A DNA stretch of 64,000 bases, taken from contig NZ_CP121197.1 in the NCBI RefSeq assembly GCF_029625215.1, positions 1,860,001-1,924,000 on the forward strand. The letters run 5' to 3'. Of this stretch, positions 1 through 64,000 are shown one piece after another; the stretch's first letter is position 1; every line of letters starts with the position of its first letter. The notes beneath the pieces were generated by a model. That model was not told where the DNA came from. It worked only from the letters and a program-made list of their open reading frames with translations, and ran no database searches. Made by a program: the position numbers and the translations under genes. The DNA comes from Aurantibacillus circumpalustris. Lineage in GTDB: Bacteria > Bacteroidota > Bacteroidia > B-17B0 > Aurantibacillaceae.

Positions 1-156
1 GGTTGTTTTATTATTTCTATCATTTAATAATTAATTAGCGTGCTTAAATTTTCACGGGACAAAGTTCCGCTTTTAAAAGCACTACTAATTTGCTCTGAGG
101 TTCAAAAATTTGATTCCTGAGTTCAAAAAATAGAATAAGTAAGGAGAAATCGCTCT

Positions 157-1026
157 TTAGGGGCTTTGCCTGTATTTTAAAGGCGCTATTTTAAAACGTA
201 TTTTAAAGCTCCGGCTGAAATGTGACAGGTCTTCAAAGCCGCTTTCAAAGGCTACCTGAGTTATACTTAAATCTGAGTGAGTTAATAATGAAGCCGCTCT
301 TTGCAGCCTTGATTCCAACAACCATTTTCCTGGCGTGGTTCCAAACATCTTTTCAAAAGTGCGTTTAAAGGAAGACAAGCTCTTAGAACACAGGTTTGCA
401 TAATCCTCAAGGCCCAGATTATACATATAGTTGGACGTCATTATTTCCCGGAATTTTAATTCGTCGTTTCCTCCTTCTGAAATAAGATGTCTGAGAATGG
501 CATGGTTATCTTTGTTCTGAGCCAATACATGCATAAATTCACGAAACTTAATTTCGAGCAAGGAAGAGGACGGAGACATATCTGCTAAAAAATAACTTAG
601 TATGGATTGAAAATAGTTCTTTATCCAGGGGTCATCTTTAATTTCATACAAAATAACAGGCTTGTTTTCCTTTTCTAAGCTCGGGCTTAGCTTGGAGTAA
701 TCCATTTGTAATAAATTTTTAAACTCATCTTTAACAAAGAAAAGAAGAAGGCAGAATTTCTCTTTGTAGTATTGATGTATTATGTGGGCTCCTTTTTTAA
801 TATAGAATGTCTGTCCCGCACTAGCTATTGTTGTTCCATGTTCTGTCTGCCATTTTTTTTCCCCGCTGATGACGTGTACGATATAATCATGCTGCGTCCA
901 CACAGGTAAAACGTCAATGTTAATAGGACAGTCGTACTGAACAAACTCCAGATTGTTTAATAATAACTTCTTAAAAGAAGAATTACTGATTATGAAATCG
1001 TGAAAATTAATCATCTGTATGAACAT
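157..1026 (-). CDS. AraC family transcriptional regulator
   Basis: About 289 residues. The last ~100 residues form a double helix-turn-helix of the AraC/XylS type: the segment around LGLEDYANLCSKSLSSFKR is the first helix pair, and the region with GTTPGKWLLESRLQRA and ITQVAFESGFEDLSHFSRSF is the classical second HTH signature. The N-terminal ~170 residues resemble a cupin-like sensor (HDYIVHVISGEKKW). The longest frame begins with TTG at 1029; the ATG at 1026 is the better start, with ATG 1014 as an alternative. It is transcribed divergently from the phosphatase at 1184. Family is clear; the ligand and targets cannot be inferred. Confidence 0.9.
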   Translation of the reverse strand: MFIQMINFHDFIISNSSFKKLLLNNLEFVQYDCPINIDVLPVWTQHDYIVHVISGEKKWQTEHGTTIASAGQTFYIKKGAHIIHQYYKEKFCLLLFFVKDEFKNLLQMDYSKLSPSLEKENKPVILYEIKDDPWIKNYFQSILSYFLADMSPSSSLLEIKFREFMHVLAQNKDNHAILRHLISEGGNDELKFREIMTSNYMYNLGLEDYANLCSKSLSSFKRTFEKMFGTTPGKWLLESRLQRAASLLTHSDLSITQVAFESGFEDLSHFSRSFKIRFKIAPLKYRQSP

Positions 1027-1132
1027 CAATATTAATAAATTCCTGCGCCCAACTCTCAGCTGCTTTTCCCATAATATGAAAAATTAACTTTCGTATTTGT
1101 CATCAAATCGATAAAGCCTATTCAAGTTGTAT

Positions 1133-1140
1133 TATATTTG
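1133..1140 (+). promoter_or_regulatory. Bacteroidota -7 box TATATTTG
   Basis: TATATTTG followed by CGCC fits the TAnnTTTG element recognised by the Bacteroidota primary sigma factor. No convincing TTTG -33 box lies 19-21 nt upstream. Its place implies transcription starting near 1147, which makes the TTG at 1127 impossible as start codon of the downstream gene. Confidence 0.55.
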
Positions 1141-1183
1141 CGCCCCTTTTAGAATAACAGGAATATTAAAAATACCAAAAAAC

Positions 1184-2590
1184 GTGGAAAACATACAAAC
1201 TCTGGGAAGTCAAAATTCTGCCGGTATAAGTAAAATAACCTCAGCAGTCAAAAATATCATTGGTGAGTTTCATCACTCAGACGATTCGGAGGATGCGAAA
1301 CTTAAAAAGTCGACACTTCTTTTCATGTCATTCCTGTTTGCTATTACGGGAATGATATGGGGCGTGGTCTATTTTTTTAATGGAATTTATGGCCCGGCAA
1401 CGATACCTTTTTTTTATGGAATCCTATCACTGGCGAGTGCGTATGTTTTTATTATGACCAAGCGTTATAATTTTTTTCGTTTCAGTCAGATCTTCCTAAT
1501 TCTTATTCTCCCACTGTGCTTACAAATTACTCTTGGGGGCTTCGTTGCATCTGGTTCGGTGATTCTTTGGGCAATTCTCTCGCCCATCGGAGCTCTGGTA
1601 TTTTATGAGGTAAAGCATTCGTTGATTTGGTTTGTAGTCTATTTGACAATCGTAATCTTTGCTTTTGAAATAAACAGCGTCGCCGAAAAAACATTCGAAG
1701 CTAATATTTCAGAAAGCTTTACCGACGTTTTTATTTTCCAGAACATTATCGGAATCTCTGTATTGATCTATGTTCTGCTTTATTATTTTGTGAGTAAACA
1801 AGCTGAGCTGAAGAAAGTTATTTCGACAAGGAATTTAGAAATTACGCAATCTATAGCCTACGCCAGGCGAATTCAGGAAGCCAAGCTGCCTAAGAAAGAA
1901 GAAATTTATCGTTCTTTACCCAATTGTTTTGTTCTTTACAAACCTAAAGCCGTTGTAAGTGGTGATTTTTATTTCTTTCACAAAACGGAACACTCCGTTT
2001 TCATTGCAGCAGCTGATTCCACTGGACATGGTGTACCGGGAGCTTTAATGAGCATGATTGGTTCCGAAAAATTGGAGACCGCTGTTCTACAAAGTGCTGA
2101 CACGGCAGAGATTTTGCAATTACTTAACCGTGGAATCAAAACTTCACTTAAACAATCCGAAATTGTCGAATCTACCAGCGATGGTATGGACATTGCACTT
2201 TGTTCCATTGATGTCGCTAATCGAATTGTAAAATTTTCCGGCGCGAACAGGCCCTTATGGATCATCCGCACTGGACAAAATAATGTCGAAGAAATTAAAG
2301 CAACTAAAAAAGCAATTGGAGGATTTACACAAGATGATGAACAGTTCAGTAGCTATGAAATTGAAATGAAGCAAGGAGATACGTTTTATATATTTTCTGA
2401 TGGCTATGCCGACACTTTCGGAGGAAAAGAAGGAAAGAAATTAAAAAAAAAAGCCTTTAAAGAAATTTTATTAAGCATTCGGGATAGATCTATGCTGGAA
2501 CAGGAGCATTTGCTTGATGATTTTATAGAAAACTGGAAAGATGAAACCGAACAGACTGACGATATTTTAGTGATTGGCGTGAGGCTATGA
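1184..2590 (+). CDS. Membrane-anchored SpoIIE/PP2C-type protein phosphatase
   Basis: The N-terminal half contains about six hydrophobic segments (for example LLFMSFLFAITGMIWGVVYF and IIGISVLIYVLLYYFV). A short linker (SIAYARRIQEAKLP) leads into a SpoIIE-family serine phosphatase domain with the metal-binding acidic motifs VVSGDFY, ADSTGHGVPGALMS, FSDGYAD and TDDILVIGV. Such proteins dephosphorylate anti-sigma-antagonist or other partner proteins in response to membrane-sensed signals. The start chosen is GTG 1184 (about 468 aa), because a longer frame from TTG 1127 overlaps the -7 box at 1133-1140. No anti-sigma or STAS partner is adjacent, so the pathway is unknown. Confidence 0.88.
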   Translation: MENIQTLGSQNSAGISKITSAVKNIIGEFHHSDDSEDAKLKKSTLLFMSFLFAITGMIWGVVYFFNGIYGPATIPFFYGILSLASAYVFIMTKRYNFFRFSQIFLILILPLCLQITLGGFVASGSVILWAILSPIGALVFYEVKHSLIWFVVYLTIVIFAFEINSVAEKTFEANISESFTDVFIFQNIIGISVLIYVLLYYFVSKQAELKKVISTRNLEITQSIAYARRIQEAKLPKKEEIYRSLPNCFVLYKPKAVVSGDFYFFHKTEHSVFIAAADSTGHGVPGALMSMIGSEKLETAVLQSADTAEILQLLNRGIKTSLKQSEIVESTSDGMDIALCSIDVANRIVKFSGANRPLWIIRTGQNNVEEIKATKKAIGGFTQDDEQFSSYEIEMKQGDTFYIFSDGYADTFGGKEGKKLKKKAFKEILLSIRDRSMLEQEHLLDDFIENWKDETEQTDDILVIGVRL

Positions 2591-2812
2591 GGTAATCCAA
2601 TATTCTCTGGAGATTTTATTGCGAAATTTGAGAGTTTAATTTAATAAAATCCGCACGACTATCATAAGAACAAGCTTCTCAGACTCCCTAATAGTAACCC
2701 TATAGGATTCGAACGTAAACGACATTATACACCTTCACTAAATAGCTTAATTATCTTAAAAAGAACTGAAATTGAGCCTGAAACTCGAAATTGCCGATTT
2801 TTTGCTATAAAA

Positions 2813-2842
2813 AAACGCCTATTGTTCGAACAATAGGCGTTT
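2813..2842 (-). terminator. Hairpin terminator downstream of tRNA-Cys
   Basis: A perfect 30-nt palindrome (arms AAACGCCTATTG, centre TTCGAA) ends in T-rich sequence on the minus strand, 11 nt beyond the 3' end of the tRNA. Confidence 0.75.
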
Positions 2843-2853
2843 GTCTGTTTGGG

Positions 2854-2924
2854 AGGTCCCGAGCGGATTCGAACCGCTGTAGCAGCTTTTGCAGAGCTGA
2901 GCCTAGCCACTCGGCCACAGGACC
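2854..2924 (-). tRNA. tRNA-Cys (GCA)
   Basis: The minus strand folds as a complete cloverleaf. The acceptor arm is GGTCCTG paired with CGGGACC (one U-G pair). The anticodon arm is CAGCT / loop CTGCAAA / AGCTG with anticodon GCA, and the T arm is AGCGG-TTCGAAT-CCGCT, followed by discriminator U. CCA is not fully encoded. This reads Cys codons UGC and UGU. A degenerate second copy lies just upstream on the same strand. Confidence 0.95.
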
Positions 2925-2970
2925 ATTTTGATTTTTGAAGCTTTTCTGCTTTGTGCCTGAAACGCAGCCG

Positions 2971-3026
2971 CAGCTTTTGTAGAGCTGAGACAGCCTCCCG
3001 ATAACTATCAGGACGGCCACAGGACC
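2971..3026 (-). pseudogene. Broken tRNA-Cys copy with a palindrome in its D arm
   Basis: The minus strand repeats the 5' part of the neighbouring tRNA-Cys: GGTCCTGTGGCCG at the 5' end and an intact anticodon arm CAGCT / CTACAAA / AGCTG, whose anticodon is ACA instead of GCA. The D arm is interrupted by a palindromic element (2996-3013), and no TTCGAAT T arm or matching acceptor 3' strand follows. It is therefore a remnant rather than a working tRNA. Confidence 0.8.
2996..3013. repeat. Short palindrome inside the tRNA-Cys remnant
   Basis: TCCCGATAACTATCAGGA is a two-mismatch version of the palindrome TCCCGATAGCTATCGGGA. Relatives occur at 27262-27279, 27334-27345 and, as split arms, at 23871-23902. 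Confidence 0.7.
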
Positions 3027-3178
3027 TTTTCGATTTTAGAATAATTTTCTAAAACAGAGTGTAAAAATACACCTTTTTTCGGAAACCAAGCGTTATTTTG
3101 GTGTAAAAACGAGCGAAAATCGGTTTTAAGTTTGGGTGTTAGAAAGGCAAATCTAAAAATACTAGAATTCTAAGCTCA

Positions 3179-4297
3179 CTAAAACGGATTCCCATAAGCC
3201 GGATTTGTTCTAAAAGTTTCGTCAGTGAGCGTTTTTAAGAAATTTATCAAATCAGCCTTCTCTTGCGCATCTAACATTAACCCTGTTCCTCTGGTATTTT
3301 CAAGTGCTGGATCTATGTGCGAAGAAGCGACAAGTCCCGTATTATAATGATCTACCACTTCTTCAAGAGTTTTAAATCTGCCGTCGTGCATGTAAGGTGC
3401 AGTAATGGCAACGTTTCTTAAACTGGGCACTTTAAATTTACCTCTGTCGGAAGTTTTTTGGGTTACTTTTTCTCTGCCAATGTCAGTCAGAGATGCGTCA
3501 CTGTCTAAACCGTTATCCATATATAAATCGTTTTCAAAAGTTATGTTGGCATGACAATGAGAACATTCCGCTCCTGACGATTCTGGAAAATATTTGTTGT
3601 ATTCTCCAAAAAACAACTTGCGACCTCTTTCTTCGCTATCAGTAAGAGTAAATGTTCCTGCAAGCGATTGGTCAAATTTAGAGTTGGTAGATACAATAGA
3701 ATTCATAAACTGTTCCAAAGCCAAAGAGATTTTTTCAGAAGTTATTTCCTCCGATCCAAAGGCTTTTATAAATTGATGTTCGTATACATGTTTGGTTTGT
3801 AATTTTGCAATTACTGAAGGTAAAGTCTCATGCATCTCTAATGGATCTTGAATAGGCATAAGTGATTGATCTCTTAATAAACGCGCCCTTCCGTCCCAAA
3901 AAAATCCGTTACTATTCCAAGCCATATTAAAAACTGCCATTGCTTGCCTTTTTCCTCTCGAGCCATTAACTCCAAGCGAAAACTTTGCCGAATCACTAAA
4001 GCCATTTGATTGATTATGACAAGAGGAACAGCTTATGGAGTTATCTTGGGATAGAGACTTTTCATAAAATAACATTCTACCAAGCAACACACCTTCAACC
4101 GTTAGTTTGTTGTCATTTGCAAGATTCGGTATTGGAAAGGCACCAGTAGTTATAGAAGACGGCGTTGTATCGTGGTGAACGTGTTCGTGCTCATCAGGAT
4201 TAAGAACTTCAGGTTTAGGCACTTCAGGATCTTTTTTGCAACTATTAAATGCAACAAATAGAATAAGAAAGGTAACGAGTGTTAGTTTAGTCTTCAT
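3179..4297 (-). CDS. Di-haem cytochrome c peroxidase/MauG-MbnH family lipoprotein
   Basis: 372 aa. It begins with a lipoprotein signal (lipobox ending at Cys20), followed by a His-rich linker (DEHEHVHHD, residues 36-43). There are two c-type haem motifs, CSSCH (90-94) and CSHCH (245-249), and a conserved APYMHDGRF segment near the second haem. This is the two-haem architecture of bacterial cytochrome c peroxidases and of MauG/MbnH enzymes, about the usual length. It is the last gene of a minus-strand unit after an MbnP-like gene and another di-haem gene (8 nt gap), so a role in oxidising or maturing the MbnP-like metal protein is more likely than generic peroxide detoxification. That role is inference. 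Confidence 0.85.
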   Translation of the reverse strand: MKTKLTLVTFLILFVAFNSCKKDPEVPKPEVLNPDEHEHVHHDTTPSSITTGAFPIPNLANDNKLTVEGVLLGRMLFYEKSLSQDNSISCSSCHNQSNGFSDSAKFSLGVNGSRGKRQAMAVFNMAWNSNGFFWDGRARLLRDQSLMPIQDPLEMHETLPSVIAKLQTKHVYEHQFIKAFGSEEITSEKISLALEQFMNSIVSTNSKFDQSLAGTFTLTDSEERGRKLFFGEYNKYFPESSGAECSHCHANITFENDLYMDNGLDSDASLTDIGREKVTQKTSDRGKFKVPSLRNVAITAPYMHDGRFKTLEEVVDHYNTGLVASSHIDPALENTRGTGLMLDAQEKADLINFLKTLTDETFRTNPAYGNPF

Positions 4298-4305
4298 CCT
4301 TTTCT

Positions 4306-5337
4306 TTATTTGAATTTTTTATCCCTAATAAATTCTTCATCTGTAAGCGTTTTTAAAAAATGAATTAAATCCGCTTTTTCTTGTGCTGAAAGATCAAGTG
4401 GTTTTATTAGATTATTTTTCCTTGGGTTTGTTTTTCCTCCAGAATTATAATGTTCAATTACTTTTTCTAAATTGGAAAATGAACCATCATGCATGTAAGG
4501 AGCCGTGAGGGCAATATTTCGTAATGTTGGCACTTTAAATTTTTCTAAATCTTCTTCCTTTTGTGTGAGACGTTTCCTCCCAATGTCTTTGTATTTTTCG
4601 TAAATACCATTATTCTCAAAAGAGTAGTTAGTGAAATTAATTCCAACATGGCACTTTGTGCAAGCTAGTTTTTCGCTAAAAAATAAATTCATACCCCGTA
4701 TTTCACTCTCATTTAATGCATACTTTTTACCTTGATAAAAATAGCGGTCATATCGACTGTTACTGGTAATCATACTGCGTTCAAAATTAGCCAATGCCCG
4801 CGTAATTACATAATAATCAAGTTCCCGATTGTATGCTTTTTTGCTGAGGTCGGTGTATAATTTATTTTTTTGCAGGCGTTCTGCAATTTCAAGAATATTA
4901 AAATTAAACTCGTTATGCTCTTGTACTGGAACTAAAATTTGCATTTCAAGTGTAGCAACGCCACCATCTCTTATGTAGTAGGGGTGGTAGGCAACATTGC
5001 CGAGTGTTGGGGCATTGCGGGTTCCGGGTCGGTTTTCGAAACCAGTACTTAAAGCAACCGTATCGCTAAATGCAAACTCTTGTTTGTGACAAGAGCTACA
5101 ACTAATGCTTTTATCACGTGAAAGATTTACATCATGAAATAATAGTTTTCCCAATTTCCACCTGTCGGCACTGTATGTATTGTCTGCTGGGTAGGGTATC
5201 TCAGGGAAATACTCAGGAACTACAACAGTTGATTTTTCACTCCTAAACAGGCGTGTTACAACGTGGCAGGTTGTAAATAAAAGAACCAAAAAAAGTGAAG
5301 AAAGGCTGGTTTTTAAGATTCTTTTTCTAATAAACAT
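4306..5337 (-). CDS. Di-haem cytochrome c peroxidase/MauG-MbnH family protein
   Basis: 343 aa with an N-terminal hydrophobic segment (SSLFLVLLFTTC, possibly a lipobox at Cys24). The haem motifs are CSSCH (80-84) and CTKCH (226-230), and APYMHDGSFSNLEKVIEHY follows, as in its neighbour. It is a paralogue of the 3179-4297 protein and lies 6 nt downstream of the MbnP-like gene, the arrangement expected for an MbnH partner. The exact reaction (peroxidase versus Trp oxidation on MbnP) cannot be settled from sequence. Confidence 0.87.
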   Translation of the reverse strand: MFIRKRILKTSLSSLFLVLLFTTCHVVTRLFRSEKSTVVVPEYFPEIPYPADNTYSADRWKLGKLLFHDVNLSRDKSISCSSCHKQEFAFSDTVALSTGFENRPGTRNAPTLGNVAYHPYYIRDGGVATLEMQILVPVQEHNEFNFNILEIAERLQKNKLYTDLSKKAYNRELDYYVITRALANFERSMITSNSRYDRYFYQGKKYALNESEIRGMNLFFSEKLACTKCHVGINFTNYSFENNGIYEKYKDIGRKRLTQKEEDLEKFKVPTLRNIALTAPYMHDGSFSNLEKVIEHYNSGGKTNPRKNNLIKPLDLSAQEKADLIHFLKTLTDEEFIRDKKFK

Positions 5338-5343
5338 TGTATC

Positions 5344-6321
5344 TTAAAGAACGATCACTTTTTGTGTTACTATAATCTCATTCTGATTTAGAAGTGAAAC
5401 AAAATAAACACCTTTGTTTTTTAATTCAATTTGATTTCTTCCAAGTTCAGAAACTGATTTTTCAAGAATGATTCGCCCGCTTACATCTATAATTTTCAAA
5501 TGTGTAGTCGTGTTTAGTGATTCAAAACTATTAAAATGAAAGACACCGTTTGTGTTTGGATTTGGATAAAGTACCACGTTGTTTTTTGCAACAGAATTTT
5601 CTTTAATGCCAACGGTGTTCATAGTAGTTTGCGCCGCCGCAAATACATAATCTCTGAAGTTATTACAAATAGTAACGCATTCATCTGTTTCCCCATGCAA
5701 TACTAAGCCATTATTCACATTAATGTTTTTAAGAGCTTCTTCATAGTTTGCATCAAGGCTTATGATTTTTTCTCCGCCTATTAAAGTACTGCTTACTGTT
5801 ACTGTTTGTGTATGATAATTAATATTTCCCAAAGCATGCAATTCGTATGGGTTATTTGTAGAAGCACCTGCACCGCCACCCATAGCTATAAAAAAGTAAC
5901 CAGAGGCCCAACCCCAATGCATAGATGGATTTTTGGGTGATAGAGGATGAGTCGAAGGCCATAAAGCTGGATCTTGATTATTTTCAGGGGTGTTAACACC
6001 TATTCCAAAAGTAATTCCTTCTACGTTCGTAATCGTAGTATACGAACCGAGGTCTATTGATGTTAAGCTCGCAGCGTTAACAAGCGCATAAACACCTGTA
6101 GCATTCGTTGTTTGGGCGCCATCATGAATGATAGTGATTTTGGATATATAGTACTCCAAACGATTCGTTTTAAATGTATTGCCAAGGTTATTAGTAGCCG
6201 TAAGCGTTGTTAAAAACGGCTGAGAATTAAGTTTATGATTGATGTTTAGTTTAACTGTTTGTTGAGCAAAAACTGTAATGCCTAAACAAATACTAAGTAA
6301 GAAACTGTAAATTACTCTCAT
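5344..6321 (-). CDS. MbnP-like metal-binding protein with T9SS sorting domain
   Basis: About 325 aa from ATG 6321; a longer frame to 6342 adds seven unsupported residues. Signal peptide (SFLLSICLGITVFAQ) and then an MbnP-type beta domain: VKLNINHKLNSQPF at the start, RLEYYISKITI, and the Trp-rich MHWGWASGYFFIAMGG that in this family supplies the copper-site or modified Trp. The last ~75 residues (VLYPNPNTNGVFHF to the terminal ITQKVIVL) are a type A T9SS C-terminal sorting domain, so the protein is probably exported to the cell surface. It leads an operon with two di-haem proteins, as MbnP leads MbnH elsewhere. Copper binding is inferred from the family. Confidence 0.82.
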   Translation of the reverse strand: MRVIYSFLLSICLGITVFAQQTVKLNINHKLNSQPFLTTLTATNNLGNTFKTNRLEYYISKITIIHDGAQTTNATGVYALVNAASLTSIDLGSYTTITNVEGITFGIGVNTPENNQDPALWPSTHPLSPKNPSMHWGWASGYFFIAMGGGAGASTNNPYELHALGNINYHTQTVTVSSTLIGGEKIISLDANYEEALKNINVNNGLVLHGETDECVTICNNFRDYVFAAAQTTMNTVGIKENSVAKNNVVLYPNPNTNGVFHFNSFESLNTTTHLKIIDVSGRIILEKSVSELGRNQIELKNKGVYFVSLLNQNEIIVTQKVIVL

Positions 6322-6545
6322 GTGTGTTGATTTTAATACCAAGGTAACAAATTAACTTAAGTATTGTTCTAAATCCTAAAGTAAAAACGGGATTTGTGGC
6401 CCAATTATTTATTATCATCATCAATTTTCAATCCCAAATCAGTTTAAACAAGCATTTAACATTCGTAATTCAATGATCGGTTTATCTTGTTATCACAATT
6501 TTAGGTAAAAGGGGTCCATATCATACAACATTATGACAATTATCA

Positions 6546-6576
6546 TCTGTTGTGTTTTTAAAGAGCCCTAGTTTTG
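6546..6576 (+). promoter_or_regulatory. Promoter of the Met-rich lipoprotein gene
   Basis: TAGTTTTG (6569-6576) matches the TAnnTTTG box and is followed by CGCC. TCTG at 6546-6549, 19 nt upstream, could serve as a degenerate -33 box. Because the box lies before ATG 6616, the TTG at 6574 is not the start codon. Confidence 0.55.
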
Positions 6577-6615
6577 CGCCAAGAAATATTTTTTAACCTT
6601 ATAATACAAAACAAA

Positions 6616-7074
6616 ATGAAAAAAATCGCAGTTCTTCTAGTTTCGGCAGTAGTAATGATTTTATTTGCTCAGTGTAACAATCCTAGTGCTGAAAATATGG
6701 TTCAAAATCCAGAATCGCGTGCAAAAGTTATTTCAGCTTTGTTAAACGATGAAGAATGTAGAACACAGTTAATGGATTCTCTGCATGCTAATAAGCATAA
6801 AAGGATGGGTGGTAAAGATGGTATGATGGGAATGATGATGTCCGACACTTCCATGCACAGCATGATGATGGATAAAATGATGGAAAGATGCAAGTCAGAT
6901 ACATCTATGTGTAGAAAAATGATGGGTAAAACTATTGATATGTGTAATGTTGATTCGTCAACCTGCGCCATGATGATGGATATGGGCTGTTGCAAAAAAG
7001 GAATGATGAAATCAATGATGCATAAAATGCATAAAGATACTAAGAAGGATAAATGTTGTGAAGCGAAAAAATAG
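6616..7074 (+). CDS. Met/His/Cys-rich lipoprotein, probable copper binder
   Basis: 152 aa. Lipoprotein signal with lipobox LFAQC (Cys19). The mature part is packed with metal-ligand clusters, including MMGMMMSDTSMHSMMMDKMM, CKSDTSMCRKMM, CAMMMDMGCCKKGMMKSMMH and a terminal KDKCCEAKK. Clusters of Met with His and Cys are typical of extracytoplasmic Cu(I)-binding proteins. It is divergent from the MbnP/di-haem operon and shares its 5' region, supporting a joint metal role. No catalytic domain was recognised. Start ATG 6616 is preferred because it gives a canonical signal peptide. Confidence 0.75.
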   Translation: MKKIAVLLVSAVVMILFAQCNNPSAENMVQNPESRAKVISALLNDEECRTQLMDSLHANKHKRMGGKDGMMGMMMSDTSMHSMMMDKMMERCKSDTSMCRKMMGKTIDMCNVDSSTCAMMMDMGCCKKGMMKSMMHKMHKDTKKDKCCEAKK

Positions 7075-7103
7075 GTAAAATACTTTAAAAATATATTCAA
7101 ATT

Positions 7104-7131
7104 AAAGACTGATAAACTCAGTCTTTTTTTT
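7104..7131 (+). terminator. Rho-independent terminator after the Met-rich lipoprotein
   Basis: Stem AAAGACTGA / TCAGTCTTT with a 5-nt loop, followed by a run of T. Confidence 0.85.
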
Positions 7132-7283
7132 ATGTTCTAAATTTTCAAAAGAGGCTTAATAAATCTATTGTTTAATAAATCGGTTAAATTCTGTGAAATC
7201 TGTAAGTTTTCTCAAAGCTTGTGTAACAAAATACCCTTAGCTTATCACATCCTTTGTCTTTCAAACTATTAGTATATAACATT

Positions 7284-8141
7284 ATGAAAAAATACATTTT
7301 TACAGCAATTACTATTGCCTTAATTTTTACCGGTTGCAGTGGCCCGGGGAATGATAAAAACAACGATGGTAAAAAGGATTCTCTCCTGAATGCCTTAGAA
7401 GAAAGAGATGCTACGATGAACGACCTTATTATGTCTTTTAATGAGATCGAGATGAATTTAGATTCCGTTACTACAAAACAAAGATTGATTTCAATGAATT
7501 CTGGTAAATCCAACGAGGTGCAGTTGAATCAAAAAGAACGCATCAATTCAGAAATCAGGGCTATTAATAAACTAATGGATGCAAATACTAAAAAATTAAA
7601 AGATTTACATCGCAAGTATAATAGTTCTAATAACAAGAATACGGAATTAGAAAAAACAATAGTCATTTTAAATAAGAAGTTAACGCTTAAATACAACGAA
7701 TTAACATTGTTGAACGAGCAACTGAAAGAAAAGGATAATAAAATAGAACAGTTAATGGTTGTCATTGATACGCTTTTTTATCAAAACATGGCGCAATCGC
7801 AAACTATCAGAAATCAATCGGAAGAGTTGCACACAGCTTACTATATTGTTGAAACATCGGCTCATTTGCAGCAATGGAATTTAATTGATAATCAAGGTGG
7901 ATTTTTAGGAATTGGTCAAACATCAAAATTGAGTAATAACTTGGATATAAAAATGTTTACACAGATTGATTATACGCAAGTAACTGAGATTCCTATTAAT
8001 AGCAAAGGAATTAAAGTTGTTACGACACATCCAACAGGTTCTTTTTCTTTAGTTAAAAACGGAAGAACAGTAGAGAAATTAATCATTAGTGATCCTGAAA
8101 AATTTTGGAGCGCTTCTAAATATCTTGTTATAACACTTTAA
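7284..8141 (+). CDS. Coiled-coil lipoprotein
   Basis: 285 aa from ATG 7284. Lipobox LIFTGC (Cys17), then a long charged, probably coiled-coil region (residues ~30-175 with LEERDATMNDLIM and ELTLLNEQLKEKDNKIEQL). A conserved-looking C-terminal domain contains WNLIDNQGGFLGIGQTSKL and ends ISDPEKFWSASKYLVITL. Lipoproteins of this plan are common in Bacteroidota and resemble those annotated as Cbp1-type adhesins, but that link is tentative. It probably has its own transcript, since a terminator precedes it. Function unknown. Confidence 0.75.
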   Translation: MKKYIFTAITIALIFTGCSGPGNDKNNDGKKDSLLNALEERDATMNDLIMSFNEIEMNLDSVTTKQRLISMNSGKSNEVQLNQKERINSEIRAINKLMDANTKKLKDLHRKYNSSNNKNTELEKTIVILNKKLTLKYNELTLLNEQLKEKDNKIEQLMVVIDTLFYQNMAQSQTIRNQSEELHTAYYIVETSAHLQQWNLIDNQGGFLGIGQTSKLSNNLDIKMFTQIDYTQVTEIPINSKGIKVVTTHPTGSFSLVKNGRTVEKLIISDPEKFWSASKYLVITL

Positions 8142-8268
8142 GTTTGATTAGATAATAAAAGGGCAGGCTGTTGTTTTATAACGGCTTGCTTTTCTATTAT
8201 AAAAGGTTGACGTGTTCTACTTAGGTTTTATCCGTGTCGGCGTCGCAAAGCGATTATCTTATTCCGCT

Positions 8269-8487
8269 TTAACGCCCACTCATTTTTTCAATTTGAAAGC
8301 CAGCCTTTTTAACCGCTTCAATTATTTTATCTCCATCTGCTTCATTTGTTTCTACCGTAAGAGTTTTTTCTGGCGTATCAATATTTACGTCCCATTTTTC
8401 AATTGCGTTTTCGTCGTTTAAAAAAGGTGTTACTTTCGCCAGACAGCCACTGCAATTAATTGTTGTTTTAAATTTTAGAATTTCCAT
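8269..8487 (-). CDS. HMA-domain metallochaperone
   Basis: 72 aa, a single heavy-metal-associated ferredoxin-like domain. The metal loop is NCSGC (Cys12, Cys15), and the rest follows the beta-alpha-beta-beta-alpha-beta pattern (KVTPFLNDENAIEKWDVNID, then KIIEAVKKAGFQIEKM). Such proteins carry Cu(I) or similar soft metals in the cytoplasm. It is close to the Met-rich lipoprotein and MbnP region but separately transcribed. No P-type ATPase partner is in the window. Confidence 0.87.
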   Translation of the reverse strand: MEILKFKTTINCSGCLAKVTPFLNDENAIEKWDVNIDTPEKTLTVETNEADGDKIIEAVKKAGFQIEKMSGR

Positions 8488-8654
8488 TGTTTTAATTTTG
8501 ATGATTAATTATTTTTTTAGTTTTAATAAGATGCTGTTTGTTAGAACTAAAGAATAACCTTTATTTGTCGCAATTGCCCATGTAAATTGACTCAAGTAGT
8601 ATTTGTATGTGGTCTGACAAAACGCTTACTTTGTTATAACAAAAAACTAAAAAT

Positions 8655-9038
8655 ATGACAGCAATTAAAACAACAAAAATCATTTATTGGACAAGCACCG
8701 TAATTATTTTTCTTTTTGAAGGAGTGGCGCCAGCACTTACCTCTCATACAGAAGTAGCCGTTGAGGGAATCCGGCATTTGGGTTATCCTGATTATTTTAG
8801 GGTATTACTTACCGTATTTAAAGTGCTAGGAGCTCTTGCGCTTATTCTTCCAATGGTAAAAGGGCGCGTTAAAGAATGGGCTTATGCTGGTTTCGGAGTT
8901 GTCATGATCTCAGCCTGTGTCAGTCATACTGCTGTTGACGGGTTTGGCGGACAGTCTATATTTCCGCTAATTATCTTTGTTATCTTAATTACATCTTACT
9001 TGCAGTACCATAAATTAATTGACAAGCATACTGATTAA
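8655..9038 (+). CDS. DoxX-like membrane protein
   Basis: 127 aa with four predicted membrane helices (for example IIYWTSTVIIFLFEGVAPAL and VLLTVFKVLGALALILPMV). The HLGYPDYFRVLL segment is typical of the DoxX-like family, whose members are small inner-membrane proteins often linked to redox or thiol stress. It is divergent from the HMA gene and ends before a strong bidirectional terminator. Substrate unknown. Confidence 0.8.
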   Translation: MTAIKTTKIIYWTSTVIIFLFEGVAPALTSHTEVAVEGIRHLGYPDYFRVLLTVFKVLGALALILPMVKGRVKEWAYAGFGVVMISACVSHTAVDGFGGQSIFPLIIFVILITSYLQYHKLIDKHTD

Positions 9039-9060
9039 TGAAGTATTCATTTTAAAACCT

Positions 9061-9107
9061 TTATACTAAAAAAAGCTCGTAATTTTTACGAGCTTTTTTT
9101 AGTATAA
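9061..9107. terminator. Bidirectional terminator (22-bp perfect arms)
   Basis: Two perfectly complementary 22-nt arms enclose a 3-nt loop. The GC core GCTCGTAA / TTACGAGC is flanked by A7 and T7, which serves both the + strand DoxX gene and the - strand DinB unit. Confidence 0.9.
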
Positions 9108-9129
9108 GATAAATTTATTCTAAGGAGTT

Positions 9130-9297
9130 TTAACTAGAACAAAATTCACAATTATCATCGTTTGTAGGATTAGCCAATTCAGCTAATTTCTTTTGTGCTT
9201 CAGCTTCAATTCGTTCTATAGTCCAGTCCGGATTCGCAATTTTAATTAATGATTTAATAAAATTACTATTGGGAGTAGTAGTTTGTGTAGTATTCAT
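9130..9297 (-). CDS. Small protein with C-terminal CEFC motif
   Basis: 55 aa from ATG 9297 (MNTTQTTTPNSNFIKSLIKI...). The middle is helical and charged (DWTIERIEAEAQKKLAEL) and the protein ends NDDNCEFCSS, a CxxC near the terminus. It starts 7 nt after the DinB gene and is probably co-transcribed. No family recognised. A precursor peptide or small redox/metal-binding protein are both possible; neither is shown. Confidence 0.55.
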   Translation of the reverse strand: MNTTQTTTPNSNFIKSLIKIANPDWTIERIEAEAQKKLAELANPTNDDNCEFCSS

Positions 9298-9304
9298 AAT
9301 TATT

Positions 9305-9832
9305 TTAGTTATGGTGAATAGCTTCTTTTGCAACTAAAAAATTTAACTGACCCAGATGATAGCTTTGGTGATTCGTTCTTCCAAGCAAAACATTTAATTT
9401 GTTGCGATGCGGTTCTTTTGAAAATTCCTCAACAGAAACAGTAGTATGTCTATCCATCCAATCAGCAGTAGTCATCTTGTTGAAAAAATCACTTAGCGTT
9501 ACATTTAGTTTTTCCCATTTTGATTTTAACTCATTCATGGTAACTTCTATTTCAAAAGTATTATCTGGTTTACTTACAAAGTCTTCCAATTCCGGAAATA
9601 GTCTTTCACCAAGTCCGAACAGGGGAATCATCCCATCATTCACTGCAATTAAGTGTCCTAGAAGGTAAACAGATCTGTTCTTGCCTGGCGCTATTGATTT
9701 CAAATATTCTTCGTTAGGATATTTGTTAAAGAAATCGCTAAATGCTTTATTTCTTGAAGCCCAAATAGCAACAATCTGTTTTATAATTTGATCGCTGTGA
9801 TTTCCTTCTGCAGCGTTTGTTTGCTTGTTCAT
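9305..9832 (-). CDS. DinB family protein
   Basis: 175 aa, a four-helix-bundle protein of the DinB/YfiT superfamily. Its spaced metal-binding histidines are in LLGHLIAVNDGMIPLFG and in the C-terminal LGRTNHQSYHLGQLNFL. Members are thiol-dependent or metal-dependent transferases, or of unknown activity. It is the middle gene of a three-gene unit with two small Cys-containing proteins, apparently under the ArsR-type operator at 10098-10126. Confidence 0.82.
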   Translation of the reverse strand: MNKQTNAAEGNHSDQIIKQIVAIWASRNKAFSDFFNKYPNEEYLKSIAPGKNRSVYLLGHLIAVNDGMIPLFGLGERLFPELEDFVSKPDNTFEIEVTMNELKSKWEKLNVTLSDFFNKMTTADWMDRHTTVSVEEFSKEPHRNKLNVLLGRTNHQSYHLGQLNFLVAKEAIHHN

Positions 9833-9876
9833 GGTTAAGAGTAATTAGTGTTTATTAAAAATTTATGAGAGCGAGT

Positions 9877-10053
9877 TTATAGCCAATACACGTCACCAAA
9901 AACAGACCAGGGAGCTTGTTTGGAAGTGTTTTTAATAGTGATGTTTGATTCCTCTTGCCTTGGTTCTGGTTTAACTGCCATTTTCGGAGCCTGCATTCCG
10001 GCATTACAGAAATAGGGTAAACTTTTGCAGATTTTGTTTTTTAAGTTTTCCAT
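9877..10053 (-). CDS. Small unrecognised protein, 58 aa
   Basis: ATG at 10053 and stop at 9877 give MENLKNKICKSLPYFCNAGM..., ending SVFGDVYWL. It has two Cys (CKSLPYFC) near the N terminus and an aromatic C terminus, with no signal peptide. It is the first gene after the duplicated ATCGATATATT operator and lies 44 nt before DinB, so it is probably expressed with it. Not assigned to a family. Confidence 0.5.
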   Translation of the reverse strand: MENLKNKICKSLPYFCNAGMQAPKMAVKPEPRQEESNITIKNTSKQAPWSVFGDVYWL

Positions 10054-10097
10054 AGTTTTTCTTTAATCAGTTTTTACTTCACAAAGAAAAGAAATTA

Positions 10098-10126
10098 ATC
10101 GATATATTGAAGAATATCGATATATT
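10098..10126. promoter_or_regulatory. Probable ArsR operator (two ATCGATATATT direct repeats)
   Basis: Identical 11-mers at 10098-10108 and 10116-10126, 18 nt apart, sit between the ArsR gene and the start of the 58-aa/DinB unit. The second copy lies in the perfect palindrome ATATCGATAT. The related site at 10438-10453 on the other side of the regulator supports a common binding sequence. Confidence 0.6.
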
Positions 10127-10138
10127 AATTGGATTTTT

Positions 10139-10426
10139 TTAACTTTCGTACTGAGCCAGAAATTTAATGTAGGCGCCCAAAATTTCTTTATTTATTTGAT
10201 AGCTTGCATTACGGCCATCTTTTTCAGCAATTAAAAGATCTGCATCCACTAATTGTTTAATGTGATGGGATATAGTTGATTGCGCAAGGTCCAATGTTTC
10301 AACAATGGCGGTGCACTGACAACCCTTTTTTTGCTTCTTAATCATGTCCATCATTTTTAAGCGAAATGGATCTCCTAAAGCTTTCGAAATTCTTTCAATC
10401 TTCTTTAAATCTAACTTCCCGGTCAT
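10139..10426 (-). CDS. ArsR family metalloregulator-like repressor
   Basis: 95 aa winged-helix protein. Helix-turn-helix region LDLAQSTISHHIKQLVDADLL, wing DGRNASYQINKE. A Cys pair, GCQC (residues ~33-35), sits where ArsR-type proteins hold the metal-binding ELCVCD motif, so metalloid or soft-metal sensing is plausible. The gene lies between two ATCGA-type operators and is divergent from the LRR-kinase and upstream of the DinB unit, which suggests autoregulation and control of both neighbours. Confidence 0.87.
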   Translation of the reverse strand: MTGKLDLKKIERISKALGDPFRLKMMDMIKKQKKGCQCTAIVETLDLAQSTISHHIKQLVDADLLIAEKDGRNASYQINKEILGAYIKFLAQYES

Positions 10427-10437
10427 AATACAAATTT

Positions 10438-10453
10438 ATCGAATTATTTCGAT
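10438..10453. promoter_or_regulatory. Second ArsR-type operator
   Basis: ATCGAATTATTTCGAT is an imperfect palindrome located between the start codons of the ArsR gene (10426) and the LRR-kinase gene (10460). Confidence 0.55.
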
Positions 10454-10459
10454 GTATAA

Positions 10460-11827
10460 ATGTTATTAATGTTGAAACTTGATAAAACTATTTCTGAATT
10501 CTTTGTAAATTCACCCTTTTTAGGAGTCATGCATACTTTGCAACAGTTAATTTCCGGTGATTTAAAAGGTAGTAAACATTTAAAGCTGAACTGCGGTTTA
10601 AAAGAATTTCCTAGCGAAATATTTTCTCTGTCAGAGACACTTGAAGTTTTGGACCTTTCTGGAAATCAATTGAGAGAATTACCTAAAGATTTTGGTCGTT
10701 TAAATAAATTGAAAATTGTTTTTTTTTCAGATAACCTATTTACGGAATTGCCCTCTGTTTTATCAGATTGTAAACAACTCAGTATGATTGGCTTTAAATC
10801 TAATCGGATAAATATTGTTCCCGAAAACGCTTTACCTATTACAACGCGTTGGTTAATTTTAACGAACAATCAAATAGTAGAACTTCCAGCTTCCCTTGGT
10901 AACTGCTTACCTTTGCAGAAGGTAGCCCTAGCAGGTAATAAGTTAACGAACCTGCCAAAAGAAATGGCTAATTGTAAGAACCTTGAACTATTAAGAATTT
11001 CAGCAAATCAATTTAACGAGCTCCCTAATTGGTTATTCGAATTACCGAAACTTTCTTGGTTGGCTTTTTCTGGTAATCCTATTGGTTACATCCCAAAAAT
11101 TGAAAATAAACTAAGTGAGATTGACTGGATGGAATTTGAACTGGAAGAGTTGTTAGGCGAAGGGGCTTCGGGCCATATTTATAAGGCTATATGGAGAACT
11201 GGTTCTTTAAAAAAAGAAGTTGCAATTAAACTATATAAAGGTGAAGTAACGAGCGATGGTTTTCCCGAGGATGAAATGCTTGTATCAATTGCGGCTGGGA
11301 TTCATCCGAATCTTGGAAAATTATTAGGGGAAATAAAAAATCATCCAAATAAAAAGAAAGGTTTAATTATGGATTTAATTCCAGCCTCTTTTTCCAATCT
11401 TGGAATGCCTCCTGATTTTGAAACATGCAGCCGCGATACTTTTAAGGTGGAGACAGTTTTTACAGCAACACAAATTTTAGAAGTCGCAAGAGCTATTGCA
11501 GCCGCAGCGAATCACTTGCATGATCGCGGTATATCACACGGTGATTTATATGCTCACAACATTTTAATGAATGAAAGCGTTGAATGTTTTATAAGTGACT
11601 TTGGAGCTGCTTCTTTTTACAAGAATGAAAGTAAGAGCGCTGAACTTATTGAAAAAATAGAAGTACGTGCTTTTGGTTGTTTGGTAGATGATCTTTTACT
11701 GCGACTCTCTTCAACTGAAAACGATAAAATTACTGTAAGTACCTTGAAAGACCTTCGATTCAAGGCAATGCAAGAACAAGTAAATAAGCGCCCGTTTTTT
11801 AAAGACATAATAAAAATGTTCGAGTGA
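10460..11827 (+). CDS. Leucine-rich repeat protein kinase
   Basis: 455 aa. Residues ~40-205 hold about seven leucine-rich repeats (for example LEVLDLSGNQLRELPKDFG and LELLRISANQFNELPNWLF). A eukaryotic-type kinase domain follows: Gly-loop LLGEGASGHIYKA, VAIKLY lysine, catalytic loop HGDLYAHNILMN (HGD instead of HRD) and DFGAAS. No membrane helix or signal peptide is apparent, so it is cytoplasmic. It is divergent from the ArsR gene, and the operator palindrome ends 7 nt before the start codon. The target is unknown. ATG 10469 is an alternative start. Confidence 0.9.
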   Translation: MLLMLKLDKTISEFFVNSPFLGVMHTLQQLISGDLKGSKHLKLNCGLKEFPSEIFSLSETLEVLDLSGNQLRELPKDFGRLNKLKIVFFSDNLFTELPSVLSDCKQLSMIGFKSNRINIVPENALPITTRWLILTNNQIVELPASLGNCLPLQKVALAGNKLTNLPKEMANCKNLELLRISANQFNELPNWLFELPKLSWLAFSGNPIGYIPKIENKLSEIDWMEFELEELLGEGASGHIYKAIWRTGSLKKEVAIKLYKGEVTSDGFPEDEMLVSIAAGIHPNLGKLLGEIKNHPNKKKGLIMDLIPASFSNLGMPPDFETCSRDTFKVETVFTATQILEVARAIAAAANHLHDRGISHGDLYAHNILMNESVECFISDFGAASFYKNESKSAELIEKIEVRAFGCLVDDLLLRLSSTENDKITVSTLKDLRFKAMQEQVNKRPFFKDIIKMFE

Positions 11828-12131
11828 AAAAACCTTTTCACACACCTACCAATTAAGAATAGGAATTTCAATTTCCTGACAGCATAATATATTCCTTCTT
11901 TTTAGAGTGCTTTCAAATTTTTGGAGATTATTTTCAGTTCAAAAATATTGAACTGTGAGCTACTGTATTGCAAATATGCGGCTCTCTAGTTCTGAAAGGA
12001 TGGATTTGCAAAAACATCAAAAATCTTACATGTGAAATTTGAAGGTGAGGATGGTAAAAATTACGCTAGACATCTGAACTAATTTTGAACCAGAATAAAA
12101 CGCAATTATTAATTTTTTAAACCTTAAAAGC
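11828..12131. other. Intergenic, no feature recognised
   Basis: 304 nt, A/T-rich. No ORF with a supporting context, no strong hairpin and no TAnnTTTG box clear enough to call. It presumably carries the promoter of the small secreted protein pair. Confidence 0.4.
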
Positions 12132-12572
12132 ATGAAAATCATTAGCATTTTAATTGGCATCATCGGATTTCAGTATATGTCCTTTAGCCAAAACATTGTT
12201 ACTATAGATAATAATTCTCTAGTCACTAATTGTTCTGTAAATTATTCTGAGGACTTAGCATCTCTGGTGTACGGGGGATCGTCTAAAATAACCTGTCGTG
12301 AGATAACAATCTCAAGTATACCTCCACAAACACAATCGGTTGCCGTTGTAGACATCGATTTTGGAGCAACAGGTACCTTTACCTTTATTAAAGATGAGTC
12401 ATTACAACTATACAACGACAAAGATGTATACATTGAAGACATGCTAACAGGAAAATTATTTGACCTTAAGGCTAGTTCCAATTATAGCTTTAATGTAAAT
12501 AGAAAAGTACCAGAAAGATTTATACTACATATTGATAAAATGCTCTACAGGTACTCTGTATCTTCTAACTAA
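12132..12572 (+). CDS. Small secreted protein, paralogue 1
   Basis: 146 aa. N-terminal signal peptide (ISILIGIIGFQYMSFSQ). The mature part is predicted mostly beta, with VVDIDFGATGTFTFIKDESL and DVYIEDMLTGKLFDLKASSNYSF. The second motif resembles the C-terminal beta-sandwich of Bacteroidota secretion domains (VYIEDKxTGxxxDL), but here it forms nearly the whole protein. A homologue follows 43 nt downstream, so this is a tandem duplication. Function unknown. Confidence 0.7.
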   Translation: MKIISILIGIIGFQYMSFSQNIVTIDNNSLVTNCSVNYSEDLASLVYGGSSKITCREITISSIPPQTQSVAVVDIDFGATGTFTFIKDESLQLYNDKDVYIEDMLTGKLFDLKASSNYSFNVNRKVPERFILHIDKMLYRYSVSSN

Positions 12573-12615
12573 ACCGAATAGTATTAAATTATTAATTCAC
12601 TCTAAAACTATAATC

Positions 12616-13077
12616 ATGAAAATCATATTCACACTTGTAAGTATAATCGGGTTTCAATACTTAGCATTAAGTCAAGCAGAAACCGCAAATAATATAAGCG
12701 CTAGAACCAAAAAGCAAACGCAATCTAGCACGTTCTTTATTTTGTCTGATGAGTACAAGAATGCTAAGATTAACCTAGTACAAACAAATCAAAATAAGGT
12801 AATTGTGATTACGAACATCTCGCAGTCAACCCTTCCACTTAACTCAGTATCTATTGACTTTGATGCGACTGGCCTTTTCATCTTTAAAAAGCTTGAATCG
12901 TTACAAATACCTGAAAACCATGAAGTATTTATCGAAGATAAATTAACCGGAAAGGTATTTAATTTAACCAATGCTCAAACCTACAAATTTCATGTAGAGC
13001 AGCGCGTAACAAACAGATTTGTTATGCATGTCCTTAGCAAACCCAACAGCGACGGGGTTGTTACGGTAAATAATTAA
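12616..13077 (+). CDS. Small secreted protein, paralogue 2
   Basis: 153 aa from ATG 12616; the open frame extends upstream to 12532, overlapping paralogue 1, but the signal peptide FTLVSIIGFQYLALSQ starts here. It shares SIDFDATGLFIFKKLESLQ and EVFIEDKLTGKVFNLTNAQT with paralogue 1, so the pair arose by tandem duplication. Function unknown. Confidence 0.7.
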   Translation: MKIIFTLVSIIGFQYLALSQAETANNISARTKKQTQSSTFFILSDEYKNAKINLVQTNQNKVIVITNISQSTLPLNSVSIDFDATGLFIFKKLESLQIPENHEVFIEDKLTGKVFNLTNAQTYKFHVEQRVTNRFVMHVLSKPNSDGVVTVNN

Positions 13078-13114
13078 AAGCAATAAACTCTATTTGTAAA
13101 GTAAAGTACTCAAC

Positions 13115-13831
13115 CTAAACTCTTGTTAGTGAATATAAGGCTTCAAAATCTGTAATGTAAATACTCTTACCGTCGGTGCGAATAAAATTTTGATCCTTAA
13201 AATCTCTCAGAGTTCTTACAAGATTTTCTAATGAGGTACCAGTACAACTAGCAAGGTCACTACGATTCACTTTTATTTCGGCCTGTTCGTTTGATTGTTC
13301 GGGTAATTTATATTTATCGTTTAAAACAAGTAAAAAATAAGCGAGTCTTTCTTTAATACTTCTTTGAGCAAAAATATTTATTCTGTTTACCAACACAGTA
13401 AACTCATGACTCACACTCTGAAGAAAAATAGTTGAAAGTTGATTCGAATTTCTTAGAACGTTTTGAAAATGATCTTTTTCTATAAAGAGTAATTCAGAAT
13501 CTTCAAGAGCAACGGCTGTCACAGGATGTTTTCCGTCACACAAAATAGGCCTGTGTCCAAACAGATCTCCTGATGAATAAATAAAAAATATCTGAACAGC
13601 ACCATTAACATTTAGTTGAGACACTTTAACTTTCCCGCTCTTAATAACGTAAACGCCTTTTGGAATTTCACCTTCGGCATAAAGGATCGATTTCTTTTTT
13701 AAACGGATTAAAGCTGCATTATTTAACAGTTCTGATTTTTCTTGCACAGGAATATTATCTACAGACATTCCTGAATAAAAATGAAAATAATTTAAATTGT
13801 CTTCGATTTTACTTTTAATAATTGGAGTCAT
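13115..13831 (-). CDS. Crp/Fnr family transcriptional regulator
   Basis: 238 aa from ATG 13831. The cyclic-nucleotide-binding-like jelly roll (ILYAEGEIPKGVYVIKSGKV, GDLFGHRPIL) is followed by a dimerisation helix and a C-terminal winged HTH (VNRSDLASCTGTSLENLVRT). There is no four-Cys Fe-S signature, so an FNR-type oxygen sensor is unlikely; ligand unknown. Nearby genes are small secreted proteins, and no operon is evident. Confidence 0.9.
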   Translation of the reverse strand: MTPIIKSKIEDNLNYFHFYSGMSVDNIPVQEKSELLNNAALIRLKKKSILYAEGEIPKGVYVIKSGKVKVSQLNVNGAVQIFFIYSSGDLFGHRPILCDGKHPVTAVALEDSELLFIEKDHFQNVLRNSNQLSTIFLQSVSHEFTVLVNRINIFAQRSIKERLAYFLLVLNDKYKLPEQSNEQAEIKVNRSDLASCTGTSLENLVRTLRDFKDQNFIRTDGKSIYITDFEALYSLTRV

Positions 13832-13981
13832 AATGTGTATGTTATTTATTATGCGCAAATAACGCATAGGTTAAAAAATAGAAAATTAACGAGTTAAAAA
13901 CGAAATTAAGTAAACTTGGTTTTTAAGAGACTTTAAGAAAACCTTGAAGAGAAAAGGGTGGTGTATATTACTACTTAATTT

Positions 13982-14335
13982 CTATGAATTCAAAGAGGGT
14001 GGTCCTCTTTGGCCATCGAAATAGTAACTTCTTAAGATGTAATTATTTTTTGATAAGGATAAAGAAAACTCGACGCATTTATAAAAACTCCTGGTAATTT
14101 TCGCCTCAGTATGAGGTTCAGTAACATTGATACCTTTTAATTTTTTGGGTTTCTTCTGTTCGGTAATTTTTTTAGAAACGTAAGAAGAATGTAAGAATTT
14201 AACATGCTTTTTCGTTTTATCTACCTTTATTTCTTTATTTACAGTGAAAATAGGATAAAAGGCTCGGGCTAATGAGACATTTGTCCCAAAAAAACTTAGG
14301 AAAATGACTAGCACTATGTATCTAAAACCCTTCAT
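13982..14335 (-). CDS. Small exported protein, unknown
   Basis: 117 aa with a signal peptide (FRYIVLVIFLSFFGTNVSLA) and a basic mature part (KKITEQKKPKKLKGINV). It ends YYFDGQRGPPSLNS. No known domain. It stands alone between a Crp/Fnr gene and a large exported protein. Confidence 0.5.
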   Translation of the reverse strand: MKGFRYIVLVIFLSFFGTNVSLARAFYPIFTVNKEIKVDKTKKHVKFLHSSYVSKKITEQKKPKKLKGINVTEPHTEAKITRSFYKCVEFSLSLSKNNYILRSYYFDGQRGPPSLNS

Positions 14336-14529
14336 TACTGACTATTAATGTCATAGTAAATATAACGAAAATAGATGATGAAAATCAAATAAATATGCAA
14401 ATAATATTCAAACGAGGCCGTTTTATTTTGGGAGATACGGCCTTAAATTACTTATTATCAGATAGTTATTTATATTTGTAAGTTTTTTAATACTCTTGGA
14501 ATTAAAAATTAATTTGTTAAAAAAAAGGC

Positions 14530-16053
14530 TTATTTACTTGGTATTTGTGTAGAATTAATATTAAAATACCCGTTTAAAGTAAAATCGAAACGACTTTTGT
14601 CCCCATGATTAAGGTGTTGTATGTTAAACGAAGGAACATGCTTACCATCTTCTGTGGTGGGGAATATATTAACAGTATATGTTCCGCTAACAAGACTTTT
14701 TGTGTTTAAAAGAACCGAATTTTTATTAACGAACTCTTTCAAGACTTCCTTTTCATTTTGGTCGAGTATAACTACTAAAATCTTTTTTTCCTGCAACCAG
14801 CTCAATTCTGAATTAAGAAAGGCTTGGTTTGGAAGGTCAGTATAGTTCAATTTTATTTTCATTTCATGAACTTTTCCAGGTGGAAGGTAAAGTTTAAAAG
14901 AAATTTTCCGAGTACCATATATCTCTTTACCGTTATTTGGCGCATCATTTGGACAATGAACCTCTATTCCGGCTTTTGCGTCATAACAGTTCCTCTCTTC
15001 GCCTGTAATATTGCCTGTTTCGTTAAATGAAAATTTAAACTGATTGTTTTTTAAATTGTAAATCGGACTAGAAGTTGTTGTTAGGAAATACTGTACGGTG
15101 CAAAACTCACCAAAATTGTAATTGCTAGTCAAACGCTCAGCGCTACGAGTTGAATAAATCTTTTTGTTAGAACAATCGGAGCTTGGGCACGGTTCTGGCC
15201 AGCTAGCTTTTTCTTTTTGAAGGCTTATGTGCTTAAAAAATGTTGTGTAAGAAAAAGTAAAATCATAAATCTGAACAGGTAAATTCAAAAAATCCTTAGA
15301 GGGTAAAACCACAACCGGTACAATCAATTTTACTTTAGGTTGAGTGGGATCGTACATAACAAAGTTAAAGACTTTAAAGGTGGAGTCTAGTTTTAGTTTT
15401 TGTGTATCCACACTAAATTTAATTGTACTGCCGCCTCCGCCTTTTAGTCCTACAGGTTTTTTGGTTAAAACATTTAGATACCCTTGATTAGGCGTTTCAC
15501 TCGTTATTAAATCAAAGCTTGTTTTAGATGTGTTATATACGCTGAACGAAAACGTATTTTTTTTCTCGTCTTTTAAATAAATAATTAGTGGGCAAGGATT
15601 TTGTTTAAGATCGGGGTTAAAACTGTAGTGTTTATCAGATGAAAAGACAAAGTAAAAAGGAGAAAAATACACCTCAATAGCGGCTAGTTTTGTTTTGTTA
15701 CTGGCATTTATTGATAAGGCAGGATGTCCGATTAAAAAGTTAAAAATTTCAGGATAAATCTGCTCGGGATGTTGTGAAATTTCATAAAGAAACTTCCTTC
15801 TCGCTTCAAAATAATCTGTGAGAGGTTCAATACGCCTAAGCTCATCACTAGTAGCTGACCCTTTTATCGGGACTTCGGGGTAAAATTTTTCGGGACCCAA
15901 CTTAGAATATTTATGTTTTGCCTGGTTATAGAAATACTTTTGAGCTGCATAAAAATCATCGGAAAATTTTATTGGCCCATTAAAACCAAGCGCTTTTATT
16001 GTTAAAAAGAATATAAAATAAGCCAGATAGTGTTTTTTTTCTGCCAAGACCAT
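14530..16053 (-). CDS. Large exported protein of unknown function
   Basis: 507 aa from ATG 16053; the longer frame to 16146 opens with TTG and is not preferred. A hydrophobic N terminus (YLAYFIFFLTIKALGF) is a probable signal sequence. The mature protein has a helical N-terminal part followed by several beta-rich stretches, such as PVGLKGGGGSTIKFSVDTQ and KISFKLYLPPGKVHEMKIKL. Four Cys cluster in EPCPSSDC and NCYDAKAGIEVHC and may form disulfides. No T9SS domain is visible at the C terminus. No family recognised. Confidence 0.65.
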   Translation of the reverse strand: MVLAEKKHYLAYFIFFLTIKALGFNGPIKFSDDFYAAQKYFYNQAKHKYSKLGPEKFYPEVPIKGSATSDELRRIEPLTDYFEARRKFLYEISQHPEQIYPEIFNFLIGHPALSINASNKTKLAAIEVYFSPFYFVFSSDKHYSFNPDLKQNPCPLIIYLKDEKKNTFSFSVYNTSKTSFDLITSETPNQGYLNVLTKKPVGLKGGGGSTIKFSVDTQKLKLDSTFKVFNFVMYDPTQPKVKLIVPVVVLPSKDFLNLPVQIYDFTFSYTTFFKHISLQKEKASWPEPCPSSDCSNKKIYSTRSAERLTSNYNFGEFCTVQYFLTTTSSPIYNLKNNQFKFSFNETGNITGEERNCYDAKAGIEVHCPNDAPNNGKEIYGTRKISFKLYLPPGKVHEMKIKLNYTDLPNQAFLNSELSWLQEKKILVVILDQNEKEVLKEFVNKNSVLLNTKSLVSGTYTVNIFPTTEDGKHVPSFNIQHLNHGDKSRFDFTLNGYFNINSTQIPSK

Positions 16054-16279
16054 AAGTTTAGATATGCAATAATACAAATTAAGCCTAAAACTTAACCAGT
16101 TTGGTGAACTTTTAATACCGTTTACTAATTTGAAACGGCATTTCAATCATTCTTAAGCTATTATCGCAATTTTGGTATAATATTTGACCCAACTAAACGT
16201 ATAAATAAAGTGTACTGGTTACAAAGACAAGGTTAAATTTCAAATTAAAAACAATTAAAAATATAAACTCCTAGAACCC

Positions 16280-16684
16280 ATGGAAAACTCAATTGGACAA
16301 CGCATAAAAGAGCTTAGAACTCATTACAATCTTAGTGTAAAGGAATTTGCAGGTAAATGTGGTTTATCACACGTCGCAATTTTTCATTTAGAAAATGGAA
16401 GAACGCTTAAACCACACCGAAGTTCTCTTCAAAGAATGGCTACAATTTTTGGCACAACGGCCGACTGGCTTCTATTTGCAAAGAACGAAATGCTACCTAA
16501 TGGGAACAAAGAAATATACTCAGATGAAGTCGAAGAAAATAGCTTTTGGAAAGAAGAAGCTTATTTGGAAATAAAAAGTAAAAATTTAATGCTTGAAAAG
16601 GAAGTTGAAAGACTGTGGCAAATGTTAAGTCATTTCACTACAGGATCAAAGCCGAATTTTGAGAGGATGCTTGACGCTAGCTAA
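16280..16684 (+). CDS. XRE family DNA-binding protein
   Basis: 134 aa. Residues ~5-65 form a Cro/C1-type HTH (IGQRIKELRTHYNLSVKEFA, GLSHVAIFHLENGRTLKPH) ending in TTADWLLFAKNEMLP, a common junction in Bacteroidota regulators. A C-terminal coiled coil (LEIKSKNLMLEKEVERLWQM) probably mediates dimerisation. Divergent from the exported protein at 14530. Confidence 0.85.
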   Translation: MENSIGQRIKELRTHYNLSVKEFAGKCGLSHVAIFHLENGRTLKPHRSSLQRMATIFGTTADWLLFAKNEMLPNGNKEIYSDEVEENSFWKEEAYLEIKSKNLMLEKEVERLWQMLSHFTTGSKPNFERMLDAS

Positions 16685-16905
16685 TCTATTAGTAGGCTAT
16701 TTAATGTGATTAGATTAGATGTTGCGTTTTGTGATATAGGGTCTCGTTTTGTTGATTTATCACTATAAATTGAGAATGGACTAGTGGCATATTTTTTAGC
16801 TACAGTGTTGCAGATTCCAAATATAAATAGCTTAAAAGATCTGTTCTTTATAAAGTGCCAAAACAATTGAATTAAATTACTTTCATGCTCGATGAATGTA
16901 AGAAA

Positions 16906-16946
16906 TTAAAAAGGTGCGGATTCATTTAGAATCAGCACCTTTTTAA
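16906..16946 (-). terminator. Terminator of the first giant T9SS gene
   Basis: Arms AAAAAGGTGC (16908-16917) and GCACCTTTTT (16935-16944) lie just downstream of the gene ending at 16962 on the minus strand; they are A- and T-rich at both ends, so the hairpin may act both ways. Confidence 0.85.
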
Positions 16947-16961
16947 TTTAGATTAAGCGAC

Positions 16962-19900
16962 TTATTTCGTCACCACAATTTTTTGATAAATCTGAAGCCC
17001 ATCTATTTGTCCACTAACAAAATAAATTCCTTTTGCAAGATCACTGATGTTCACTTCATAATTATTGTTAGCCGACAAATTAATAACTCTGATTAATTGG
17101 CCGAGTTCATTTACTAAACTCAATTTTAAATCGGCGCTCGTTTGAATAGTAAACTTACCATCGTTAGGATTTGGATAAATGCTTACTCCACTGTTCAAAT
17201 TACTTAATTCATTTAATCCAGAGCAGTTTGATATTTTCACTTGAACCGTTGCGGTACTACTACAACCGTTATCATCTGTTCCTGTTACTGTATAATTCGC
17301 AGTGGTACCAGTTGGAGATACTGTAATGGTTGGCCCTGTCATGGTATTATCCCAAGCATAACTTGAGCCTCCGGCTGCCGTAATTTCAACAGATTCTTTT
17401 ACACAAATAAGCGTTCTTGCAGGAACAGCAGTAATGGTAGGATTGTAATAAATACCCAAAGCAATGGTTTGTGTTGCAGGACAAATTAAACCAACAGAAT
17501 TGCTATTGGCAGTAAGAGTGAATACAGATGCTACAGTAAGCGGTATTTGTAAAATTTGATTGGTAATTGGAGTCCCACTACCTGTATGCCAGTTGTATGT
17601 ACCCAAAACGCCATTACCTCCATTTAGATTAATTAGTCCGCCAGAACAAGTGTTTGTGCTACCACTAATAGTAAGTGTTGGAATAAATACGCTTACTGCA
17701 ACTGTTTGAGTGTTTTTACAACCTGTACTGGAATTTGTTCCTTCCACGGTATATATAATAGCACTTGAAGTAAGTGCAATTGGATTTACAACAGCTGCCT
17801 GAGTTAAAACATTGTTGGCATTTGCATCCCAACTGTATGTGCTAGCTCCAAGAGCTGTTAAAGTGGCGCCACCACCAGAACAGATCAAGGCTTTATTTGA
17901 TGTTACCGTTAAGTTAGGTTTTGCATAAACTAAAACAACCTGACTAGCACCGGAAGTACAACCAAAAGAATTATCACCTGTTACATTATAAGCGGTAGCC
18001 GTTGTTGGTGTATCAGCAATACTAGCTCCGTTAAAAATACCACCACCGGTAGCAGTCCAAGTGTAATTAATTCCACCACTTGCATTAAGGTTAACGGTTT
18101 GACCTTCACACAATGAAGGTGTGCTCGCTGTAGCCGTAATTGTTGGATTTGGATTTGCATTTAAAAACACAGTGGTTGTACTAATACAAGTTCCATCAGA
18201 AGCAGCCACTGAATAAACTGAAGGCGCAATAGGACTAACAATAGGACTAGAACCGGTAAAGGTATAAGTTGGAGGTCCTGGAGACGTCCACGTATAAGTT
18301 AGAGCACCACCAATGGCAAGCGTTGCAGGTGTTAGTGCACAAACTACGGTAGGAGTTACAATCGCAAAAACAGTTGGTAAAGGATTCGTTTGCAGTGAAA
18401 GTACTTGTGTATTAACACATGAAGAATTTGCTTTAGTAATGGTATATGTTGTAGTTCCCAAAACCGGAGTCACAATAAAATTGGCTGTGTTTACCGTTTG
18501 TGTGGCACTCGACCAGGTGTAAGAAAGAGCTCCTGTTGCAGAAAGGGTAGAAGAACCCCCAATACAAACTAAACCGGGATTTGCGGTAGGTACATTAACC
18601 GGCGTTGGATAAACCGTAACCGGCATAGTAGCAAAAGCTGTACAACTTAAAGCACTTGTTCCAATAACGGTATAAGTTGCCGTTAACGGAGGTGTGAAAC
18701 CCACACCGTTAGTGATACCGCCAGCACCGCCAGACCAAACATAATTGGTTGCGTTACCAGTTGCTGTAAGCGTTACACTACCACCTGCACATAAAGTAGA
18801 AGTGCTTGTTGCAGGATTAACCGTTGGAAAAGGATGAACTGAAACTGAAGTCACAGCCGTTGTTGTACCACAGCCATTCACGCCACTCACAGTATAACTA
18901 ACTGCTGAAGTGGGAGAAAACACAACACCGTTGGTAACAGGAATTGATCCACCAGCCCAATTGTGAACCAAAGCACCATTTGCTGTAAGCATAACTGTTT
19001 GTGTTGGACAAATTCCTCCACTTGCACTTGCGGTGTTAGCAACCGTTAACACGGGAAGAGATCCGTTTACTGTGATAGTGATAGCAGAAAAGGCTGTACA
19101 GTTAGAAGAACTTGTTGCGCCTAAAGTATAAGTAGTTGTAGTTGTTGGAGAAACCACAACAGAAGAACTGCTTGCGCCTGTGCTCCACGAATAATTACTT
19201 ACAGCGTTGGTCGTTAAGGTAGCTGAATTACCATTACAAATCGCGTTAATACTACTACTGGTTAAACTTGATAGGGAAATATTACATAACTCGGTTATTA
19301 TTACTTTTCCATTTCCAGTATTTACACCAGATGCATTTACCTGATTGATACCACTATTGATGGAGCCACCACCGCCGGCTACTGTATTGGAGGATCCACC
19401 TCCGCCAGAAAAACCACCGCCAGCACCACCATTATTGATGCAATAACCACCATGGCTACCGCCACCGCCAAACCCACCATTAGCCGTAAAATTACAAGTA
19501 GTATTGTTTGTAAGAGGACCACCTCTTCCGCCATTTACAAAAGCTTGACCTGGACTTGAATAGAGAGTGCTAGCACTACAGGGGTCTCCATCGGTTAAAA
19601 AACCGCCACCACCTGCGCCACGGATGCCACCCAAGCCACCATTTCCATTTATCCCGCCGGCTACAGCGCCAGTTCCACCTGCGGTAGTAGTTAAGCCAGG
19701 AGCGGATAAATAAGTTCCAGCCCCACTTCCACCTCCGGCAACTAATATTGCAGACGTTGTTGTTGTGTACGGTGTTCTCACAACAAACGATCCACCACCA
19801 CCACCACCTGGTCCTGTTCCACCATCATCACCCTGTTGACCAACTAATATCCGAAGAACTTCACCGGCAATTAAATTAAAATTTCCTGCCATGGAAGCTC

Positions 19901-20216
19901 CGTTAGAACCGCCGATTGAGCTACTAATACCACCTTGTGCACCTCTTGCTTCTATTCTGTATATTCCTGTAAACGGCACTGTCCAAGTTTGCATTCCACT
20001 AATCGTGGTAGTAACTAGTCCGTTTAGATTAGTACTCAAATACGCTGTGTTAACCTGTGTCTGGGTTGGTCCGACACTACCAGTGGCCCCACAATTCGTA
20101 AAAGTGTAGCTCTGTTGGGCGAATCCTAAATAAGAAAAACTTACCAACAAAATAGTCAGTAATGCGAATTTTCTTAAAAAAGTTGCTTTATGTTTTTGTG
20201 AGTAGATTTGTTTCAT
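16962..20216 (-). CDS. Giant Gly-rich/Ig-like surface protein with T9SS domain (copy 1)
   Basis: 1084 aa from ATG 20216. Signal peptide (LTILLVSFSYLGFAQ), then a Gly-rich domain (residues ~40-310) of the type also seen in the ALK receptor family (GIYRIEARGAQGG, GPGGGGGGSFVVRTPY). About nine Ig/PKD-like repeats of 75-85 aa follow, each with the pattern C.G....L.A.GA..Y.W, then P...T.YTV.GT....GC. The C terminus (GVSIYPNPNDGKFTI to YQKIVVTK) is a type A T9SS domain. Probably a cell-surface adhesin or matrix protein. It is related to, but clearly diverged from, the two following copies. Confidence 0.85.
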   Translation of the reverse strand: MKQIYSQKHKATFLRKFALLTILLVSFSYLGFAQQSYTFTNCGATGSVGPTQTQVNTAYLSTNLNGLVTTTISGMQTWTVPFTGIYRIEARGAQGGISSSIGGSNGASMAGNFNLIAGEVLRILVGQQGDDGGTGPGGGGGGSFVVRTPYTTTTSAILVAGGGSGAGTYLSAPGLTTTAGGTGAVAGGINGNGGLGGIRGAGGGGFLTDGDPCSASTLYSSPGQAFVNGGRGGPLTNNTTCNFTANGGFGGGGSHGGYCINNGGAGGGFSGGGGSSNTVAGGGGSINSGINQVNASGVNTGNGKVIITELCNISLSSLTSSSINAICNGNSATLTTNAVSNYSWSTGASSSSVVVSPTTTTTYTLGATSSSNCTAFSAITITVNGSLPVLTVANTASASGGICPTQTVMLTANGALVHNWAGGSIPVTNGVVFSPTSAVSYTVSGVNGCGTTTAVTSVSVHPFPTVNPATSTSTLCAGGSVTLTATGNATNYVWSGGAGGITNGVGFTPPLTATYTVIGTSALSCTAFATMPVTVYPTPVNVPTANPGLVCIGGSSTLSATGALSYTWSSATQTVNTANFIVTPVLGTTTYTITKANSSCVNTQVLSLQTNPLPTVFAIVTPTVVCALTPATLAIGGALTYTWTSPGPPTYTFTGSSPIVSPIAPSVYSVAASDGTCISTTTVFLNANPNPTITATASTPSLCEGQTVNLNASGGINYTWTATGGGIFNGASIADTPTTATAYNVTGDNSFGCTSGASQVVLVYAKPNLTVTSNKALICSGGGATLTALGASTYSWDANANNVLTQAAVVNPIALTSSAIIYTVEGTNSSTGCKNTQTVAVSVFIPTLTISGSTNTCSGGLINLNGGNGVLGTYNWHTGSGTPITNQILQIPLTVASVFTLTANSNSVGLICPATQTIALGIYYNPTITAVPARTLICVKESVEITAAGGSSYAWDNTMTGPTITVSPTGTTANYTVTGTDDNGCSSTATVQVKISNCSGLNELSNLNSGVSIYPNPNDGKFTIQTSADLKLSLVNELGQLIRVINLSANNNYEVNISDLAKGIYFVSGQIDGLQIYQKIVVTK

Positions 20217-20370
20217 GTTTCCTTTTGTTAGATTAATAATACACAAACTAAAATAAACAAATTCTAGGGAACAAAACGTTAAAATATTTTCAAAGCTATA
20301 TTTTCATCGTAATAATATTAAAGATGACTTGTGTTTTGATAAATTAAGCCTTTTTTGTAATAAACAGAAA

Positions 20371-20396
20371 GCCTCGACCAGTTTCCTAGTCGAGGC
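20371..20396 (-). terminator. Hairpin after giant copy 2
   Basis: Arms GCCTCGAC and GTCGAGGC downstream of the gene ending at 20426 on the minus strand, followed by a weak T-rich tract. Confidence 0.65.
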
Positions 20397-20425
20397 CTTA
20401 TATTTTTAATAATATTTTATAATCT

Positions 20426-23400
20426 TTACTTCGTCACCACAATTTTCTGGTAAATCTGAAGCCCATCTATTTGTCCACTAACAAAATAAATCCCTTTTGC
20501 TAAATCAGTAATGTTTACTGCGTGCTTATTAGCCGCAGATAGTTCAATCATTCTGATGAATTGACCTAATTCATTCACTAAATTTAGTTTTAAATCAACC
20601 TTACTTTGAATAGTGAACTTACCATCATTCGGATTTGGATAAATGCTTACTCCACTGTTCAAATTACTTAATTCATTTAATCCAGAGCAGTTTGATATTT
20701 TTACTTGAACAGTTGCGGTACTGCTACAACCGTTATCATCTGTTCCTGTTACTGTATAATTTGCAGTAGTGCCAGTTGGAGATACCGTAATGGTTGGTCC
20801 TGTCATGGTATTGTTCCAGGCGTAACTGGTAGCTCCGGCCGCTGTAATTCCAACAGATTCTTTTGTGCAAATAAGTGTTCTTGCAGGAACGGCAGTAATG
20901 GTAGGATTGTAATAAATACCCAAAGCAATGGTTTGTGTTGCAGGGCAAATTAAACCAATAGAATTGCTATTGGCAGTAAGAGTGAATACGGATGCTACAG
21001 TAAGCGGCATTTGCAGAATTTGATTGGTAATTGGAGTACCGCTACCTGTATGCCAGTTGTATGTACCCAAAACGCCGTTACCCGCGGTTAGATTAATTAG
21101 TCCGCCAGAACAAGTGTTTGTGCTACCATTAATTGTAAGTGTAGGAACAAAAACGTTTACCAATACTGTTTGGGTGTTTTTACAACCTGTATTAGAGTTT
21201 GTTCCTTCAACGGTATACATAACAGCACTCGAGGTAAGTGCAATTGGATTTACAACAGCTGCCTGAGTTAAAACATTGTTGGCATTTGCATCCCAACTGT
21301 ATGTGCTAGCTCCAAGAGCCGTTAAAGTGGCAGCACCGCCAGAACAGATCAAGGCTTTATTTGATGTTACCGTTAAGCTAGGTTTTGGATATACTAAAAC
21401 AACCTGACTAGCACCAGAAGTACAACCAAAAGAATTATCACCTGTTACATTATAAGCAGTAGCCGTTGTTGGTGTATCAGCAATACTAGCTCCGTTAAAA
21501 ATACCACCACCGGTAGCTGTCCAAGTGTAATTAATTCCACCACTTGCATTAAGATTAACGGTCTGACCTTCACACAATGAAGGTGTGCTCGCTGTAGCCG
21601 TAATTGTTGGATTTGGATTTGCATTTAAAAACACCGTGGTTGTACTAATACAAGTTCCATCAGAAGCAGACACTGAATAAATAGAAGGAACAACAGGACT
21701 AACAATAGGACTAGAACCTGTAAAAGTATAAGTTGGAGGTCCGGGAGCAGTCCACGTATAAGTTAGCGCACCACCAATTGCAAGTGTTGCAGGTGTTAGT
21801 GCACAAACCACAGTAGGAGTTACAATTGCAAAAACAGTCGGTAAAGGATTCGTTTGCAGTGAAAGTACTTGAGTGTTAACACACGAAGAATTTGCTTTTG
21901 TAATTGTATACGTTGTAGTTCCCAAAACTGGAGTGACAATAAAATTGGCTGTATTTACAGTTTGTGTAGTACTTGACCAAGTGTAAGAAAGAGCACCCGT
22001 TGCAGAAAGGGTAGAAGAACCCCCAATACAAATTAAACCGGGATTTGCGGTAGGTACATTAATCGGTGTTGGATAAACCGTAACCGGCATAGTAGCAAAA
22101 GCTGTACAACTTAAAGCACTTGTTCCAATAACAGTATAAGTTGCCGTTAACGGGGGGGTGAACCCCACACCGTTAGTGATACCGCCAGTACCGCCAGACC
22201 ATGCATAATTGGTTGCATTACCCGTTGCAGTTAAAGTGACACTGCCACCCGCACATAATGTAGAAGTACTGGTAACAGGATTAACTGTTGGAAAAGGATG
22301 AACAGAAACTGAAGTCACAGCCGTTGTTGTTCCACAAGCATTCACGCCACTTACGGTGTAACTTACTGCTGAAGTGGGAGAAAATACCACGCCATTTGTT
22401 ACAGGAATTAACCCGCCAGTCCAAGTGTAACCACTAGCACCACTCGCAGTAAGTATTACCGTTTTCGTAGGACAAATACCACCGCTTGCACTAGCTGTGT
22501 TGGCAACTGTAAGTACTGGAATACCAGGGTCCACGGTTACATTCATAATAGCTGTAGAGATACACCCTAAAGAATTTGTTCCCCGAACTGTGTAAGAAGT
22601 ATTTGATGTTGGACTCACTGTAATACTAGTTGCATTTGAACCACCAGGTGTCCACGTATAACTCAAAACATTTGACGCTGTTAATGTCGGCGTTGAACCA
22701 GTGCAAATAGATAAACTGGTTGCACTTGCAATAACACCGGCTCCGTTGAAATTATAAGTAAATGTAATAAGACCGTTTCCATTCCTTACGCCACTTATTG
22801 TAGTTGTATTGGTTAACCCGCCAAGATAGGAAGATCCGCCGCCGCCGCCGCCGCCATTACAACCACTTCCACCACCACCACCATAATATCCACCACCACC
22901 ACCACCAGAACAACCTGCTACTCCTGAGTTGCCGCCGATTCCTAAAGCTCCTGCCGTACCTACCGCACTACCAGCTTGCGTATCTGTACCAGCAACACCT
23001 CCAGTAGTCTGTGTGCCTCCTAATCCTGATTTAGTTGATACTACACCGCCATATTGCATACCATTTCCTCCTGTTAAGCCACCGCCGTCTCCGCCCGTAG
23101 CTACCACATAAGAACTTCCACCGCCACCACCACCGCCAACAATAACTCGGTTAGTAAGGGCATTACCACCATTTCGGATATCTGAAGCACCTCCGCCTCC
23201 GCCTCCGCCATATAAAGTTGAGTAAGAACCTCCTAATCCGCCACCATTAAAACCACCTGTTCCACCCACACCAGTACCTCCATTTACACCCATGCCGCCT
23301 ACATTAAGATACAAAACAGAGCCCTGAGTAACAGTTATTATCCCAGCAGCGTATCCTCCTTTCCCTCCTAAACCAGCTGGTACACTTCCACCAAAATAGC

Positions 23401-23593
23401 CATAACCTCCTTCTGCTCCCCATACTTCTACCGAAATAGTTGATACGCATGAAGGAACAGTGAATATTTGGGTACCTCCTGTATAACTAAAAGTCTGAGT
23501 GATTTGTCCCTTAATTAAACTGAAATTTAGCAGTGCAAAGCATACTGCATAAAATGATTTTAGTTTTAGAATTGAAATGTAATTGTGTTTCAT
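20426..23593 (-). CDS. Giant Gly-rich/Ig-like surface protein with T9SS domain (copy 2)
   Basis: 1055 aa. Signal peptide (FYAVCFALLNFSLIKG), Gly-rich domain (residues ~30-285, with many GGGGGG runs), then Ig-like repeats in the same order as copy 1, and a type A T9SS domain ending YQKIVVTK. From about residue 440 onward the protein is almost identical to the 24021-27239 protein, while the Gly-rich N-terminal part differs. The shared block is described separately at 20571-22279. Probably a surface adhesin; the partner is unknown. Confidence 0.85.
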   Translation of the reverse strand: MKHNYISILKLKSFYAVCFALLNFSLIKGQITQTFSYTGGTQIFTVPSCVSTISVEVWGAEGGYGYFGGSVPAGLGGKGGYAAGIITVTQGSVLYLNVGGMGVNGGTGVGGTGGFNGGGLGGSYSTLYGGGGGGGASDIRNGGNALTNRVIVGGGGGGGSSYVVATGGDGGGLTGGNGMQYGGVVSTKSGLGGTQTTGGVAGTDTQAGSAVGTAGALGIGGNSGVAGCSGGGGGGYYGGGGGSGCNGGGGGGGSSYLGGLTNTTTISGVRNGNGLITFTYNFNGAGVIASATSLSICTGSTPTLTASNVLSYTWTPGGSNATSITVSPTSNTSYTVRGTNSLGCISTAIMNVTVDPGIPVLTVANTASASGGICPTKTVILTASGASGYTWTGGLIPVTNGVVFSPTSAVSYTVSGVNACGTTTAVTSVSVHPFPTVNPVTSTSTLCAGGSVTLTATGNATNYAWSGGTGGITNGVGFTPPLTATYTVIGTSALSCTAFATMPVTVYPTPINVPTANPGLICIGGSSTLSATGALSYTWSSTTQTVNTANFIVTPVLGTTTYTITKANSSCVNTQVLSLQTNPLPTVFAIVTPTVVCALTPATLAIGGALTYTWTAPGPPTYTFTGSSPIVSPVVPSIYSVSASDGTCISTTTVFLNANPNPTITATASTPSLCEGQTVNLNASGGINYTWTATGGGIFNGASIADTPTTATAYNVTGDNSFGCTSGASQVVLVYPKPSLTVTSNKALICSGGAATLTALGASTYSWDANANNVLTQAAVVNPIALTSSAVMYTVEGTNSNTGCKNTQTVLVNVFVPTLTINGSTNTCSGGLINLTAGNGVLGTYNWHTGSGTPITNQILQMPLTVASVFTLTANSNSIGLICPATQTIALGIYYNPTITAVPARTLICTKESVGITAAGATSYAWNNTMTGPTITVSPTGTTANYTVTGTDDNGCSSTATVQVKISNCSGLNELSNLNSGVSIYPNPNDGKFTIQSKVDLKLNLVNELGQFIRMIELSAANKHAVNITDLAKGIYFVSGQIDGLQIYQKIVVTK
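20571..22279. repeat. Near-identical 1.7 kb block shared with 24166-25874
   Basis: With an offset of exactly 3595 nt, the two blocks align without gaps. By eye only one difference was found (G at 21074, T at 24669, silent). Outside the block the two genes differ at many positions, then match again over about 65 nt near 22441-22507, giving a mosaic. Confidence 0.9.
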
Positions 23594-24020
23594 GATTTTA
23601 GAATGCTTTTAAGTTATAAAGTTAGTTAATTACCTTAAAATAGTTTCCTGTTTACAAAATTTTTTTTATTTAGATTATTTACCTGTTTTTTTAGTAAAAG
23701 TTTAATTTATCTGCATTAAGTTTTTACGTTTTCCTATGATAAAAAATATTCGCTCTCAAATAATATTAAAACGGGATTAAACCCTAAACAGTTCAAAAAA
23801 AGAACTGCCTGCGATTAAGTGTTTGTAGGAATTTCAAGCCGTTCTTTCATTAGGAAATCCTTTCAAACACTATATCGGGATTACTCACATTAAGCCCGAT
23901 AGTTCGTCTTTTTCAAAGACTTCTACTGTCTAAATGTGGTTGAATATATATAACCGAGTACTTTTAAAATAAAAGCCGTAACAAATTTTTGTTACGGCTT
24001 TATAAAAGTTTCAATAAACC
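23594..24020. other. Intergenic region with several hairpins
   Basis: No gene seen. It contains CAGTTC/GAACTG (23789-23807), an imperfect inverted repeat with arms at 23818-23835 and 23853-23871, split CCCGATA-type arms at 23871-23902, and the terminator at 23973-24000. Confidence 0.6.
23973..24000 (-). terminator. Terminator after giant copy 3
   Basis: Arms AAGCCGTAAC and GTTACGGCTT with an 8-nt loop, 20 nt downstream of the stop at 24021 on the minus strand. Confidence 0.85.
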
Positions 24021-27000
24021 TTATTTCGTCACCACAATCTTCTGATAAATCTGAAGCCCATCTATTTGTCCACTAACAAAATAAATTCCTTTTGCAAGAT
24101 CACTGATGTTTACTTCATGATTATTGATTGCAGACAGATTTATCACTCTAATGAGTTGACCGAGTTCATTCACTAAATTTAGTTTTAAATCAACCTTACT
24201 TTGAATAGTGAACTTACCATCATTCGGATTTGGATAAATGCTTACTCCACTGTTCAAATTACTTAATTCATTTAATCCAGAGCAGTTTGATATTTTTACT
24301 TGAACAGTTGCGGTACTGCTACAACCGTTATCATCTGTTCCTGTTACTGTATAATTTGCAGTAGTGCCAGTTGGAGATACCGTAATGGTTGGTCCTGTCA
24401 TGGTATTGTTCCAGGCGTAACTGGTAGCTCCGGCCGCTGTAATTCCAACAGATTCTTTTGTGCAAATAAGTGTTCTTGCAGGAACGGCAGTAATGGTAGG
24501 ATTGTAATAAATACCCAAAGCAATGGTTTGTGTTGCAGGGCAAATTAAACCAATAGAATTGCTATTGGCAGTAAGAGTGAATACGGATGCTACAGTAAGC
24601 GGCATTTGCAGAATTTGATTGGTAATTGGAGTACCGCTACCTGTATGCCAGTTGTATGTACCCAAAACTCCGTTACCCGCGGTTAGATTAATTAGTCCGC
24701 CAGAACAAGTGTTTGTGCTACCATTAATTGTAAGTGTAGGAACAAAAACGTTTACCAATACTGTTTGGGTGTTTTTACAACCTGTATTAGAGTTTGTTCC
24801 TTCAACGGTATACATAACAGCACTCGAGGTAAGTGCAATTGGATTTACAACAGCTGCCTGAGTTAAAACATTGTTGGCATTTGCATCCCAACTGTATGTG
24901 CTAGCTCCAAGAGCCGTTAAAGTGGCAGCACCGCCAGAACAGATCAAGGCTTTATTTGATGTTACCGTTAAGCTAGGTTTTGGATATACTAAAACAACCT
25001 GACTAGCACCAGAAGTACAACCAAAAGAATTATCACCTGTTACATTATAAGCAGTAGCCGTTGTTGGTGTATCAGCAATACTAGCTCCGTTAAAAATACC
25101 ACCACCGGTAGCTGTCCAAGTGTAATTAATTCCACCACTTGCATTAAGATTAACGGTCTGACCTTCACACAATGAAGGTGTGCTCGCTGTAGCCGTAATT
25201 GTTGGATTTGGATTTGCATTTAAAAACACCGTGGTTGTACTAATACAAGTTCCATCAGAAGCAGACACTGAATAAATAGAAGGAACAACAGGACTAACAA
25301 TAGGACTAGAACCTGTAAAAGTATAAGTTGGAGGTCCGGGAGCAGTCCACGTATAAGTTAGCGCACCACCAATTGCAAGTGTTGCAGGTGTTAGTGCACA
25401 AACCACAGTAGGAGTTACAATTGCAAAAACAGTCGGTAAAGGATTCGTTTGCAGTGAAAGTACTTGAGTGTTAACACACGAAGAATTTGCTTTTGTAATT
25501 GTATACGTTGTAGTTCCCAAAACTGGAGTGACAATAAAATTGGCTGTATTTACAGTTTGTGTAGTACTTGACCAAGTGTAAGAAAGAGCACCCGTTGCAG
25601 AAAGGGTAGAAGAACCCCCAATACAAATTAAACCGGGATTTGCGGTAGGTACATTAATCGGTGTTGGATAAACCGTAACCGGCATAGTAGCAAAAGCTGT
25701 ACAACTTAAAGCACTTGTTCCAATAACAGTATAAGTTGCCGTTAACGGGGGGGTGAACCCCACACCGTTAGTGATACCGCCAGTACCGCCAGACCATGCA
25801 TAATTGGTTGCATTACCCGTTGCAGTTAAAGTGACACTGCCACCCGCACATAATGTAGAAGTACTGGTAACAGGGTTAACTGTTGGAAAAGGATGAACAG
25901 AAACAGAAGTCACAGCCGTTGTTGTTCCACAACCATTTACACCGCTCACAGTGTAACTCACTGCTGAAGTGGGTGAAAACACCACGCCGTTTGTTACAGG
26001 AATTGCTCCACCGGACCAAGAATAAGTCAATGCACCACTTGCAGTAAGTATTACCGTTTTCGTAGGACAAATACCACCGCTTGCACTAGCTGTGTTGGCA
26101 ACTGATAAAACAGGAATGGATCCGTTTACTGTTATTGTAATTACTGCAGAGCTTGTACAATTAGAAGGACTTGTTGCAGTTAAACTATAAACAGTATTAG
26201 ACAGGGGAGAAACAACAATTGAAGACGTACTTGCGCCAGTGCTCCACGAATAATTACTTACCGCGTTGGTTGTTAGAGTCGCCGAATTACCGCTACAAAT
26301 TGCATTGATACTACTGCTGGTTAAACTTGAAAGTGAAATATTGCATAATTCTTTAATAATTACCATCCCGTTTCCTGTCACATTGGGTCTGGTCACAAAA
26401 CCGGGTTGACCATACATGATAGTTGTAGCACTTGTTACTCCACCAATGTAGCCGGAGCCGCCGCCACCGCTGCCACCTTGAGTTGCGCCACCACCACCAC
26501 CATACCAGCCGCCACCGCCGCCGCCGGCAGGATAGGCGTTACCTGATATACTTCCTCCATTTCCACCAAGACCAAAACTACCGGCAACTCCTATACTGGT
26601 GGTGGCATATATGCCACCTGCACCGCCTGCGCTTTGCGTTCCTCCTTTACCGTTGTGGGTAGTTTGAGAAGTTCCTAGTACACCATCTTGGCCAGATGTG
26701 CCACCGCCATTACCACCAATCCCAACATAAGGTGTACTAGCAGCGCCGCCGCCGCCGCCGCCGCCGCCAGCAACAATTACCCTATTTGAATAAACAGTAT
26801 TTTGAGTAGTTCTGACATCTGTGCCACCACCACCACCACCTTTGTAATAACTATTGGAAGAGCCGCTAAAACCACCGCCGCCGCCATTCCAACCACCAGC
26901 TGCTGTAACCAATGCAGCACCTGTAGTATTTGTCGATTGACCTTTTCCTCCAACATATATGTATAAGGTTGTGGTTGAAGCTACTGTATAAATTCCATTG

Positions 27001-27239
27001 CTATAACCACCTTTACCTCCGGTTCCGATTGTAGCAGCAGTAAGTCCGCCATCTCCACCATCTGCTCCCCAGCACTCTATAGAATAAGAACCTGCCTGAA
27101 GGGTAAAGTTTTGTACACTTCCAGTGTAATTTAAAGTGTACGTTGTTTGCGAGTAAGCCGTACCCGAAAATAGCGTCAATGTAAGCGCAAACAATCCGTG
27201 TTTTGTGCTTGATACTAACTTATGTATTTTTCTTTTCAT
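24021..27239 (-). CDS. Giant Gly-rich/Ig-like surface protein with T9SS domain (copy 3)
   Basis: 1072 aa. Signal peptide (LFALTLTLFSGTAYSQ), a Gly-rich domain of its own (GAALVTAAGGWNGGGGGFSG), then Ig-like repeats. The first repeats resemble copy 1 (SLTSSSINAICSGNSATLT); the rest are nearly identical to copy 2, including the T9SS C terminus. It thus looks like a chimera of copy 1-type and copy 2-type segments. Probably a surface adhesin. Confidence 0.85.
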   Translation of the reverse strand: MKRKIHKLVSSTKHGLFALTLTLFSGTAYSQTTYTLNYTGSVQNFTLQAGSYSIECWGADGGDGGLTAATIGTGGKGGYSNGIYTVASTTTLYIYVGGKGQSTNTTGAALVTAAGGWNGGGGGFSGSSNSYYKGGGGGGTDVRTTQNTVYSNRVIVAGGGGGGGGAASTPYVGIGGNGGGTSGQDGVLGTSQTTHNGKGGTQSAGGAGGIYATTSIGVAGSFGLGGNGGSISGNAYPAGGGGGGWYGGGGGATQGGSGGGGSGYIGGVTSATTIMYGQPGFVTRPNVTGNGMVIIKELCNISLSSLTSSSINAICSGNSATLTTNAVSNYSWSTGASTSSIVVSPLSNTVYSLTATSPSNCTSSAVITITVNGSIPVLSVANTASASGGICPTKTVILTASGALTYSWSGGAIPVTNGVVFSPTSAVSYTVSGVNGCGTTTAVTSVSVHPFPTVNPVTSTSTLCAGGSVTLTATGNATNYAWSGGTGGITNGVGFTPPLTATYTVIGTSALSCTAFATMPVTVYPTPINVPTANPGLICIGGSSTLSATGALSYTWSSTTQTVNTANFIVTPVLGTTTYTITKANSSCVNTQVLSLQTNPLPTVFAIVTPTVVCALTPATLAIGGALTYTWTAPGPPTYTFTGSSPIVSPVVPSIYSVSASDGTCISTTTVFLNANPNPTITATASTPSLCEGQTVNLNASGGINYTWTATGGGIFNGASIADTPTTATAYNVTGDNSFGCTSGASQVVLVYPKPSLTVTSNKALICSGGAATLTALGASTYSWDANANNVLTQAAVVNPIALTSSAVMYTVEGTNSNTGCKNTQTVLVNVFVPTLTINGSTNTCSGGLINLTAGNGVLGTYNWHTGSGTPITNQILQMPLTVASVFTLTANSNSIGLICPATQTIALGIYYNPTITAVPARTLICTKESVGITAAGATSYAWNNTMTGPTITVSPTGTTANYTVTGTDDNGCSSTATVQVKISNCSGLNELSNLNSGVSIYPNPNDGKFTIQSKVDLKLNLVNELGQLIRVINLSAINNHEVNISDLAKGIYFVSGQIDGLQIYQKIVVTK
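24166..25874. repeat. Second copy of the 1.7 kb near-identical block
   Basis: Gap-free match to 20571-22279 at an offset of 3595 nt, with one visible difference. Divergence resumes at 25875 (G versus A at 22280). Confidence 0.9.
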
Positions 27240-27261
27240 GTTATTGTGTGTTTAAAATTTG

Positions 27262-27279
27262 ATCCGATAGCTATCGGAT
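27262..27279. repeat. Palindrome ATCCGATAGCTATCGGAT
   Basis: Perfect 18-nt palindrome 23 nt upstream of the giant copy 3 start; same family as the element in the tRNA-Cys remnant. Confidence 0.8.
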
Positions 27280-27333
27280 GAATTATTGTCTTACAATTTA
27301 TACTGTTTTACTACCTAAGTCTGCGTTTGAATG

Positions 27334-27345
27334 CGATAGCTATCG
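27334..27345. repeat. Palindrome CGATAGCTATCG
   Basis: Perfect 12-nt core with GCG/GGGC flanks; same family as 27262-27279. Confidence 0.75.
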
Positions 27346-27758
27346 GGCGCCTAGCACAATATAGCAGTTCCGCTCCCCCTGACAAAGTAAATATTTAAAA
27401 CATTCCTTGAAAAAAACTGTCATTACACTGCTTGCCGCAGCACCAAATTCTCTTGGTGATTTGTTGGAAGTGCCTTAGTAACTGTAATGGATTCTAAATA
27501 AGGAGGTGCTGAAAATGGTTGAACGCTCTCTGTCTAGACAGATGTTTGTGTTGTTTGTGAATAGATTAATGCATTTTGACCCCCGCTGGTGATAAGGCAT
27601 GATTCAATAGCAGAGAACCCCCTTAGTTCCTGAAAATAATTTTGTTTCATAGTTTTTGTATATGTATTGATGTGTATGTTCTGATAAAGATAATCCAATT
27701 AAGTTTACCAAATGGTGCTAACGAAAATTAGGGACTTTATTTAACAAAAGGAATTAAC

Positions 27759-29096
27759 TTATTTCACAACCACAATCTTCCGGTAAATTGTAATTCCACC
27801 CTTTTGGCCGCTTACAAAATAAATCCCTGCTGCAAGATTGTTGATATTTAATTCATAGTTATTCGCTGTTGAAAAATTGATTACTCTAATTAATTGACCA
27901 AGTTCGTTCATCAGATTAAGTTTTAAATCAGTGTTTGCTTGAATTGTAAATTTACCTTCGTTAGGGTTTGGATAAAGTCTAAAAAATGAATCTTCTTTTA
28001 AATCTTCCAAACTTGTACAAACACCAAAAACATTAACAGTTACCAATTCTGGAAGTGAAACGCAGTTAGCGGCATCTTGAACTTCCACTGTGTAGGTAGT
28101 CGAATTCTGAGGAAATGCATTTACGGTTGGCGTGAAATAACCGCTTAAACTTATTGGTGGAGCATTTAATGCCTCTGTCCAAATGTAAGTAAAAGATGAA
28201 GGCGGACCTGTAGCATTTACCCCAATATTTTGGATTGAAAGAAAAACAGATTCGGCTAAACAAACGGTTGGGTTCGCAGGCGCAACATTCAAAGTAAATT
28301 GAGGAATAACGGAGACACATGCGACGGCGGTAGCTGAGCAGATAGCAGTAGATCCCACAACAGTATAACAGGTTGTTGTAGAGGGTCTAACATCTACAGA
28401 AGAACTTGGAGGTATTGGTTGGCCTGGGTTATATGGAAACCAAACATACGTTCCAGCCCCGGATGCTGTTAAATGCACAGGTTTTGAATATTTTGGACTA
28501 TTGTTTTGTATACATGTTGTGTAATTCGATTGCGTAACAAAGATGGTAAGAGGTGGGGGAGTGCCAATTGAAATTGTATTCTGGTCTTGACAGCCTATTG
28601 AGCTAGTGCCAATTACAGTATAGGTTCCAGCTGGTACGGAAATTGAACTTTGTGATACACTACCCGGGAACCAAGTGTAGGTGTTTGCACCAAAAGCTGT
28701 CAGTGTTGTAGTAAAACCAGCACAAACAGAGTTGAACACCGTGGCGACTGTGACAGTTGGACCATTTACGCACAAAACATTTATGATTTGCGTAGTCCCA
28801 CCTCCTGGAATTAAAACATTAGAATTATCAAACGCTTGCACCCAAACCGTGTGAGTGCCGCAAGAAGTATAGGTAATTAAAGCCTGTGAACCCTGAGGAT
28901 TTAATATCTGAACTGGCTCTTGTGGCAGCGTCATCCATTGATACGCTGAAACGTTTGTTAATGTACTACTCACAGTAGCATTTAAGTTTTGGTTGATACA
29001 TGCGATAGAAGGAGTTGATAGCACCACTGATTGAGATTGCAGTAATGATGTTACAAAAAACAGTGCTAAACAAAAATTTGATTTAAGATTTTTCAT
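27759..29096 (-). CDS. Ig-like repeat secreted protein with T9SS domain
   Basis: 445 aa. Signal peptide (SNFCLALFFVTSLLQSQ), about four Ig/PKD-like repeats with the same Y.W...GC grammar as the giant proteins (FGANTYTWFPGSVSQSSISV), and a type A T9SS domain (FFRLYPNPNEGKFTI to YRKIVVVK). There is no Gly-rich domain. It is a short relative of the three upstream proteins and probably a surface protein of the same system. Confidence 0.85.
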   Translation of the reverse strand: MKNLKSNFCLALFFVTSLLQSQSVVLSTPSIACINQNLNATVSSTLTNVSAYQWMTLPQEPVQILNPQGSQALITYTSCGTHTVWVQAFDNSNVLIPGGGTTQIINVLCVNGPTVTVATVFNSVCAGFTTTLTAFGANTYTWFPGSVSQSSISVPAGTYTVIGTSSIGCQDQNTISIGTPPPLTIFVTQSNYTTCIQNNSPKYSKPVHLTASGAGTYVWFPYNPGQPIPPSSSVDVRPSTTTCYTVVGSTAICSATAVACVSVIPQFTLNVAPANPTVCLAESVFLSIQNIGVNATGPPSSFTYIWTEALNAPPISLSGYFTPTVNAFPQNSTTYTVEVQDAANCVSLPELVTVNVFGVCTSLEDLKEDSFFRLYPNPNEGKFTIQANTDLKLNLMNELGQLIRVINFSTANNYELNINNLAAGIYFVSGQKGGITIYRKIVVVK

Positions 29097-29451
29097 GGGT
29101 CATGATTTTGCGGCAAAGCCTATTACGAAGTTAATCAATAAAGTTCTCTGAACGATCAATGTGGATTTAATTTTAAACATCAACTTTTTAATATTCTTAT
29201 AAAAAGACAATTCTCAAATAAATGACAATTAAAGTTGACCAATAATTCTTGAAATGTTTACCTTAAAAAAGCGGAAAGTTAAAAGTACTAACACTCTTTT
29301 TTAACCCTTTAACAGCGCGTATTTAAAAGAATGTTTCAGTTAAATGATATAGGAAATCCAACGTGAAATTATTTACCAAAATTGTCGGTTACTAAATAAA
29401 CTTTTTTTACACTTTTATTTTTGGTAACTTTAAATAGCTTCTAATTACTCT
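29097..29451. other. Intergenic, divergent promoter region
   Basis: 355 nt between two divergent genes. Only a -7-like box at 29416-29423 could be supported; no ORF or hairpin stands out. Confidence 0.4.
29416..29423 (+). promoter_or_regulatory. -7 box TATTTTTG
   Basis: Matches TAnnTTTG 29 nt before the ATG at 29452; no clear -33 box. Confidence 0.45.
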
Positions 29452-30387
29452 ATGTTTAGTTTTAAGATGTCTCGTCTATCGACAAATAAATACATAAAGC
29501 TGTTTTTCTTCGGAAATTATTTTTATGCGGTGTGTGCTGTAGCACTTTCTATTGAGGCATCTTTGCAACAACACTATCCTCTTAATAATCTTTTGTACTA
29601 TATTTTAGCGTTTTCGAGCACCATTGTTTTTTATACGAACGCATACATTTTAACGGAAGTTTCAGATGATATTGCTAACATACGTTCTATGTGGTATGCT
29701 CGTAATAAAAAGTTTATGCAAATAAATCAAGTGTTTTTCTTTTTAATCACTTTGTTATGCGCTGGTTTATTTTTGATTCGAAATTTTGAAAATTTTCTGG
29801 TTATGAATTCCGTAGAGTGGTTTTTACTGTTTATATTTCCAATTTCTTCCGGCTTGTATTATGGCGTGGATAATAAAGTTCTTGGAAAGAGAAACTTGAG
29901 GAACGTAGGTTGGTTGAAACCTTTCATTATTGGTTTTACATGGGCCGGATTAGTAAATATTTATCCAGTACTTTATTCTTGTATTGAGGATGGAACCCAT
30001 TTTCATCCCACTTTTGTGGGAGCCTTCTTGTTTCTAAAAAACTTTATGTTTATTACTATTCTATGTATTCTTTTTGATATTAAAGATTACGCAATGGATT
30101 ATAACGCACAATTAAAAACCCTTGTGGTGAAACTAGGTTTGCGCCGCACTATTTTTTATTTCATCATTCCGCTTTGTTTTGTTGGTTTAGGTTCATTTTT
30201 AATCTATGCCTTTTTGTTACACTTCTCAATTTTAAAAATGCTAATTAACACCATTCCGTTTGTTCTTATTATCACTGTTGCTTATTCAATGCATAGCAGG
30301 CGTTCTATTTTCTACTATCTTATTATTATTGACGGCTTAATGCTAGTAAAAGCCTTATGTGGTATTACCGCCATGAAGTTGTTTTAA
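29452..30387 (+). CDS. UbiA-like prenyltransferase family membrane protein
   Basis: 311 aa with about eight membrane helices. The segment ILFDIKDYAMDYNAQLKTLV resembles the second aspartate-rich region of UbiA-type prenyltransferases (Dxx(K)Dxxxd). The first aspartate motif is weak: an NAYILTEVSDDIAN stretch lies where NxxxDxxxD is expected, so activity is uncertain. Located in the inner membrane; the aromatic acceptor is unknown. ATG 29467 is an alternative start. Confidence 0.7.
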   Translation: MFSFKMSRLSTNKYIKLFFFGNYFYAVCAVALSIEASLQQHYPLNNLLYYILAFSSTIVFYTNAYILTEVSDDIANIRSMWYARNKKFMQINQVFFFLITLLCAGLFLIRNFENFLVMNSVEWFLLFIFPISSGLYYGVDNKVLGKRNLRNVGWLKPFIIGFTWAGLVNIYPVLYSCIEDGTHFHPTFVGAFLFLKNFMFITILCILFDIKDYAMDYNAQLKTLVVKLGLRRTIFYFIIPLCFVGLGSFLIYAFLLHFSILKMLINTIPFVLIITVAYSMHSRRSIFYYLIIIDGLMLVKALCGITAMKLF

Positions 30388-30413
30388 AGAAGTGACCGTC
30401 GAGCCCCTCATAA

Positions 30414-30444
30414 ATTGCTAAACCCTTTTTTTTCAGTAGATTTG
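30414..30444 (+). promoter_or_regulatory. Promoter ATTG-N19-TAGATTTG
   Basis: TAGATTTG at 30437-30444 with ATTG at 30414-30417, spacing 19 nt, as in the Bacteroidota consensus TTTG-N19-TAnnTTTG. It serves the gene at 30486. Confidence 0.65.
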
Positions 30445-30485
30445 CTCGAATTGAAACAACAATAAATTAAAACACTAATTAAATC

Positions 30486-30911
30486 ATGAAACTCCATTTT
30501 GTTAAAGTCTGCTTTACTTGTTTTTTATTCATAGTTGGATATACACTTGCCGCGCAAAAATCAAAAACAATTGCAGAAAATTTCGATAAAAACCCAGCAA
30601 CATTTACAATTAGCAAAACGGATTATAATAATTTGTTTTCGAAACAATCAAATGAAACAATAACTGGTGTACAAAATAAATACCTTACTAATTCCACTGT
30701 TTTAATGAACAGTCTGAATGGTGATATGAAGTTTATGAAGATCAAATTAGATTATTTTAAAAATTCTTTTTTGATGATACAGGTAAATGGTGGCTACTCA
30801 ACACAAATATTCATTCTCTCCGACGATAAATCTGTTTTTTATAAAGGCTCAATAGATAATGGCGTTGTAACAATGACCAAGTGCAACGAAGACGACATTG
30901 TATCTGAATAA
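30486..30911 (+). CDS. Small exported protein, unknown
   Basis: 141 aa with a signal peptide (VCFTCFLFIVGYTLAAQ) and a short beta-rich mature domain (DYFKNSFLMIQVNGGYSTQI). No family recognised. It lies 26 nt before the metalloprotease gene and is probably co-transcribed with it. Its size and position could fit an inhibitor or chaperone of the protease, but there is no sequence proof. Confidence 0.6.
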   Translation: MKLHFVKVCFTCFLFIVGYTLAAQKSKTIAENFDKNPATFTISKTDYNNLFSKQSNETITGVQNKYLTNSTVLMNSLNGDMKFMKIKLDYFKNSFLMIQVNGGYSTQIFILSDDKSVFYKGSIDNGVVTMTKCNEDDIVSE

Positions 30912-30937
30912 ACACTTATTTTACCTGCGAAAAAATC

Positions 30938-33205
30938 ATGTTATCAAGAATTAAAACTTTAATTAGCCTTACTATCCTTTCTAATATTTGTTTAGCACAA
31001 ATTCCACAATTGAATAGTTCACCCGCAATTACCAATAAAGTTATTTACCTCGATTTTGATGGTCAAAAAGTTGTTGGAACTGGATGGAACTCTGGGAACC
31101 TCATCAATGCCGCACCTTCTACAATGAATGCTGCAAACATTATTCTTATTTGGAAAAGAGTTAGTGAAGATTACCGGCCATTTGATGTAAATATTACTAC
31201 AGACTCTATAAGATTTAATAATGCGACACCTGACAAAAGAATAAGGGTTGTATTTACTCCAACCAGTGCTTGGTATGGTTCAGCAGGTGGAGTAGCTTAC
31301 GTTGGTAGTTTTGCTTGGGGGGGAACTCCAGGTACACCATGTTGGGTGTTTGAAAATCAACTGAGTTATAACGTGAAAAATATGGCTGAAGCTGCCGCAC
31401 ACGAAGTAGGTCACACCTTAACGTTAAGGCACCAGAGCGAGTATAATTCTAGCTGTGTGAAAACGGCAGAGTATAATAACGGTTTTGGAAATGGTGTTAC
31501 TTCATGGGCGCCAATTATGGGGGTGGGTTATTCTAAAAATGTTACAATTTGGCACACTGGTCAAAGTGCTACAAGCTGCAATACCATCCAGTTCGATCAC
31601 GGTAATTCCGGCATAGGAATAACAAGTCCAAACTTTTTAAGTTTTTTGCAAGATGATGTAGGCGATAATTTTAACACGGCTAAAATTTTAAATCTTACTA
31701 ATTTAAATCTTGTTGACTCAGGAATTATAACAGAGCCTACAGATAAAGATGCGTACCGCTTTACAATTTGCAGCAACCGTTATGTTTCCATAGGTGTAAA
31801 ACCTTGGGCGCTTGATACCACTAATTATTTGGGAGCAAATTTAGATGTGCGACTGTTTTTATACGACGCTCTTAGTAACGTTCTTGCAGTTGACACTCCG
31901 CTTTCAAAATTACATTCACTTGTTGGACTTAACTTAACACCAGGCACCTATTATTTTACGGTAGATGGAGGAAGATCTGCATATTACAATGATTACGGTA
32001 GTCTTGGAAAATACTATGTAAGTATAAAAGCCACCAACCCATCTGCTTTAGCTAACACTATTGTTACAGCTACTAATATTTGCGCAGGACAAAATACCAC
32101 ATTAAATTATTCATCAAATGGATTACCCACACAGTGGTCATGGTCTGTTACAGGTTCGTCAACAAACACGTACTCAACTCAAAATCCATCTATGGCTTTT
32201 ACCGCAGGTATATATACGATTAGTCTTTTGGCAACAAGTGCTTCATCGTTAAGTTGCCCTACTACAATCACTTTGAATATAGGCGCTACTCCAGCGATTG
32301 CTTTAACTAACTCTGTAAATGTTTTATGTCCAGGTAAAACATTAACACTTACTGCAACGGGTGCGTCTTCTTATACATGGAATCCAGGGGGTTTCGGCGG
32401 CGCAACGCAAATTTTAACTCCTTTAGCAAATAGCACTTTTACAATTTACGGAACAAATGGAACTTGTTTAAATTCAATCGTAAATACAATAACCGTTAGT
32501 CCGAATTTTACTTTTAGCTCAAGTGTTTCTAATTCATCAATATGTGCTGGAGAAACCGTTGCAATTACTTCTATTGGAGCCTCTAACTACACCATTAATC
32601 CCGGAAGTATTACAACAAATCCAGCCGTAGTAAGTCCCGTGTTTCCTACTAGTTATTTTGTAATAGGAGAGGTAGGGGGATGCACAAAGGTCAATCAGGT
32701 ATTTGTGTCCGTCTCTCAGCATTTCGATATTTTTCTAACGATTTCTGACACGCTTATTTGTGAAGGTATGCCTGTATCGATTATTTCCACAGGCGCTAAT
32801 AATTACACAATTAATCCCGGAGGCCTAATTGGTTACAGCGTAGTTGTAAATCCTTCAACTACTACAAATTATACAATTCTTGCAGAAGGAAACGGAGTAT
32901 GCATCGAAGATACCAGCTTTACAATTCATGTAAAGACTTGTAATTTAACGGGTATCCGTCAAAATTTCAATAGTGATGAAATTCATATTTACCCGAATCC
33001 AGTTAAAGGGAATTTAAATATTTTTAATGAGCAAATTGGAGGGAGAATTGAAATCATCAACATTAGCGGACAAATTATTCATTCACAAACTATAGAAGAA
33101 AAATTGAGTCAGGTAAATACTCAAAACTGGGTAAAAGGAATCTACTTTGCGAAAGTGTACAGTAAGAAAAATATTTTATCTGTAGAAAAAATTATTGTTG
33201 AATAG
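30938..33205 (+). CDS. Secreted metzincin-like zinc protease with T9SS domain
   Basis: 755 aa. Signal peptide (TLISLTILSNICLAQ), then a protease domain starting VIYLDFDGQKVVGTGWN. Zinc motif HEVGHTLTLRH (His155, 159, 165): three-His spacing as in metzincins, but the usual Gly before the third His is replaced (T-L-R-H). The IMGVGY segment at ~195 is the likely Met-turn. About three Ig-like repeats and a type A T9SS domain (IHIYPNPVKGNLNIF) follow. Probably secreted to the surface to degrade proteins. Confidence 0.82.
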   Translation: MLSRIKTLISLTILSNICLAQIPQLNSSPAITNKVIYLDFDGQKVVGTGWNSGNLINAAPSTMNAANIILIWKRVSEDYRPFDVNITTDSIRFNNATPDKRIRVVFTPTSAWYGSAGGVAYVGSFAWGGTPGTPCWVFENQLSYNVKNMAEAAAHEVGHTLTLRHQSEYNSSCVKTAEYNNGFGNGVTSWAPIMGVGYSKNVTIWHTGQSATSCNTIQFDHGNSGIGITSPNFLSFLQDDVGDNFNTAKILNLTNLNLVDSGIITEPTDKDAYRFTICSNRYVSIGVKPWALDTTNYLGANLDVRLFLYDALSNVLAVDTPLSKLHSLVGLNLTPGTYYFTVDGGRSAYYNDYGSLGKYYVSIKATNPSALANTIVTATNICAGQNTTLNYSSNGLPTQWSWSVTGSSTNTYSTQNPSMAFTAGIYTISLLATSASSLSCPTTITLNIGATPAIALTNSVNVLCPGKTLTLTATGASSYTWNPGGFGGATQILTPLANSTFTIYGTNGTCLNSIVNTITVSPNFTFSSSVSNSSICAGETVAITSIGASNYTINPGSITTNPAVVSPVFPTSYFVIGEVGGCTKVNQVFVSVSQHFDIFLTISDTLICEGMPVSIISTGANNYTINPGGLIGYSVVVNPSTTTNYTILAEGNGVCIEDTSFTIHVKTCNLTGIRQNFNSDEIHIYPNPVKGNLNIFNEQIGGRIEIINISGQIIHSQTIEEKLSQVNTQNWVKGIYFAKVYSKKNILSVEKIIVE

Positions 33206-33235
33206 TCTCATAGAAGGATGTAGAAAAACGAGATC

Positions 33236-33595
33236 ATGGAAAAAGTTACAGTATCTGATAAATTATCTCTTTTTAGTGACCATTGGAATCCACGTATCGT
33301 TGGTGAACTCAATGGTCAACATGTAAAACTTGCAAAATTAAAAGGCGAATTCGTTTGGCACAAACACGATGAAGAAGACGAATTGTTTTATGTGTTGGAC
33401 GGGATACTGAAAATTGAATTCAGAGATAAAGTTGTGGAGCTAAAACCAAATGAGTTTATTATTGTTCCAAAAGGTGTTGAACATAAACCTGTTGCTGAAA
33501 ACGAAGTATCGGTTATGCTATTTGAACCCATGTCGACTCTCAATACGGGTGATACACATGGTGATATGACTAAAGAAAATCTTGAGAAGATATAA
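33236..33595 (+). CDS. Cupin-domain protein
   Basis: 119 aa single-domain cupin. Motif 1 WHKHDEEDELFYVLDGILKI (His, His, Glu) and motif 2 PKGVEHKPVAENE give a metal site. Such small cupins are enzymes or ligand-binding proteins of many kinds; substrate unknown. It lies 31 nt after the protease gene and may be part of the same transcript. Confidence 0.85.
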   Translation: MEKVTVSDKLSLFSDHWNPRIVGELNGQHVKLAKLKGEFVWHKHDEEDELFYVLDGILKIEFRDKVVELKPNEFIIVPKGVEHKPVAENEVSVMLFEPMSTLNTGDTHGDMTKENLEKI

Positions 33596-33719
33596 ATCGC
33601 TTTTGTATTGACATAATCCGGTTGAACACTGTCAAGTAAGCAATAGCCCTGCTTATTCTGCGGAATATTTCCAAAATAAAAGTCCTGAAATTTAGCTATC
33701 TTTATGCCTCAATTTTAGT

Positions 33720-36143
33720 ATGAAAATTTCAAATAACTGGCTTAAAACCATCATAAATAGTGACATAACTGCTGAAGAAACAGCAGAGAAACTTACCTCC
33801 GCAGGTCTTGAAGTAGAAGGACTTGAGTATATAGAAAGTATCAAAGGCGGATTAAAAGGATTGGTAGTAGGACATGTAGTTGAATGCGGCAAACATCCTG
33901 ATGCGGATAGGCTCAGTGTTACAAAAGTGGATGTTGGTTCAGGCGAACTACTTTCTATTGTTTGCGGAGCACCTAACGTAGCAGCGAATCAAAAAGTAAT
34001 TGTTGCTACCATTGGCACAAAACTTTATCCAAGTGAAGGCGAACCTTTCGAAATAAAAAAATCAAAAATACGAGGAGTAACGAGTGAAGGAATGATTTGT
34101 GCCGAAGATGAAATTGGTCTTGGTAAAAGTCATGCTGGCATTATGATATTGCCAGAAAACACAATTATTGGAACACCCGCATCAGAATATTTTAAAATGG
34201 AAACGGATACTGTTTTTGAAATCGGATTAACACCTAACCGCAGCGATGCGGCATCACATTTGGGTGTTGCGAGAGATTTAGCAGCTATTTTAAATTCCCA
34301 CAATAATTCACATCAGTACGAAGTTGACATAAAAGGATTACACGAATTAGATGAGGCAAGTGGATTAAATGGAGTTGAAATAATAGTTGAAAACCCTGAA
34401 GCCTGCGAAAGGTATAGCGGACTGGTGATTACAGGTGTAAATGTAACGGAAAGTCCTGACTGGTTAAAAACCCGTTTGCAATCTATAGGTTTGCGTCCGA
34501 TTAATAATATCGTAGACATTACCAATTTTGTTTTGCATGAATTGGGACAACCTTTACATGCTTTTGACCTTGATAAAATAAAAGGAAAAAAGGTAATTGT
34601 AAAAACAGCGAAAGAAGGTGAGAAATTTAAAACGCTTGATGGCATAGAACGCACATTGAAATCAAATGATTTGATGATTTGTAATGAATCTGAACCGATG
34701 TGCATTGCTGGGGTTTTTGGTGGAGAAAAAAGTGGAGTGACAGAAAAAACCAAGGCTATCTTTTTAGAAAGTGCTTATTTTAATCCTGGTTATGTTCGTC
34801 GCACCGCTAAACACCATAGTTTGAAAACAGATGCATCTTTTCGTTTTGAACGAGGAACAGATCCTGATATTACGATTAAGGCTCTTGTACGTGCGGCTAA
34901 TTTAATTTTCGAAATAGCAGGTGGAACTCTTAGTATGGAAGTCAAAGATCTTTATCCTGAGAAATTATGGCCTTATAAAGTTGGTTTCTCTTATTCGAAT
35001 TGTACTGAATTAATTGGAAAAGAAATTGATAGAACGATCATTAAAAACATTATTCTAAATCTTGGAATTGGAATAGACAACGAAGGCTCTGATGGTTTGT
35101 TACTACTTGTGCCACGATACAAAACAGATGTAACACGTGAAGCAGATGTTATTGAAGAGGTGATGCGCATTTATGGATATAACAATGTGGAAGTGAGTAA
35201 AAATATTTCTTACACAGCTCATAACGAAGCCAAGAATTATGATGTTGATTTGGATAACCGTTCAGGCAGTTTGTTAGAAGGTTTCGGATTTAACGAGATC
35301 ATGAGTTTATCCTTAACCAAGGAATCATATTATACGGAAGAAAATAACACAGTTAAAGTTGTAAATCCTTTAAGTGCAGATTTAAACGTTTTGCGTGCCG
35401 ATATGATTTACAGTGGTCTTGAAGCGATTGCCTACAACATTAATAGAAAGAGTTCTGATTTAAAGTTTTTCGAATTAGGAAAAACCTATCAGCAACCAAA
35501 AAAAGAAGAAGCGAAATACAAAGAGCAAAAACACTTAACGCTTTTTGTAACGGGTGATTTATTTCAAGAGAATCCTTATGGGTTAAAACAAAAAGCAGAT
35601 TTTTCATTTTTAAAATCTACCGTTGTTAATTTGTTAAACAAGTGTGGGGTATCAAGTTATAAGAGCGTTGAAAGTACTTATGCTAATTTTGATCTTGGTT
35701 TAACTTATCAGCTAAATAACAAACCATTCATTGAACTTGGTCAGGTTTCAAAAGCACTCTTAAAAAAATTTGGTATTTCTCAACCTGTTTTTTATACCTG
35801 TATTAATTGGGAAATGCTCGTAAAAGAATTTTCTAAACAAGATATAAAGTTTCAAGAAATAAGCAAATTCCCCACTGTACGCAGAGATTTAGCTTTGTTG
35901 ATTGATAAATCAGTTAACTACAAACAAATCGAAGAATTGGCTTTCTCAACAGAACGCAAACTTTTAAAAGAGGTGAATCTCTTTGATATTTTTGAAAGTG
36001 AGAAACTTGGAAATAAAAAATCTTACGCAGTGAGTTTTACTTTATCAAACAATGAAGCTACTCTGACTGATAAACAAATTGATGCAGTGATGGATAGATT
36101 AATTTCTGGCTACAAAGAAAAATTAGGAGCAGAGTTACGCTAA
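33720..36143 (+). CDS. pheT: Phenylalanine--tRNA ligase beta subunit
   Basis: 807 aa, the normal size for bacterial PheT. Domains in order: N-terminal segment MKISNNWLKTIINSDITAEE, EMAP-type tRNA-binding domain (VVGHVVECGKHPDADRLSVT), B3/B4 editing region, B5 domain with IEEVMRIYGYNNVEVSK, catalytic-like core (SFRFERGTDPD) and C-terminal FDX-ACB anticodon-binding domain (KFPTVRRDLALLID). It charges tRNA-Phe together with PheS, which is not in the window. It is followed by a CoA transferase 15 nt downstream. Confidence 0.97.
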   Translation: MKISNNWLKTIINSDITAEETAEKLTSAGLEVEGLEYIESIKGGLKGLVVGHVVECGKHPDADRLSVTKVDVGSGELLSIVCGAPNVAANQKVIVATIGTKLYPSEGEPFEIKKSKIRGVTSEGMICAEDEIGLGKSHAGIMILPENTIIGTPASEYFKMETDTVFEIGLTPNRSDAASHLGVARDLAAILNSHNNSHQYEVDIKGLHELDEASGLNGVEIIVENPEACERYSGLVITGVNVTESPDWLKTRLQSIGLRPINNIVDITNFVLHELGQPLHAFDLDKIKGKKVIVKTAKEGEKFKTLDGIERTLKSNDLMICNESEPMCIAGVFGGEKSGVTEKTKAIFLESAYFNPGYVRRTAKHHSLKTDASFRFERGTDPDITIKALVRAANLIFEIAGGTLSMEVKDLYPEKLWPYKVGFSYSNCTELIGKEIDRTIIKNIILNLGIGIDNEGSDGLLLLVPRYKTDVTREADVIEEVMRIYGYNNVEVSKNISYTAHNEAKNYDVDLDNRSGSLLEGFGFNEIMSLSLTKESYYTEENNTVKVVNPLSADLNVLRADMIYSGLEAIAYNINRKSSDLKFFELGKTYQQPKKEEAKYKEQKHLTLFVTGDLFQENPYGLKQKADFSFLKSTVVNLLNKCGVSSYKSVESTYANFDLGLTYQLNNKPFIELGQVSKALLKKFGISQPVFYTCINWEMLVKEFSKQDIKFQEISKFPTVRRDLALLIDKSVNYKQIEELAFSTERKLLKEVNLFDIFESEKLGNKKSYAVSFTLSNNEATLTDKQIDAVMDRLISGYKEKLGAELR

Positions 36144-36158
36144 TTAATAATAATTTTC

Positions 36159-37232
36159 GTGGAAGATATTTTTAGGGATCTTAAAGTAATTGAATTGGCG
36201 GGCGTTTTAGCAGGACCAAGTGTGGGTTTATTTTTCGCGGAATTAGGTGCAAAGGTTATTAAAATCGAAAATCCTAAAACGAATGGAGATGTTACGCGCA
36301 GCTGGAAATTAAAAACAGAAGATTCAAAAGATAAAACCTCTGCCTATTTTTGGAGTGTAAATACTGGTAAGGATTTTTTGATGCTTGACATTACAGCACC
36401 TTCGCAACTACAAAAGCTTTACGATCTGGTTAAAGACGCTGACATTGTTATTACCAATTATAAAGGTGGCGGAGAAGAAAAACTTAAAGTAGATTATGCG
36501 ACTTTATCTCAACTCAACCCTAAATTAATTTATGCATCTATCAATGGTTTCGGCTACAACTCCCATCGCTCAGCCTATGATTTGATTTTACAAGCCGAAA
36601 GTGGTTTTATGTCGATTAACGGTGAAGTAAATAGTCAGCCATTAAAAATGCCGATCGCTTTAATTGACATGGTGGCGGGACATCAATTGAAAGAAGCAAT
36701 TTTGATTGCACTTTTAAAACTGTATAAAACAAAAAAAGGCTCACATATTTCAGTTTCACTCTTTGATAGCGCCATTGCTTCTCTTTCAAATCAAGCCACG
36801 AACTGGTTAGTAGGAAAAAGTCTTCCAAAATCATTAGGAAGTATTCATCCGAACATTGCGCCATACGGAGAGCTTTTTGAAACAAAAGACAATCAACTGG
36901 TGACCTTTGCAATTGGAAGTAATAGTCAGTTTAAACACCTTTGCGAATTAATTCAATATGCTTCTCTGGCAAGTGATCCGAAGTTTGCGAATAATCAATT
37001 ACGTGTGAATAATCGCACGCAGCTCTACGCCTTACTTTACGACTACATCAAACAGTTTAATTTCAAGAATCTTTTTGATCTTTGTCTGGAAAAGGAAATT
37101 CCGATCGGAAAAATTAGAAATATTAAGGAAGTCTTTGAATTGCCAGAAGCGAAAGCGATGACGCGAAAATTTACTTTTGACAAAAAAGAAGTAACAACCG
37201 TTAATAGTATTGCTTTTAAATTTATTGAGTAA
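36159..37232 (+). CDS. CaiB/BaiF family CoA transferase
   Basis: 357 aa starting with GTG 36159 (VEDIFRDLKVIELAGVLAGP). It shows the family III CoA-transferase pattern: GLFFAELGAKVIKIENPKTN, YWSVNTGK-like nucleotide contact region and the Asp in LILQAESGFMSINGE / ALIDMVAGH. It moves CoA between acyl groups by a bound intermediate; substrate unknown. The stop overlaps the start of the GNAT gene by 1 nt (TAATG), so the two are translationally coupled. Confidence 0.88.
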   Translation: MEDIFRDLKVIELAGVLAGPSVGLFFAELGAKVIKIENPKTNGDVTRSWKLKTEDSKDKTSAYFWSVNTGKDFLMLDITAPSQLQKLYDLVKDADIVITNYKGGGEEKLKVDYATLSQLNPKLIYASINGFGYNSHRSAYDLILQAESGFMSINGEVNSQPLKMPIALIDMVAGHQLKEAILIALLKLYKTKKGSHISVSLFDSAIASLSNQATNWLVGKSLPKSLGSIHPNIAPYGELFETKDNQLVTFAIGSNSQFKHLCELIQYASLASDPKFANNQLRVNNRTQLYALLYDYIKQFNFKNLFDLCLEKEIPIGKIRNIKEVFELPEAKAMTRKFTFDKKEVTTVNSIAFKFIE

Positions 37233-37666
37233 TGTATAGTGTTAAAGTTGGTAGCAGTGCAAAAGAACTAGAAGCTATTCTTGCTTTAAGATATAAAATA
37301 CTGCGTCAACCCTGGAATCAGCCGGCTGATACTGCCACCGACAATTTAGAAGGTAAAAGCATAAACGCATACATTGAAGATACTAATGGGAATGTAATTG
37401 CTTGTGCACGATTACAAGAAAACGAAAATAAGGTCGGTCAAGTCCGGTATATGTCTGTTGACAATTCCTATCAGGGAAAAGGACTGGGTAAATTACTTCT
37501 TGTGTTTTTAGAACGAAAGGCAAAAGATTTAAACTTATCTAAAATAGAATTACAGGCACGTGAAAATGCGGTTAAATTTTATGAAGCAAATAATTACGTC
37601 ATTAAAGAGAAAACTTTTTTATTGTGGGGAATCATTCAGCATTATTTGATGGAGAAATCCCTTTAA
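37232..37666 (+). CDS. GNAT family N-acetyltransferase
   Basis: 144 aa with the GNAT acetyl-CoA motif A (VRYMSVDNSYQGKGLGKLLL, Q/R-x-x-G-x-G/A) and FYEANNYVIKEKTF near the C terminus. The start of the protein (KELEAILALRYKILRQPWNQ) is typical of a subgroup acting on small molecules or homoserine-lactone-like substrates. Start ATG overlaps the upstream stop by 1 nt. Confidence 0.85.
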   Translation: MYSVKVGSSAKELEAILALRYKILRQPWNQPADTATDNLEGKSINAYIEDTNGNVIACARLQENENKVGQVRYMSVDNSYQGKGLGKLLLVFLERKAKDLNLSKIELQARENAVKFYEANNYVIKEKTFLLWGIIQHYLMEKSL

Positions 37667-37945
37667 ATTTAACCATTGAGGCACGGAGGGCGCTGGGAAC
37701 ATTTCAGTAGGCAGTTTTGAGTCGGCAGTTGCAGTATATGCGAAACCACTAAGACACTGAGTACACGAAGCAACACTGAGAGAAGGTATTTAGGCAGTTG
37801 GCAGTTTTGAATAGATGTTCTTCGTGTCTCAACTAAAAATCTCTTATATGGGCTTATATTACTTAGGTGGTTAAAAAAAGAAACGGAAGTGGAACCGCTG
37901 CAGTAATATGGCTTTATTTAACAGTTTAAACTTTAACTTTCTATC
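37667..37945. repeat. Degenerate low-complexity intergenic repeats
   Basis: Contains three to four copies of GGCAGTT-type words (around 37710, 37727, 37793 and 37801) and fragments such as CACTAAGACACTGAGTACAC. Similar reshuffled repeat words appear at 41390-41487, 43288-43429 and 57864-57896. No gene is visible. Confidence 0.5.
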
Positions 37946-38347
37946 ATGATTATAAACGGTAAAGAATACATCTACAAAATTAATGGAGACAATTACCACT
38001 GTGCCATGGATGTAACAATGAACTTTATTGGTGGCAAATGGAAAACAGTTGTGTTATGGTACTTAAGAAATAAAACACTTCGTTTTGGAGAACTTAAAAA
38101 ACAAGTCCCCGATATCACTGAAAAAATGCTGAGCATACAATTAAAAAGTTTGGAAGACGACGGTTTAATAAAACGTGAAGCATTTGATGAAATTCCTTTA
38201 CGGGTGGAATACTCTATGACTGACTTTGGAAAAAGTCTTATTCCGATTCTGGAAGCTATTTCTAAATGGGGACGTAATCTTGGTGAAACGGAAGGAACTA
38301 TGGTGGAATTAGAGCCTCGCATAGAAAAGAAGAAAAAAAGTTTGTAA
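37946..38347 (+). CDS. HxlR family transcriptional regulator
   Basis: 133 aa winged-helix regulator: CAMDVTMNFIGGKWKTVVLW, then the HTH LRFGELKKQVPDITEKMLSI and wing LPLRVEYSMTDFGKSLIPIL. HxlR/MarR-like proteins often respond to reactive electrophiles or redox change; here there is one Cys near the start (YHCAMD), which is the residue often used. It converges with the transferase gene, and their stop codons are adjacent. Confidence 0.9.
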   Translation: MIINGKEYIYKINGDNYHCAMDVTMNFIGGKWKTVVLWYLRNKTLRFGELKKQVPDITEKMLSIQLKSLEDDGLIKREAFDEIPLRVEYSMTDFGKSLIPILEAISKWGRNLGETEGTMVELEPRIEKKKKSL

Positions 38348-40357
38348 TTAATCCCACCAGTCCCATTTACGGGGCCAATAATCAATCACCTTGATTTCAA
38401 AATCAATTAATTCAAAATTTTCTTTTCCACGATTCCATAAATAACAAGTTATATTACTCTTGTATTTTATGCGATCGTAATTAAAACCATTAAAGTGTTC
38501 GGAATAAATAGTGGTCGTAGAATCTTTATTCATCAGATAATCTGACGCAGCTTTCCCGTTGTATGCATATTGTTCATTTGTTTTTTGGTCGTTGACAGAA
38601 ATACATACTTCGAGCGGACTGTAATTATTTTTAATTTTCACCACGGCTTTTGCCAAAACAACCTGACCTTCTCTTTCGGTCACTTCATGCAATACTGCTT
38701 TTGCGTCGAATGGAAATTCGTTGAATGAATCTACTTTTAAAACAAAAAATTTATTTGATTCTCGAGTATTCGCTTTTGAATAAATAAAATTTCCTCTTTC
38801 GTTTAAAGACGAAAAGTAACTTAGGTGATCATCAGCAACTACAATTGTTTGATCTTCTTTTTTTCTGGAATAAACTTTGTAGTTGATTGCTTGTGTCTGT
38901 GTGTTTTCTATTAAATAGGGGAAGTGCTCTAAAACGACTGCTTGATGCTGTGGCATAGCTGATGATAAGACAATATAGTCAGTTTTTAGATTAGAAATGA
39001 ATTCCGAAAACAAGCGCTGAGAAGAAACTTTTTCAATAATTTCTTCACCATTCACTCTGTCAAAATGAGCACGTTCCATATTCGAAATTATGGAGTCGGC
39101 AGAAGTAACGCAGTCGAAATTAGTTTTGTATTTTTCGAAATAAATTTTCTTCATTATTTCGTCTGCGTCAAAGAACACAGGAAATACATTTTTATTGCCG
39201 TACAGATTTTTATAATGAATTGTTCTTTCAAATTGATATTCGTAAACAGTTTTAACGGCTTGGTTGAAATAATCTTTCTTTAGATATGTTTTATATAACA
39301 AGACAGATGCAACTATAACGAGAGCAGAGTTTAAGATGATCTTGCTTTTAAAATTTAGAAAAGAACAAATAAAAAGTACCAAAGCGCTTCCTGAAAATAA
39401 CATCACAGAATATTGAAATATGGGAGAACGCCAAATGGAATAGAAATAAACTACCAGAAAATTAAAAAGAAAAAGAAATAAAAGGAATGCTTGTTTTTTG
39501 CTGACAGATACAGATTTATTAAGCATAAAAGATAAAACTAGTAACACTATAATTAGAAGGTAAGTTTTTCCAGTGCCAAAAAGAATTTTAATAAAGAAGA
39601 AAAGTACACTGAATTCAGGAGCTTCCAACCAGCCTCCATTTTCAACGCCAATGCCCGGTATACTTAATTGGTAGAGAGTCACCGATAAATGCGGTAAATA
39701 GGCAAGAACGACTATACCACACATTATTAAATAGGCTTTGTAATTTTTTTTATCGAGAAAGAAAAAACCTGACGCGCAAACTGTAAAAGCAAACAAAGAA
39801 TTAATGTGTTGGTTCAATGCAGATAATAAAGCAAAGAGTCCGAGAAAAAAATAATTTCTCCAACTCAAATTCTTTAAAAAGAAAATTCCGAAAAAATAGT
39901 ATAAGAGCGCTATACTAAAGAATACACCCGAAATATACATGCGGGCTATTGGCGCATAAAAAACAAAAATGAGTGAAAAGCCTAGCAAGAGTGCGGAAAA
40001 TAATCCAGCTTGTTTTGAAAAATTCCTTAATCCAAATGCATAAGCGTAAGTAATCGCACCTAAACTAAAAAGTAAAAAAGGAAGTTTAATAATCCAGGTA
40101 CTGTACCCGAAAATTTTAACGAGGTAATAAATCAATAATTGAATGAGAGCAGGATGAGCGTCTATTTTCACGCCTTTTTCAATGACCTCAGAAAACGAGT
40201 TAAACTGGGTTCTTTCCAAGCCACTGAGTTCGTCATAAGTATATTGGTAATCAAATAAAGGTAAAAAGCGGAGTAGGGTACATGCCAAAAGAACACAAAT
40301 AAACAGACTATGTTCTTTAAGCAGCTTCACCGTACTAATATAAAAATTAAACGGCAT
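38348..40357 (-). CDS. GT-C fold membrane glycosyltransferase (family 39-like)
   Basis: 669 aa. The N-terminal ~330 residues have 8-10 membrane helices. The first loop carries the aspartate motif TYDELSGLERTQFNSF and a second one KIDAHPALIQL, as in polyprenyl-phosphate-linked sugar transferases. The remainder is soluble, partly beta (VCISVNDQKTNEQYAYNGK), and outside the membrane. It would transfer a sugar from a lipid carrier to a protein or glycan. Acceptor unknown. Single gene. Confidence 0.8.
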   Translation of the reverse strand: MPFNFYISTVKLLKEHSLFICVLLACTLLRFLPLFDYQYTYDELSGLERTQFNSFSEVIEKGVKIDAHPALIQLLIYYLVKIFGYSTWIIKLPFLLFSLGAITYAYAFGLRNFSKQAGLFSALLLGFSLIFVFYAPIARMYISGVFFSIALLYYFFGIFFLKNLSWRNYFFLGLFALLSALNQHINSLFAFTVCASGFFFLDKKNYKAYLIMCGIVVLAYLPHLSVTLYQLSIPGIGVENGGWLEAPEFSVLFFFIKILFGTGKTYLLIIVLLVLSFMLNKSVSVSKKQAFLLFLFLFNFLVVYFYSIWRSPIFQYSVMLFSGSALVLFICSFLNFKSKIILNSALVIVASVLLYKTYLKKDYFNQAVKTVYEYQFERTIHYKNLYGNKNVFPVFFDADEIMKKIYFEKYKTNFDCVTSADSIISNMERAHFDRVNGEEIIEKVSSQRLFSEFISNLKTDYIVLSSAMPQHQAVVLEHFPYLIENTQTQAINYKVYSRKKEDQTIVVADDHLSYFSSLNERGNFIYSKANTRESNKFFVLKVDSFNEFPFDAKAVLHEVTEREGQVVLAKAVVKIKNNYSPLEVCISVNDQKTNEQYAYNGKAASDYLMNKDSTTTIYSEHFNGFNYDRIKYKSNITCYLWNRGKENFELIDFEIKVIDYWPRKWDWWD

Positions 40358-40521
40358 TTAGACAGGAGAAGTTTTTGAAAAAAAACATTCTTTGTTTTTT
40401 GGCCTTATAATCGTTATAGTTCAAACGGGATGAATTTTTCATTTCCACTACAGTTTAATCGTCAAAGTTTCGTTAACCAATCACAAAACAAATACAATCT
40501 TAGTATCTTCGCACACTTTTT

Positions 40522-41106
40522 ATGGTTAAAGAAAAAATAAAACGTAATTACCGCATTGCGAAATACGTGGTTTACAGACAAACTATTGTAGAACCTATTG
40601 ATCATTTTTGGACATTTCTGGGGGCTTTTATCGGTATTGCTACTATTGGGTTAATTCAAGGCACACAATTTGGTGAGGTAGATAATGTTTTTTTGATTGG
40701 TTCATTTGGAGCAAGTGCAGTGTTAATTTTTGGAGCAACAAACAGTCCGCTTGCTCAACCCCGTAACCTTATTGGTGGGCATTTAGTTTCTGCCATAGTA
40801 GGAGTTTGTGTACATAAGCTATTGCCCAATCAACTTTGGATCGCTTCTGCCATATCTGTATCACTTGCAATTGTTGGCATGCAAATTACCAAAACATTGC
40901 ACCCTCCTGGTGGAGCAACGGCGCTTATTGCCAACATTGGCACTGAAAAAATAAAAGCTTTGGGTTTTTTTTATATTCTCTCTCCAGTTTTATCAGGCGT
41001 ACTTATTTTATTTGTAGTCGCTATAGTGGTTAATAATATTCCCAAACACAGAAATTACCCTTATAAAAGAAAGTGGTATTGGGAACGCTTCAAAAATAAA
41101 AAGTAA
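40522..41106 (+). CDS. HPP family membrane protein
   Basis: 194 aa with four or five membrane helices and the HPP signature TLHPPGGATALIANI. Further motifs are FGASAVLIFGATNSPLAQPRNLIGGH. Members are implicated in nitrite/chloroplast transport in some organisms, but the bacterial role is open. A -7-like TATCTTCG precedes at 40504-40511. Confidence 0.85.
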   Translation: MVKEKIKRNYRIAKYVVYRQTIVEPIDHFWTFLGAFIGIATIGLIQGTQFGEVDNVFLIGSFGASAVLIFGATNSPLAQPRNLIGGHLVSAIVGVCVHKLLPNQLWIASAISVSLAIVGMQITKTLHPPGGATALIANIGTEKIKALGFFYILSPVLSGVLILFVVAIVVNNIPKHRNYPYKRKWYWERFKNKK

Positions 41107-41153
41107 CTCTTCGAAGCTTTTGTTACCTTAGTTTCAAATTAAAACCAAGCAAA

Positions 41154-41357
41154 ATGGATAAAAAAAGAAGAAGGGGAATAGTTGCACTATTTCTAGTATT
41201 ATCAATTGGAAGTTTTTTAAGAATAGACGGATATGAAGAGGTGAGACCTTTAATTTTTATTTCAATTTTTGGTATAGGTTTAACTGCTGGTATCCTGTTG
41301 AGTGATTTGGGACATCTTTTGAGAAGTAGAAAAGGTGATAAGGATAAATTAGTATAA
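41154..41357 (+). CDS. Small two-helix membrane protein
   Basis: 67 aa with two hydrophobic segments (GIVALFLVLSIGSFLRI and PLIFISIFGIGLTAGILLSDLG) and basic ends. It follows the HPP gene by 47 nt and may be co-transcribed. No family recognised. Confidence 0.55.
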   Translation: MDKKRRRGIVALFLVLSIGSFLRIDGYEEVRPLIFISIFGIGLTAGILLSDLGHLLRSRKGDKDKLV

Positions 41358-41389
41358 CTTGATTCTCTGTGTTCTGGTTAAAAGTTCAC

Positions 41390-41487
41390 GGTTATACGTT
41401 AAGCGTAATAAGTTAATGGTTATACGTTAAGGGTTATTCTAATTGCAACTTCTAACCTATAACTTCTAACCTATAACTTCTAACTCT
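41390..41487. repeat. Tandem and direct repeats after the HPP unit
   Basis: GGTTATACGTTAAG occurs at 41390-41403 and 41418-41431. A 14-mer, AACTTCTAACCTAT, is repeated in tandem at 41447-41460 and 41461-41474 with a partial third copy to 41487. Confidence 0.85.
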
Positions 41488-41490
41488 CGA

Positions 41491-43230
41491 TTAATGTCTC
41501 TGTAACTGATTCAAATGAGCGTAATTTTTCCCAAGATCCAAAAGTTCTTCGTGGGTGCCCATTTCTACTATTTCACCGTCTTTTAAATAAAGAATAAGGT
41601 CTGCATTTTTGATGCTCGAAATGCGATGACTCACAATCACACTGGTTTTACCCTTCATTTCCTTTTTTAAATTTGCAAGAATAAACTCTTCTGTTTCGCT
41701 ATCTACAGCACTTAAACAATCATCAAAAATAAGAAGTTGTGGTTTGTTAATGATCGCTCTTGCAATCGAAATCCTTTGTTTTTGTCCGCCGCTTAATGTC
41801 ACTCCCCGCTCACCGACAACCGTTTCAAACTTATCTGCAAAGCCTAAAATATTTTCATAAACACCGGCTTGTTTCGCGGCTTCCTCAACTAGTTTTCTAT
41901 CAACATCTAAATCAGGACTTCCAAATGAAATGTTATTTGCTACGCTGTCACTAAATAGAAATACTTCTTGAGGCACAATACCACAGTTTTTTCGCAGAAG
42001 ATGTAAATTATGTTGTTTGATGTTTTTGTTATCAATAAGAATTTCGCCAGCATTTGGATCATACTGTCGGGTAATTAAATTAATGATACTGGATTTGCCA
42101 CTGCCCACTTGTCCAGTTATTCCTAGCGATTTACCTTGTTTTAGTTTAAAGGAAATATTTTTTAAAGCTGTAATATTATTTTCAGGATACGTAAAACTTA
42201 CATTTTTAAATTCAAGATCCCCATTAATTTTATAGATTTCCAGATTGCCATTTTTAATAGTTGGTTCCTGTTCCAAAAATTCATTAATGCGTTCTTGTGA
42301 TGCCGCGGCCCTTTGAACAAGAGAAGTCACCCATCCTAAAGAGGCGAAAGGCCAGGTTAAACGAAAAACGTATAAAATAAATTCAGTAATATTTCCTGGC
42401 TCTATTTTATTTTCAATAGTTAATTTTCCACCGTACCAAACGGTAATTAAAACGCTGAGGCCTATCATTAAAGCCATTACCGGTGCAAACAAGGATTCTA
42501 TGGAAGCTAATTTTAGTGCTTCTTTTTTATAACTTTCATTCTTTTCACCCATTTGCTCCTGAAAAAACTTTTCGCGGGCATAGGCTTTAATAATGCGAAT
42601 GGCGCTAAACGATTCTTGGGCTTGCGTTGTGAGTCTACTCAATTCTTGCTGAACCTTTGTGCTTTGTTTGCTAATCATATCCGACACTTTATAGATAATG
42701 AAGGATAAGATTGGAAGTGGTAAAAATACCAGAAGTGTTAAAGTGGTATTTACACGCAACATAAAAATTAAGATAGTAACGGTTGTCACAATGGTATTGG
42801 CTATGTACATGATAGCCGGACCTGTGTACATTCGCACCTTGCTAACATCTTCACTAATACGGTTCATCAAATCTCCGGTAGTGTTTTTTTTGTAAAAGCC
42901 TGCATCCAGATATTGGTAGTGGTTATAAATTTGATTTTTTTGATCGTATTCAATATGTCGACTCATTACAATAATTGTTTGCCGCATTAAGAACATAAAC
43001 AGACCGCTAATAAGCGCCAATCCTATTATTGTTAAACCATACTGAATAAAAATCGTAGAATCAACATTCGTTTCTTTATTAATAATACTGATGATTTTAT
43101 TGGTACCGTTTCTTACGATAACACCTTGGTAGGTTCCAAATATTGTCGAAAGAGATACGAAGAGAAGTCCGCTTAAAAAGTGCCATTTATACTTGAGAAA
43201 GTAGGAATTTAATACTTTGAGATGTTTCAC
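41491..43230 (-). CDS. ABC transporter, fused permease and ATPase (MsbA-type)
   Basis: 579 aa from GTG 43230. N-terminal exporter permease with six membrane helices (residues ~20-300), C-terminal ATPase with Walker A GQVGSGKSSII, Q-loop, signature LSGGQKQRISIARAI, Walker B LLIFDDCLSAVD and H-loop SHRISS. A half-transporter that works as a homodimer; it could export lipid, peptide or drug. It stands alone on the minus strand. Confidence 0.93.
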   Translation of the reverse strand: MKHLKVLNSYFLKYKWHFLSGLLFVSLSTIFGTYQGVIVRNGTNKIISIINKETNVDSTIFIQYGLTIIGLALISGLFMFLMRQTIIVMSRHIEYDQKNQIYNHYQYLDAGFYKKNTTGDLMNRISEDVSKVRMYTGPAIMYIANTIVTTVTILIFMLRVNTTLTLLVFLPLPILSFIIYKVSDMISKQSTKVQQELSRLTTQAQESFSAIRIIKAYAREKFFQEQMGEKNESYKKEALKLASIESLFAPVMALMIGLSVLITVWYGGKLTIENKIEPGNITEFILYVFRLTWPFASLGWVTSLVQRAAASQERINEFLEQEPTIKNGNLEIYKINGDLEFKNVSFTYPENNITALKNISFKLKQGKSLGITGQVGSGKSSIINLITRQYDPNAGEILIDNKNIKQHNLHLLRKNCGIVPQEVFLFSDSVANNISFGSPDLDVDRKLVEEAAKQAGVYENILGFADKFETVVGERGVTLSGGQKQRISIARAIINKPQLLIFDDCLSAVDSETEEFILANLKKEMKGKTSVIVSHRISSIKNADLILYLKDGEIVEMGTHEELLDLGKNYAHLNQLQRH

Positions 43231-43287
43231 AGCCTAAAGGTATGGGTTTTTAGGTAAAAAAATGGTACAAGGAATCTGGCTAGATTT

Positions 43288-43429
43288 GCCACGAATTACA
43301 CGAATTAACACGAAGATTTGAAACATGCAAACTTAACTAAAGCGATGTAAATTACTTGAAAATGCCATTATGCTATAAATCAACGAAAGTGAGCATCTTT
43401 ATTTAGTGAAAATTCGTGCAATTAGTGGC
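43288..43429. mobile_element. MITE-like element with ~20-bp imperfect inverted ends
   Basis: The left end GCCACGAATTACACGAATTA and the right end (reverse complement GCCACTAATTGCACGAATTT) agree at 17 of 20 positions. The 142-nt interior has no ORF. Similar CACGAATT repeats are widespread in Bacteroidota intergenic regions. No target duplication was clear. Confidence 0.5.
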
Positions 43430-43450
43430 TATATTGTATGTGTAATTTCT

Positions 43451-43481
43451 TTTGTTTATTGTGTCAATTACCCTAAATTTG
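43451..43481 (+). promoter_or_regulatory. Promoter TTTG-N19-TAAATTTG
   Basis: TTTG at 43451-43454 and TAAATTTG at 43474-43481 with 19 nt between them match the Bacteroidota primary-sigma consensus exactly. Transcription would start near 43488, 16 nt before the dehydrogenase ATG. Confidence 0.8.
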
Positions 43482-43503
43482 CCATTCTTAGAACAAAACG
43501 ATC

Positions 43504-44607
43504 ATGGAGGTAAAAACCTTAAATAATTCAGATTTAATTAAAAATCCGGTTATCGGCCAAATGAGCTTGAGTAACCACGAGCAAATTTTATTTTGCAACG
43601 ATAATGCAACTGGTTTAAAAGCCATCATTGCGATCCATAACACTGTACTCGGACCTTCCTTAGGCGGCACACGTATGTGGAACTACAACAATGAAATGGA
43701 AGCATTAACAGATGTACTGCGTTTATCACGTGGTATGACATATAAGTCCTCTGTTGCTGGCTTAAACTTAGGTGGCGGAAAAGCTGTAATAATAGGAGAT
43801 CCAAAGAAGATAAAGAACGAAGCGTTATTACGTCGTTTTGGAAAATTCGTGGATAGTCTTGGTGGGAAATACATTACTGCTGAGGACGTTGCTATGACAA
43901 GCCGCGATATGGAAATTATTAAAATGGAAACGGATTATGTAAGTGGTTTACCTGAAAACATGGGTGGAAGCGGAAATCCTAGTCCCGTTACTGCTTATGG
44001 TGTTTATGTAAGTATGAAAGCGAGCGCAAAAGAAGTGTGGGGAAATGATAGCTTAAGCGGAAAAAAAGTTTTAGTTCAAGGAATTGGTCATGTTGGTGAA
44101 GTTCTTGTTGATCATTTAACTAAAGAAGGCGCTAAAGTTTACATTCACGATATCAGTGAAGAACGTTTAAAATTAGCAGCAGCTAAATACAAAGCGGAAG
44201 TGGTTACTGAAGATAAAATGTTCGATTTGGATATTGATATCTACGCTCCATGTGCTTTGGGTGCAACTGTAAACGACGAAACTTTAGGAAAATTAAAATG
44301 TAAAATTATTTGCGGTGCTGCTAATAATCAATTAGCTGATGAAAAACACCACGGAGAGGTTGTTGGAAAACAAGGTATTTTATACGCTCCAGATTATGTA
44401 GTAAACGCAGGAGGAATTATTAATGTGTATTACGAATTGGAAGGTTATAATAGAGAGCGTGCTATGACTCACGCTGAAAAAATATACGACACCACTTTTA
44501 ATTTATTTCAGTTAGCTAAAAAAGAAGGTATTCCAACTTACATGGCAGCTAACCGTTTGGGCGAAGAGCGTATTGCGGCAATTGCTAGAATTAACGCCGT
44601 ATTGTAA
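43504..44607 (+). CDS. Leucine (Glu/Leu/Phe/Val) dehydrogenase
   Basis: 367 aa. GTRMWNYNNEMEALTDVLRL, the substrate-binding GGGKAVIIGD, catalytic Lys/Asp region and the Rossmann motif KVLVQGIGHVGEVLVDHL are all present. The enzyme oxidatively deaminates branched-chain amino acids to 2-oxo acids with NAD+, an entry into branched-chain fatty-acid precursors and amino-acid breakdown. It is separated from NusB by 75 nt. Confidence 0.95.
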   Translation: MEVKTLNNSDLIKNPVIGQMSLSNHEQILFCNDNATGLKAIIAIHNTVLGPSLGGTRMWNYNNEMEALTDVLRLSRGMTYKSSVAGLNLGGGKAVIIGDPKKIKNEALLRRFGKFVDSLGGKYITAEDVAMTSRDMEIIKMETDYVSGLPENMGGSGNPSPVTAYGVYVSMKASAKEVWGNDSLSGKKVLVQGIGHVGEVLVDHLTKEGAKVYIHDISEERLKLAAAKYKAEVVTEDKMFDLDIDIYAPCALGATVNDETLGKLKCKIICGAANNQLADEKHHGEVVGKQGILYAPDYVVNAGGIINVYYELEGYNRERAMTHAEKIYDTTFNLFQLAKKEGIPTYMAANRLGEERIAAIARINAVL

Positions 44608-44682
44608 TTAAGAAAATTCCGAAAGAATCGGAATAATACTCACACGAATTGTGTTATAGTAAGTCGTGTCTAAAAAAATAAA

Positions 44683-45621
44683 ATGCTAAACAGAAGATTT
44701 TTAAGAATAAAAGTGATGCAGGCTCTGTATTCATTTTTTCAACACGAAAAAGCAAATACAGCACTTTTTGAGAAGGAATTATTTAAGAGTCTTGATAAAA
44801 TACAAGAGTTATACCTTTCTATTTTAGCTTTGGTAATGGACATTCATCACATGGCTTTAATGGTGATCGATGAAAGTAAAAATAAGCACCGTCCAAACGC
44901 ACAAGATCTTGACCCGAATTTAAAATTCGTAAACAATACGCTTTTAATGAGCATGGTTAACAACCAAGATCTTAAAAATCAAATTGAAAAACGTAAAATT
45001 TCCTGGCAAAACGATAACGACGTTGTGAGACGTATTTTTAACCTAATTAGAAACGGCGAAGAGTATAAAGCCTATCTGGAATTGGATAGTCCTGGAATAA
45101 AAGAAGACCGCGAATTTATCGTTGCTATCATTACTGAATATTTAAGCGAGAATGAAGTTTTGATTTCTTTATTTGAAGAAAAAAATATTCATTGGGCGGA
45201 TGATACCTTTGTAGCATTTAATTCTGTGATTAGAAATTTTGAAGACTTTACGGGTGAGTTTAAAATGCAACCACTTTTAAAAGACGAAAAAGACGATCTT
45301 GAATTTATGAGTGTGCTATTTAACAAGACGATTGTTTATCACCAACAATTTGAAGAATTAATTGGCAGACATACCCAAAACTGGGAAGTAGAGCGTATTG
45401 CGAACATGGATATGCTTTTAATGGAGATGGCACTTTCAGAAATATTGTATTTGCCTAACGTTCCAATCAAAGCATCTTTAAACGAATACATTGATATCAG
45501 TAAAGAATACAGCACACCAAATAGCAAAACCTTTGTGAATGGGGTGTTGGATAAAATAATTGCTGAATTAAAACGCGATAACCGCATCGTTAAAACGGGA
45601 AGAGGTTTAAAAGAGAACTAG
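44683..45621 (+). CDS. nusB: Transcription antitermination factor NusB
   Basis: 312 aa, the extended form usual in Bacteroidota. N terminus MLNRRFLRIKVMQALYSFFQ and the C-terminal NusB core AEIL-like LMEMALSEILYLPNVPIKAS with LNEYIDISKEYSTPNSKTFV. NusB with NusE (S10) binds boxA and prevents termination in rRNA operons. Confidence 0.95.
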   Translation: MLNRRFLRIKVMQALYSFFQHEKANTALFEKELFKSLDKIQELYLSILALVMDIHHMALMVIDESKNKHRPNAQDLDPNLKFVNNTLLMSMVNNQDLKNQIEKRKISWQNDNDVVRRIFNLIRNGEEYKAYLELDSPGIKEDREFIVAIITEYLSENEVLISLFEEKNIHWADDTFVAFNSVIRNFEDFTGEFKMQPLLKDEKDDLEFMSVLFNKTIVYHQQFEELIGRHTQNWEVERIANMDMLLMEMALSEILYLPNVPIKASLNEYIDISKEYSTPNSKTFVNGVLDKIIAELKRDNRIVKTGRGLKEN

Positions 45622-45743
45622 ATTCACTGTTTTCGCTCTTCGATTTGTAATATTTATAGAATCTTTCGTGAATAGAATGCCATTTTTTAAAAATTGCACA
45701 GTTTTTGTATTAGATGTACATCTAATAAGCTTTTTTAAAACGC

Positions 45744-48305
45744 ATGATCAAGCAAATAGTAGTAAGAATATTAACAGGAATTATTCTCTTATGCCATTTG
45801 CATTCCTACTCCCAATTTAAATGTCCTGATAGTCTCATTTATACATTTAAAGCCTACGCAACACAGTCGATAATTGTAAGCTGGGATCCATTTGCCGGAC
45901 CATGGACCCCCGTAACTTTTACCAATCAGCCAGTTACAGATGTCGGACTTTTTGGAGGTATAGCGGGACTTGCGCTTTCACCGAATTTAAATAACGGCAC
46001 CTTGTCCCCGACTTTTTATACAACACAATACGGGGGATTATTCTACTGGAGTGGTGTAAGTTGGATAAACACCAACGTGACTATCAGTAATGATAACATT
46101 TATGGACTGGTTGGTTGTGGAAATTCAATTTACGGGTTAAGCTCTTCGAATCCCGGATCCTATAAAGTGCATAAGTATACCCCTCCAAGTCCAGTAAGTA
46201 CAGTTTTAACACTTACAACAAATATTGCGGGATCTATTGTTTCTGATTGCAATTGCAATTTTTATCTTCTTAGTTCAAGTACGCTCTATAAGTATGATCC
46301 AAATGGTACATTGTTAACCACGTATACTGTTAATGGGCTTCCATTTGTTACCTCATTAGCTACACGCTTTGCAATCATAGGTAACACAATTTATGTGATA
46401 GGTATTGGACCAGCTCAGCCAGGAAATGTAATTTATAAAGGGAAAGGAACAATTATTGGAAACAGCATAACAACAAGCTCCTTAGCAGGGTTAAGCATAA
46501 ATGGTACAGCAGTAGCAATCACCTCTTGCCCATTTTCTTTAAATATGAATGTCGCTGCCACTATTGCCAGTAATACAATAGGGTGCAATCCTCCAACTGC
46601 AAGTCTTGCGGTAAACACTACGGTAACACCACTCAATTATAATTGGAGTGGGCCTGGTCTCATGGCTCCAGTTGGTAATGGCCCTACCGTAAATGTAAAT
46701 GCTCCAGGAACTTATTCGTGTTATGTAAAGGATGGTTTTTGTGCTGATACTATTCTAAGTTTGGTTACTACGGTGACAACAAATACAACGCTTGTAACAC
46801 CTGCGATTTTACCTGGTGCCAATTTATGTTTTGAGCCCAATATGAATCTTTTTTCTTCACTCAGTTCACCACAGTATTCTTACACTTGGACAGGCCCAAA
46901 TATTTTAGGAGCGAATACTTCTACTGCAATTGGTATTCAAGGCCCAGGAACTTATAGTCTTAAGGTCACAGAAATAAATAACGGCTGTGTTGGATCTGTG
47001 GCATCCAGCATATTACCTGTGCCTTTACTAAATTTTGGAATAAGCTCTCCAACACTTTGTGTGTATTCAACTAATGGAAAAAATATAGCGATTTTGAGTT
47101 ACAGCGGTGCACTCAATTATACACTCCTTGTGAATTCAGGTTTTTCGATACAACTCATTCCATCGCAACCTGTAATCCTTTCTCAAACAATTCCCTATTC
47201 GACTATTGGCTCAACTGGCGCAGCCACTCTTTATGGAACCAATGGAGTATGTACCACTTCGGTAATAACTAATTTCAGTGTCTTACCTGTTACTAAAATT
47301 ACTGCTACGTCATCAAAGTCTTTGGTCTGCAACGGGACTTCCGTAACGCTAGTGGCAGATGGTGCTGTAAGCTATTCCTGGACACCATTAAATAAAATAA
47401 AATCTATTAATAATAATTTAGTTTCAGTCGATATTCTTGGTTCAACTCAGTTTTCGGTTGTAGGACTGGATATTTATGGGTGTAATAGCGCGCCTGAAAT
47501 AATTTCTGTAAATATTTTTCCGTTACATGCAGGTCAACTTATATTTAAAGATCCCATCTGTTCTTCAGACTGTAAAGAATTTACTTTTGTCCCTAGTATT
47601 AAAGTGGGTAACAAAATTTATACGAACTGGACTTTAGAAACAAAATCATTTCCTCAAACAGAAAAAATTAATGCCTGTTTTCCAATGGAAGGGCCACATA
47701 AACTTTTTGTAACATTGACAGACAGTGTTCATCAATGTGCCAATTCACTTGCATTTACTTTGAATGTTTATCCCAAGCCGAAAGCAGATTTTAATTATCT
47801 ACCAGAAAAGCCAGTCGAAAATCTTGAAGAAGTTCAATTCATCAGTAATTCGCTTGGAGAACAACAGAATGAATGGAATTGGTTTGTCTATAAATCTGGT
47901 TTAAATAAAGCTAAAGGAGAACGCACTGCTTTTAAATTTCAAGATGCTGGAATTTATTCTGTGGCCCTTATAACAAAGAATAAATGGGGCTGTGCAGATA
48001 CTTCGATACAAGCCATTCACGTGGAAGAAGATTTTTTGTTTTACATGCCAAATTCTTTCACACCGAACGATGATCTTAAAAATGAATTGTTTCTGCCTGT
48101 CACGCGAGGCGTAAAACAAATTGATTTTTCAATATTCAATCAATGGGGGCAATTGGTTTTTAAAACGAATAGTATTTCAGAAGGCTGGGATGGAATGTTT
48201 AAGGGAAATCCTTGCCAAGAGGATATTTACATTTGGAAGGTAGAACTATCAACAAAACTCGGCGCATCGAAAAAATTTAATGGTCATGTTTTGCTAATGA
48301 GATAA
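45744..48305 (+). CDS. Large secreted protein with T9SS type B (gliding-type) C terminus
   Basis: 853 aa. Signal peptide (VRILTGIILLCHLHSYSQ). The N-terminal ~260 residues form a WD/beta-propeller-like region (GGIAGLALSPNLNNGTLSP, DCNCNFYLLSSSTLYKYD). Ig-like repeats follow, then a PKD domain (NEWNWFVYKSGLNKAK), and a type B sorting domain (FLFYMPNSFTPNDDLKNELF, IFNQWGQLVFKT). Such proteins are exported by T9SS and tethered to the surface. The specific role is unknown. Confidence 0.87.
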   Translation: MIKQIVVRILTGIILLCHLHSYSQFKCPDSLIYTFKAYATQSIIVSWDPFAGPWTPVTFTNQPVTDVGLFGGIAGLALSPNLNNGTLSPTFYTTQYGGLFYWSGVSWINTNVTISNDNIYGLVGCGNSIYGLSSSNPGSYKVHKYTPPSPVSTVLTLTTNIAGSIVSDCNCNFYLLSSSTLYKYDPNGTLLTTYTVNGLPFVTSLATRFAIIGNTIYVIGIGPAQPGNVIYKGKGTIIGNSITTSSLAGLSINGTAVAITSCPFSLNMNVAATIASNTIGCNPPTASLAVNTTVTPLNYNWSGPGLMAPVGNGPTVNVNAPGTYSCYVKDGFCADTILSLVTTVTTNTTLVTPAILPGANLCFEPNMNLFSSLSSPQYSYTWTGPNILGANTSTAIGIQGPGTYSLKVTEINNGCVGSVASSILPVPLLNFGISSPTLCVYSTNGKNIAILSYSGALNYTLLVNSGFSIQLIPSQPVILSQTIPYSTIGSTGAATLYGTNGVCTTSVITNFSVLPVTKITATSSKSLVCNGTSVTLVADGAVSYSWTPLNKIKSINNNLVSVDILGSTQFSVVGLDIYGCNSAPEIISVNIFPLHAGQLIFKDPICSSDCKEFTFVPSIKVGNKIYTNWTLETKSFPQTEKINACFPMEGPHKLFVTLTDSVHQCANSLAFTLNVYPKPKADFNYLPEKPVENLEEVQFISNSLGEQQNEWNWFVYKSGLNKAKGERTAFKFQDAGIYSVALITKNKWGCADTSIQAIHVEEDFLFYMPNSFTPNDDLKNELFLPVTRGVKQIDFSIFNQWGQLVFKTNSISEGWDGMFKGNPCQEDIYIWKVELSTKLGASKKFNGHVLLMR

Positions 48306-48340
48306 AATTAATTTAGATAGTTATAACATTTAGAATATTG

Positions 48341-48368
48341 AAAGGTCTACAAAATATGTTAGACCTTT
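48341..48368. terminator. Bidirectional terminator between convergent genes
   Basis: Arms AAAGGTCTA and TAGACCTTT with a 10-nt loop, followed by T-rich sequence, between the stops at 48305 (+) and 48389 (-). Confidence 0.85.
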
Positions 48369-48388
48369 TTCTTTAAGTGTTTTAGGAT

Positions 48389-48655
48389 TTAAGAATTTTT
48401 CCATCTCTGTAAACGTTTCATTCCCCTGGTAAATAACCAGGATGTGAATTTTGAATGCCCGCCCTCTATCATTTTCTCTTTGCAGTAATCTTGAAACTCG
48501 AGCACATTTGTTCCTCTGTACTTAAATTCGCCATTCTCAAAACAGTAGGAACAATACATTGTACTTTTACTTCCATCGGCATTGGAGCCTCCGCCTTTTT
48601 CATCACGCTTTAAAGGCATTCCGCATGACTGGCAATTTTTGTTTGTTGTTTCCAT
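48389..48655 (-). CDS. Zinc-ribbon protein
   Basis: 88 aa. Two CxxC knuckles, CQSCGMPLKRDEKGGGSNAD and CSYCFENGEF, form a zinc ribbon typical of a family of small Bacteroidota and Firmicutes proteins. C-terminal region FTSWLFTRGMKRLQRW. It is 10 nt downstream of a GNAT gene and probably its partner. Exact function unknown. Confidence 0.8.
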   Translation of the reverse strand: METTNKNCQSCGMPLKRDEKGGGSNADGSKSTMYCSYCFENGEFKYRGTNVLEFQDYCKEKMIEGGHSKFTSWLFTRGMKRLQRWKNS

Positions 48656-48665
48656 GATTTTTATT

Positions 48666-49151
48666 TTAGTGTTTTTTGTTTATCCATTTTATTTTTACCG
48701 CCGAAATTTTTTCTACCTCAAGTCTTTCTTTTGTAAGAATTTCAAAACCACATTTCTCATAAAATTTGAGTGGAGAGAGATAGGCCTCTCCATTCTTTTT
48801 CTTGTCATTGTTATGGTCTATTACCCAACCATTCAACACATTTTCTGATTGTTTTAATTTGTCCAGCATTTTTCGTCCGAACCCTTGGCCTTTTATTTTT
48901 TCAGACAAAATGATTGCGAACCACTTTTCATTTTCTCGCTCAAATGAAAAAGCCCAACCTAAAATTAAATTTTCTTTATCTGTCAGCAAAAGATGTTTAA
49001 GGCTTGTAAGATTTTTCATGTAATCATCAAATTCTTCTGAGCTCTTGTATGAGAGTTTTTCTGGATATTCAGCGTTCCATAAATTAAGCACTTGGCTTTT
49101 TGCAAGTTCGTCTAATTCAGTCACCTCTGTTATTTTCAAATTATCTTTCAT
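48666..49151 (-). CDS. GNAT family N-acetyltransferase
   Basis: 161 aa with GNAT motif A (WFAIILSEKIKGQGFGRKML) and a C-terminal FYEKCGFEILTKERLE. It directly borders the degenerate left cassette site (49155-49223), so it may itself belong to the cassette region or mark the chromosome side. Substrate unknown. Confidence 0.82.
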   Translation of the reverse strand: MKDNLKITEVTELDELAKSQVLNLWNAEYPEKLSYKSSEEFDDYMKNLTSLKHLLLTDKENLILGWAFSFERENEKWFAIILSEKIKGQGFGRKMLDKLKQSENVLNGWVIDHNNDKKKNGEAYLSPLKFYEKCGFEILTKERLEVEKISAVKIKWINKKH

Positions 49152-49154
49152 TTA

Positions 49155-49223
49155 AGTGAGCCAATAAAAAATTTGCAAATGCATGTACAAATGTCCGCTG
49201 GCGCCAGAGCCCGTGTTACCTGC
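49155..49223 (-). other. Degenerate cassette site A (left end of array)
   Basis: GTTACCTGC (49215-49223) is the exact reverse complement of GCAGGTAAC at 49962-49970, on the other side of the toxin-antitoxin cassette. After a 2-nt mismatch the complementarity resumes for 5 nt (GTGCT). The remaining 60 nt contain CTGGCGCCAG and GCGGACA but no complete second arm, so the site seems truncated. Confidence 0.6.
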
Positions 49224-49644
49224 TGGTGCTTTCGACTAGTGAGACCGCTTCTTTTGGAGTCAATATTGGCAATGAACTTGATTTAAAGTCTTTAGTGTCA
49301 CGAGTAACAATGAAGTCGATTTTACTTAGAGATTTTGCACAGTTGTATTGAATGGCATCTTCAAAGTCTTTGAAGTCAGATTTAATTGACTTTTTAATGA
49401 TGTCTTTGGTAACGTCGATAATGTCTGTCCATTCATTTAATTCGGCCAACATTTTAATTGTTTCTGCATGTGAACACGATTGTCGTAATATGTAGTAAAT
49501 ATTATTATAAGAAACCGCAGATATATAAATGTTTATTTCCTTTTTAAAAGAATAATTGAAAAGCCTAGCAGCTTCTATTGAAAAAGGTTTACGGTCTGCG
49601 AAAAAGTCAATTAATACGTTAGTGTCTAAAAAAATATTCTTCAT
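49216..49644 (-). CDS. PIN-domain toxin (VapC type)
   Basis: 142 aa. PIN nuclease residues: FLDTNVLIDFF (Asp7, Asp13), FEDAIQYNCA (Glu/Asp) and VTRDTKDF. An Mg-dependent RNase that would cut tRNA or rRNA. The gene overlaps the antitoxin by 4 nt (ATGA). Its stop codon TAA lies inside the cassette box AGGTAAC, and its last residues (ESTSR) are encoded by that box region. Asp codons are mainly GAC, unlike the surrounding chromosome. Confidence 0.87.
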   Translation of the reverse strand: MKNIFLDTNVLIDFFADRKPFSIEAARLFNYSFKKEINIYISAVSYNNIYYILRQSCSHAETIKMLAELNEWTDIIDVTKDIIKKSIKSDFKDFEDAIQYNCAKSLSKIDFIVTRDTKDFKSSSLPILTPKEAVSLVESTSR

Positions 49645-49889
49645 GATTTATATTTTTTCAGCAGACCTTTTGTTAATTCTTTTTTATAATCATAATCCTC
49701 TGGTAACTCTATAGCACCCATTAGTTTTAAGATTTTAGGAGAAATAGTTTCTACTTTATTTTCTTTAGACGTCAATGACATAAGATAGTTTTCTACTATG
49801 TCCGACAGACTTTTGCCTTTTTGTTTGGCGTATTTTTTTGCAATTGAGATTACTGAGTCGTCAATTGTCAAAGTGAGTTTTGTTGTCAT
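49641..49889 (-). CDS. Antitoxin for the PIN toxin (DUF6364-like)
   Basis: 82 aa from ATG 49889; the open frame runs back to 49940 but the ATG is preferred. N terminus TTKLTLTIDDSVISIAKKYA, then KQKGKSLSDIVENYLMSLT: a ribbon-helix-helix DNA-binding fold of the DUF6364 type, with a toxin-binding tail ending LTKGLLKKYKS. It probably represses its own promoter through the repeats at 49891-49925. Confidence 0.82.
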   Translation of the reverse strand: MTTKLTLTIDDSVISIAKKYAKQKGKSLSDIVENYLMSLTSKENKVETISPKILKLMGAIELPEDYDYKKELTKGLLKKYKS

Positions 49890-49890
49890 G

Positions 49891-49925
49891 ATACGTGTAA
49901 ATATGTCAGTAAATATACGTGTAAA
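49891..49925 (-). promoter_or_regulatory. Probable antitoxin operator (two ATACGTGTAAA repeats)
   Basis: The 11-mer occurs at 49891-49901 and 49915-49925, 24 nt apart, just upstream of the antitoxin start. A ribbon-helix-helix repressor would bind such a site. Confidence 0.55.
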
Positions 49926-49961
49926 ATTTGAGACTACCAAATACCTGTCCGGATAGCACTT

Positions 49962-50059
49962 GCAGGTAACGTTTTGCGCCTAGGCTCAGTTTTTGCTTGT
50001 CCAAATATAGTGTTTGAGCGCTAACACGCAAAAATTGAGCTTAGGCGCTGTTATAGGGC
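49962..50059 (-). other. attC-like cassette site B
   Basis: 98 nt. Left box GCAGGTAAC, right box GTTATAGGGC. Inside are complementary 21-nt arms, GCGCCTAGGCTCAGTTTTTG(C) and its near-reverse complement (two G-U positions only). The terminal boxes share only TAAC/GTTA with each other. Instead, the left box is complementary to site A and the right box to site C, that is, across the neighbouring genes. Confidence 0.75.
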
Positions 50060-50512
50060 GTTTTTATTTTTGTCTGTACGTTTTAATACTTTTGTGTCGA
50101 GGTCGTGAAATACTAATGTCAGTTCGTAAGCATTTGTTTCAATGAAAATTTTATAGAATTTGTTTCCGTATGTTTTTTCTAATTGAATTAATTCGTCTGT
50201 ATTTTCTGTCAGTGTCAAACCCGGATATGTCACGGCATAATTTACACCCCAAATAAAAGCTAAAGGATAATCTGATTCATTTTGTCTGGAAGGGTCAAGT
50301 AACCTGTCGTCCATTGAATAGTGCTCGGGTTTTACAATTACTTTAAAGTCCGCCTTGATACAACCTTTAAAAACATACTGAATTTCTTCTTCGTAGTCTT
50401 GTCCGCATATTAAACCAATTATTTCATAGTCACGAATATTGTCGAGTATACCGTGTCTGATAATTGCTTGGTCAAAAAGGTCGTGTTGGTCTAATTTTTC
50501 TTTAATTGTCAT
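50051..50512 (-). CDS. Cassette protein of unknown function
   Basis: 153 aa from ATG 50512 (a longer frame begins at TTG 50521). Acidic, mixed alpha/beta sequence (DYEIIGLICGQDYEEEIQYV, LTLVFHDLDTKVLKR), with no signal peptide or membrane helix. No family recognised. Its stop codon TAA is supplied by the cassette box CCCTATAAC, as for the upstream toxin. Asp is almost always GAC here. Confidence 0.65.
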   Translation of the reverse strand: MTIKEKLDQHDLFDQAIIRHGILDNIRDYEIIGLICGQDYEEEIQYVFKGCIKADFKVIVKPEHYSMDDRLLDPSRQNESDYPLAFIWGVNYAVTYPGLTLTENTDELIQLEKTYGNKFYKIFIETNAYELTLVFHDLDTKVLKRTDKNKNAL

Positions 50513-50524
50513 GGTTGTCAAAAT

Positions 50525-50646
50525 GCCCTATAACGGAATGCAGCTTGGCCTAGTGCCCGCCTGTCCGTAAAGTTAAATGCCCGAATGTCCAACGAGATGC
50601 CAAAATGCAAAATGCGCGGGCATTAGGCCAAACTGCTGTTACCGGC
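50525..50646 (-). other. attC-like cassette site C
   Basis: 122 nt. Left box GCCCTATAAC (complement of the right box of B across the 153-aa gene), right box GTTACCGGC (complement of the left box of D across the second PIN module). The long arms GCAGCTTGGCCTAGTGCCCG(C) and their near-complement pair over 21 nt with one mismatch and one G-U pair. The arm sequence differs from B and D. Confidence 0.75.
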
Positions 50647-50652
50647 TGTGCT

Positions 50653-50814
50653 TTATTGTCCAACTGATTTGAGTCCGCTCTTTTTGATGTGAGTCTCAAT
50701 GTATGCTTTTAATTCTTCGAATGTCATACCTGAAGTTTCAGAACTTATTTTGTCTCTGATCTCTCGCATCATTTTTACAGCGTCAAACGTTTTTGTTTTT
50801 TTATTCGTCTCCAT
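50653..50814 (-). CDS. Small antitoxin-like protein
   Basis: 53 aa: METNKKTKTFDAVKMMREIR..., ending GLKSVGQ. The pattern KTFDAVKMMREIRDKI...MTFEELKAYIE is typical of the short antitoxins accompanying PIN toxins in Bacteroidota. It overlaps the 3' end of the PIN gene by 14 nt, so the order is toxin then antitoxin. It ends 19 nt before the cassette box of site C. Confidence 0.7.
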   Translation of the reverse strand: METNKKTKTFDAVKMMREIRDKISSETSGMTFEELKAYIETHIKKSGLKSVGQ

Positions 50815-51265
50815 ATTTTATTAAATCTTTCGGACTTCTAATTTCAATCATTGGAAAACCAAGTCTGAGGTTTACCGAATTATAGCCTTTAATTCTGTCC
50901 AGGTTAACAATGTGTTTAAAATTCCAACTTGCTAATACGTCCACACGATTAATTGTGGCTAAAGCAATATGTCTGCAATCTTCAATGCTAGTTTTACCTA
51001 CTACTTTTTCTGAAACATAAGTGTCCGCAAGTTTCAAAGCCTCCTCAGTCAATAAAACGCGTTCAAAATTGTCTGAGGAGTAATTTTGTAGTAGCTGTCT
51101 AACACGTTCAGGTGCATATATTAACTCAAGGTCAAGTAGGTCTGAGATAACAAAAACTATTTCCTTTTTTTCAAGTCTGTCGAAGAGGCTCATTGTAGCT
51201 TCTTTAAACTCTTCGTCAAAATAACCTCCTACGACCGAAGTGTCTATGTAAATTCGCTGTTTCAC
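50801..51265 (-). CDS. PIN-domain toxin, second module
   Basis: 154 aa from GTG 51265. PIN features: IYIDTSVVGGYFDEE (Asp), a central Glu (DLLDLELIYAP), TSIEDCRHIALATINRVDVL (Glu/Asp) and ASWNFKHIVN (the W-N-F-KH form). It differs from the VapC at 49216, so the two modules are independent. Likely RNase toxin, neutralised by the overlapping 53-aa protein. Confidence 0.83.
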   Translation of the reverse strand: MKQRIYIDTSVVGGYFDEEFKEATMSLFDRLEKKEIVFVISDLLDLELIYAPERVRQLLQNYSSDNFERVLLTEEALKLADTYVSEKVVGKTSIEDCRHIALATINRVDVLASWNFKHIVNLDRIKGYNSVNLRLGFPMIEIRSPKDLIKYGDE

Positions 51266-51331
51266 AATATTAAAGATACGGATTTTATCCTAATTGATAA
51301 AATGTCTTGGAGTCCTGTCTGCACAAGCATT

Positions 51332-51430
51332 GCCGGTAACGGATTGCGCCTAGGCACAGTTTTTTGCTTGTCCAAGTTATGCATTTGAGCGCTAACGCGC
51401 AAAAAATTGGGCTTAGGCGCTGTTAGTACC
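51332..51430 (-). other. attC-like cassette site D
   Basis: 99 nt, close relative of B (same GCGCCTAGGC arm, same GAGCGCTAAC loop segment). Left box GCCGGTAAC complements C; right box GTTAGTACC complements GGTACTAAC at 54254-54262, about 2.8 kb away beyond the TPR gene. The complementarity with 54262 extends past a short mismatch into TTGCCGC. Confidence 0.75.
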
Positions 51431-51588
51431 TAGTTGCCGCTACACAGTTTAACTTCTGTTCACGTGTCCGCCGATAAATTGTAATATTGTCAAACCGATT
51501 TTTTACGCCCGAACTTTTTAATTTTTTGTGCGATAGGAATGCAATTTGAAAAATTGCTTGTTCTAATGTCCGCACAGGTGGGGTGGGA

Positions 51589-51691
51589 ATTTCGCAAGCT
51601 TATTTGGCGCCACAAAAAGTATTTGCCTTTGAAAAGAAGCGCCAAATGTGCTTGTGAAATGCGCAAAGGTTTAGGGCATCCGTTGGATAAC
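51589..51691 (-). other. Divergent hairpin E with possible box
   Basis: Arms at 51589-51610 and 51639-51660 pair over 22 nt (core TTATTTGGCGC / GCGCCAAATGTG, one mismatch region). GTTGGATAAC at 51682-51691 follows. The reverse complement of its first nine bases occurs at 54290-54298. The arm shares the GCTTATTTG / CAAATGTGC mismatch with F, but no clear TAAC box closes the left side. Confidence 0.5.
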
Positions 51692-51700
51692 TGTCTGCGG

Positions 51701-53917
51701 CTATTTCGACAAAGAAATATATTTTGATGTCAAAATAACTTTCTTATGATCAGATTTAAATTTCGCCTTATAAATCTCATTTGCCTGCGTAAAATATTTC
51801 AAAGCTTCATTTTTTCTTTTTTCTTTTAATCTGATTTCGCCTAAACCTGTTAAGTTATCGGCTATCTTATCGTGTTGGCTGTCAAGTGTTTTATTTATTA
51901 TTTCTAATGCCTGTTGAAATAGATTTTCGGATTCTGATAATTTCCCTTCTTTAAGCCTCAGATAGGCTTTATTATAAAGCACAGTTGCATAATCAGGGTG
52001 ATTTTTTCCAATTTGCATTTCATATATTCTCATCGTTCTGTTAAACAAAGTGTCCGCTTCTATAAATCTATTTTTTCTACTTTTTATAAGTCCTATCCCA
52101 TTTAGTGTAGAACCAAAGCTTATTTTATCTTCCATTTTATTAGTAGTATCAATTGAAAGACATTGCTCGTATAATTTTTCAGATTCGTTTGTGTTTTCAA
52201 TAAGGTAATTTATGTATGCTTCACTCCTGATGTACTGTGTCAAATATGGGTTATTCTTTTCCTCAAAGTATATGATTGCAATTTTTTTAGCCATTTGCGC
52301 CTGATCTAATGCGGCTTGATACTGTGTTAAATCACATTTTAAACTTGATAAGGCATCTAAGATGTCTGCGTATTGAATGGTTGTATTGTTAGTATAACTT
52401 AAAGCTTCATTAAATAAATTTTCTGCCGTTTCATAAAATCCTTGGTAATGCTTAACTAATCCTAGCCTTAGGAGTAAACTCCCATAGAAGTTATCTTTTG
52501 AAGAAGTGATTTTTTCAAGAATTTTGATTGACTTATTACAGCCTTGTTCAGCTTCCTTGTAGTCAGCTAGCGCTATATTAACTATGTTTAATCCATTAAG
52601 CACATTTAAGTAATAATAAGTATTTTCCCCATTAATTTTAAAAACTCTATTTAGAGATTGTTCCATTAAGGCTTTTGCTTTACGAAAATCTCCTTTGTTT
52701 AAAACATGAAAGGCGTAATTAGTGAGAGAAATTGAGTAGTCATGAGATTGTGAATATGTCTTTGTATCAAACGCTTTCTCAAAATATGCATCTGCCGAAT
52801 CATAAATTTGCCTTTTTGAATATGTCCAACCGATATCAGCATAGACGCCTGCAAGCGTATTAATGATAATGTCCTCTGGTTGATCCTTAAATTGTAAGCT
52901 GTTATAGTTCTTGGAACCACTTGTCAGTATAATTACGGCCGATTGGTAAACTTTAATCGCCTGTTGATAATAGTATTGTTCTCGATAGGAATTTGCTAGC
53001 AATTTCAAAGTTAATGCATAATAAATGTTTTTAGTTTTAAAATGATTTTCATACAAGTTCAGGGCCTCAATGAATAGTGAATCGGCTTTATTGTATTTTT
53101 CAGCTCGCACATACAGCTCGCCTAAAAGGGTTTTTAAATATGCATTTTCTTGAGAGCTGTCTCCGTAAAGAATTCTAAGAGGTCGTTGTATGGCATAAAT
53201 ATTTTCGAGAACTTTATCGTCAGAACCTTCATAAATATTTTTCTCGATAAGACCCCAATATGCTCTATACTGAGCTATAAAACCATCGAAATAAGTTGTG
53301 TCATATCCGATTTCATAAAACTCTATTGCCTTTTGTGAAAAAACAAGGCTTTGCTCATATTCTTTGTTTTCTGAAAGCTGCATTGCCAATTTATAATTTT
53401 TTTGAGCCAAACCTCTACTGTGCAAAGTAGGTATATTTCTATTGAGATAAATGTTGATGAAATCTAATGGAAGGAAAAGTATAATTACACTCAAAGTAAT
53501 AATAACGGAACATCTAATTATAAGTCCTTTATAATATTTGACTTTTTCAATTAATGCATTCTTTCTGTTTCTGCGTAATAGATGTATAAGTAGAAAAAAT
53601 AAAACTAGATTCGGGGCATTTAATAATAACAGTATAGCGTTAGGCATATTAAAGATTTTGAGTGTGAAACCCATAATACCTGAAGCGAAAGCCACACCGC
53701 AAAAAATTGCAAAGAAAGTTGACTTTACCTTATTGGTGTATTCATCTGGTATGTACAACTGATAACCTAAAAATGAAATATATAAGAAAGCCAAAAAGTG
53801 GACAAGTGCATAAACCCCAGATTCAATTTCAAATCCAAAAATATTATTCAGATAAAAAAGTAAGACTATACCAAAAACTATGATTTCTATTTTCTTCATG
53901 GGTACAAGCGAATGCAT
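51701..53917 (-). CDS. TPR-repeat membrane protein
   Basis: 738 aa. The N-terminal ~165 residues have four membrane helices (IIVFGIVLLFYLNNIFGF, IIRCSVIITLSVIILFL). About a dozen tetratricopeptide-type repeats follow (for example YEQSLVFSQKAIEFYEIGYD and LSESENLFQQALEIINKTLD) up to the C terminus. It is a protein-interaction scaffold anchored in the membrane; no kinase or HTH domain is attached. ATG 53899 is an alternative start. It lies in the largest cassette, between sites D and 54262. Confidence 0.8.
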   Translation of the reverse strand: MHSLVPMKKIEIIVFGIVLLFYLNNIFGFEIESGVYALVHFLAFLYISFLGYQLYIPDEYTNKVKSTFFAIFCGVAFASGIMGFTLKIFNMPNAILLLLNAPNLVLFFLLIHLLRRNRKNALIEKVKYYKGLIIRCSVIITLSVIILFLPLDFINIYLNRNIPTLHSRGLAQKNYKLAMQLSENKEYEQSLVFSQKAIEFYEIGYDTTYFDGFIAQYRAYWGLIEKNIYEGSDDKVLENIYAIQRPLRILYGDSSQENAYLKTLLGELYVRAEKYNKADSLFIEALNLYENHFKTKNIYYALTLKLLANSYREQYYYQQAIKVYQSAVIILTSGSKNYNSLQFKDQPEDIIINTLAGVYADIGWTYSKRQIYDSADAYFEKAFDTKTYSQSHDYSISLTNYAFHVLNKGDFRKAKALMEQSLNRVFKINGENTYYYLNVLNGLNIVNIALADYKEAEQGCNKSIKILEKITSSKDNFYGSLLLRLGLVKHYQGFYETAENLFNEALSYTNNTTIQYADILDALSSLKCDLTQYQAALDQAQMAKKIAIIYFEEKNNPYLTQYIRSEAYINYLIENTNESEKLYEQCLSIDTTNKMEDKISFGSTLNGIGLIKSRKNRFIEADTLFNRTMRIYEMQIGKNHPDYATVLYNKAYLRLKEGKLSESENLFQQALEIINKTLDSQHDKIADNLTGLGEIRLKEKRKNEALKYFTQANEIYKAKFKSDHKKVILTSKYISLSK

Positions 53918-53993
53918 ATTTACATATTTTATTTTAAATAATTCTTAAATTAGGATGGTAAAACTCTTAAGTTTCGTTTTCTGTGTGTAGGAG

Positions 53994-54055
53994 ATTGCAG
54001 CTTATTTGTTTGGCTTTACCAAATGTCCTCCCTGGCCAAACAAATGTGCTGCAAT
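53994..54055 (-). other. Divergent hairpin F
   Basis: Arms 53994-54014 and 54035-54055 pair over 21 nt with only a T-T mismatch and a G-T pair in GCTTATTTG / CAAATGTGC, the same defect as in hairpin E. No TAAC/GTTA boxes adjoin it, so it is degenerate or of another function. Confidence 0.55.
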
Positions 54056-54253
54056 TGCTATAGCCATTATGCGCCGCGTCACGTCGCAGAGAAAAGCGTC
54101 GAAAAAAAAAATTAAAAATCGTCTTGGAATATATTTGTTTAGTTGTCGAGACGTCAACCGAAATGTTGTCGACCGGAATGCCAGAAGTTTTTGAAACCGA
54201 AAACTCTTTTGTCCAGCGTAAAATCGTCATTGGAGATGTCCGCTGCGGCAATT

Positions 54254-54262
54254 GGTACTAAC
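54254..54262 (-). other. Cassette boundary box pairing with site D
   Basis: GGTACTAAC is the exact reverse complement of GTTAGTACC at 51422-51430. It is preceded on the + strand by GCGGCAATT, which continues the complementarity after a short mismatch. It is read as the start of the TPR cassette. Confidence 0.6.
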
Positions 54263-54367
54263 TACCTTATACCCGCTATAATCTTTCGCTTATCCAACAT
54301 ACATATGGGAGATTGGCGAATGTTTATGACGGAGATTAAATCCATAAAACGAAGCAAAAATGCGTAA

Positions 54368-55501
54368 TTATTTAACAATAATTTTTCCCTGAAAGGTTTC
54401 CTTTTCTGAAATAAGCTTATAAGAATACACGCCCTTATCTTTTCCTTCCAAATTAATTTCGTGACTTGTTTCTTTAAAAGTATTTGTGTAAATAAGTTTT
54501 CCTGTTACATCCAACACCTCTAGTTGATCTCCAAGTTGTGCATTCTCAAATACAAATTTCCCTGAACTAGGGTTTGGAAAGACAGTAAACTTTGAAGCTT
54601 CTTGCTTTTGTTTAATACCTACGAGATCTATGAAAGTTTCGAAGGTCCAAACGTCTGACCAATCACTTACATGGCCACCGTTGTTTGCTTTTACTCGCCA
54701 GTAATATTTTGTTCCTGGTAACAAACCACTATTAACATAAGCCGAAAGATTTCCAGTTTCTAAAGTTTTAATAATAGATGTAAAACTAGAATCATCTGCA
54801 ACTTCAAGCGTGTAAATTATTCCTACTGGTACAGCGTTCCATTTTAATAAAGGTGCAATGTTTATACTTACAGAAAGGCTATTATCAGGCGGTGAATTAA
54901 GTGTAGGTTTTAAAGGAAGTGTGTCGTTGGAGCCTATGTAGGTTATATGCATTTCATGTTTTACGTTTGGTAAGTCATTTGAATTTCTTGGTGCTAATAC
55001 AATTGAATCAGCATAATTCATTCCACCTATTACTCTTCCATAAACAGAATATTGCCCGTTTAAATTTGGAGCGGCAGCTACACAAATGAAAAATTGTGAA
55101 GTGGCTGAATTAATATTTGTGGATCTTGCAGCCGATAATATCCCTCTTAAATGTTTGGCAGCACTAAATTCTGCATTTACATTAGGTTGACTAGGCTGAC
55201 CGAATCCCCAGGTAGAAGTTGCTCCATGTCTTGAGTTGGGATCGCCTCCTTGTATCATAAATCCTGGAATAACACGATGAAAAGCCGTGCTGTCGTAGAA
55301 CTGCATACTCACTAAGCTGTCAAAATTACGTGTGTGATGATAAGCTATAGCTGGGAATAATTCTACTTTTATTGATCCCAAATAAATCCCACCACGTTTT
55401 ACATCAATATTATACATGGGTTTTCCAGTATAAACAACCTGTGCTTTTGTGAAATTTGCAACGAATAAAAAAATAGATAAAAAGGTGTAGATTTTTTTCA
55501 T
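54368..55501 (-). CDS. Cyclophilin-type peptidyl-prolyl isomerase with T9SS domain
   Basis: 377 aa. Signal peptide (IFLFVANFTKAQ), then a cyclophilin domain (FHRVIPGFMIQGGDPNSRHG, ATSQFFICVAAAPNLNGQYS). A fibronectin type III-like domain (LLKWNAVPVGIIYTLEVADD, PGTKYYWRVKANNGGHVSDW) and a type A T9SS domain (FTVFPNPSSGKFVFENAQLG) follow. It would catalyse proline isomerisation outside the cytoplasm, probably at the surface; T9SS-tagged cyclophilins are typical of this phylum. Confidence 0.9.
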   Translation of the reverse strand: MKKIYTFLSIFLFVANFTKAQVVYTGKPMYNIDVKRGGIYLGSIKVELFPAIAYHHTRNFDSLVSMQFYDSTAFHRVIPGFMIQGGDPNSRHGATSTWGFGQPSQPNVNAEFSAAKHLRGILSAARSTNINSATSQFFICVAAAPNLNGQYSVYGRVIGGMNYADSIVLAPRNSNDLPNVKHEMHITYIGSNDTLPLKPTLNSPPDNSLSVSINIAPLLKWNAVPVGIIYTLEVADDSSFTSIIKTLETGNLSAYVNSGLLPGTKYYWRVKANNGGHVSDWSDVWTFETFIDLVGIKQKQEASKFTVFPNPSSGKFVFENAQLGDQLEVLDVTGKLIYTNTFKETSHEINLEGKDKGVYSYKLISEKETFQGKIIVK

Positions 55502-55622
55502 GAATCGAATTTTAAAAAATAATTAAATAAATGCTTATACGAATATAATGAAATTCAATTGTTTTTAAAATCAATACGTAAATCACTTTATGAGCAGCAA
55601 ACTCTATGCACAATCAAATCAA

Positions 55623-56114
55623 CTAAGATTGAATTACGGTCCAAGCTTCTTTTGTACTTAATTCTGGTCTGCCATTCATTTTAAGATAAGTGAACAATTG
55701 ATAGCGATAGGCAGCTAGCCATTTAATGGGTGCATTAATGATCGCGATACCTAGAACCATTTTTTCTTTTGATGGAAGTTCGACTTCTTTTTTATTCAGA
55801 TCCTCTTCTGTAATCATGTTCATGTACATAAGAATTTCTTCCATTTGTTGGTCTAAACGTTCTTTAAAATTTTCACGCGTTAAAGTTTTGCGGTGTTCAC
55901 GAATTTTCACCCATTCTTCTGGTGTGAGGTCGTTTTTCACAAACCAACGCATCATCACAGCACCAATACCCGAAAGGTATTGCATAAGTTCAATGGTGTT
56001 ACGCATTTTTTCAGCCGGCCTAAAATCAAGATCCCGTTCTTCGATAAAAGGTGCTAATTGCTTCAATAGAAAAATTTCTCTTTGAAGATTTTGGAGGAGA
56101 TGTTGTTTGAACAT
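55623..56114 (-). CDS. DinB-like protein
   Basis: 163 aa helical bundle: LLQNLQREIFLLKQLAPFIE and LMQYLSGIGAVMMRWFVKND, ending PIKWLAAYRYQLFTYLKMNG. The fold matches DinB-like proteins, but the canonical metal histidines are missing (LSGIG and AAYRYQ in their places), so it may lack metal. Not closely related to the DinB at 9305. Confidence 0.7.
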   Translation of the reverse strand: MFKQHLLQNLQREIFLLKQLAPFIEERDLDFRPAEKMRNTIELMQYLSGIGAVMMRWFVKNDLTPEEWVKIREHRKTLTRENFKERLDQQMEEILMYMNMITEEDLNKKEVELPSKEKMVLGIAIINAPIKWLAAYRYQLFTYLKMNGRPELSTKEAWTVIQS

Positions 56115-56182
56115 TTTTTTTAATATAAAGTTAAAATAAGAACTAAAGAAGCATTTATATTAAATCCCCTTTTTCTTAAGAA

Positions 56183-57148
56183 TCAATCAACAATTTTTAA
56201 AACTACATTTCCTGTTTTTTCGCCACTTTCAACATAACGGGTAGCTTCTAAAAATTGATCAAATGGATAAGTACGATCAATAATTGCTTTGTATTTTCCC
56301 GATTCAATAATCTCTTTAAATAAAAGAATATCCTTTTGAGAATCGGTTGGTATTGGAAATTTTACTCTTTTACCACCAAAAAGTGGTGAGAAAATAGCCA
56401 GAAAAATATTCTGGGAAAGGAATCCTAATTCTGTTGAGATATAAACGCCTTTACGTTTAAGGATTTTTTTACAACGAAAGAAGGAACTTTTACCTACAGC
56501 ATCTAACACAAAATCGAAACGGTCACTGGTCTTTGTGAAATCTTCTTGTGTATAGTCCTTAACGCTATCAGCACCAAGTGATTTTATAAGCTCTAAATTT
56601 TTTGTGTTTCCAACCGCAGTAATTTCTGCGCCATAAAATTTGGCTAATTGCACGCATGCTGTGCCAATTGATCCTGTTGCGCCATTGATAAGTATTTTTT
56701 TTGGAGAACTAAAATCAATCTGACGAATCATATTCATAGCTAACATCATTCCATCGCAAACAGCTGTAGCTTCATCAAATGTCATGTTAGTTGGTTTCGT
56801 TGCAATGGAAGCTGTTTCTGCCATACAAATATATTCAGCATGTGTTCCAAATTTCCAAGTACTTAAACCAAATATGGCATCGCCTGTTTTAAATTTACTG
56901 ACGTTTTTACCAATTGCCTCAACTTCTCCTACAAGTTCATTTCCCAAAATAGTATTTTTGGGTTTAAATATTCCGCTAAATAGTCTTACAATAAAGTATT
57001 CTGGTTTTCTAAAACCGCAATCGGTTCTGTTTACGGTGCTGCTATGAATTTTAATGAGTACTTCGTTATCTTTTGGAATGGGCTTTTCTACCTCTCTAAG
57101 TGATAATACGTCAGGTGATCCATAAACGGTATTTACGATTGCTTTCAT
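56183..57148 (-). CDS. NAD(P)-dependent quinone oxidoreductase-like alcohol dehydrogenase
   Basis: 321 aa of the medium-chain dehydrogenase/reductase superfamily. GroES-like start (MKAIVNTVYGSPDVLSLREV), GNELVGEVEAIGKNV, and a Rossmann motif INGATGSIGTACVQLAKFYG. It lacks the structural-zinc Cys cluster, so it is of the zinc-independent quinone-oxidoreductase kind. It reduces quinones or enones with NAD(P)H; substrate unknown. Confidence 0.88.
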   Translation of the reverse strand: MKAIVNTVYGSPDVLSLREVEKPIPKDNEVLIKIHSSTVNRTDCGFRKPEYFIVRLFSGIFKPKNTILGNELVGEVEAIGKNVSKFKTGDAIFGLSTWKFGTHAEYICMAETASIATKPTNMTFDEATAVCDGMMLAMNMIRQIDFSSPKKILINGATGSIGTACVQLAKFYGAEITAVGNTKNLELIKSLGADSVKDYTQEDFTKTSDRFDFVLDAVGKSSFFRCKKILKRKGVYISTELGFLSQNIFLAIFSPLFGGKRVKFPIPTDSQKDILLFKEIIESGKYKAIIDRTYPFDQFLEATRYVESGEKTGNVVLKIVD

Positions 57149-57245
57149 AGGGCATGAAAGTAATTTAATTTTAGGGATTAAATTCCATACTTACGTCAAT
57201 GGTTACAATTCGTGGTGAATGGTTTAAGTGTAGTGCTTGACTAAG

Positions 57246-58142
57246 CTAAATTTCTTTTTTCAAGTTACCCCAAACGCCAAGGGGAAGCTTTATTCCGCTT
57301 TTTGCATTCAGATATAATTCGCCAATTGTCAATTCAGATTTATTTTTTGTAGCAAAAGGTTGTAATAAATTTTCAGGCACTAAGGCCGAAAATCCTAAGG
57401 AGTATGCGTTTAATATTAATAGGTGTTCTTTCGGATCAAGAATTTGTAACACGCTTGCAATCATCTCCGAAATATTATCTTCCAATTTCCATTTTTCTCC
57501 ATTAGGCCCGTGACCAAATGCAGGTGGGTCTAAAATAATGCCTTGATATAAATTACCTCGACGTAATTCTTTTTTTACAAACTTTAAAGCATCGTCTACT
57601 AGCCAACGAATGTTGTCTAATTTTGATTTCTGCATGTTTTCGTTTGCCCAGGTAACCACTTGCTTAATGCTATCAACATGTGTTACTTCAGCTCCAGCAG
57701 ATCGCGCGGCAATAGAGGCGCCACCGGTGTAAGCAAATAAATTTAAAAATTTAGCTTTCGGTTTATTATGAAGAAAACTATATATTTTGTCCCAATTGAC
57801 TGCCTGCTCTGGAAAAATACCAACGTGTTTAAACGATGTTAATCCCAAACGAAAAACCAACCCGTGACTTTCGACTTTTGACTTTTGACTTCCGACTAAA
57901 TACGTAATATCCCACTGATCTGGCATTTGCTTAATTCTTTTCCAATCACCGCTGCTCGATGAGCGAGGAACAAATTTTACGTGCGCTAATTTTTCCCACT
58001 CACTTTCAGAATATATTTTTGGCCAAACAGCTTGCGGCTCAGGACGAATGGTGATGTATTTTCCAAATCGTTCTAGTTTTTCAAAATCGCCACAGTCTAT
58101 TAACTCGTAATCTGAAAAATTGGTAGGTGAGAGTAATTGCAT
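57246..58142 (-). CDS. Class I SAM-dependent RNA-type methyltransferase
   Basis: 298 aa. SAM motif I FLNLFAYTGGASIAARSAGA, the acidic VTHVDSIKQVV, and the catalytic-region GIILDPPAFGHGPNGEKW (DPPAF) of the RlmI-type/PF10672 fold. N-terminal beta domain with GKYITIRPEPQAVWPK. Probably methylates rRNA. The stretch around VGSQKSKVESHG is encoded by an intergenic-type heptamer repeat (57864-57896) and is likely an in-frame insertion. Confidence 0.85.
   Translation of the reverse strand: MQLLSPTNFSDYELIDCGDFEKLERFGKYITIRPEPQAVWPKIYSESEWEKLAHVKFVPRSSSSGDWKRIKQMPDQWDITYLVGSQKSKVESHGLVFRLGLTSFKHVGIFPEQAVNWDKIYSFLHNKPKAKFLNLFAYTGGASIAARSAGAEVTHVDSIKQVVTWANENMQKSKLDNIRWLVDDALKFVKKELRRGNLYQGIILDPPAFGHGPNGEKWKLEDNISEMIASVLQILDPKEHLLILNAYSLGFSALVPENLLQPFATKNKSELTIGELYLNAKSGIKLPLGVWGNLKKEI
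57864..57896. repeat. Heptamer repeat inside the methyltransferase gene
   Basis: Four to five tandem copies of YYGACTT (TCGACTT, TTGACTT, TTGACTT, with ragged ends). The frame of the gene is kept. Confidence 0.75.
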
Positions 58143-58259
58143 ACTTAAAAATTATGAGACCAAATTTACAATTAAAACAGGAAGGTTAACAAATCTTCAG
58201 TAAAAATTGGATATTCGGAATAATTTAAAATACCTTACATCAAATTTCAAACTACCACT

Positions 58260-59690
58260 ATGCACACAAACCGTTCGGCTTTTGTCACATTAATTTCGGT
58301 GTTTTTTTTCTGGGGCTTTGTAGCGGCCAGCAACGACATACTCATTCCTGTTTTCAAAGAAAAATTACATTTGGAACAATGGCAAAGCCAACTTATTTCT
58401 GTAGCATTTTACCTAGCGTACACCGTCGGCTCCATCATTTATATTTTACTTTCTAAACTAAATGGCGGTGATATTCTTAATCGTTTAGGCTATAAGAACG
58501 GAATTGCGCTTGGCTTAAGCATTTCGGCTGTTGGAACATTATTGTTTTATCCAGCCGCTGAATTAGTTTCATTTAATTTAATGATTACAGGTTTATTTAT
58601 TGTGGCTTTGGGTTTTTCATTACAACAAACTGCAGCGAATCCTTTGGCTATTGTCATGGGAAATCCCAAACAGGCTTCGCAACGTCTTAGTATGGCTGGC
58701 GGAATAAATAATGTGGGCACAACTATTGGACCTTTAGTTGTGAGTTTTGCGATTTTTGGTTCTGTTGGTGACAGTTTGAAACTGGATAGTATTTCGTCTG
58801 TGAAAGTACCCTATCTCATATTGGGGGCAGCTTTTTTGGTTGTGGCAGTTATATTTAAATTTTCTTCCCTGCCCAATCAAATTTTTAATGAAGAGGAAGG
58901 TGCAAAACCTAATGATGGTGAAAGTCGTGGCAGTTCTCTAAAATATCCACAATTGGTTTTAGGAATGATTGCTATTTTCCTTTACGTAGGTGTTGAGGTG
59001 GCAACGGCTTCCAATTTGCCGGAATATATGAAACAGTATATTAATATTGAAACGAGTCAGGCTGCCCCATATATTTCTTTGTTTTGGGCAAGTTTAATGA
59101 TTGGTCGGTGGACTAGCTCGGCCGGGGCTTTTGAAACGTCTTCTGGTTTAAAAAAATCATTAAGATTCGTTATGCCGTATTTAGCTTTCGGCGTTTTTTT
59201 ACTTGTAAACGCTATTGCAAAAAGCAATCTAGCTGTTTTTTATCCTTATTCTTTCGTCATCTTAATTTTAATTCTTGCCGATATTTTAAGCAAAGGAAAT
59301 CCAGCAAGACAATTGGTTATTTTTTCTTTCTGTGGAATTGCAGCGTTAATTACAGGTATGATGACAAATGGGTTAATGAGTGTCTATGCTTTTATTAGTG
59401 TGGGGTTATTTTGTTCCACTCTTTGGCCATGCATTTTTACACTAGCAATAACGGGTTTAGGAAAGTATACCAATCAAGGTTCAAGTTATTTAATTATGAT
59501 GATTATGGGTGGTGGAATTGTGAGTTGGTTACAAGGCTGGCTGGCCGGACCAGAAATAATTGGAATAAAGGCAAGCTATTGGGTGGGAGTTTTTTGTTTT
59601 GCGTATCTCGCTTTTTACGGATGGAAATCTTCTGTAATTCTTCGCTCACAAGGCATTGAACTTGATGCGGCTAACGAAACTTCTCACTAA
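58260..59690 (+). CDS. Sugar MFS transporter (FHS family, FucP/NagP-like)
   Basis: 476 aa, twelve membrane helices. The N-terminal FVTLISVFFFWGFVAASNDI and the LGFSLQQTAANPLAIVMGNP / MAGGINNVGTTIGPLVVSF motif mark the FHS sugar:H+ symporters. A central hydrophilic loop (NEEEGAKPNDGESRGSSLK) separates the halves. The nearby glycosylasparaginase and GH92 genes suggest an N-glycan sugar such as N-acetylglucosamine or mannose as substrate; this is inference. It is 91 nt upstream of the asparaginase. Confidence 0.87.
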   Translation: MHTNRSAFVTLISVFFFWGFVAASNDILIPVFKEKLHLEQWQSQLISVAFYLAYTVGSIIYILLSKLNGGDILNRLGYKNGIALGLSISAVGTLLFYPAAELVSFNLMITGLFIVALGFSLQQTAANPLAIVMGNPKQASQRLSMAGGINNVGTTIGPLVVSFAIFGSVGDSLKLDSISSVKVPYLILGAAFLVVAVIFKFSSLPNQIFNEEEGAKPNDGESRGSSLKYPQLVLGMIAIFLYVGVEVATASNLPEYMKQYINIETSQAAPYISLFWASLMIGRWTSSAGAFETSSGLKKSLRFVMPYLAFGVFLLVNAIAKSNLAVFYPYSFVILILILADILSKGNPARQLVIFSFCGIAALITGMMTNGLMSVYAFISVGLFCSTLWPCIFTLAITGLGKYTNQGSSYLIMMIMGGGIVSWLQGWLAGPEIIGIKASYWVGVFCFAYLAFYGWKSSVILRSQGIELDAANETSH

Positions 59691-59781
59691 AATAATTCAT
59701 TTGCAGAATAAATAGAAATTGATTGTTTAGTTTTGAGTAAAGTTTTAGTTTATGTTATATTATTTTCTAATAAAATAAATC

Positions 59782-60768
59782 ATGGCTTCAAGAAGAAAAT
59801 TTTTAAAACTCTCTACTTTAACTACTGCATTATTTGCAGTAAATAAGAATAAAGCAGTTAATCTTATTCAAACAGATTCTAAGACAATTAAACCAATAGT
59901 TATTTCCACCTGGCGTTTTGGTATCGAAGCAAATGCTGAAGCTTGGAATATTTTAAAGAAGGGCGGACGTGCTCTAGATGCTGTTGAGGCAGGTGTTAAG
60001 ATTCCAGAAGGAGATGCAAATGAAAGAAGTGTTGGATTAGGTGGCAGACCCGACAGAGATGGCCGAGTAACATTAGATGCTTGTATAATGGACGAAAACA
60101 TGAACATTGGTTCTGTCGCATGTTTAGAGCACATTGTTCATCCTATTTCAGTGGCACGCGCCGTAATGGAAAAAACTCCTCATGTCATGCTCACTGGTGA
60201 AGGTGCTTTACAATTCGCTTTGGCACAAGGCTTCAAAAAAGAGAATTTACTTACTCCCGAATCTGATAAGGAATGGAAAGAGTGGTTAAAAGAATCCAAA
60301 TACAAACCGGTTGTAAATATTGAGAACCACGATACCATTGGTATGGTTGCTTTAGATAAGAATGGAAATTTGTCGGGTGCCTGCACAACAAGTGGAATGG
60401 CTTTTAAAATGCATGGCCGAGTGGGGGATTCACCAATTATTGGTGCTGGTTTGTATGTGGATAATGAAGTGGGTGCAGCAACGGCCACTGGTCATGGCGA
60501 GGAAGTAATTCGTATTGCTGGTTGCCACACAGTTATCGAATTCATGCGGCAAGGTTTCTCGCCAGAAGAGGCCTGCAAAAAGGCAGTGGAACGCATTATC
60601 TCTAGTGCTAAAAAAAGAAATAAGGCTTTAAGTGAATTACAAATTGGATTTATTGCGATAAATAAAAATGGCGAGCATGGTGCTTATTGTCTGCAAAAAG
60701 GATTTAATTATGCGGTGTATTCTCCGGAAATAAAAAACGAGTTGCATAATGCTAAAAGTTTGTATTAA
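59782..60768 (+). CDS. N4-(beta-N-acetylglucosaminyl)-L-asparaginase
   Basis: 328 aa, an Ntn-hydrolase. A twin-arginine-like leader (MASRRKFLKLSTLTTALFAV) suggests export. The autoprocessing nucleophile is Thr185 in NHDTIGMVALDKNGNLSGAC, with the glycosylasparaginase features GRPDRDGRVTLDACIMDENM and AATATGHGEEVIRIAG. It cleaves the GlcNAc-Asn bond left after N-glycan trimming. Its stop and the CutC start overlap (TAATG), so the genes are coupled. Confidence 0.92.
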   Translation: MASRRKFLKLSTLTTALFAVNKNKAVNLIQTDSKTIKPIVISTWRFGIEANAEAWNILKKGGRALDAVEAGVKIPEGDANERSVGLGGRPDRDGRVTLDACIMDENMNIGSVACLEHIVHPISVARAVMEKTPHVMLTGEGALQFALAQGFKKENLLTPESDKEWKEWLKESKYKPVVNIENHDTIGMVALDKNGNLSGACTTSGMAFKMHGRVGDSPIIGAGLYVDNEVGAATATGHGEEVIRIAGCHTVIEFMRQGFSPEEACKKAVERIISSAKKRNKALSELQIGFIAINKNGEHGAYCLQKGFNYAVYSPEIKNELHNAKSLY

Positions 60769-61442
60769 TGTCTACACCAAAACTTCTTGAGATTGCATGT
60801 TTTAATCTAGAGTCTGCTTTGATTGCTGAAAAGGCTGGAGCAGACAGAATCGAATTTTGTATTGATTATGAAGTTGGAGGAATAAGTCCGCCAATAGATC
60901 TAATTTTAGAAGCCAGAGAGAAAATTAAAATTCCAGTGTATGTGATGGTGCGCCAACGCGAAGGTAATTTTGTTTATTCAGAAATTGAAATTCAATGGAT
61001 GATACAATACGTTTTGTTTTGCGCAACCCATGGAATAAATGGAATTGTATTTGGTGCACTTACAGGAGAAAATGAGATTGACCTTAAAACCTGTGTTCGT
61101 CTTATAGAAGCTGCAGGAAATATGTCTATTACATTTCACCGTGCGATTGATGAATGCGTTAATAGGGAGGGCTCAATAAATCAACTCATTAGTTTAGGTA
61201 TAAATAAAATTCTTACTTCTGGTGGACAAAAGGACGCACTAAGCGGACTAGAAAAAATTAAAAAGCTGCAATCTACGTTTGGTAAAAAAATAATTATTAT
61301 GCCGGGTGGAGGCTTAAGGTCTGAGAATATTAAACTGTTAATGGATTCTGGTTGTTCTGAATTCCATTCGTCAGCTTTAGAAAAAAATTCCTTTATCGCT
61401 GATGCTAAGGAAATTCAAACTCTTAAACAGCTTTTAACATAA
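60768..61442 (+). CDS. cutC: CutC family protein
   Basis: 224 aa TIM-barrel. Start LLEIACFNLESALIAEKAGA, DRIEFCIDYEVGGISPPIDL, CutC signature TFHRAIDECVNREGSINQLI and ILTSGGQKDALSGLEKI. Classical annotation is copper homeostasis, but copper-binding residues are not obvious. It is inserted between a glycosylasparaginase and a GH92 mannosidase, so a carbohydrate role is at least as likely here. Confidence 0.9.
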   Translation: MSTPKLLEIACFNLESALIAEKAGADRIEFCIDYEVGGISPPIDLILEAREKIKIPVYVMVRQREGNFVYSEIEIQWMIQYVLFCATHGINGIVFGALTGENEIDLKTCVRLIEAAGNMSITFHRAIDECVNREGSINQLISLGINKILTSGGQKDALSGLEKIKKLQSTFGKKIIIMPGGGLRSENIKLLMDSGCSEFHSSALEKNSFIADAKEIQTLKQLLT

Positions 61443-61500
61443 GCGCGATCATTGTGTATAAAAAATTAGTAATTTTCATCTTTAAAATGCTTTAATTTTT

Positions 61501-64000
61501 ATGAAGAAATTTTTCCTTTTTATTGGCTTATCACTCTTAGTGAATACAAAGTTAGTTTCACAAATAGATTATAGTTCTTATGTGAATCCATTTATTGGCA
61601 CAGGTGGACATGGTCATACTTTTCCCGGAGCAGTTCTTCCTTTTGGAATGGTGCAGTTAAGCCCAGATACGCGTGTAGATGGAAGTTGGGACGGATGTAG
61701 TGGGTATCATTACAGTGATAATTTTATTTACGGATTTTCACATACTCATTTGAGCGGCACTGGTTGCAGCGATTATGGTGATATTTTGATTATGCCAATG
61801 TCTGGAAAACCTTCTACAGATAATAAGATATATGGTTCTAAATTTTCACACGCAAACGAAAAAGCAAGTCCTGGATATTATGAAGTGCTATTAGATGATG
61901 ATAAAATAAAAGCAGAACTAACAGTAACGCCAAGAGTTGGTATTCACCGTTATACTTTTTCAAAATCACAAGAATCAAATGTGGTCCTTGATCTTTTGCA
62001 CCGTGATAAGGCTATAAATTATCATATGCGAATGATTGATAGCGTTACTATAACAGGTTACCGTGTAAGTGAAGCTTGGGCTAAAAAACAGCATGTGTAT
62101 TTTGTTATGAAATTCTCTAAGCCGTTTGAAAAAATGGAGTATATCGTGAAGGGAAATTTTAAAGAGCAACTTACAAAGTTGGGTGGTGGACCTCAAGGTG
62201 CTTATTTTAGATTTAATACGAAAGATGGTAAACCATTAATGGTAAAGGTTGCTATTTCTACCACAGGCATTGAAGGTGCAATAAAAAATTTGGAAGCCGA
62301 AGCAACGCATTGGGATTTTGATAAATATAAAAAAGAAGCCGAAGCAGCCTGGAATACTCAATTACAAAAGATTGAAGTAAGCGATCCAGATAAAAATAAA
62401 ATGACGACGTTTTATACTGCACTTTATCACACGTGTATACACCCTTCTTTAAATATAGATGTTGATGGAACTTACCGCGGAAGAGATGACCTTCTTCATA
62501 ACACGAAAAATTCAATTAACTATACCGTGTTTTCTTTGTGGGATACTTATCGAGCATTAAATCCACTAATGACAATCATCGAACCAAAACGTGTTTCCGA
62601 TTTTATCAATACATTTTTAACGCAGTATCAACAATCTGGACGTTTGCCTGTTTGGGAGCTATCTGGCAATGAAACCGATTGTATGATTGGATTTCATTCG
62701 GTATCCGTAATAGCAGATGCAATGCTAAAAGATATTAAAGGATTTGACCAAAACCTTGCCTACGAAGCTATGAAGTCCGCAGCGACTTATTCAGGTTTTG
62801 GAATTCCTATTTTTAATAAAAAAGGTTTTTTAGAAATTGATGATGAAAGTGAAAGTGTTAGCAGAACATTGGAGTATGCATACGATAATTGGTGCATTGC
62901 ACAAGTTGCTAAAAAATTAAATAAACCGGCTGATGCGGCTTTGTATTATAAACGTTCATTAGCATACTATAATTTATTTGATCAACAGACTGGCACTATG
63001 CGACCAAGAAAAAATGGAAATTGGTTAACACCTTTTTCTCCTTCAGAGATTAATAACCATTTTACAGAAGGTAATAGCTGGCAATACTCCTTTTATGTAC
63101 CACACGATATTGAAAATTTAATAAAATTACATGGTGGTTCTGAAAAATTTGAAGGTAAGCTGGATGAATTATTCACCACGAAAGAAAAAACGAGTGGTCG
63201 CGAACAGGCAGATGTAACAGGACTTATCGGTCAATATGCGCATGGCAACGAACCAAGTCACCACATGGCGTATTTATATAATTATGTAGGGAAACCACAA
63301 AAATCGATAGAACGTGTGCACCAGATTTTAAATGACTTTTATAAAAGTGCACCCGACGGTTTAATAGGAAACGAAGACTGTGGACAAATGAGTGCTTGGT
63401 ATGTTTATAGCGCTCTTGGATTCTATCCGGTTTGTCCTGGTTCATTACAATTAATAGTAGGCGAACCACTTTTCGCAAATTCCAAATTGCATTTTGAGAA
63501 TGGTAAAACTATGGAAATAGTCGCCGCGCCAGGGAATGGTAAAATAATTAAAGAGATAAGTGTAAACGATAAATCGTCACTTCTATCATATCTCGATTAT
63601 ACAACGCTCATGAAAGGTGGTAAAATTGTTTTTAACTATGAAGAAAAAACAAAACCAGTGAAATATGGAAAGGGAACTCTTCCACCTTCTAATGTTTCTA
63701 AAACAAGTATCATTCCGTTACCTCTTATTAAATCAAGCTCTCAGGTATTTAAAGATCAGCTTGAATTAAGTATCAGTTCTGTAAATACAACTTCTGGAAT
63801 CTGTTATTATACACTTGATGGAACAGAGCCAACGAAAAAATCTAACCTATACAAAGAGCCGTTTACAGTAAATAAAAATACTGTTGTTAAAGCAAAAACG
63901 TATACAAAATCAGACAGCAGTGAAGTTATCCGGTCAAAATTTTTTAAACTTAAGTACGATTTCGATATTACCATAAAGTCAAAAGCAAATTCGCAATACG
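61501..64000 (+). CDS. GH92 family alpha-mannosidase (3' end outside window)
   Basis: At least 833 residues are in the window; the gene continues past 64000. Signal peptide (FFLFIGLSLLVNTKLVSQ), then GH92 motifs NPFIGTGGHGHTFPGAVLPF, GYHYSDNFIYGFSHTHLSGT and EPSHHMAYLYNYVGKPQ. The last stretch (YYTLDGTEPTKKSNLYKEPF) is a chitobiase/hexosaminidase-type C-terminal domain. GH92 enzymes are calcium-dependent alpha-mannosidases acting on N-glycans; the GlcNAc-asparaginase upstream fits. Starts at ATG 61501, 58 nt after CutC. Confidence 0.93.
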   Translation, partial: MKKFFLFIGLSLLVNTKLVSQIDYSSYVNPFIGTGGHGHTFPGAVLPFGMVQLSPDTRVDGSWDGCSGYHYSDNFIYGFSHTHLSGTGCSDYGDILIMPMSGKPSTDNKIYGSKFSHANEKASPGYYEVLLDDDKIKAELTVTPRVGIHRYTFSKSQESNVVLDLLHRDKAINYHMRMIDSVTITGYRVSEAWAKKQHVYFVMKFSKPFEKMEYIVKGNFKEQLTKLGGGPQGAYFRFNTKDGKPLMVKVAISTTGIEGAIKNLEAEATHWDFDKYKKEAEAAWNTQLQKIEVSDPDKNKMTTFYTALYHTCIHPSLNIDVDGTYRGRDDLLHNTKNSINYTVFSLWDTYRALNPLMTIIEPKRVSDFINTFLTQYQQSGRLPVWELSGNETDCMIGFHSVSVIADAMLKDIKGFDQNLAYEAMKSAATYSGFGIPIFNKKGFLEIDDESESVSRTLEYAYDNWCIAQVAKKLNKPADAALYYKRSLAYYNLFDQQTGTMRPRKNGNWLTPFSPSEINNHFTEGNSWQYSFYVPHDIENLIKLHGGSEKFEGKLDELFTTKEKTSGREQADVTGLIGQYAHGNEPSHHMAYLYNYVGKPQKSIERVHQILNDFYKSAPDGLIGNEDCGQMSAWYVYSALGFYPVCPGSLQLIVGEPLFANSKLHFENGKTMEIVAAPGNGKIIKEISVNDKSSLLSYLDYTTLMKGGKIVFNYEEKTKPVKYGKGTLPPSNVSKTSIIPLPLIKSSSQVFKDQLELSISSVNTTSGICYYTLDGTEPTKKSNLYKEPFTVNKNTVVKAKTYTKSDSSEVIRSKFFKLKYDFDITIKSKANSQY

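Follow-up and report, generated by a model that had tools for sequence, protein, structure and literature searches.

In Aurantibacillus circumpalustris and its relatives, two mismatched hairpins, E and F, mark a second, oversized class of integron-like cassettes, whereas the ordinary small cassettes are without them. The cassettes of the oversized class are built on one plan: a GTTA box, an arm, E, the cargo, F (sometimes two), a second arm and a TAAC box. Compensatory changes in the aligned stems show both hairpins as maintained by selection for pairing, with a T·T mismatch being preserved. The window, i.e., the whole stretch of 64,000 nucleotides that was analysed, covers G000:C1:1860001-1924000; its own genome, G000, is a single contig of 4.6 Mb.

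The cassette of the window and its array

Hairpin E is located at 51567..51681 on the + strand (model R1, 109.5 bits) with a stem at about 51584-51665, whose arms are 51584-51610/51639-51665. Hairpin F is found at 53974..54084 on the same strand (model R2, 81.2 bits) and has its stem at 53994-54055 (arms 53994-54014/54035-54055). Both contain GCTTATTTG opposite CAAATGTGC, a core with one T·T mismatch and one T·G wobble, at 51598-51606/51643-51651 in E and at 54000-54008/54041-54049 in F. The two hairpins and their common mismatch are present as the initial annotation had described them, and E and F belong to one family. A search for the paired core with a gap of 16-46 nt gave five matches in the own genome and was positive in 21 of 100 genomes (own included); the reversed control produced 0 matches, which places the recurrence far above chance. 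The core matches are of two types: that of E, in which a large loop follows GGCGC, and that of F, which comes in two loop variants. In a pattern scan of genome contigs, matches outside Bacteroidota are, by our estimate, no more than chance would give for a pattern of that length.

Between the hairpins lies the gene of a 738-aa tetratricopeptide-repeat (TPR) protein (51701..53917, − strand; TPR_12, E 7.4e-42), enclosed in a 2.8-kb cassette with the complementary ends GTTAGTACC and GGTACTAAC. The start box occupies 51422..51430 on the + strand and is the exact complement of the end box at 54254..54262 (+). The leader arm (51431..51566, +) connects the cassette start to E, the trailer arm (54085..54253, +) connects F to the cassette end, and both are alike among E/F cassettes. 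The earlier remark that E and F lack TAAC boxes is true of the hairpins, since no TAAC/GTTA boxes of the attC kind flank their stems, but complementary GTTA/TAAC boxes do stand further out, at the cassette ends: from the respective cassette end, the distance is 141 bp to the beginning of the E match and 178 bp to the end of the F match.

A cassette around the TPR gene had been suspected beforehand, and one was found; the boundary proposed for it, GTTGGATAA/TTATCCAAC, is however a chance match. GTTGGATAAC is located at 51682 and the complementary TTATCCAAC at 54290, within an attI-like site (54259..54327, − strand) that, across 69 nt, is 97% identical to the one adjoining a tyrosine recombinase at G000:C1:1338285. 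A 9-nt match of this kind is contained in 6.5% of random 100x100-nt window pairs and in 61% of 300-vs-400-nt windows 2.4 kb apart. Among the 48 E copies with flanks read, only that of the window has GTTGGATAA at most 100 bp from E. The boundary was rejected for its chance frequency, its partner inside the attI-like site and its restriction to the window's copy.

On the left, the E/F cassette shares an array with the attC-like hairpins B (49967..50053, +) and C (50531..50641, +) and adjoins a third one, D (TAACG...GTTA; 51337..51425, +). These hairpins are separated by two small cassettes without E/F, of 481 bp (50053..50534, −) and 699 bp (50641..51340, −); in the latter, the gene 50801-51265 gave a PIN match slightly below the Pfam cut-off. 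On the right, the E/F cassette directly adjoins the attI-like site. A tblastn search of the window with the own-genome recombinase for a remnant of such a gene returned nothing significant (best E 0.11). In a second own-genome copy (L002/L153), E, a different gene and F follow one another, again between attC-like hairpins.

The suggestion that E and F are decayed cassette (attC) sites was discarded. The hairpins are without boxes and coexist with intact, separate attC-like sites; their stems covary, the mismatch is kept, and both lie at short distances inside the cassette ends.

Hairpin pairs, cassette size and cargo in relatives

Covariance models were built for E (R1, 26 sites), F (R2, 22 sites) and attC (R3, 38 sites that belong to a single length class). 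At E <= 0.001, R1 matched 39 of 87 family genomes and 24 of the 40 congeneric ones; R2 matched 26 of these 40, three of the 26 solely via matches of 1e-4 or weaker. R3 matched 35 of the 40, and arrays are therefore commoner than E/F.

Pairing was counted from 63 of 68 R1 rows and the best 70 R2 rows (E up to 1.8e-6), leaving out rows that were weaker or that repeated a site from the opposite strand and merging one tandem E pair. F was the next match on the same strand for 41 of 62 E sites, at a spacing of 1.1-15.1 kb, and no contig had kept matches on both strands. Among the 21 E sites without F next, two precede another E with no recognised F between (G000 3472952 and G012:C19 25714). Four of six others with a known contig remainder are near the end, with 0.2-5.1 kb left. 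An unpaired E in G006 has a weak F match further along, and one on G005:C13, with 358 kb of contig remaining, belongs to a genome without any R2 match.

Along the arrays of relatives, E and F alternate, and five neighbouring F-to-E gaps of about 460-570 bp each hold an attC-like hairpin. E starts 116-222 bp past the cassette start, and F ends 131-429 bp ahead of the cassette end. With both flanks available, 32 of 37 E-F pairs lay between GTTA/TAAC ends complementary over 8 nt or more, while shuffled partners enclosed on average 5.8 and at most 13 of the 37. Copies unconnected to cassettes, which would have spoken against the supposed link, were therefore not the case for most pairs; 5 of 37 had no such ends.

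The first cassette set consisted of 80 rows with matched ends, of which a spanning row (G017:C47, 11,218 bp) was removed, and one G000 cassette (1,512 bp) was retained despite an inner attC call. Twenty-three of the resulting 79 cassettes carried E and/or F (21 both, 2 E alone) and were 1,512-15,773 bp long; of the two E-bearing ones without F in the main count, that of G006 shows a weak F match. The 56 cassettes without E/F measured 397-1,532 bp, plus four of 2,117, 3,101, 3,572 and 4,894 bp. In the longest of these, E and F are diverged but stand at the expected distances, and each has GCTCTTTTG in place of GCTTATTTG; the main table scores these weak matches as absent. In the remaining three, which contain one to three larger ORFs, no E/F could be recognised.

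Since the loci of the first set were mostly fetched for E/F, a second set was obtained through the attC model from 20 loci. It is a fair test for large cassettes without E/F and is not a neutral sample, five loci being chosen for a long attC-to-attC interval without an E/F match and others coming from genomes or contigs poor in E/F. Its 41 single cassettes (367-1,640 bp) carry neither E nor F; composite 'cassettes' of 3194, 4583 and 8653 bp, which held further complete cassettes, were dropped. Among the long attC intervals, L269 is resolved wholly into five small cassettes and L266, L265 and L268 partly, and the 2.4-kb interval in L267 did not split into cassettes. In the combined sets, sampled with the biases described and freed of one duplicate (L269 4208-4830, present in both), E/F occurred in 22 of 26 cassettes longer than 1,640 bp vs. 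1 of 93 at or below this length, and 92 of the 96 cassettes without E/F were no longer than 1,640 bp.

The cargo of E/F cassettes comprises one to ten ORFs. In the 38 E/F cassettes with sequence (of 41 pairs), 127 ORFs of at least 120 aa were counted, split 93 to 34 between the strands, and genes occupied both strands in 11 of the 38. The 41 small cassettes contained 40 ORFs with a minimum length of 80 aa, every one of them on the same strand.

Selection on the hairpins and their possible role

The alignments A3 and A4 were fitted to the model structure, and 6 of 54 rows of A3 and 22 of 66 rows of A4 were removed as opposite-strand, stray or duplicate. In the cleaned sets, both-sided changes were found at 12 of 17 pairs of the E stem (48 rows) and at 8 of 13 pairs of the F stem (44 rows). 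The mismatch column of E had T·T in 41 rows, T·G in 7 and a Watson-Crick pair in none; that of F had T·T in 37, T·G in 3, T-A in 3 and T·C in 1. Overall, T·T was present at 78 of 92 sites and T-A at 3 of 92. The covariation score, calculated with the rows of A3/A4 before removal, was equalled by 0 of 500 shuffles and was lost with shifted structures. Invariance of the core in the alignments A1/A2 is partly due to construction, because their loci were found via the exact core pattern; the covariance-model matches are a fairer basis for it, though an overlapping one.

Conservation has its peaks at E (0.79 per 60 columns) and F (0.70-0.76), and the arms are less conserved. Inward of E, it reaches the background level after about 35 bp. 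At F, most relatives keep it for about 90 bp more, but in the window and a few others it ends close to the hairpin; the core hairpin persists where this conserved cargo-side stretch is missing. A 14-bp repeat near E, noticed by eye, is weakly supported, since the scan for tandem repeats around E gave none in L160 and a 14-nt unit with 2.1 copies in L203.

With DNA folding parameters, the + strand was the more stable one for E in 37 of 48 cases and for F in 40 of 49. The difference is slight, and the T·G wobble, which by itself renders the + strand more stable, accounts for part of it. The + strand would correspond to the attC bottom strand of the usual drawing because attI is at the right end.

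It is possible, and tentatively preferred here, that E and F serve as inner end-markers of oversized cassettes, aiding those above about 1.5 kb in the form of folded single-stranded DNA. When cassettes are in tandem or circular, F and E flank each attC-like site in one orientation throughout. Folded as single-stranded DNA hairpins, they would act on the attC bottom strand and would be read by a putative protein, which may be the recombinase, an accessory protein or a host hairpin-binding protein. Cassettes longer than about 1.5 kb would thereby be helped to be excised, carried single-stranded or re-established. Action as folded DNA is suggested because the orientation to attC is fixed whatever the gene direction and because matches to terminators and RNA families are lacking. 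For a retained mismatch that marks a strand there is a parallel in canonical attC, where strand choice depends on extrahelical bases (PMC2727003).

The in vivo work of PMC5371416 describes a drop of excision that is consistent only for cassettes of at least 1,500 bp with a poorly folding attC and the bottom strand on the lagging template, and no length effect on excision with two well-folding attC sites. The size break of E/F near 1.5 kb coincides with the 1,500 bp of this excision drop. The same paper concludes that short cassette genes are not caused by a recombination limit and calls cassette formation largely unknown; a size barrier for E/F to overcome is therefore not established.

It is unlikely that E and F act instead at the level of transcription or RNA, as terminators, insulators, leader or 3' structures that serve cassettes with several genes as self-contained units. 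They do flank the cargo, F being upstream and E downstream of most genes in the cassette sense, and the cassettes with genes on both strands (11/38) may need insulation. However, a consensus scan of 51300-54500 for Rho-independent terminators (GC-rich stem and T run, loops of 3-8 nt) was empty, no Rfam family reached its gathering score or matched over E or F up to E = 1, and the orientation of the hairpins is fixed though 34 of 127 ORFs run opposite.

The cargo also bears on another, unlikely explanation, according to which the two hairpins would be a second layer of recombination or capture sites, with an enzyme swapping or loading the cargo between them and thus generating cassettes. Similar arms do enclose unrelated cargo. 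One E/F cassette carries a C5-methylase/restriction pair, and that of G011 encodes a thioesterase and a diphthamide-synthase-like protein, together with a segment of four genes that includes CobT- and CobS-type ones. This segment has collinear counterparts in three relatives, among them G027, a genome without an E/F match. Mosaic cargo is consistent with swapping as well: cassettes of G014 and G036 have the E side and 2 kb of cargo in common before diverging, and the remainder of the G014 cassette matches one of G017. Yet the cargo junction varies in position between the base of the hairpin and a point about 100 bp deeper, so that there is no fixed cut, and in an unsystematic look neither empty or hybrid E/F sites nor a dedicated enzyme were seen. 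Distinctly unlikely is the further-reaching proposal that F, attC and E form a reusable chassis, which takes arbitrary, even multi-gene, segments and turns them into oversized mobile integron-type cassettes; if true, it would be a concrete answer to the origin of cassettes.

Passive descent, with one ancestor of all large cassettes and with E and F as functionless relics, decayed sites included, is highly unlikely. The arms are alike among E/F cassettes, and descent from a single chassis could account for E and F occurring as a pair. It does not explain covariation with a kept mismatch; the compensatory changes, the preserved mismatch and the stronger conservation of the hairpins compared with the arms all stand against relics.

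At the ends of IS200/IS605 and in REP/RAYT systems, imperfect hairpins of fixed orientation are recognised single-stranded, and E/F share the hairpin form. Some Y1 match was present in 29 of 40 genomes. The chance that an IS200/IS605-like or REP/RAYT-like element, mobilised by a Y1 HUH transposase, has E as its left end and F as its right end is nevertheless very remote: mismatched hairpins of the same orientation at both ends resemble such ends, but the E-bearing genomes G023, G012, G014, G015, G030 and G005 have no Y1_Tnp match, the nearest Y1 on E/F contigs is about 66 kb off (G018:C17) among the matches listed, and most pairs sit inside integron-like cassettes, short distances from their ends, unlike the ends of those elements. 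An IS200/IS605/RAYT identity was rejected on this distribution, and a Y1 transposase seems not to be the reader of E/F because of the same six genomes. No match was obtained among phages and plasmids with distant blastn (query 51420-51700) or among viral contigs with one exact E-type pattern.

The recombinase and the relation to integrons

The own-genome recombinase at G000:C1:1338285 has 389 aa with Phage_int_SAM_4 and Phage_integrase domains. Its best NCBIfam model is NF040815 (XerA/integron integrase), with 208.6 of 220 bits; the four recombinases tested scored 208.6-218.3 of 220, all slightly below the cut-off. On the integron integrase model, the own-genome protein reached 201 of 265 bits. 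Array-type matches to TIGR02249 cover about 2-179 and 238-315, leaving uncovered the model region 180-238, which we take to be the IntI-specific insertion. No IntI integrase above the TIGR02249 cut-off was present in the 60 genomes, among the matches listed. The nearest solved structures by sequence are XerA (PDB 5hxy), a XerC-like protein and IntI4. With Xer/XerA, the array recombinase thus shares its best family and structure match (NF040815, PDB 5hxy), and it differs in an N-terminal extension of about 100 aa. By these comparisons, the array recombinase is Xer/IntI-like and lies below the IntI cut-off.

Judged from its anatomy, the system is likely to work like an integron. It has a cassette array with complementary end boxes, attC-like hairpins and an attI-like site beside a tyrosine recombinase. 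The attC-like sites combine complementary outer boxes, an inner stem and a predicted folded hairpin, and the attI-like site stands beside an integrase-type gene with the first cassette adjoining. Related attI-like sites also link the array to a recombinase in G017 (84%, 56 nt) and G006 (82%, 34 nt). The small cassettes have about one ORF each, in a single direction in the 41 examined, as in integrons. Unlike integrons, the system possesses a recombinase that scores below the IntI cut-off and has its 3' end facing attI, as well as a second cassette class with E/F (1.5-15.8 kb). The core box GTTRRRY of integrons fits 5 of 80 cassette starts. The term integron-like is used here because no recombinase passed the IntI cut-off and these boxes are few. 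The window array resembles a CALIN (an attC cluster without an integrase), no recombinase being found beside it, and differs from one in keeping the 97% copy of the attI-like site from the other own-genome locus.

To our knowledge, the large-cassette class with E/F has no known integron counterpart. Among the titles and beginnings of abstracts that searches of an open library listed, none mentions paired internal hairpins or a large-cassette class. Bacteroidota are listed among the integron phyla in PMC8618304 and PMC9668308. A second class of 1.5-16 kb would widen integron-type mobility to multi-gene segments and restriction systems. E/F would be a defined DNA module with a possible part in size-dependent mobility or cargo loading. 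The arrays described also point to Bacteroidota arrays whose recombinase escapes the integron model. One copy of the recombinase adjoins a RecA-like gene, named from its translation alone.

Cores and doubling of the E and F hairpins

The diverged E and the diverged F hairpins of one cassette in a related genome (G033:C30; locus L180 4592-9486) have in common the altered core GCTCTTTTG, the core being the conserved stem segment with the T·T mismatch, whereas the E core and the F core differ from each other in other cassettes. The two cores of the G033:C30 cassette look as if they were changing in concert. Doubled F hairpins, in which a second F match follows the first at a distance of about 100 bp, were present in G036:C85, G036:C126, G036:C19, G012:C19, G012:C1 and A. 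circumpalustris itself (G000:C1:3481062-3481269). Doubling of E was observed in one case (G028:C302) with a spacing of 139 bp. At loci L160 and L203, E sits among degenerate GGTCGATACACACA-like repeats, each about 14 bp long, on both sides; these were spotted by eye, and the repeat finder supported them weakly.

The attI-like site and the array recombinase

The array in the window ends in an attI-like site (54259-54327), which is a near-perfect copy of one at another locus. No recombinase gene was found beside this site; the recombinase copies encoded at 1338285 or 4493137 may act on it in trans. A RecA-like gene, named from its translation, lies directly upstream of the array recombinase in the same genome (L182 4764-7101).

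Cargo of the cassettes

Small cassettes of the array that holds the E/F cassette (window 49214-51340) include one gene with a PIN match slightly below the cut-off; that they carry toxin-antitoxin cargo is a guess. Two adjacent E/F cassettes at L155 (G030) share a small ORF adjoining F, named SymE-like by eye.
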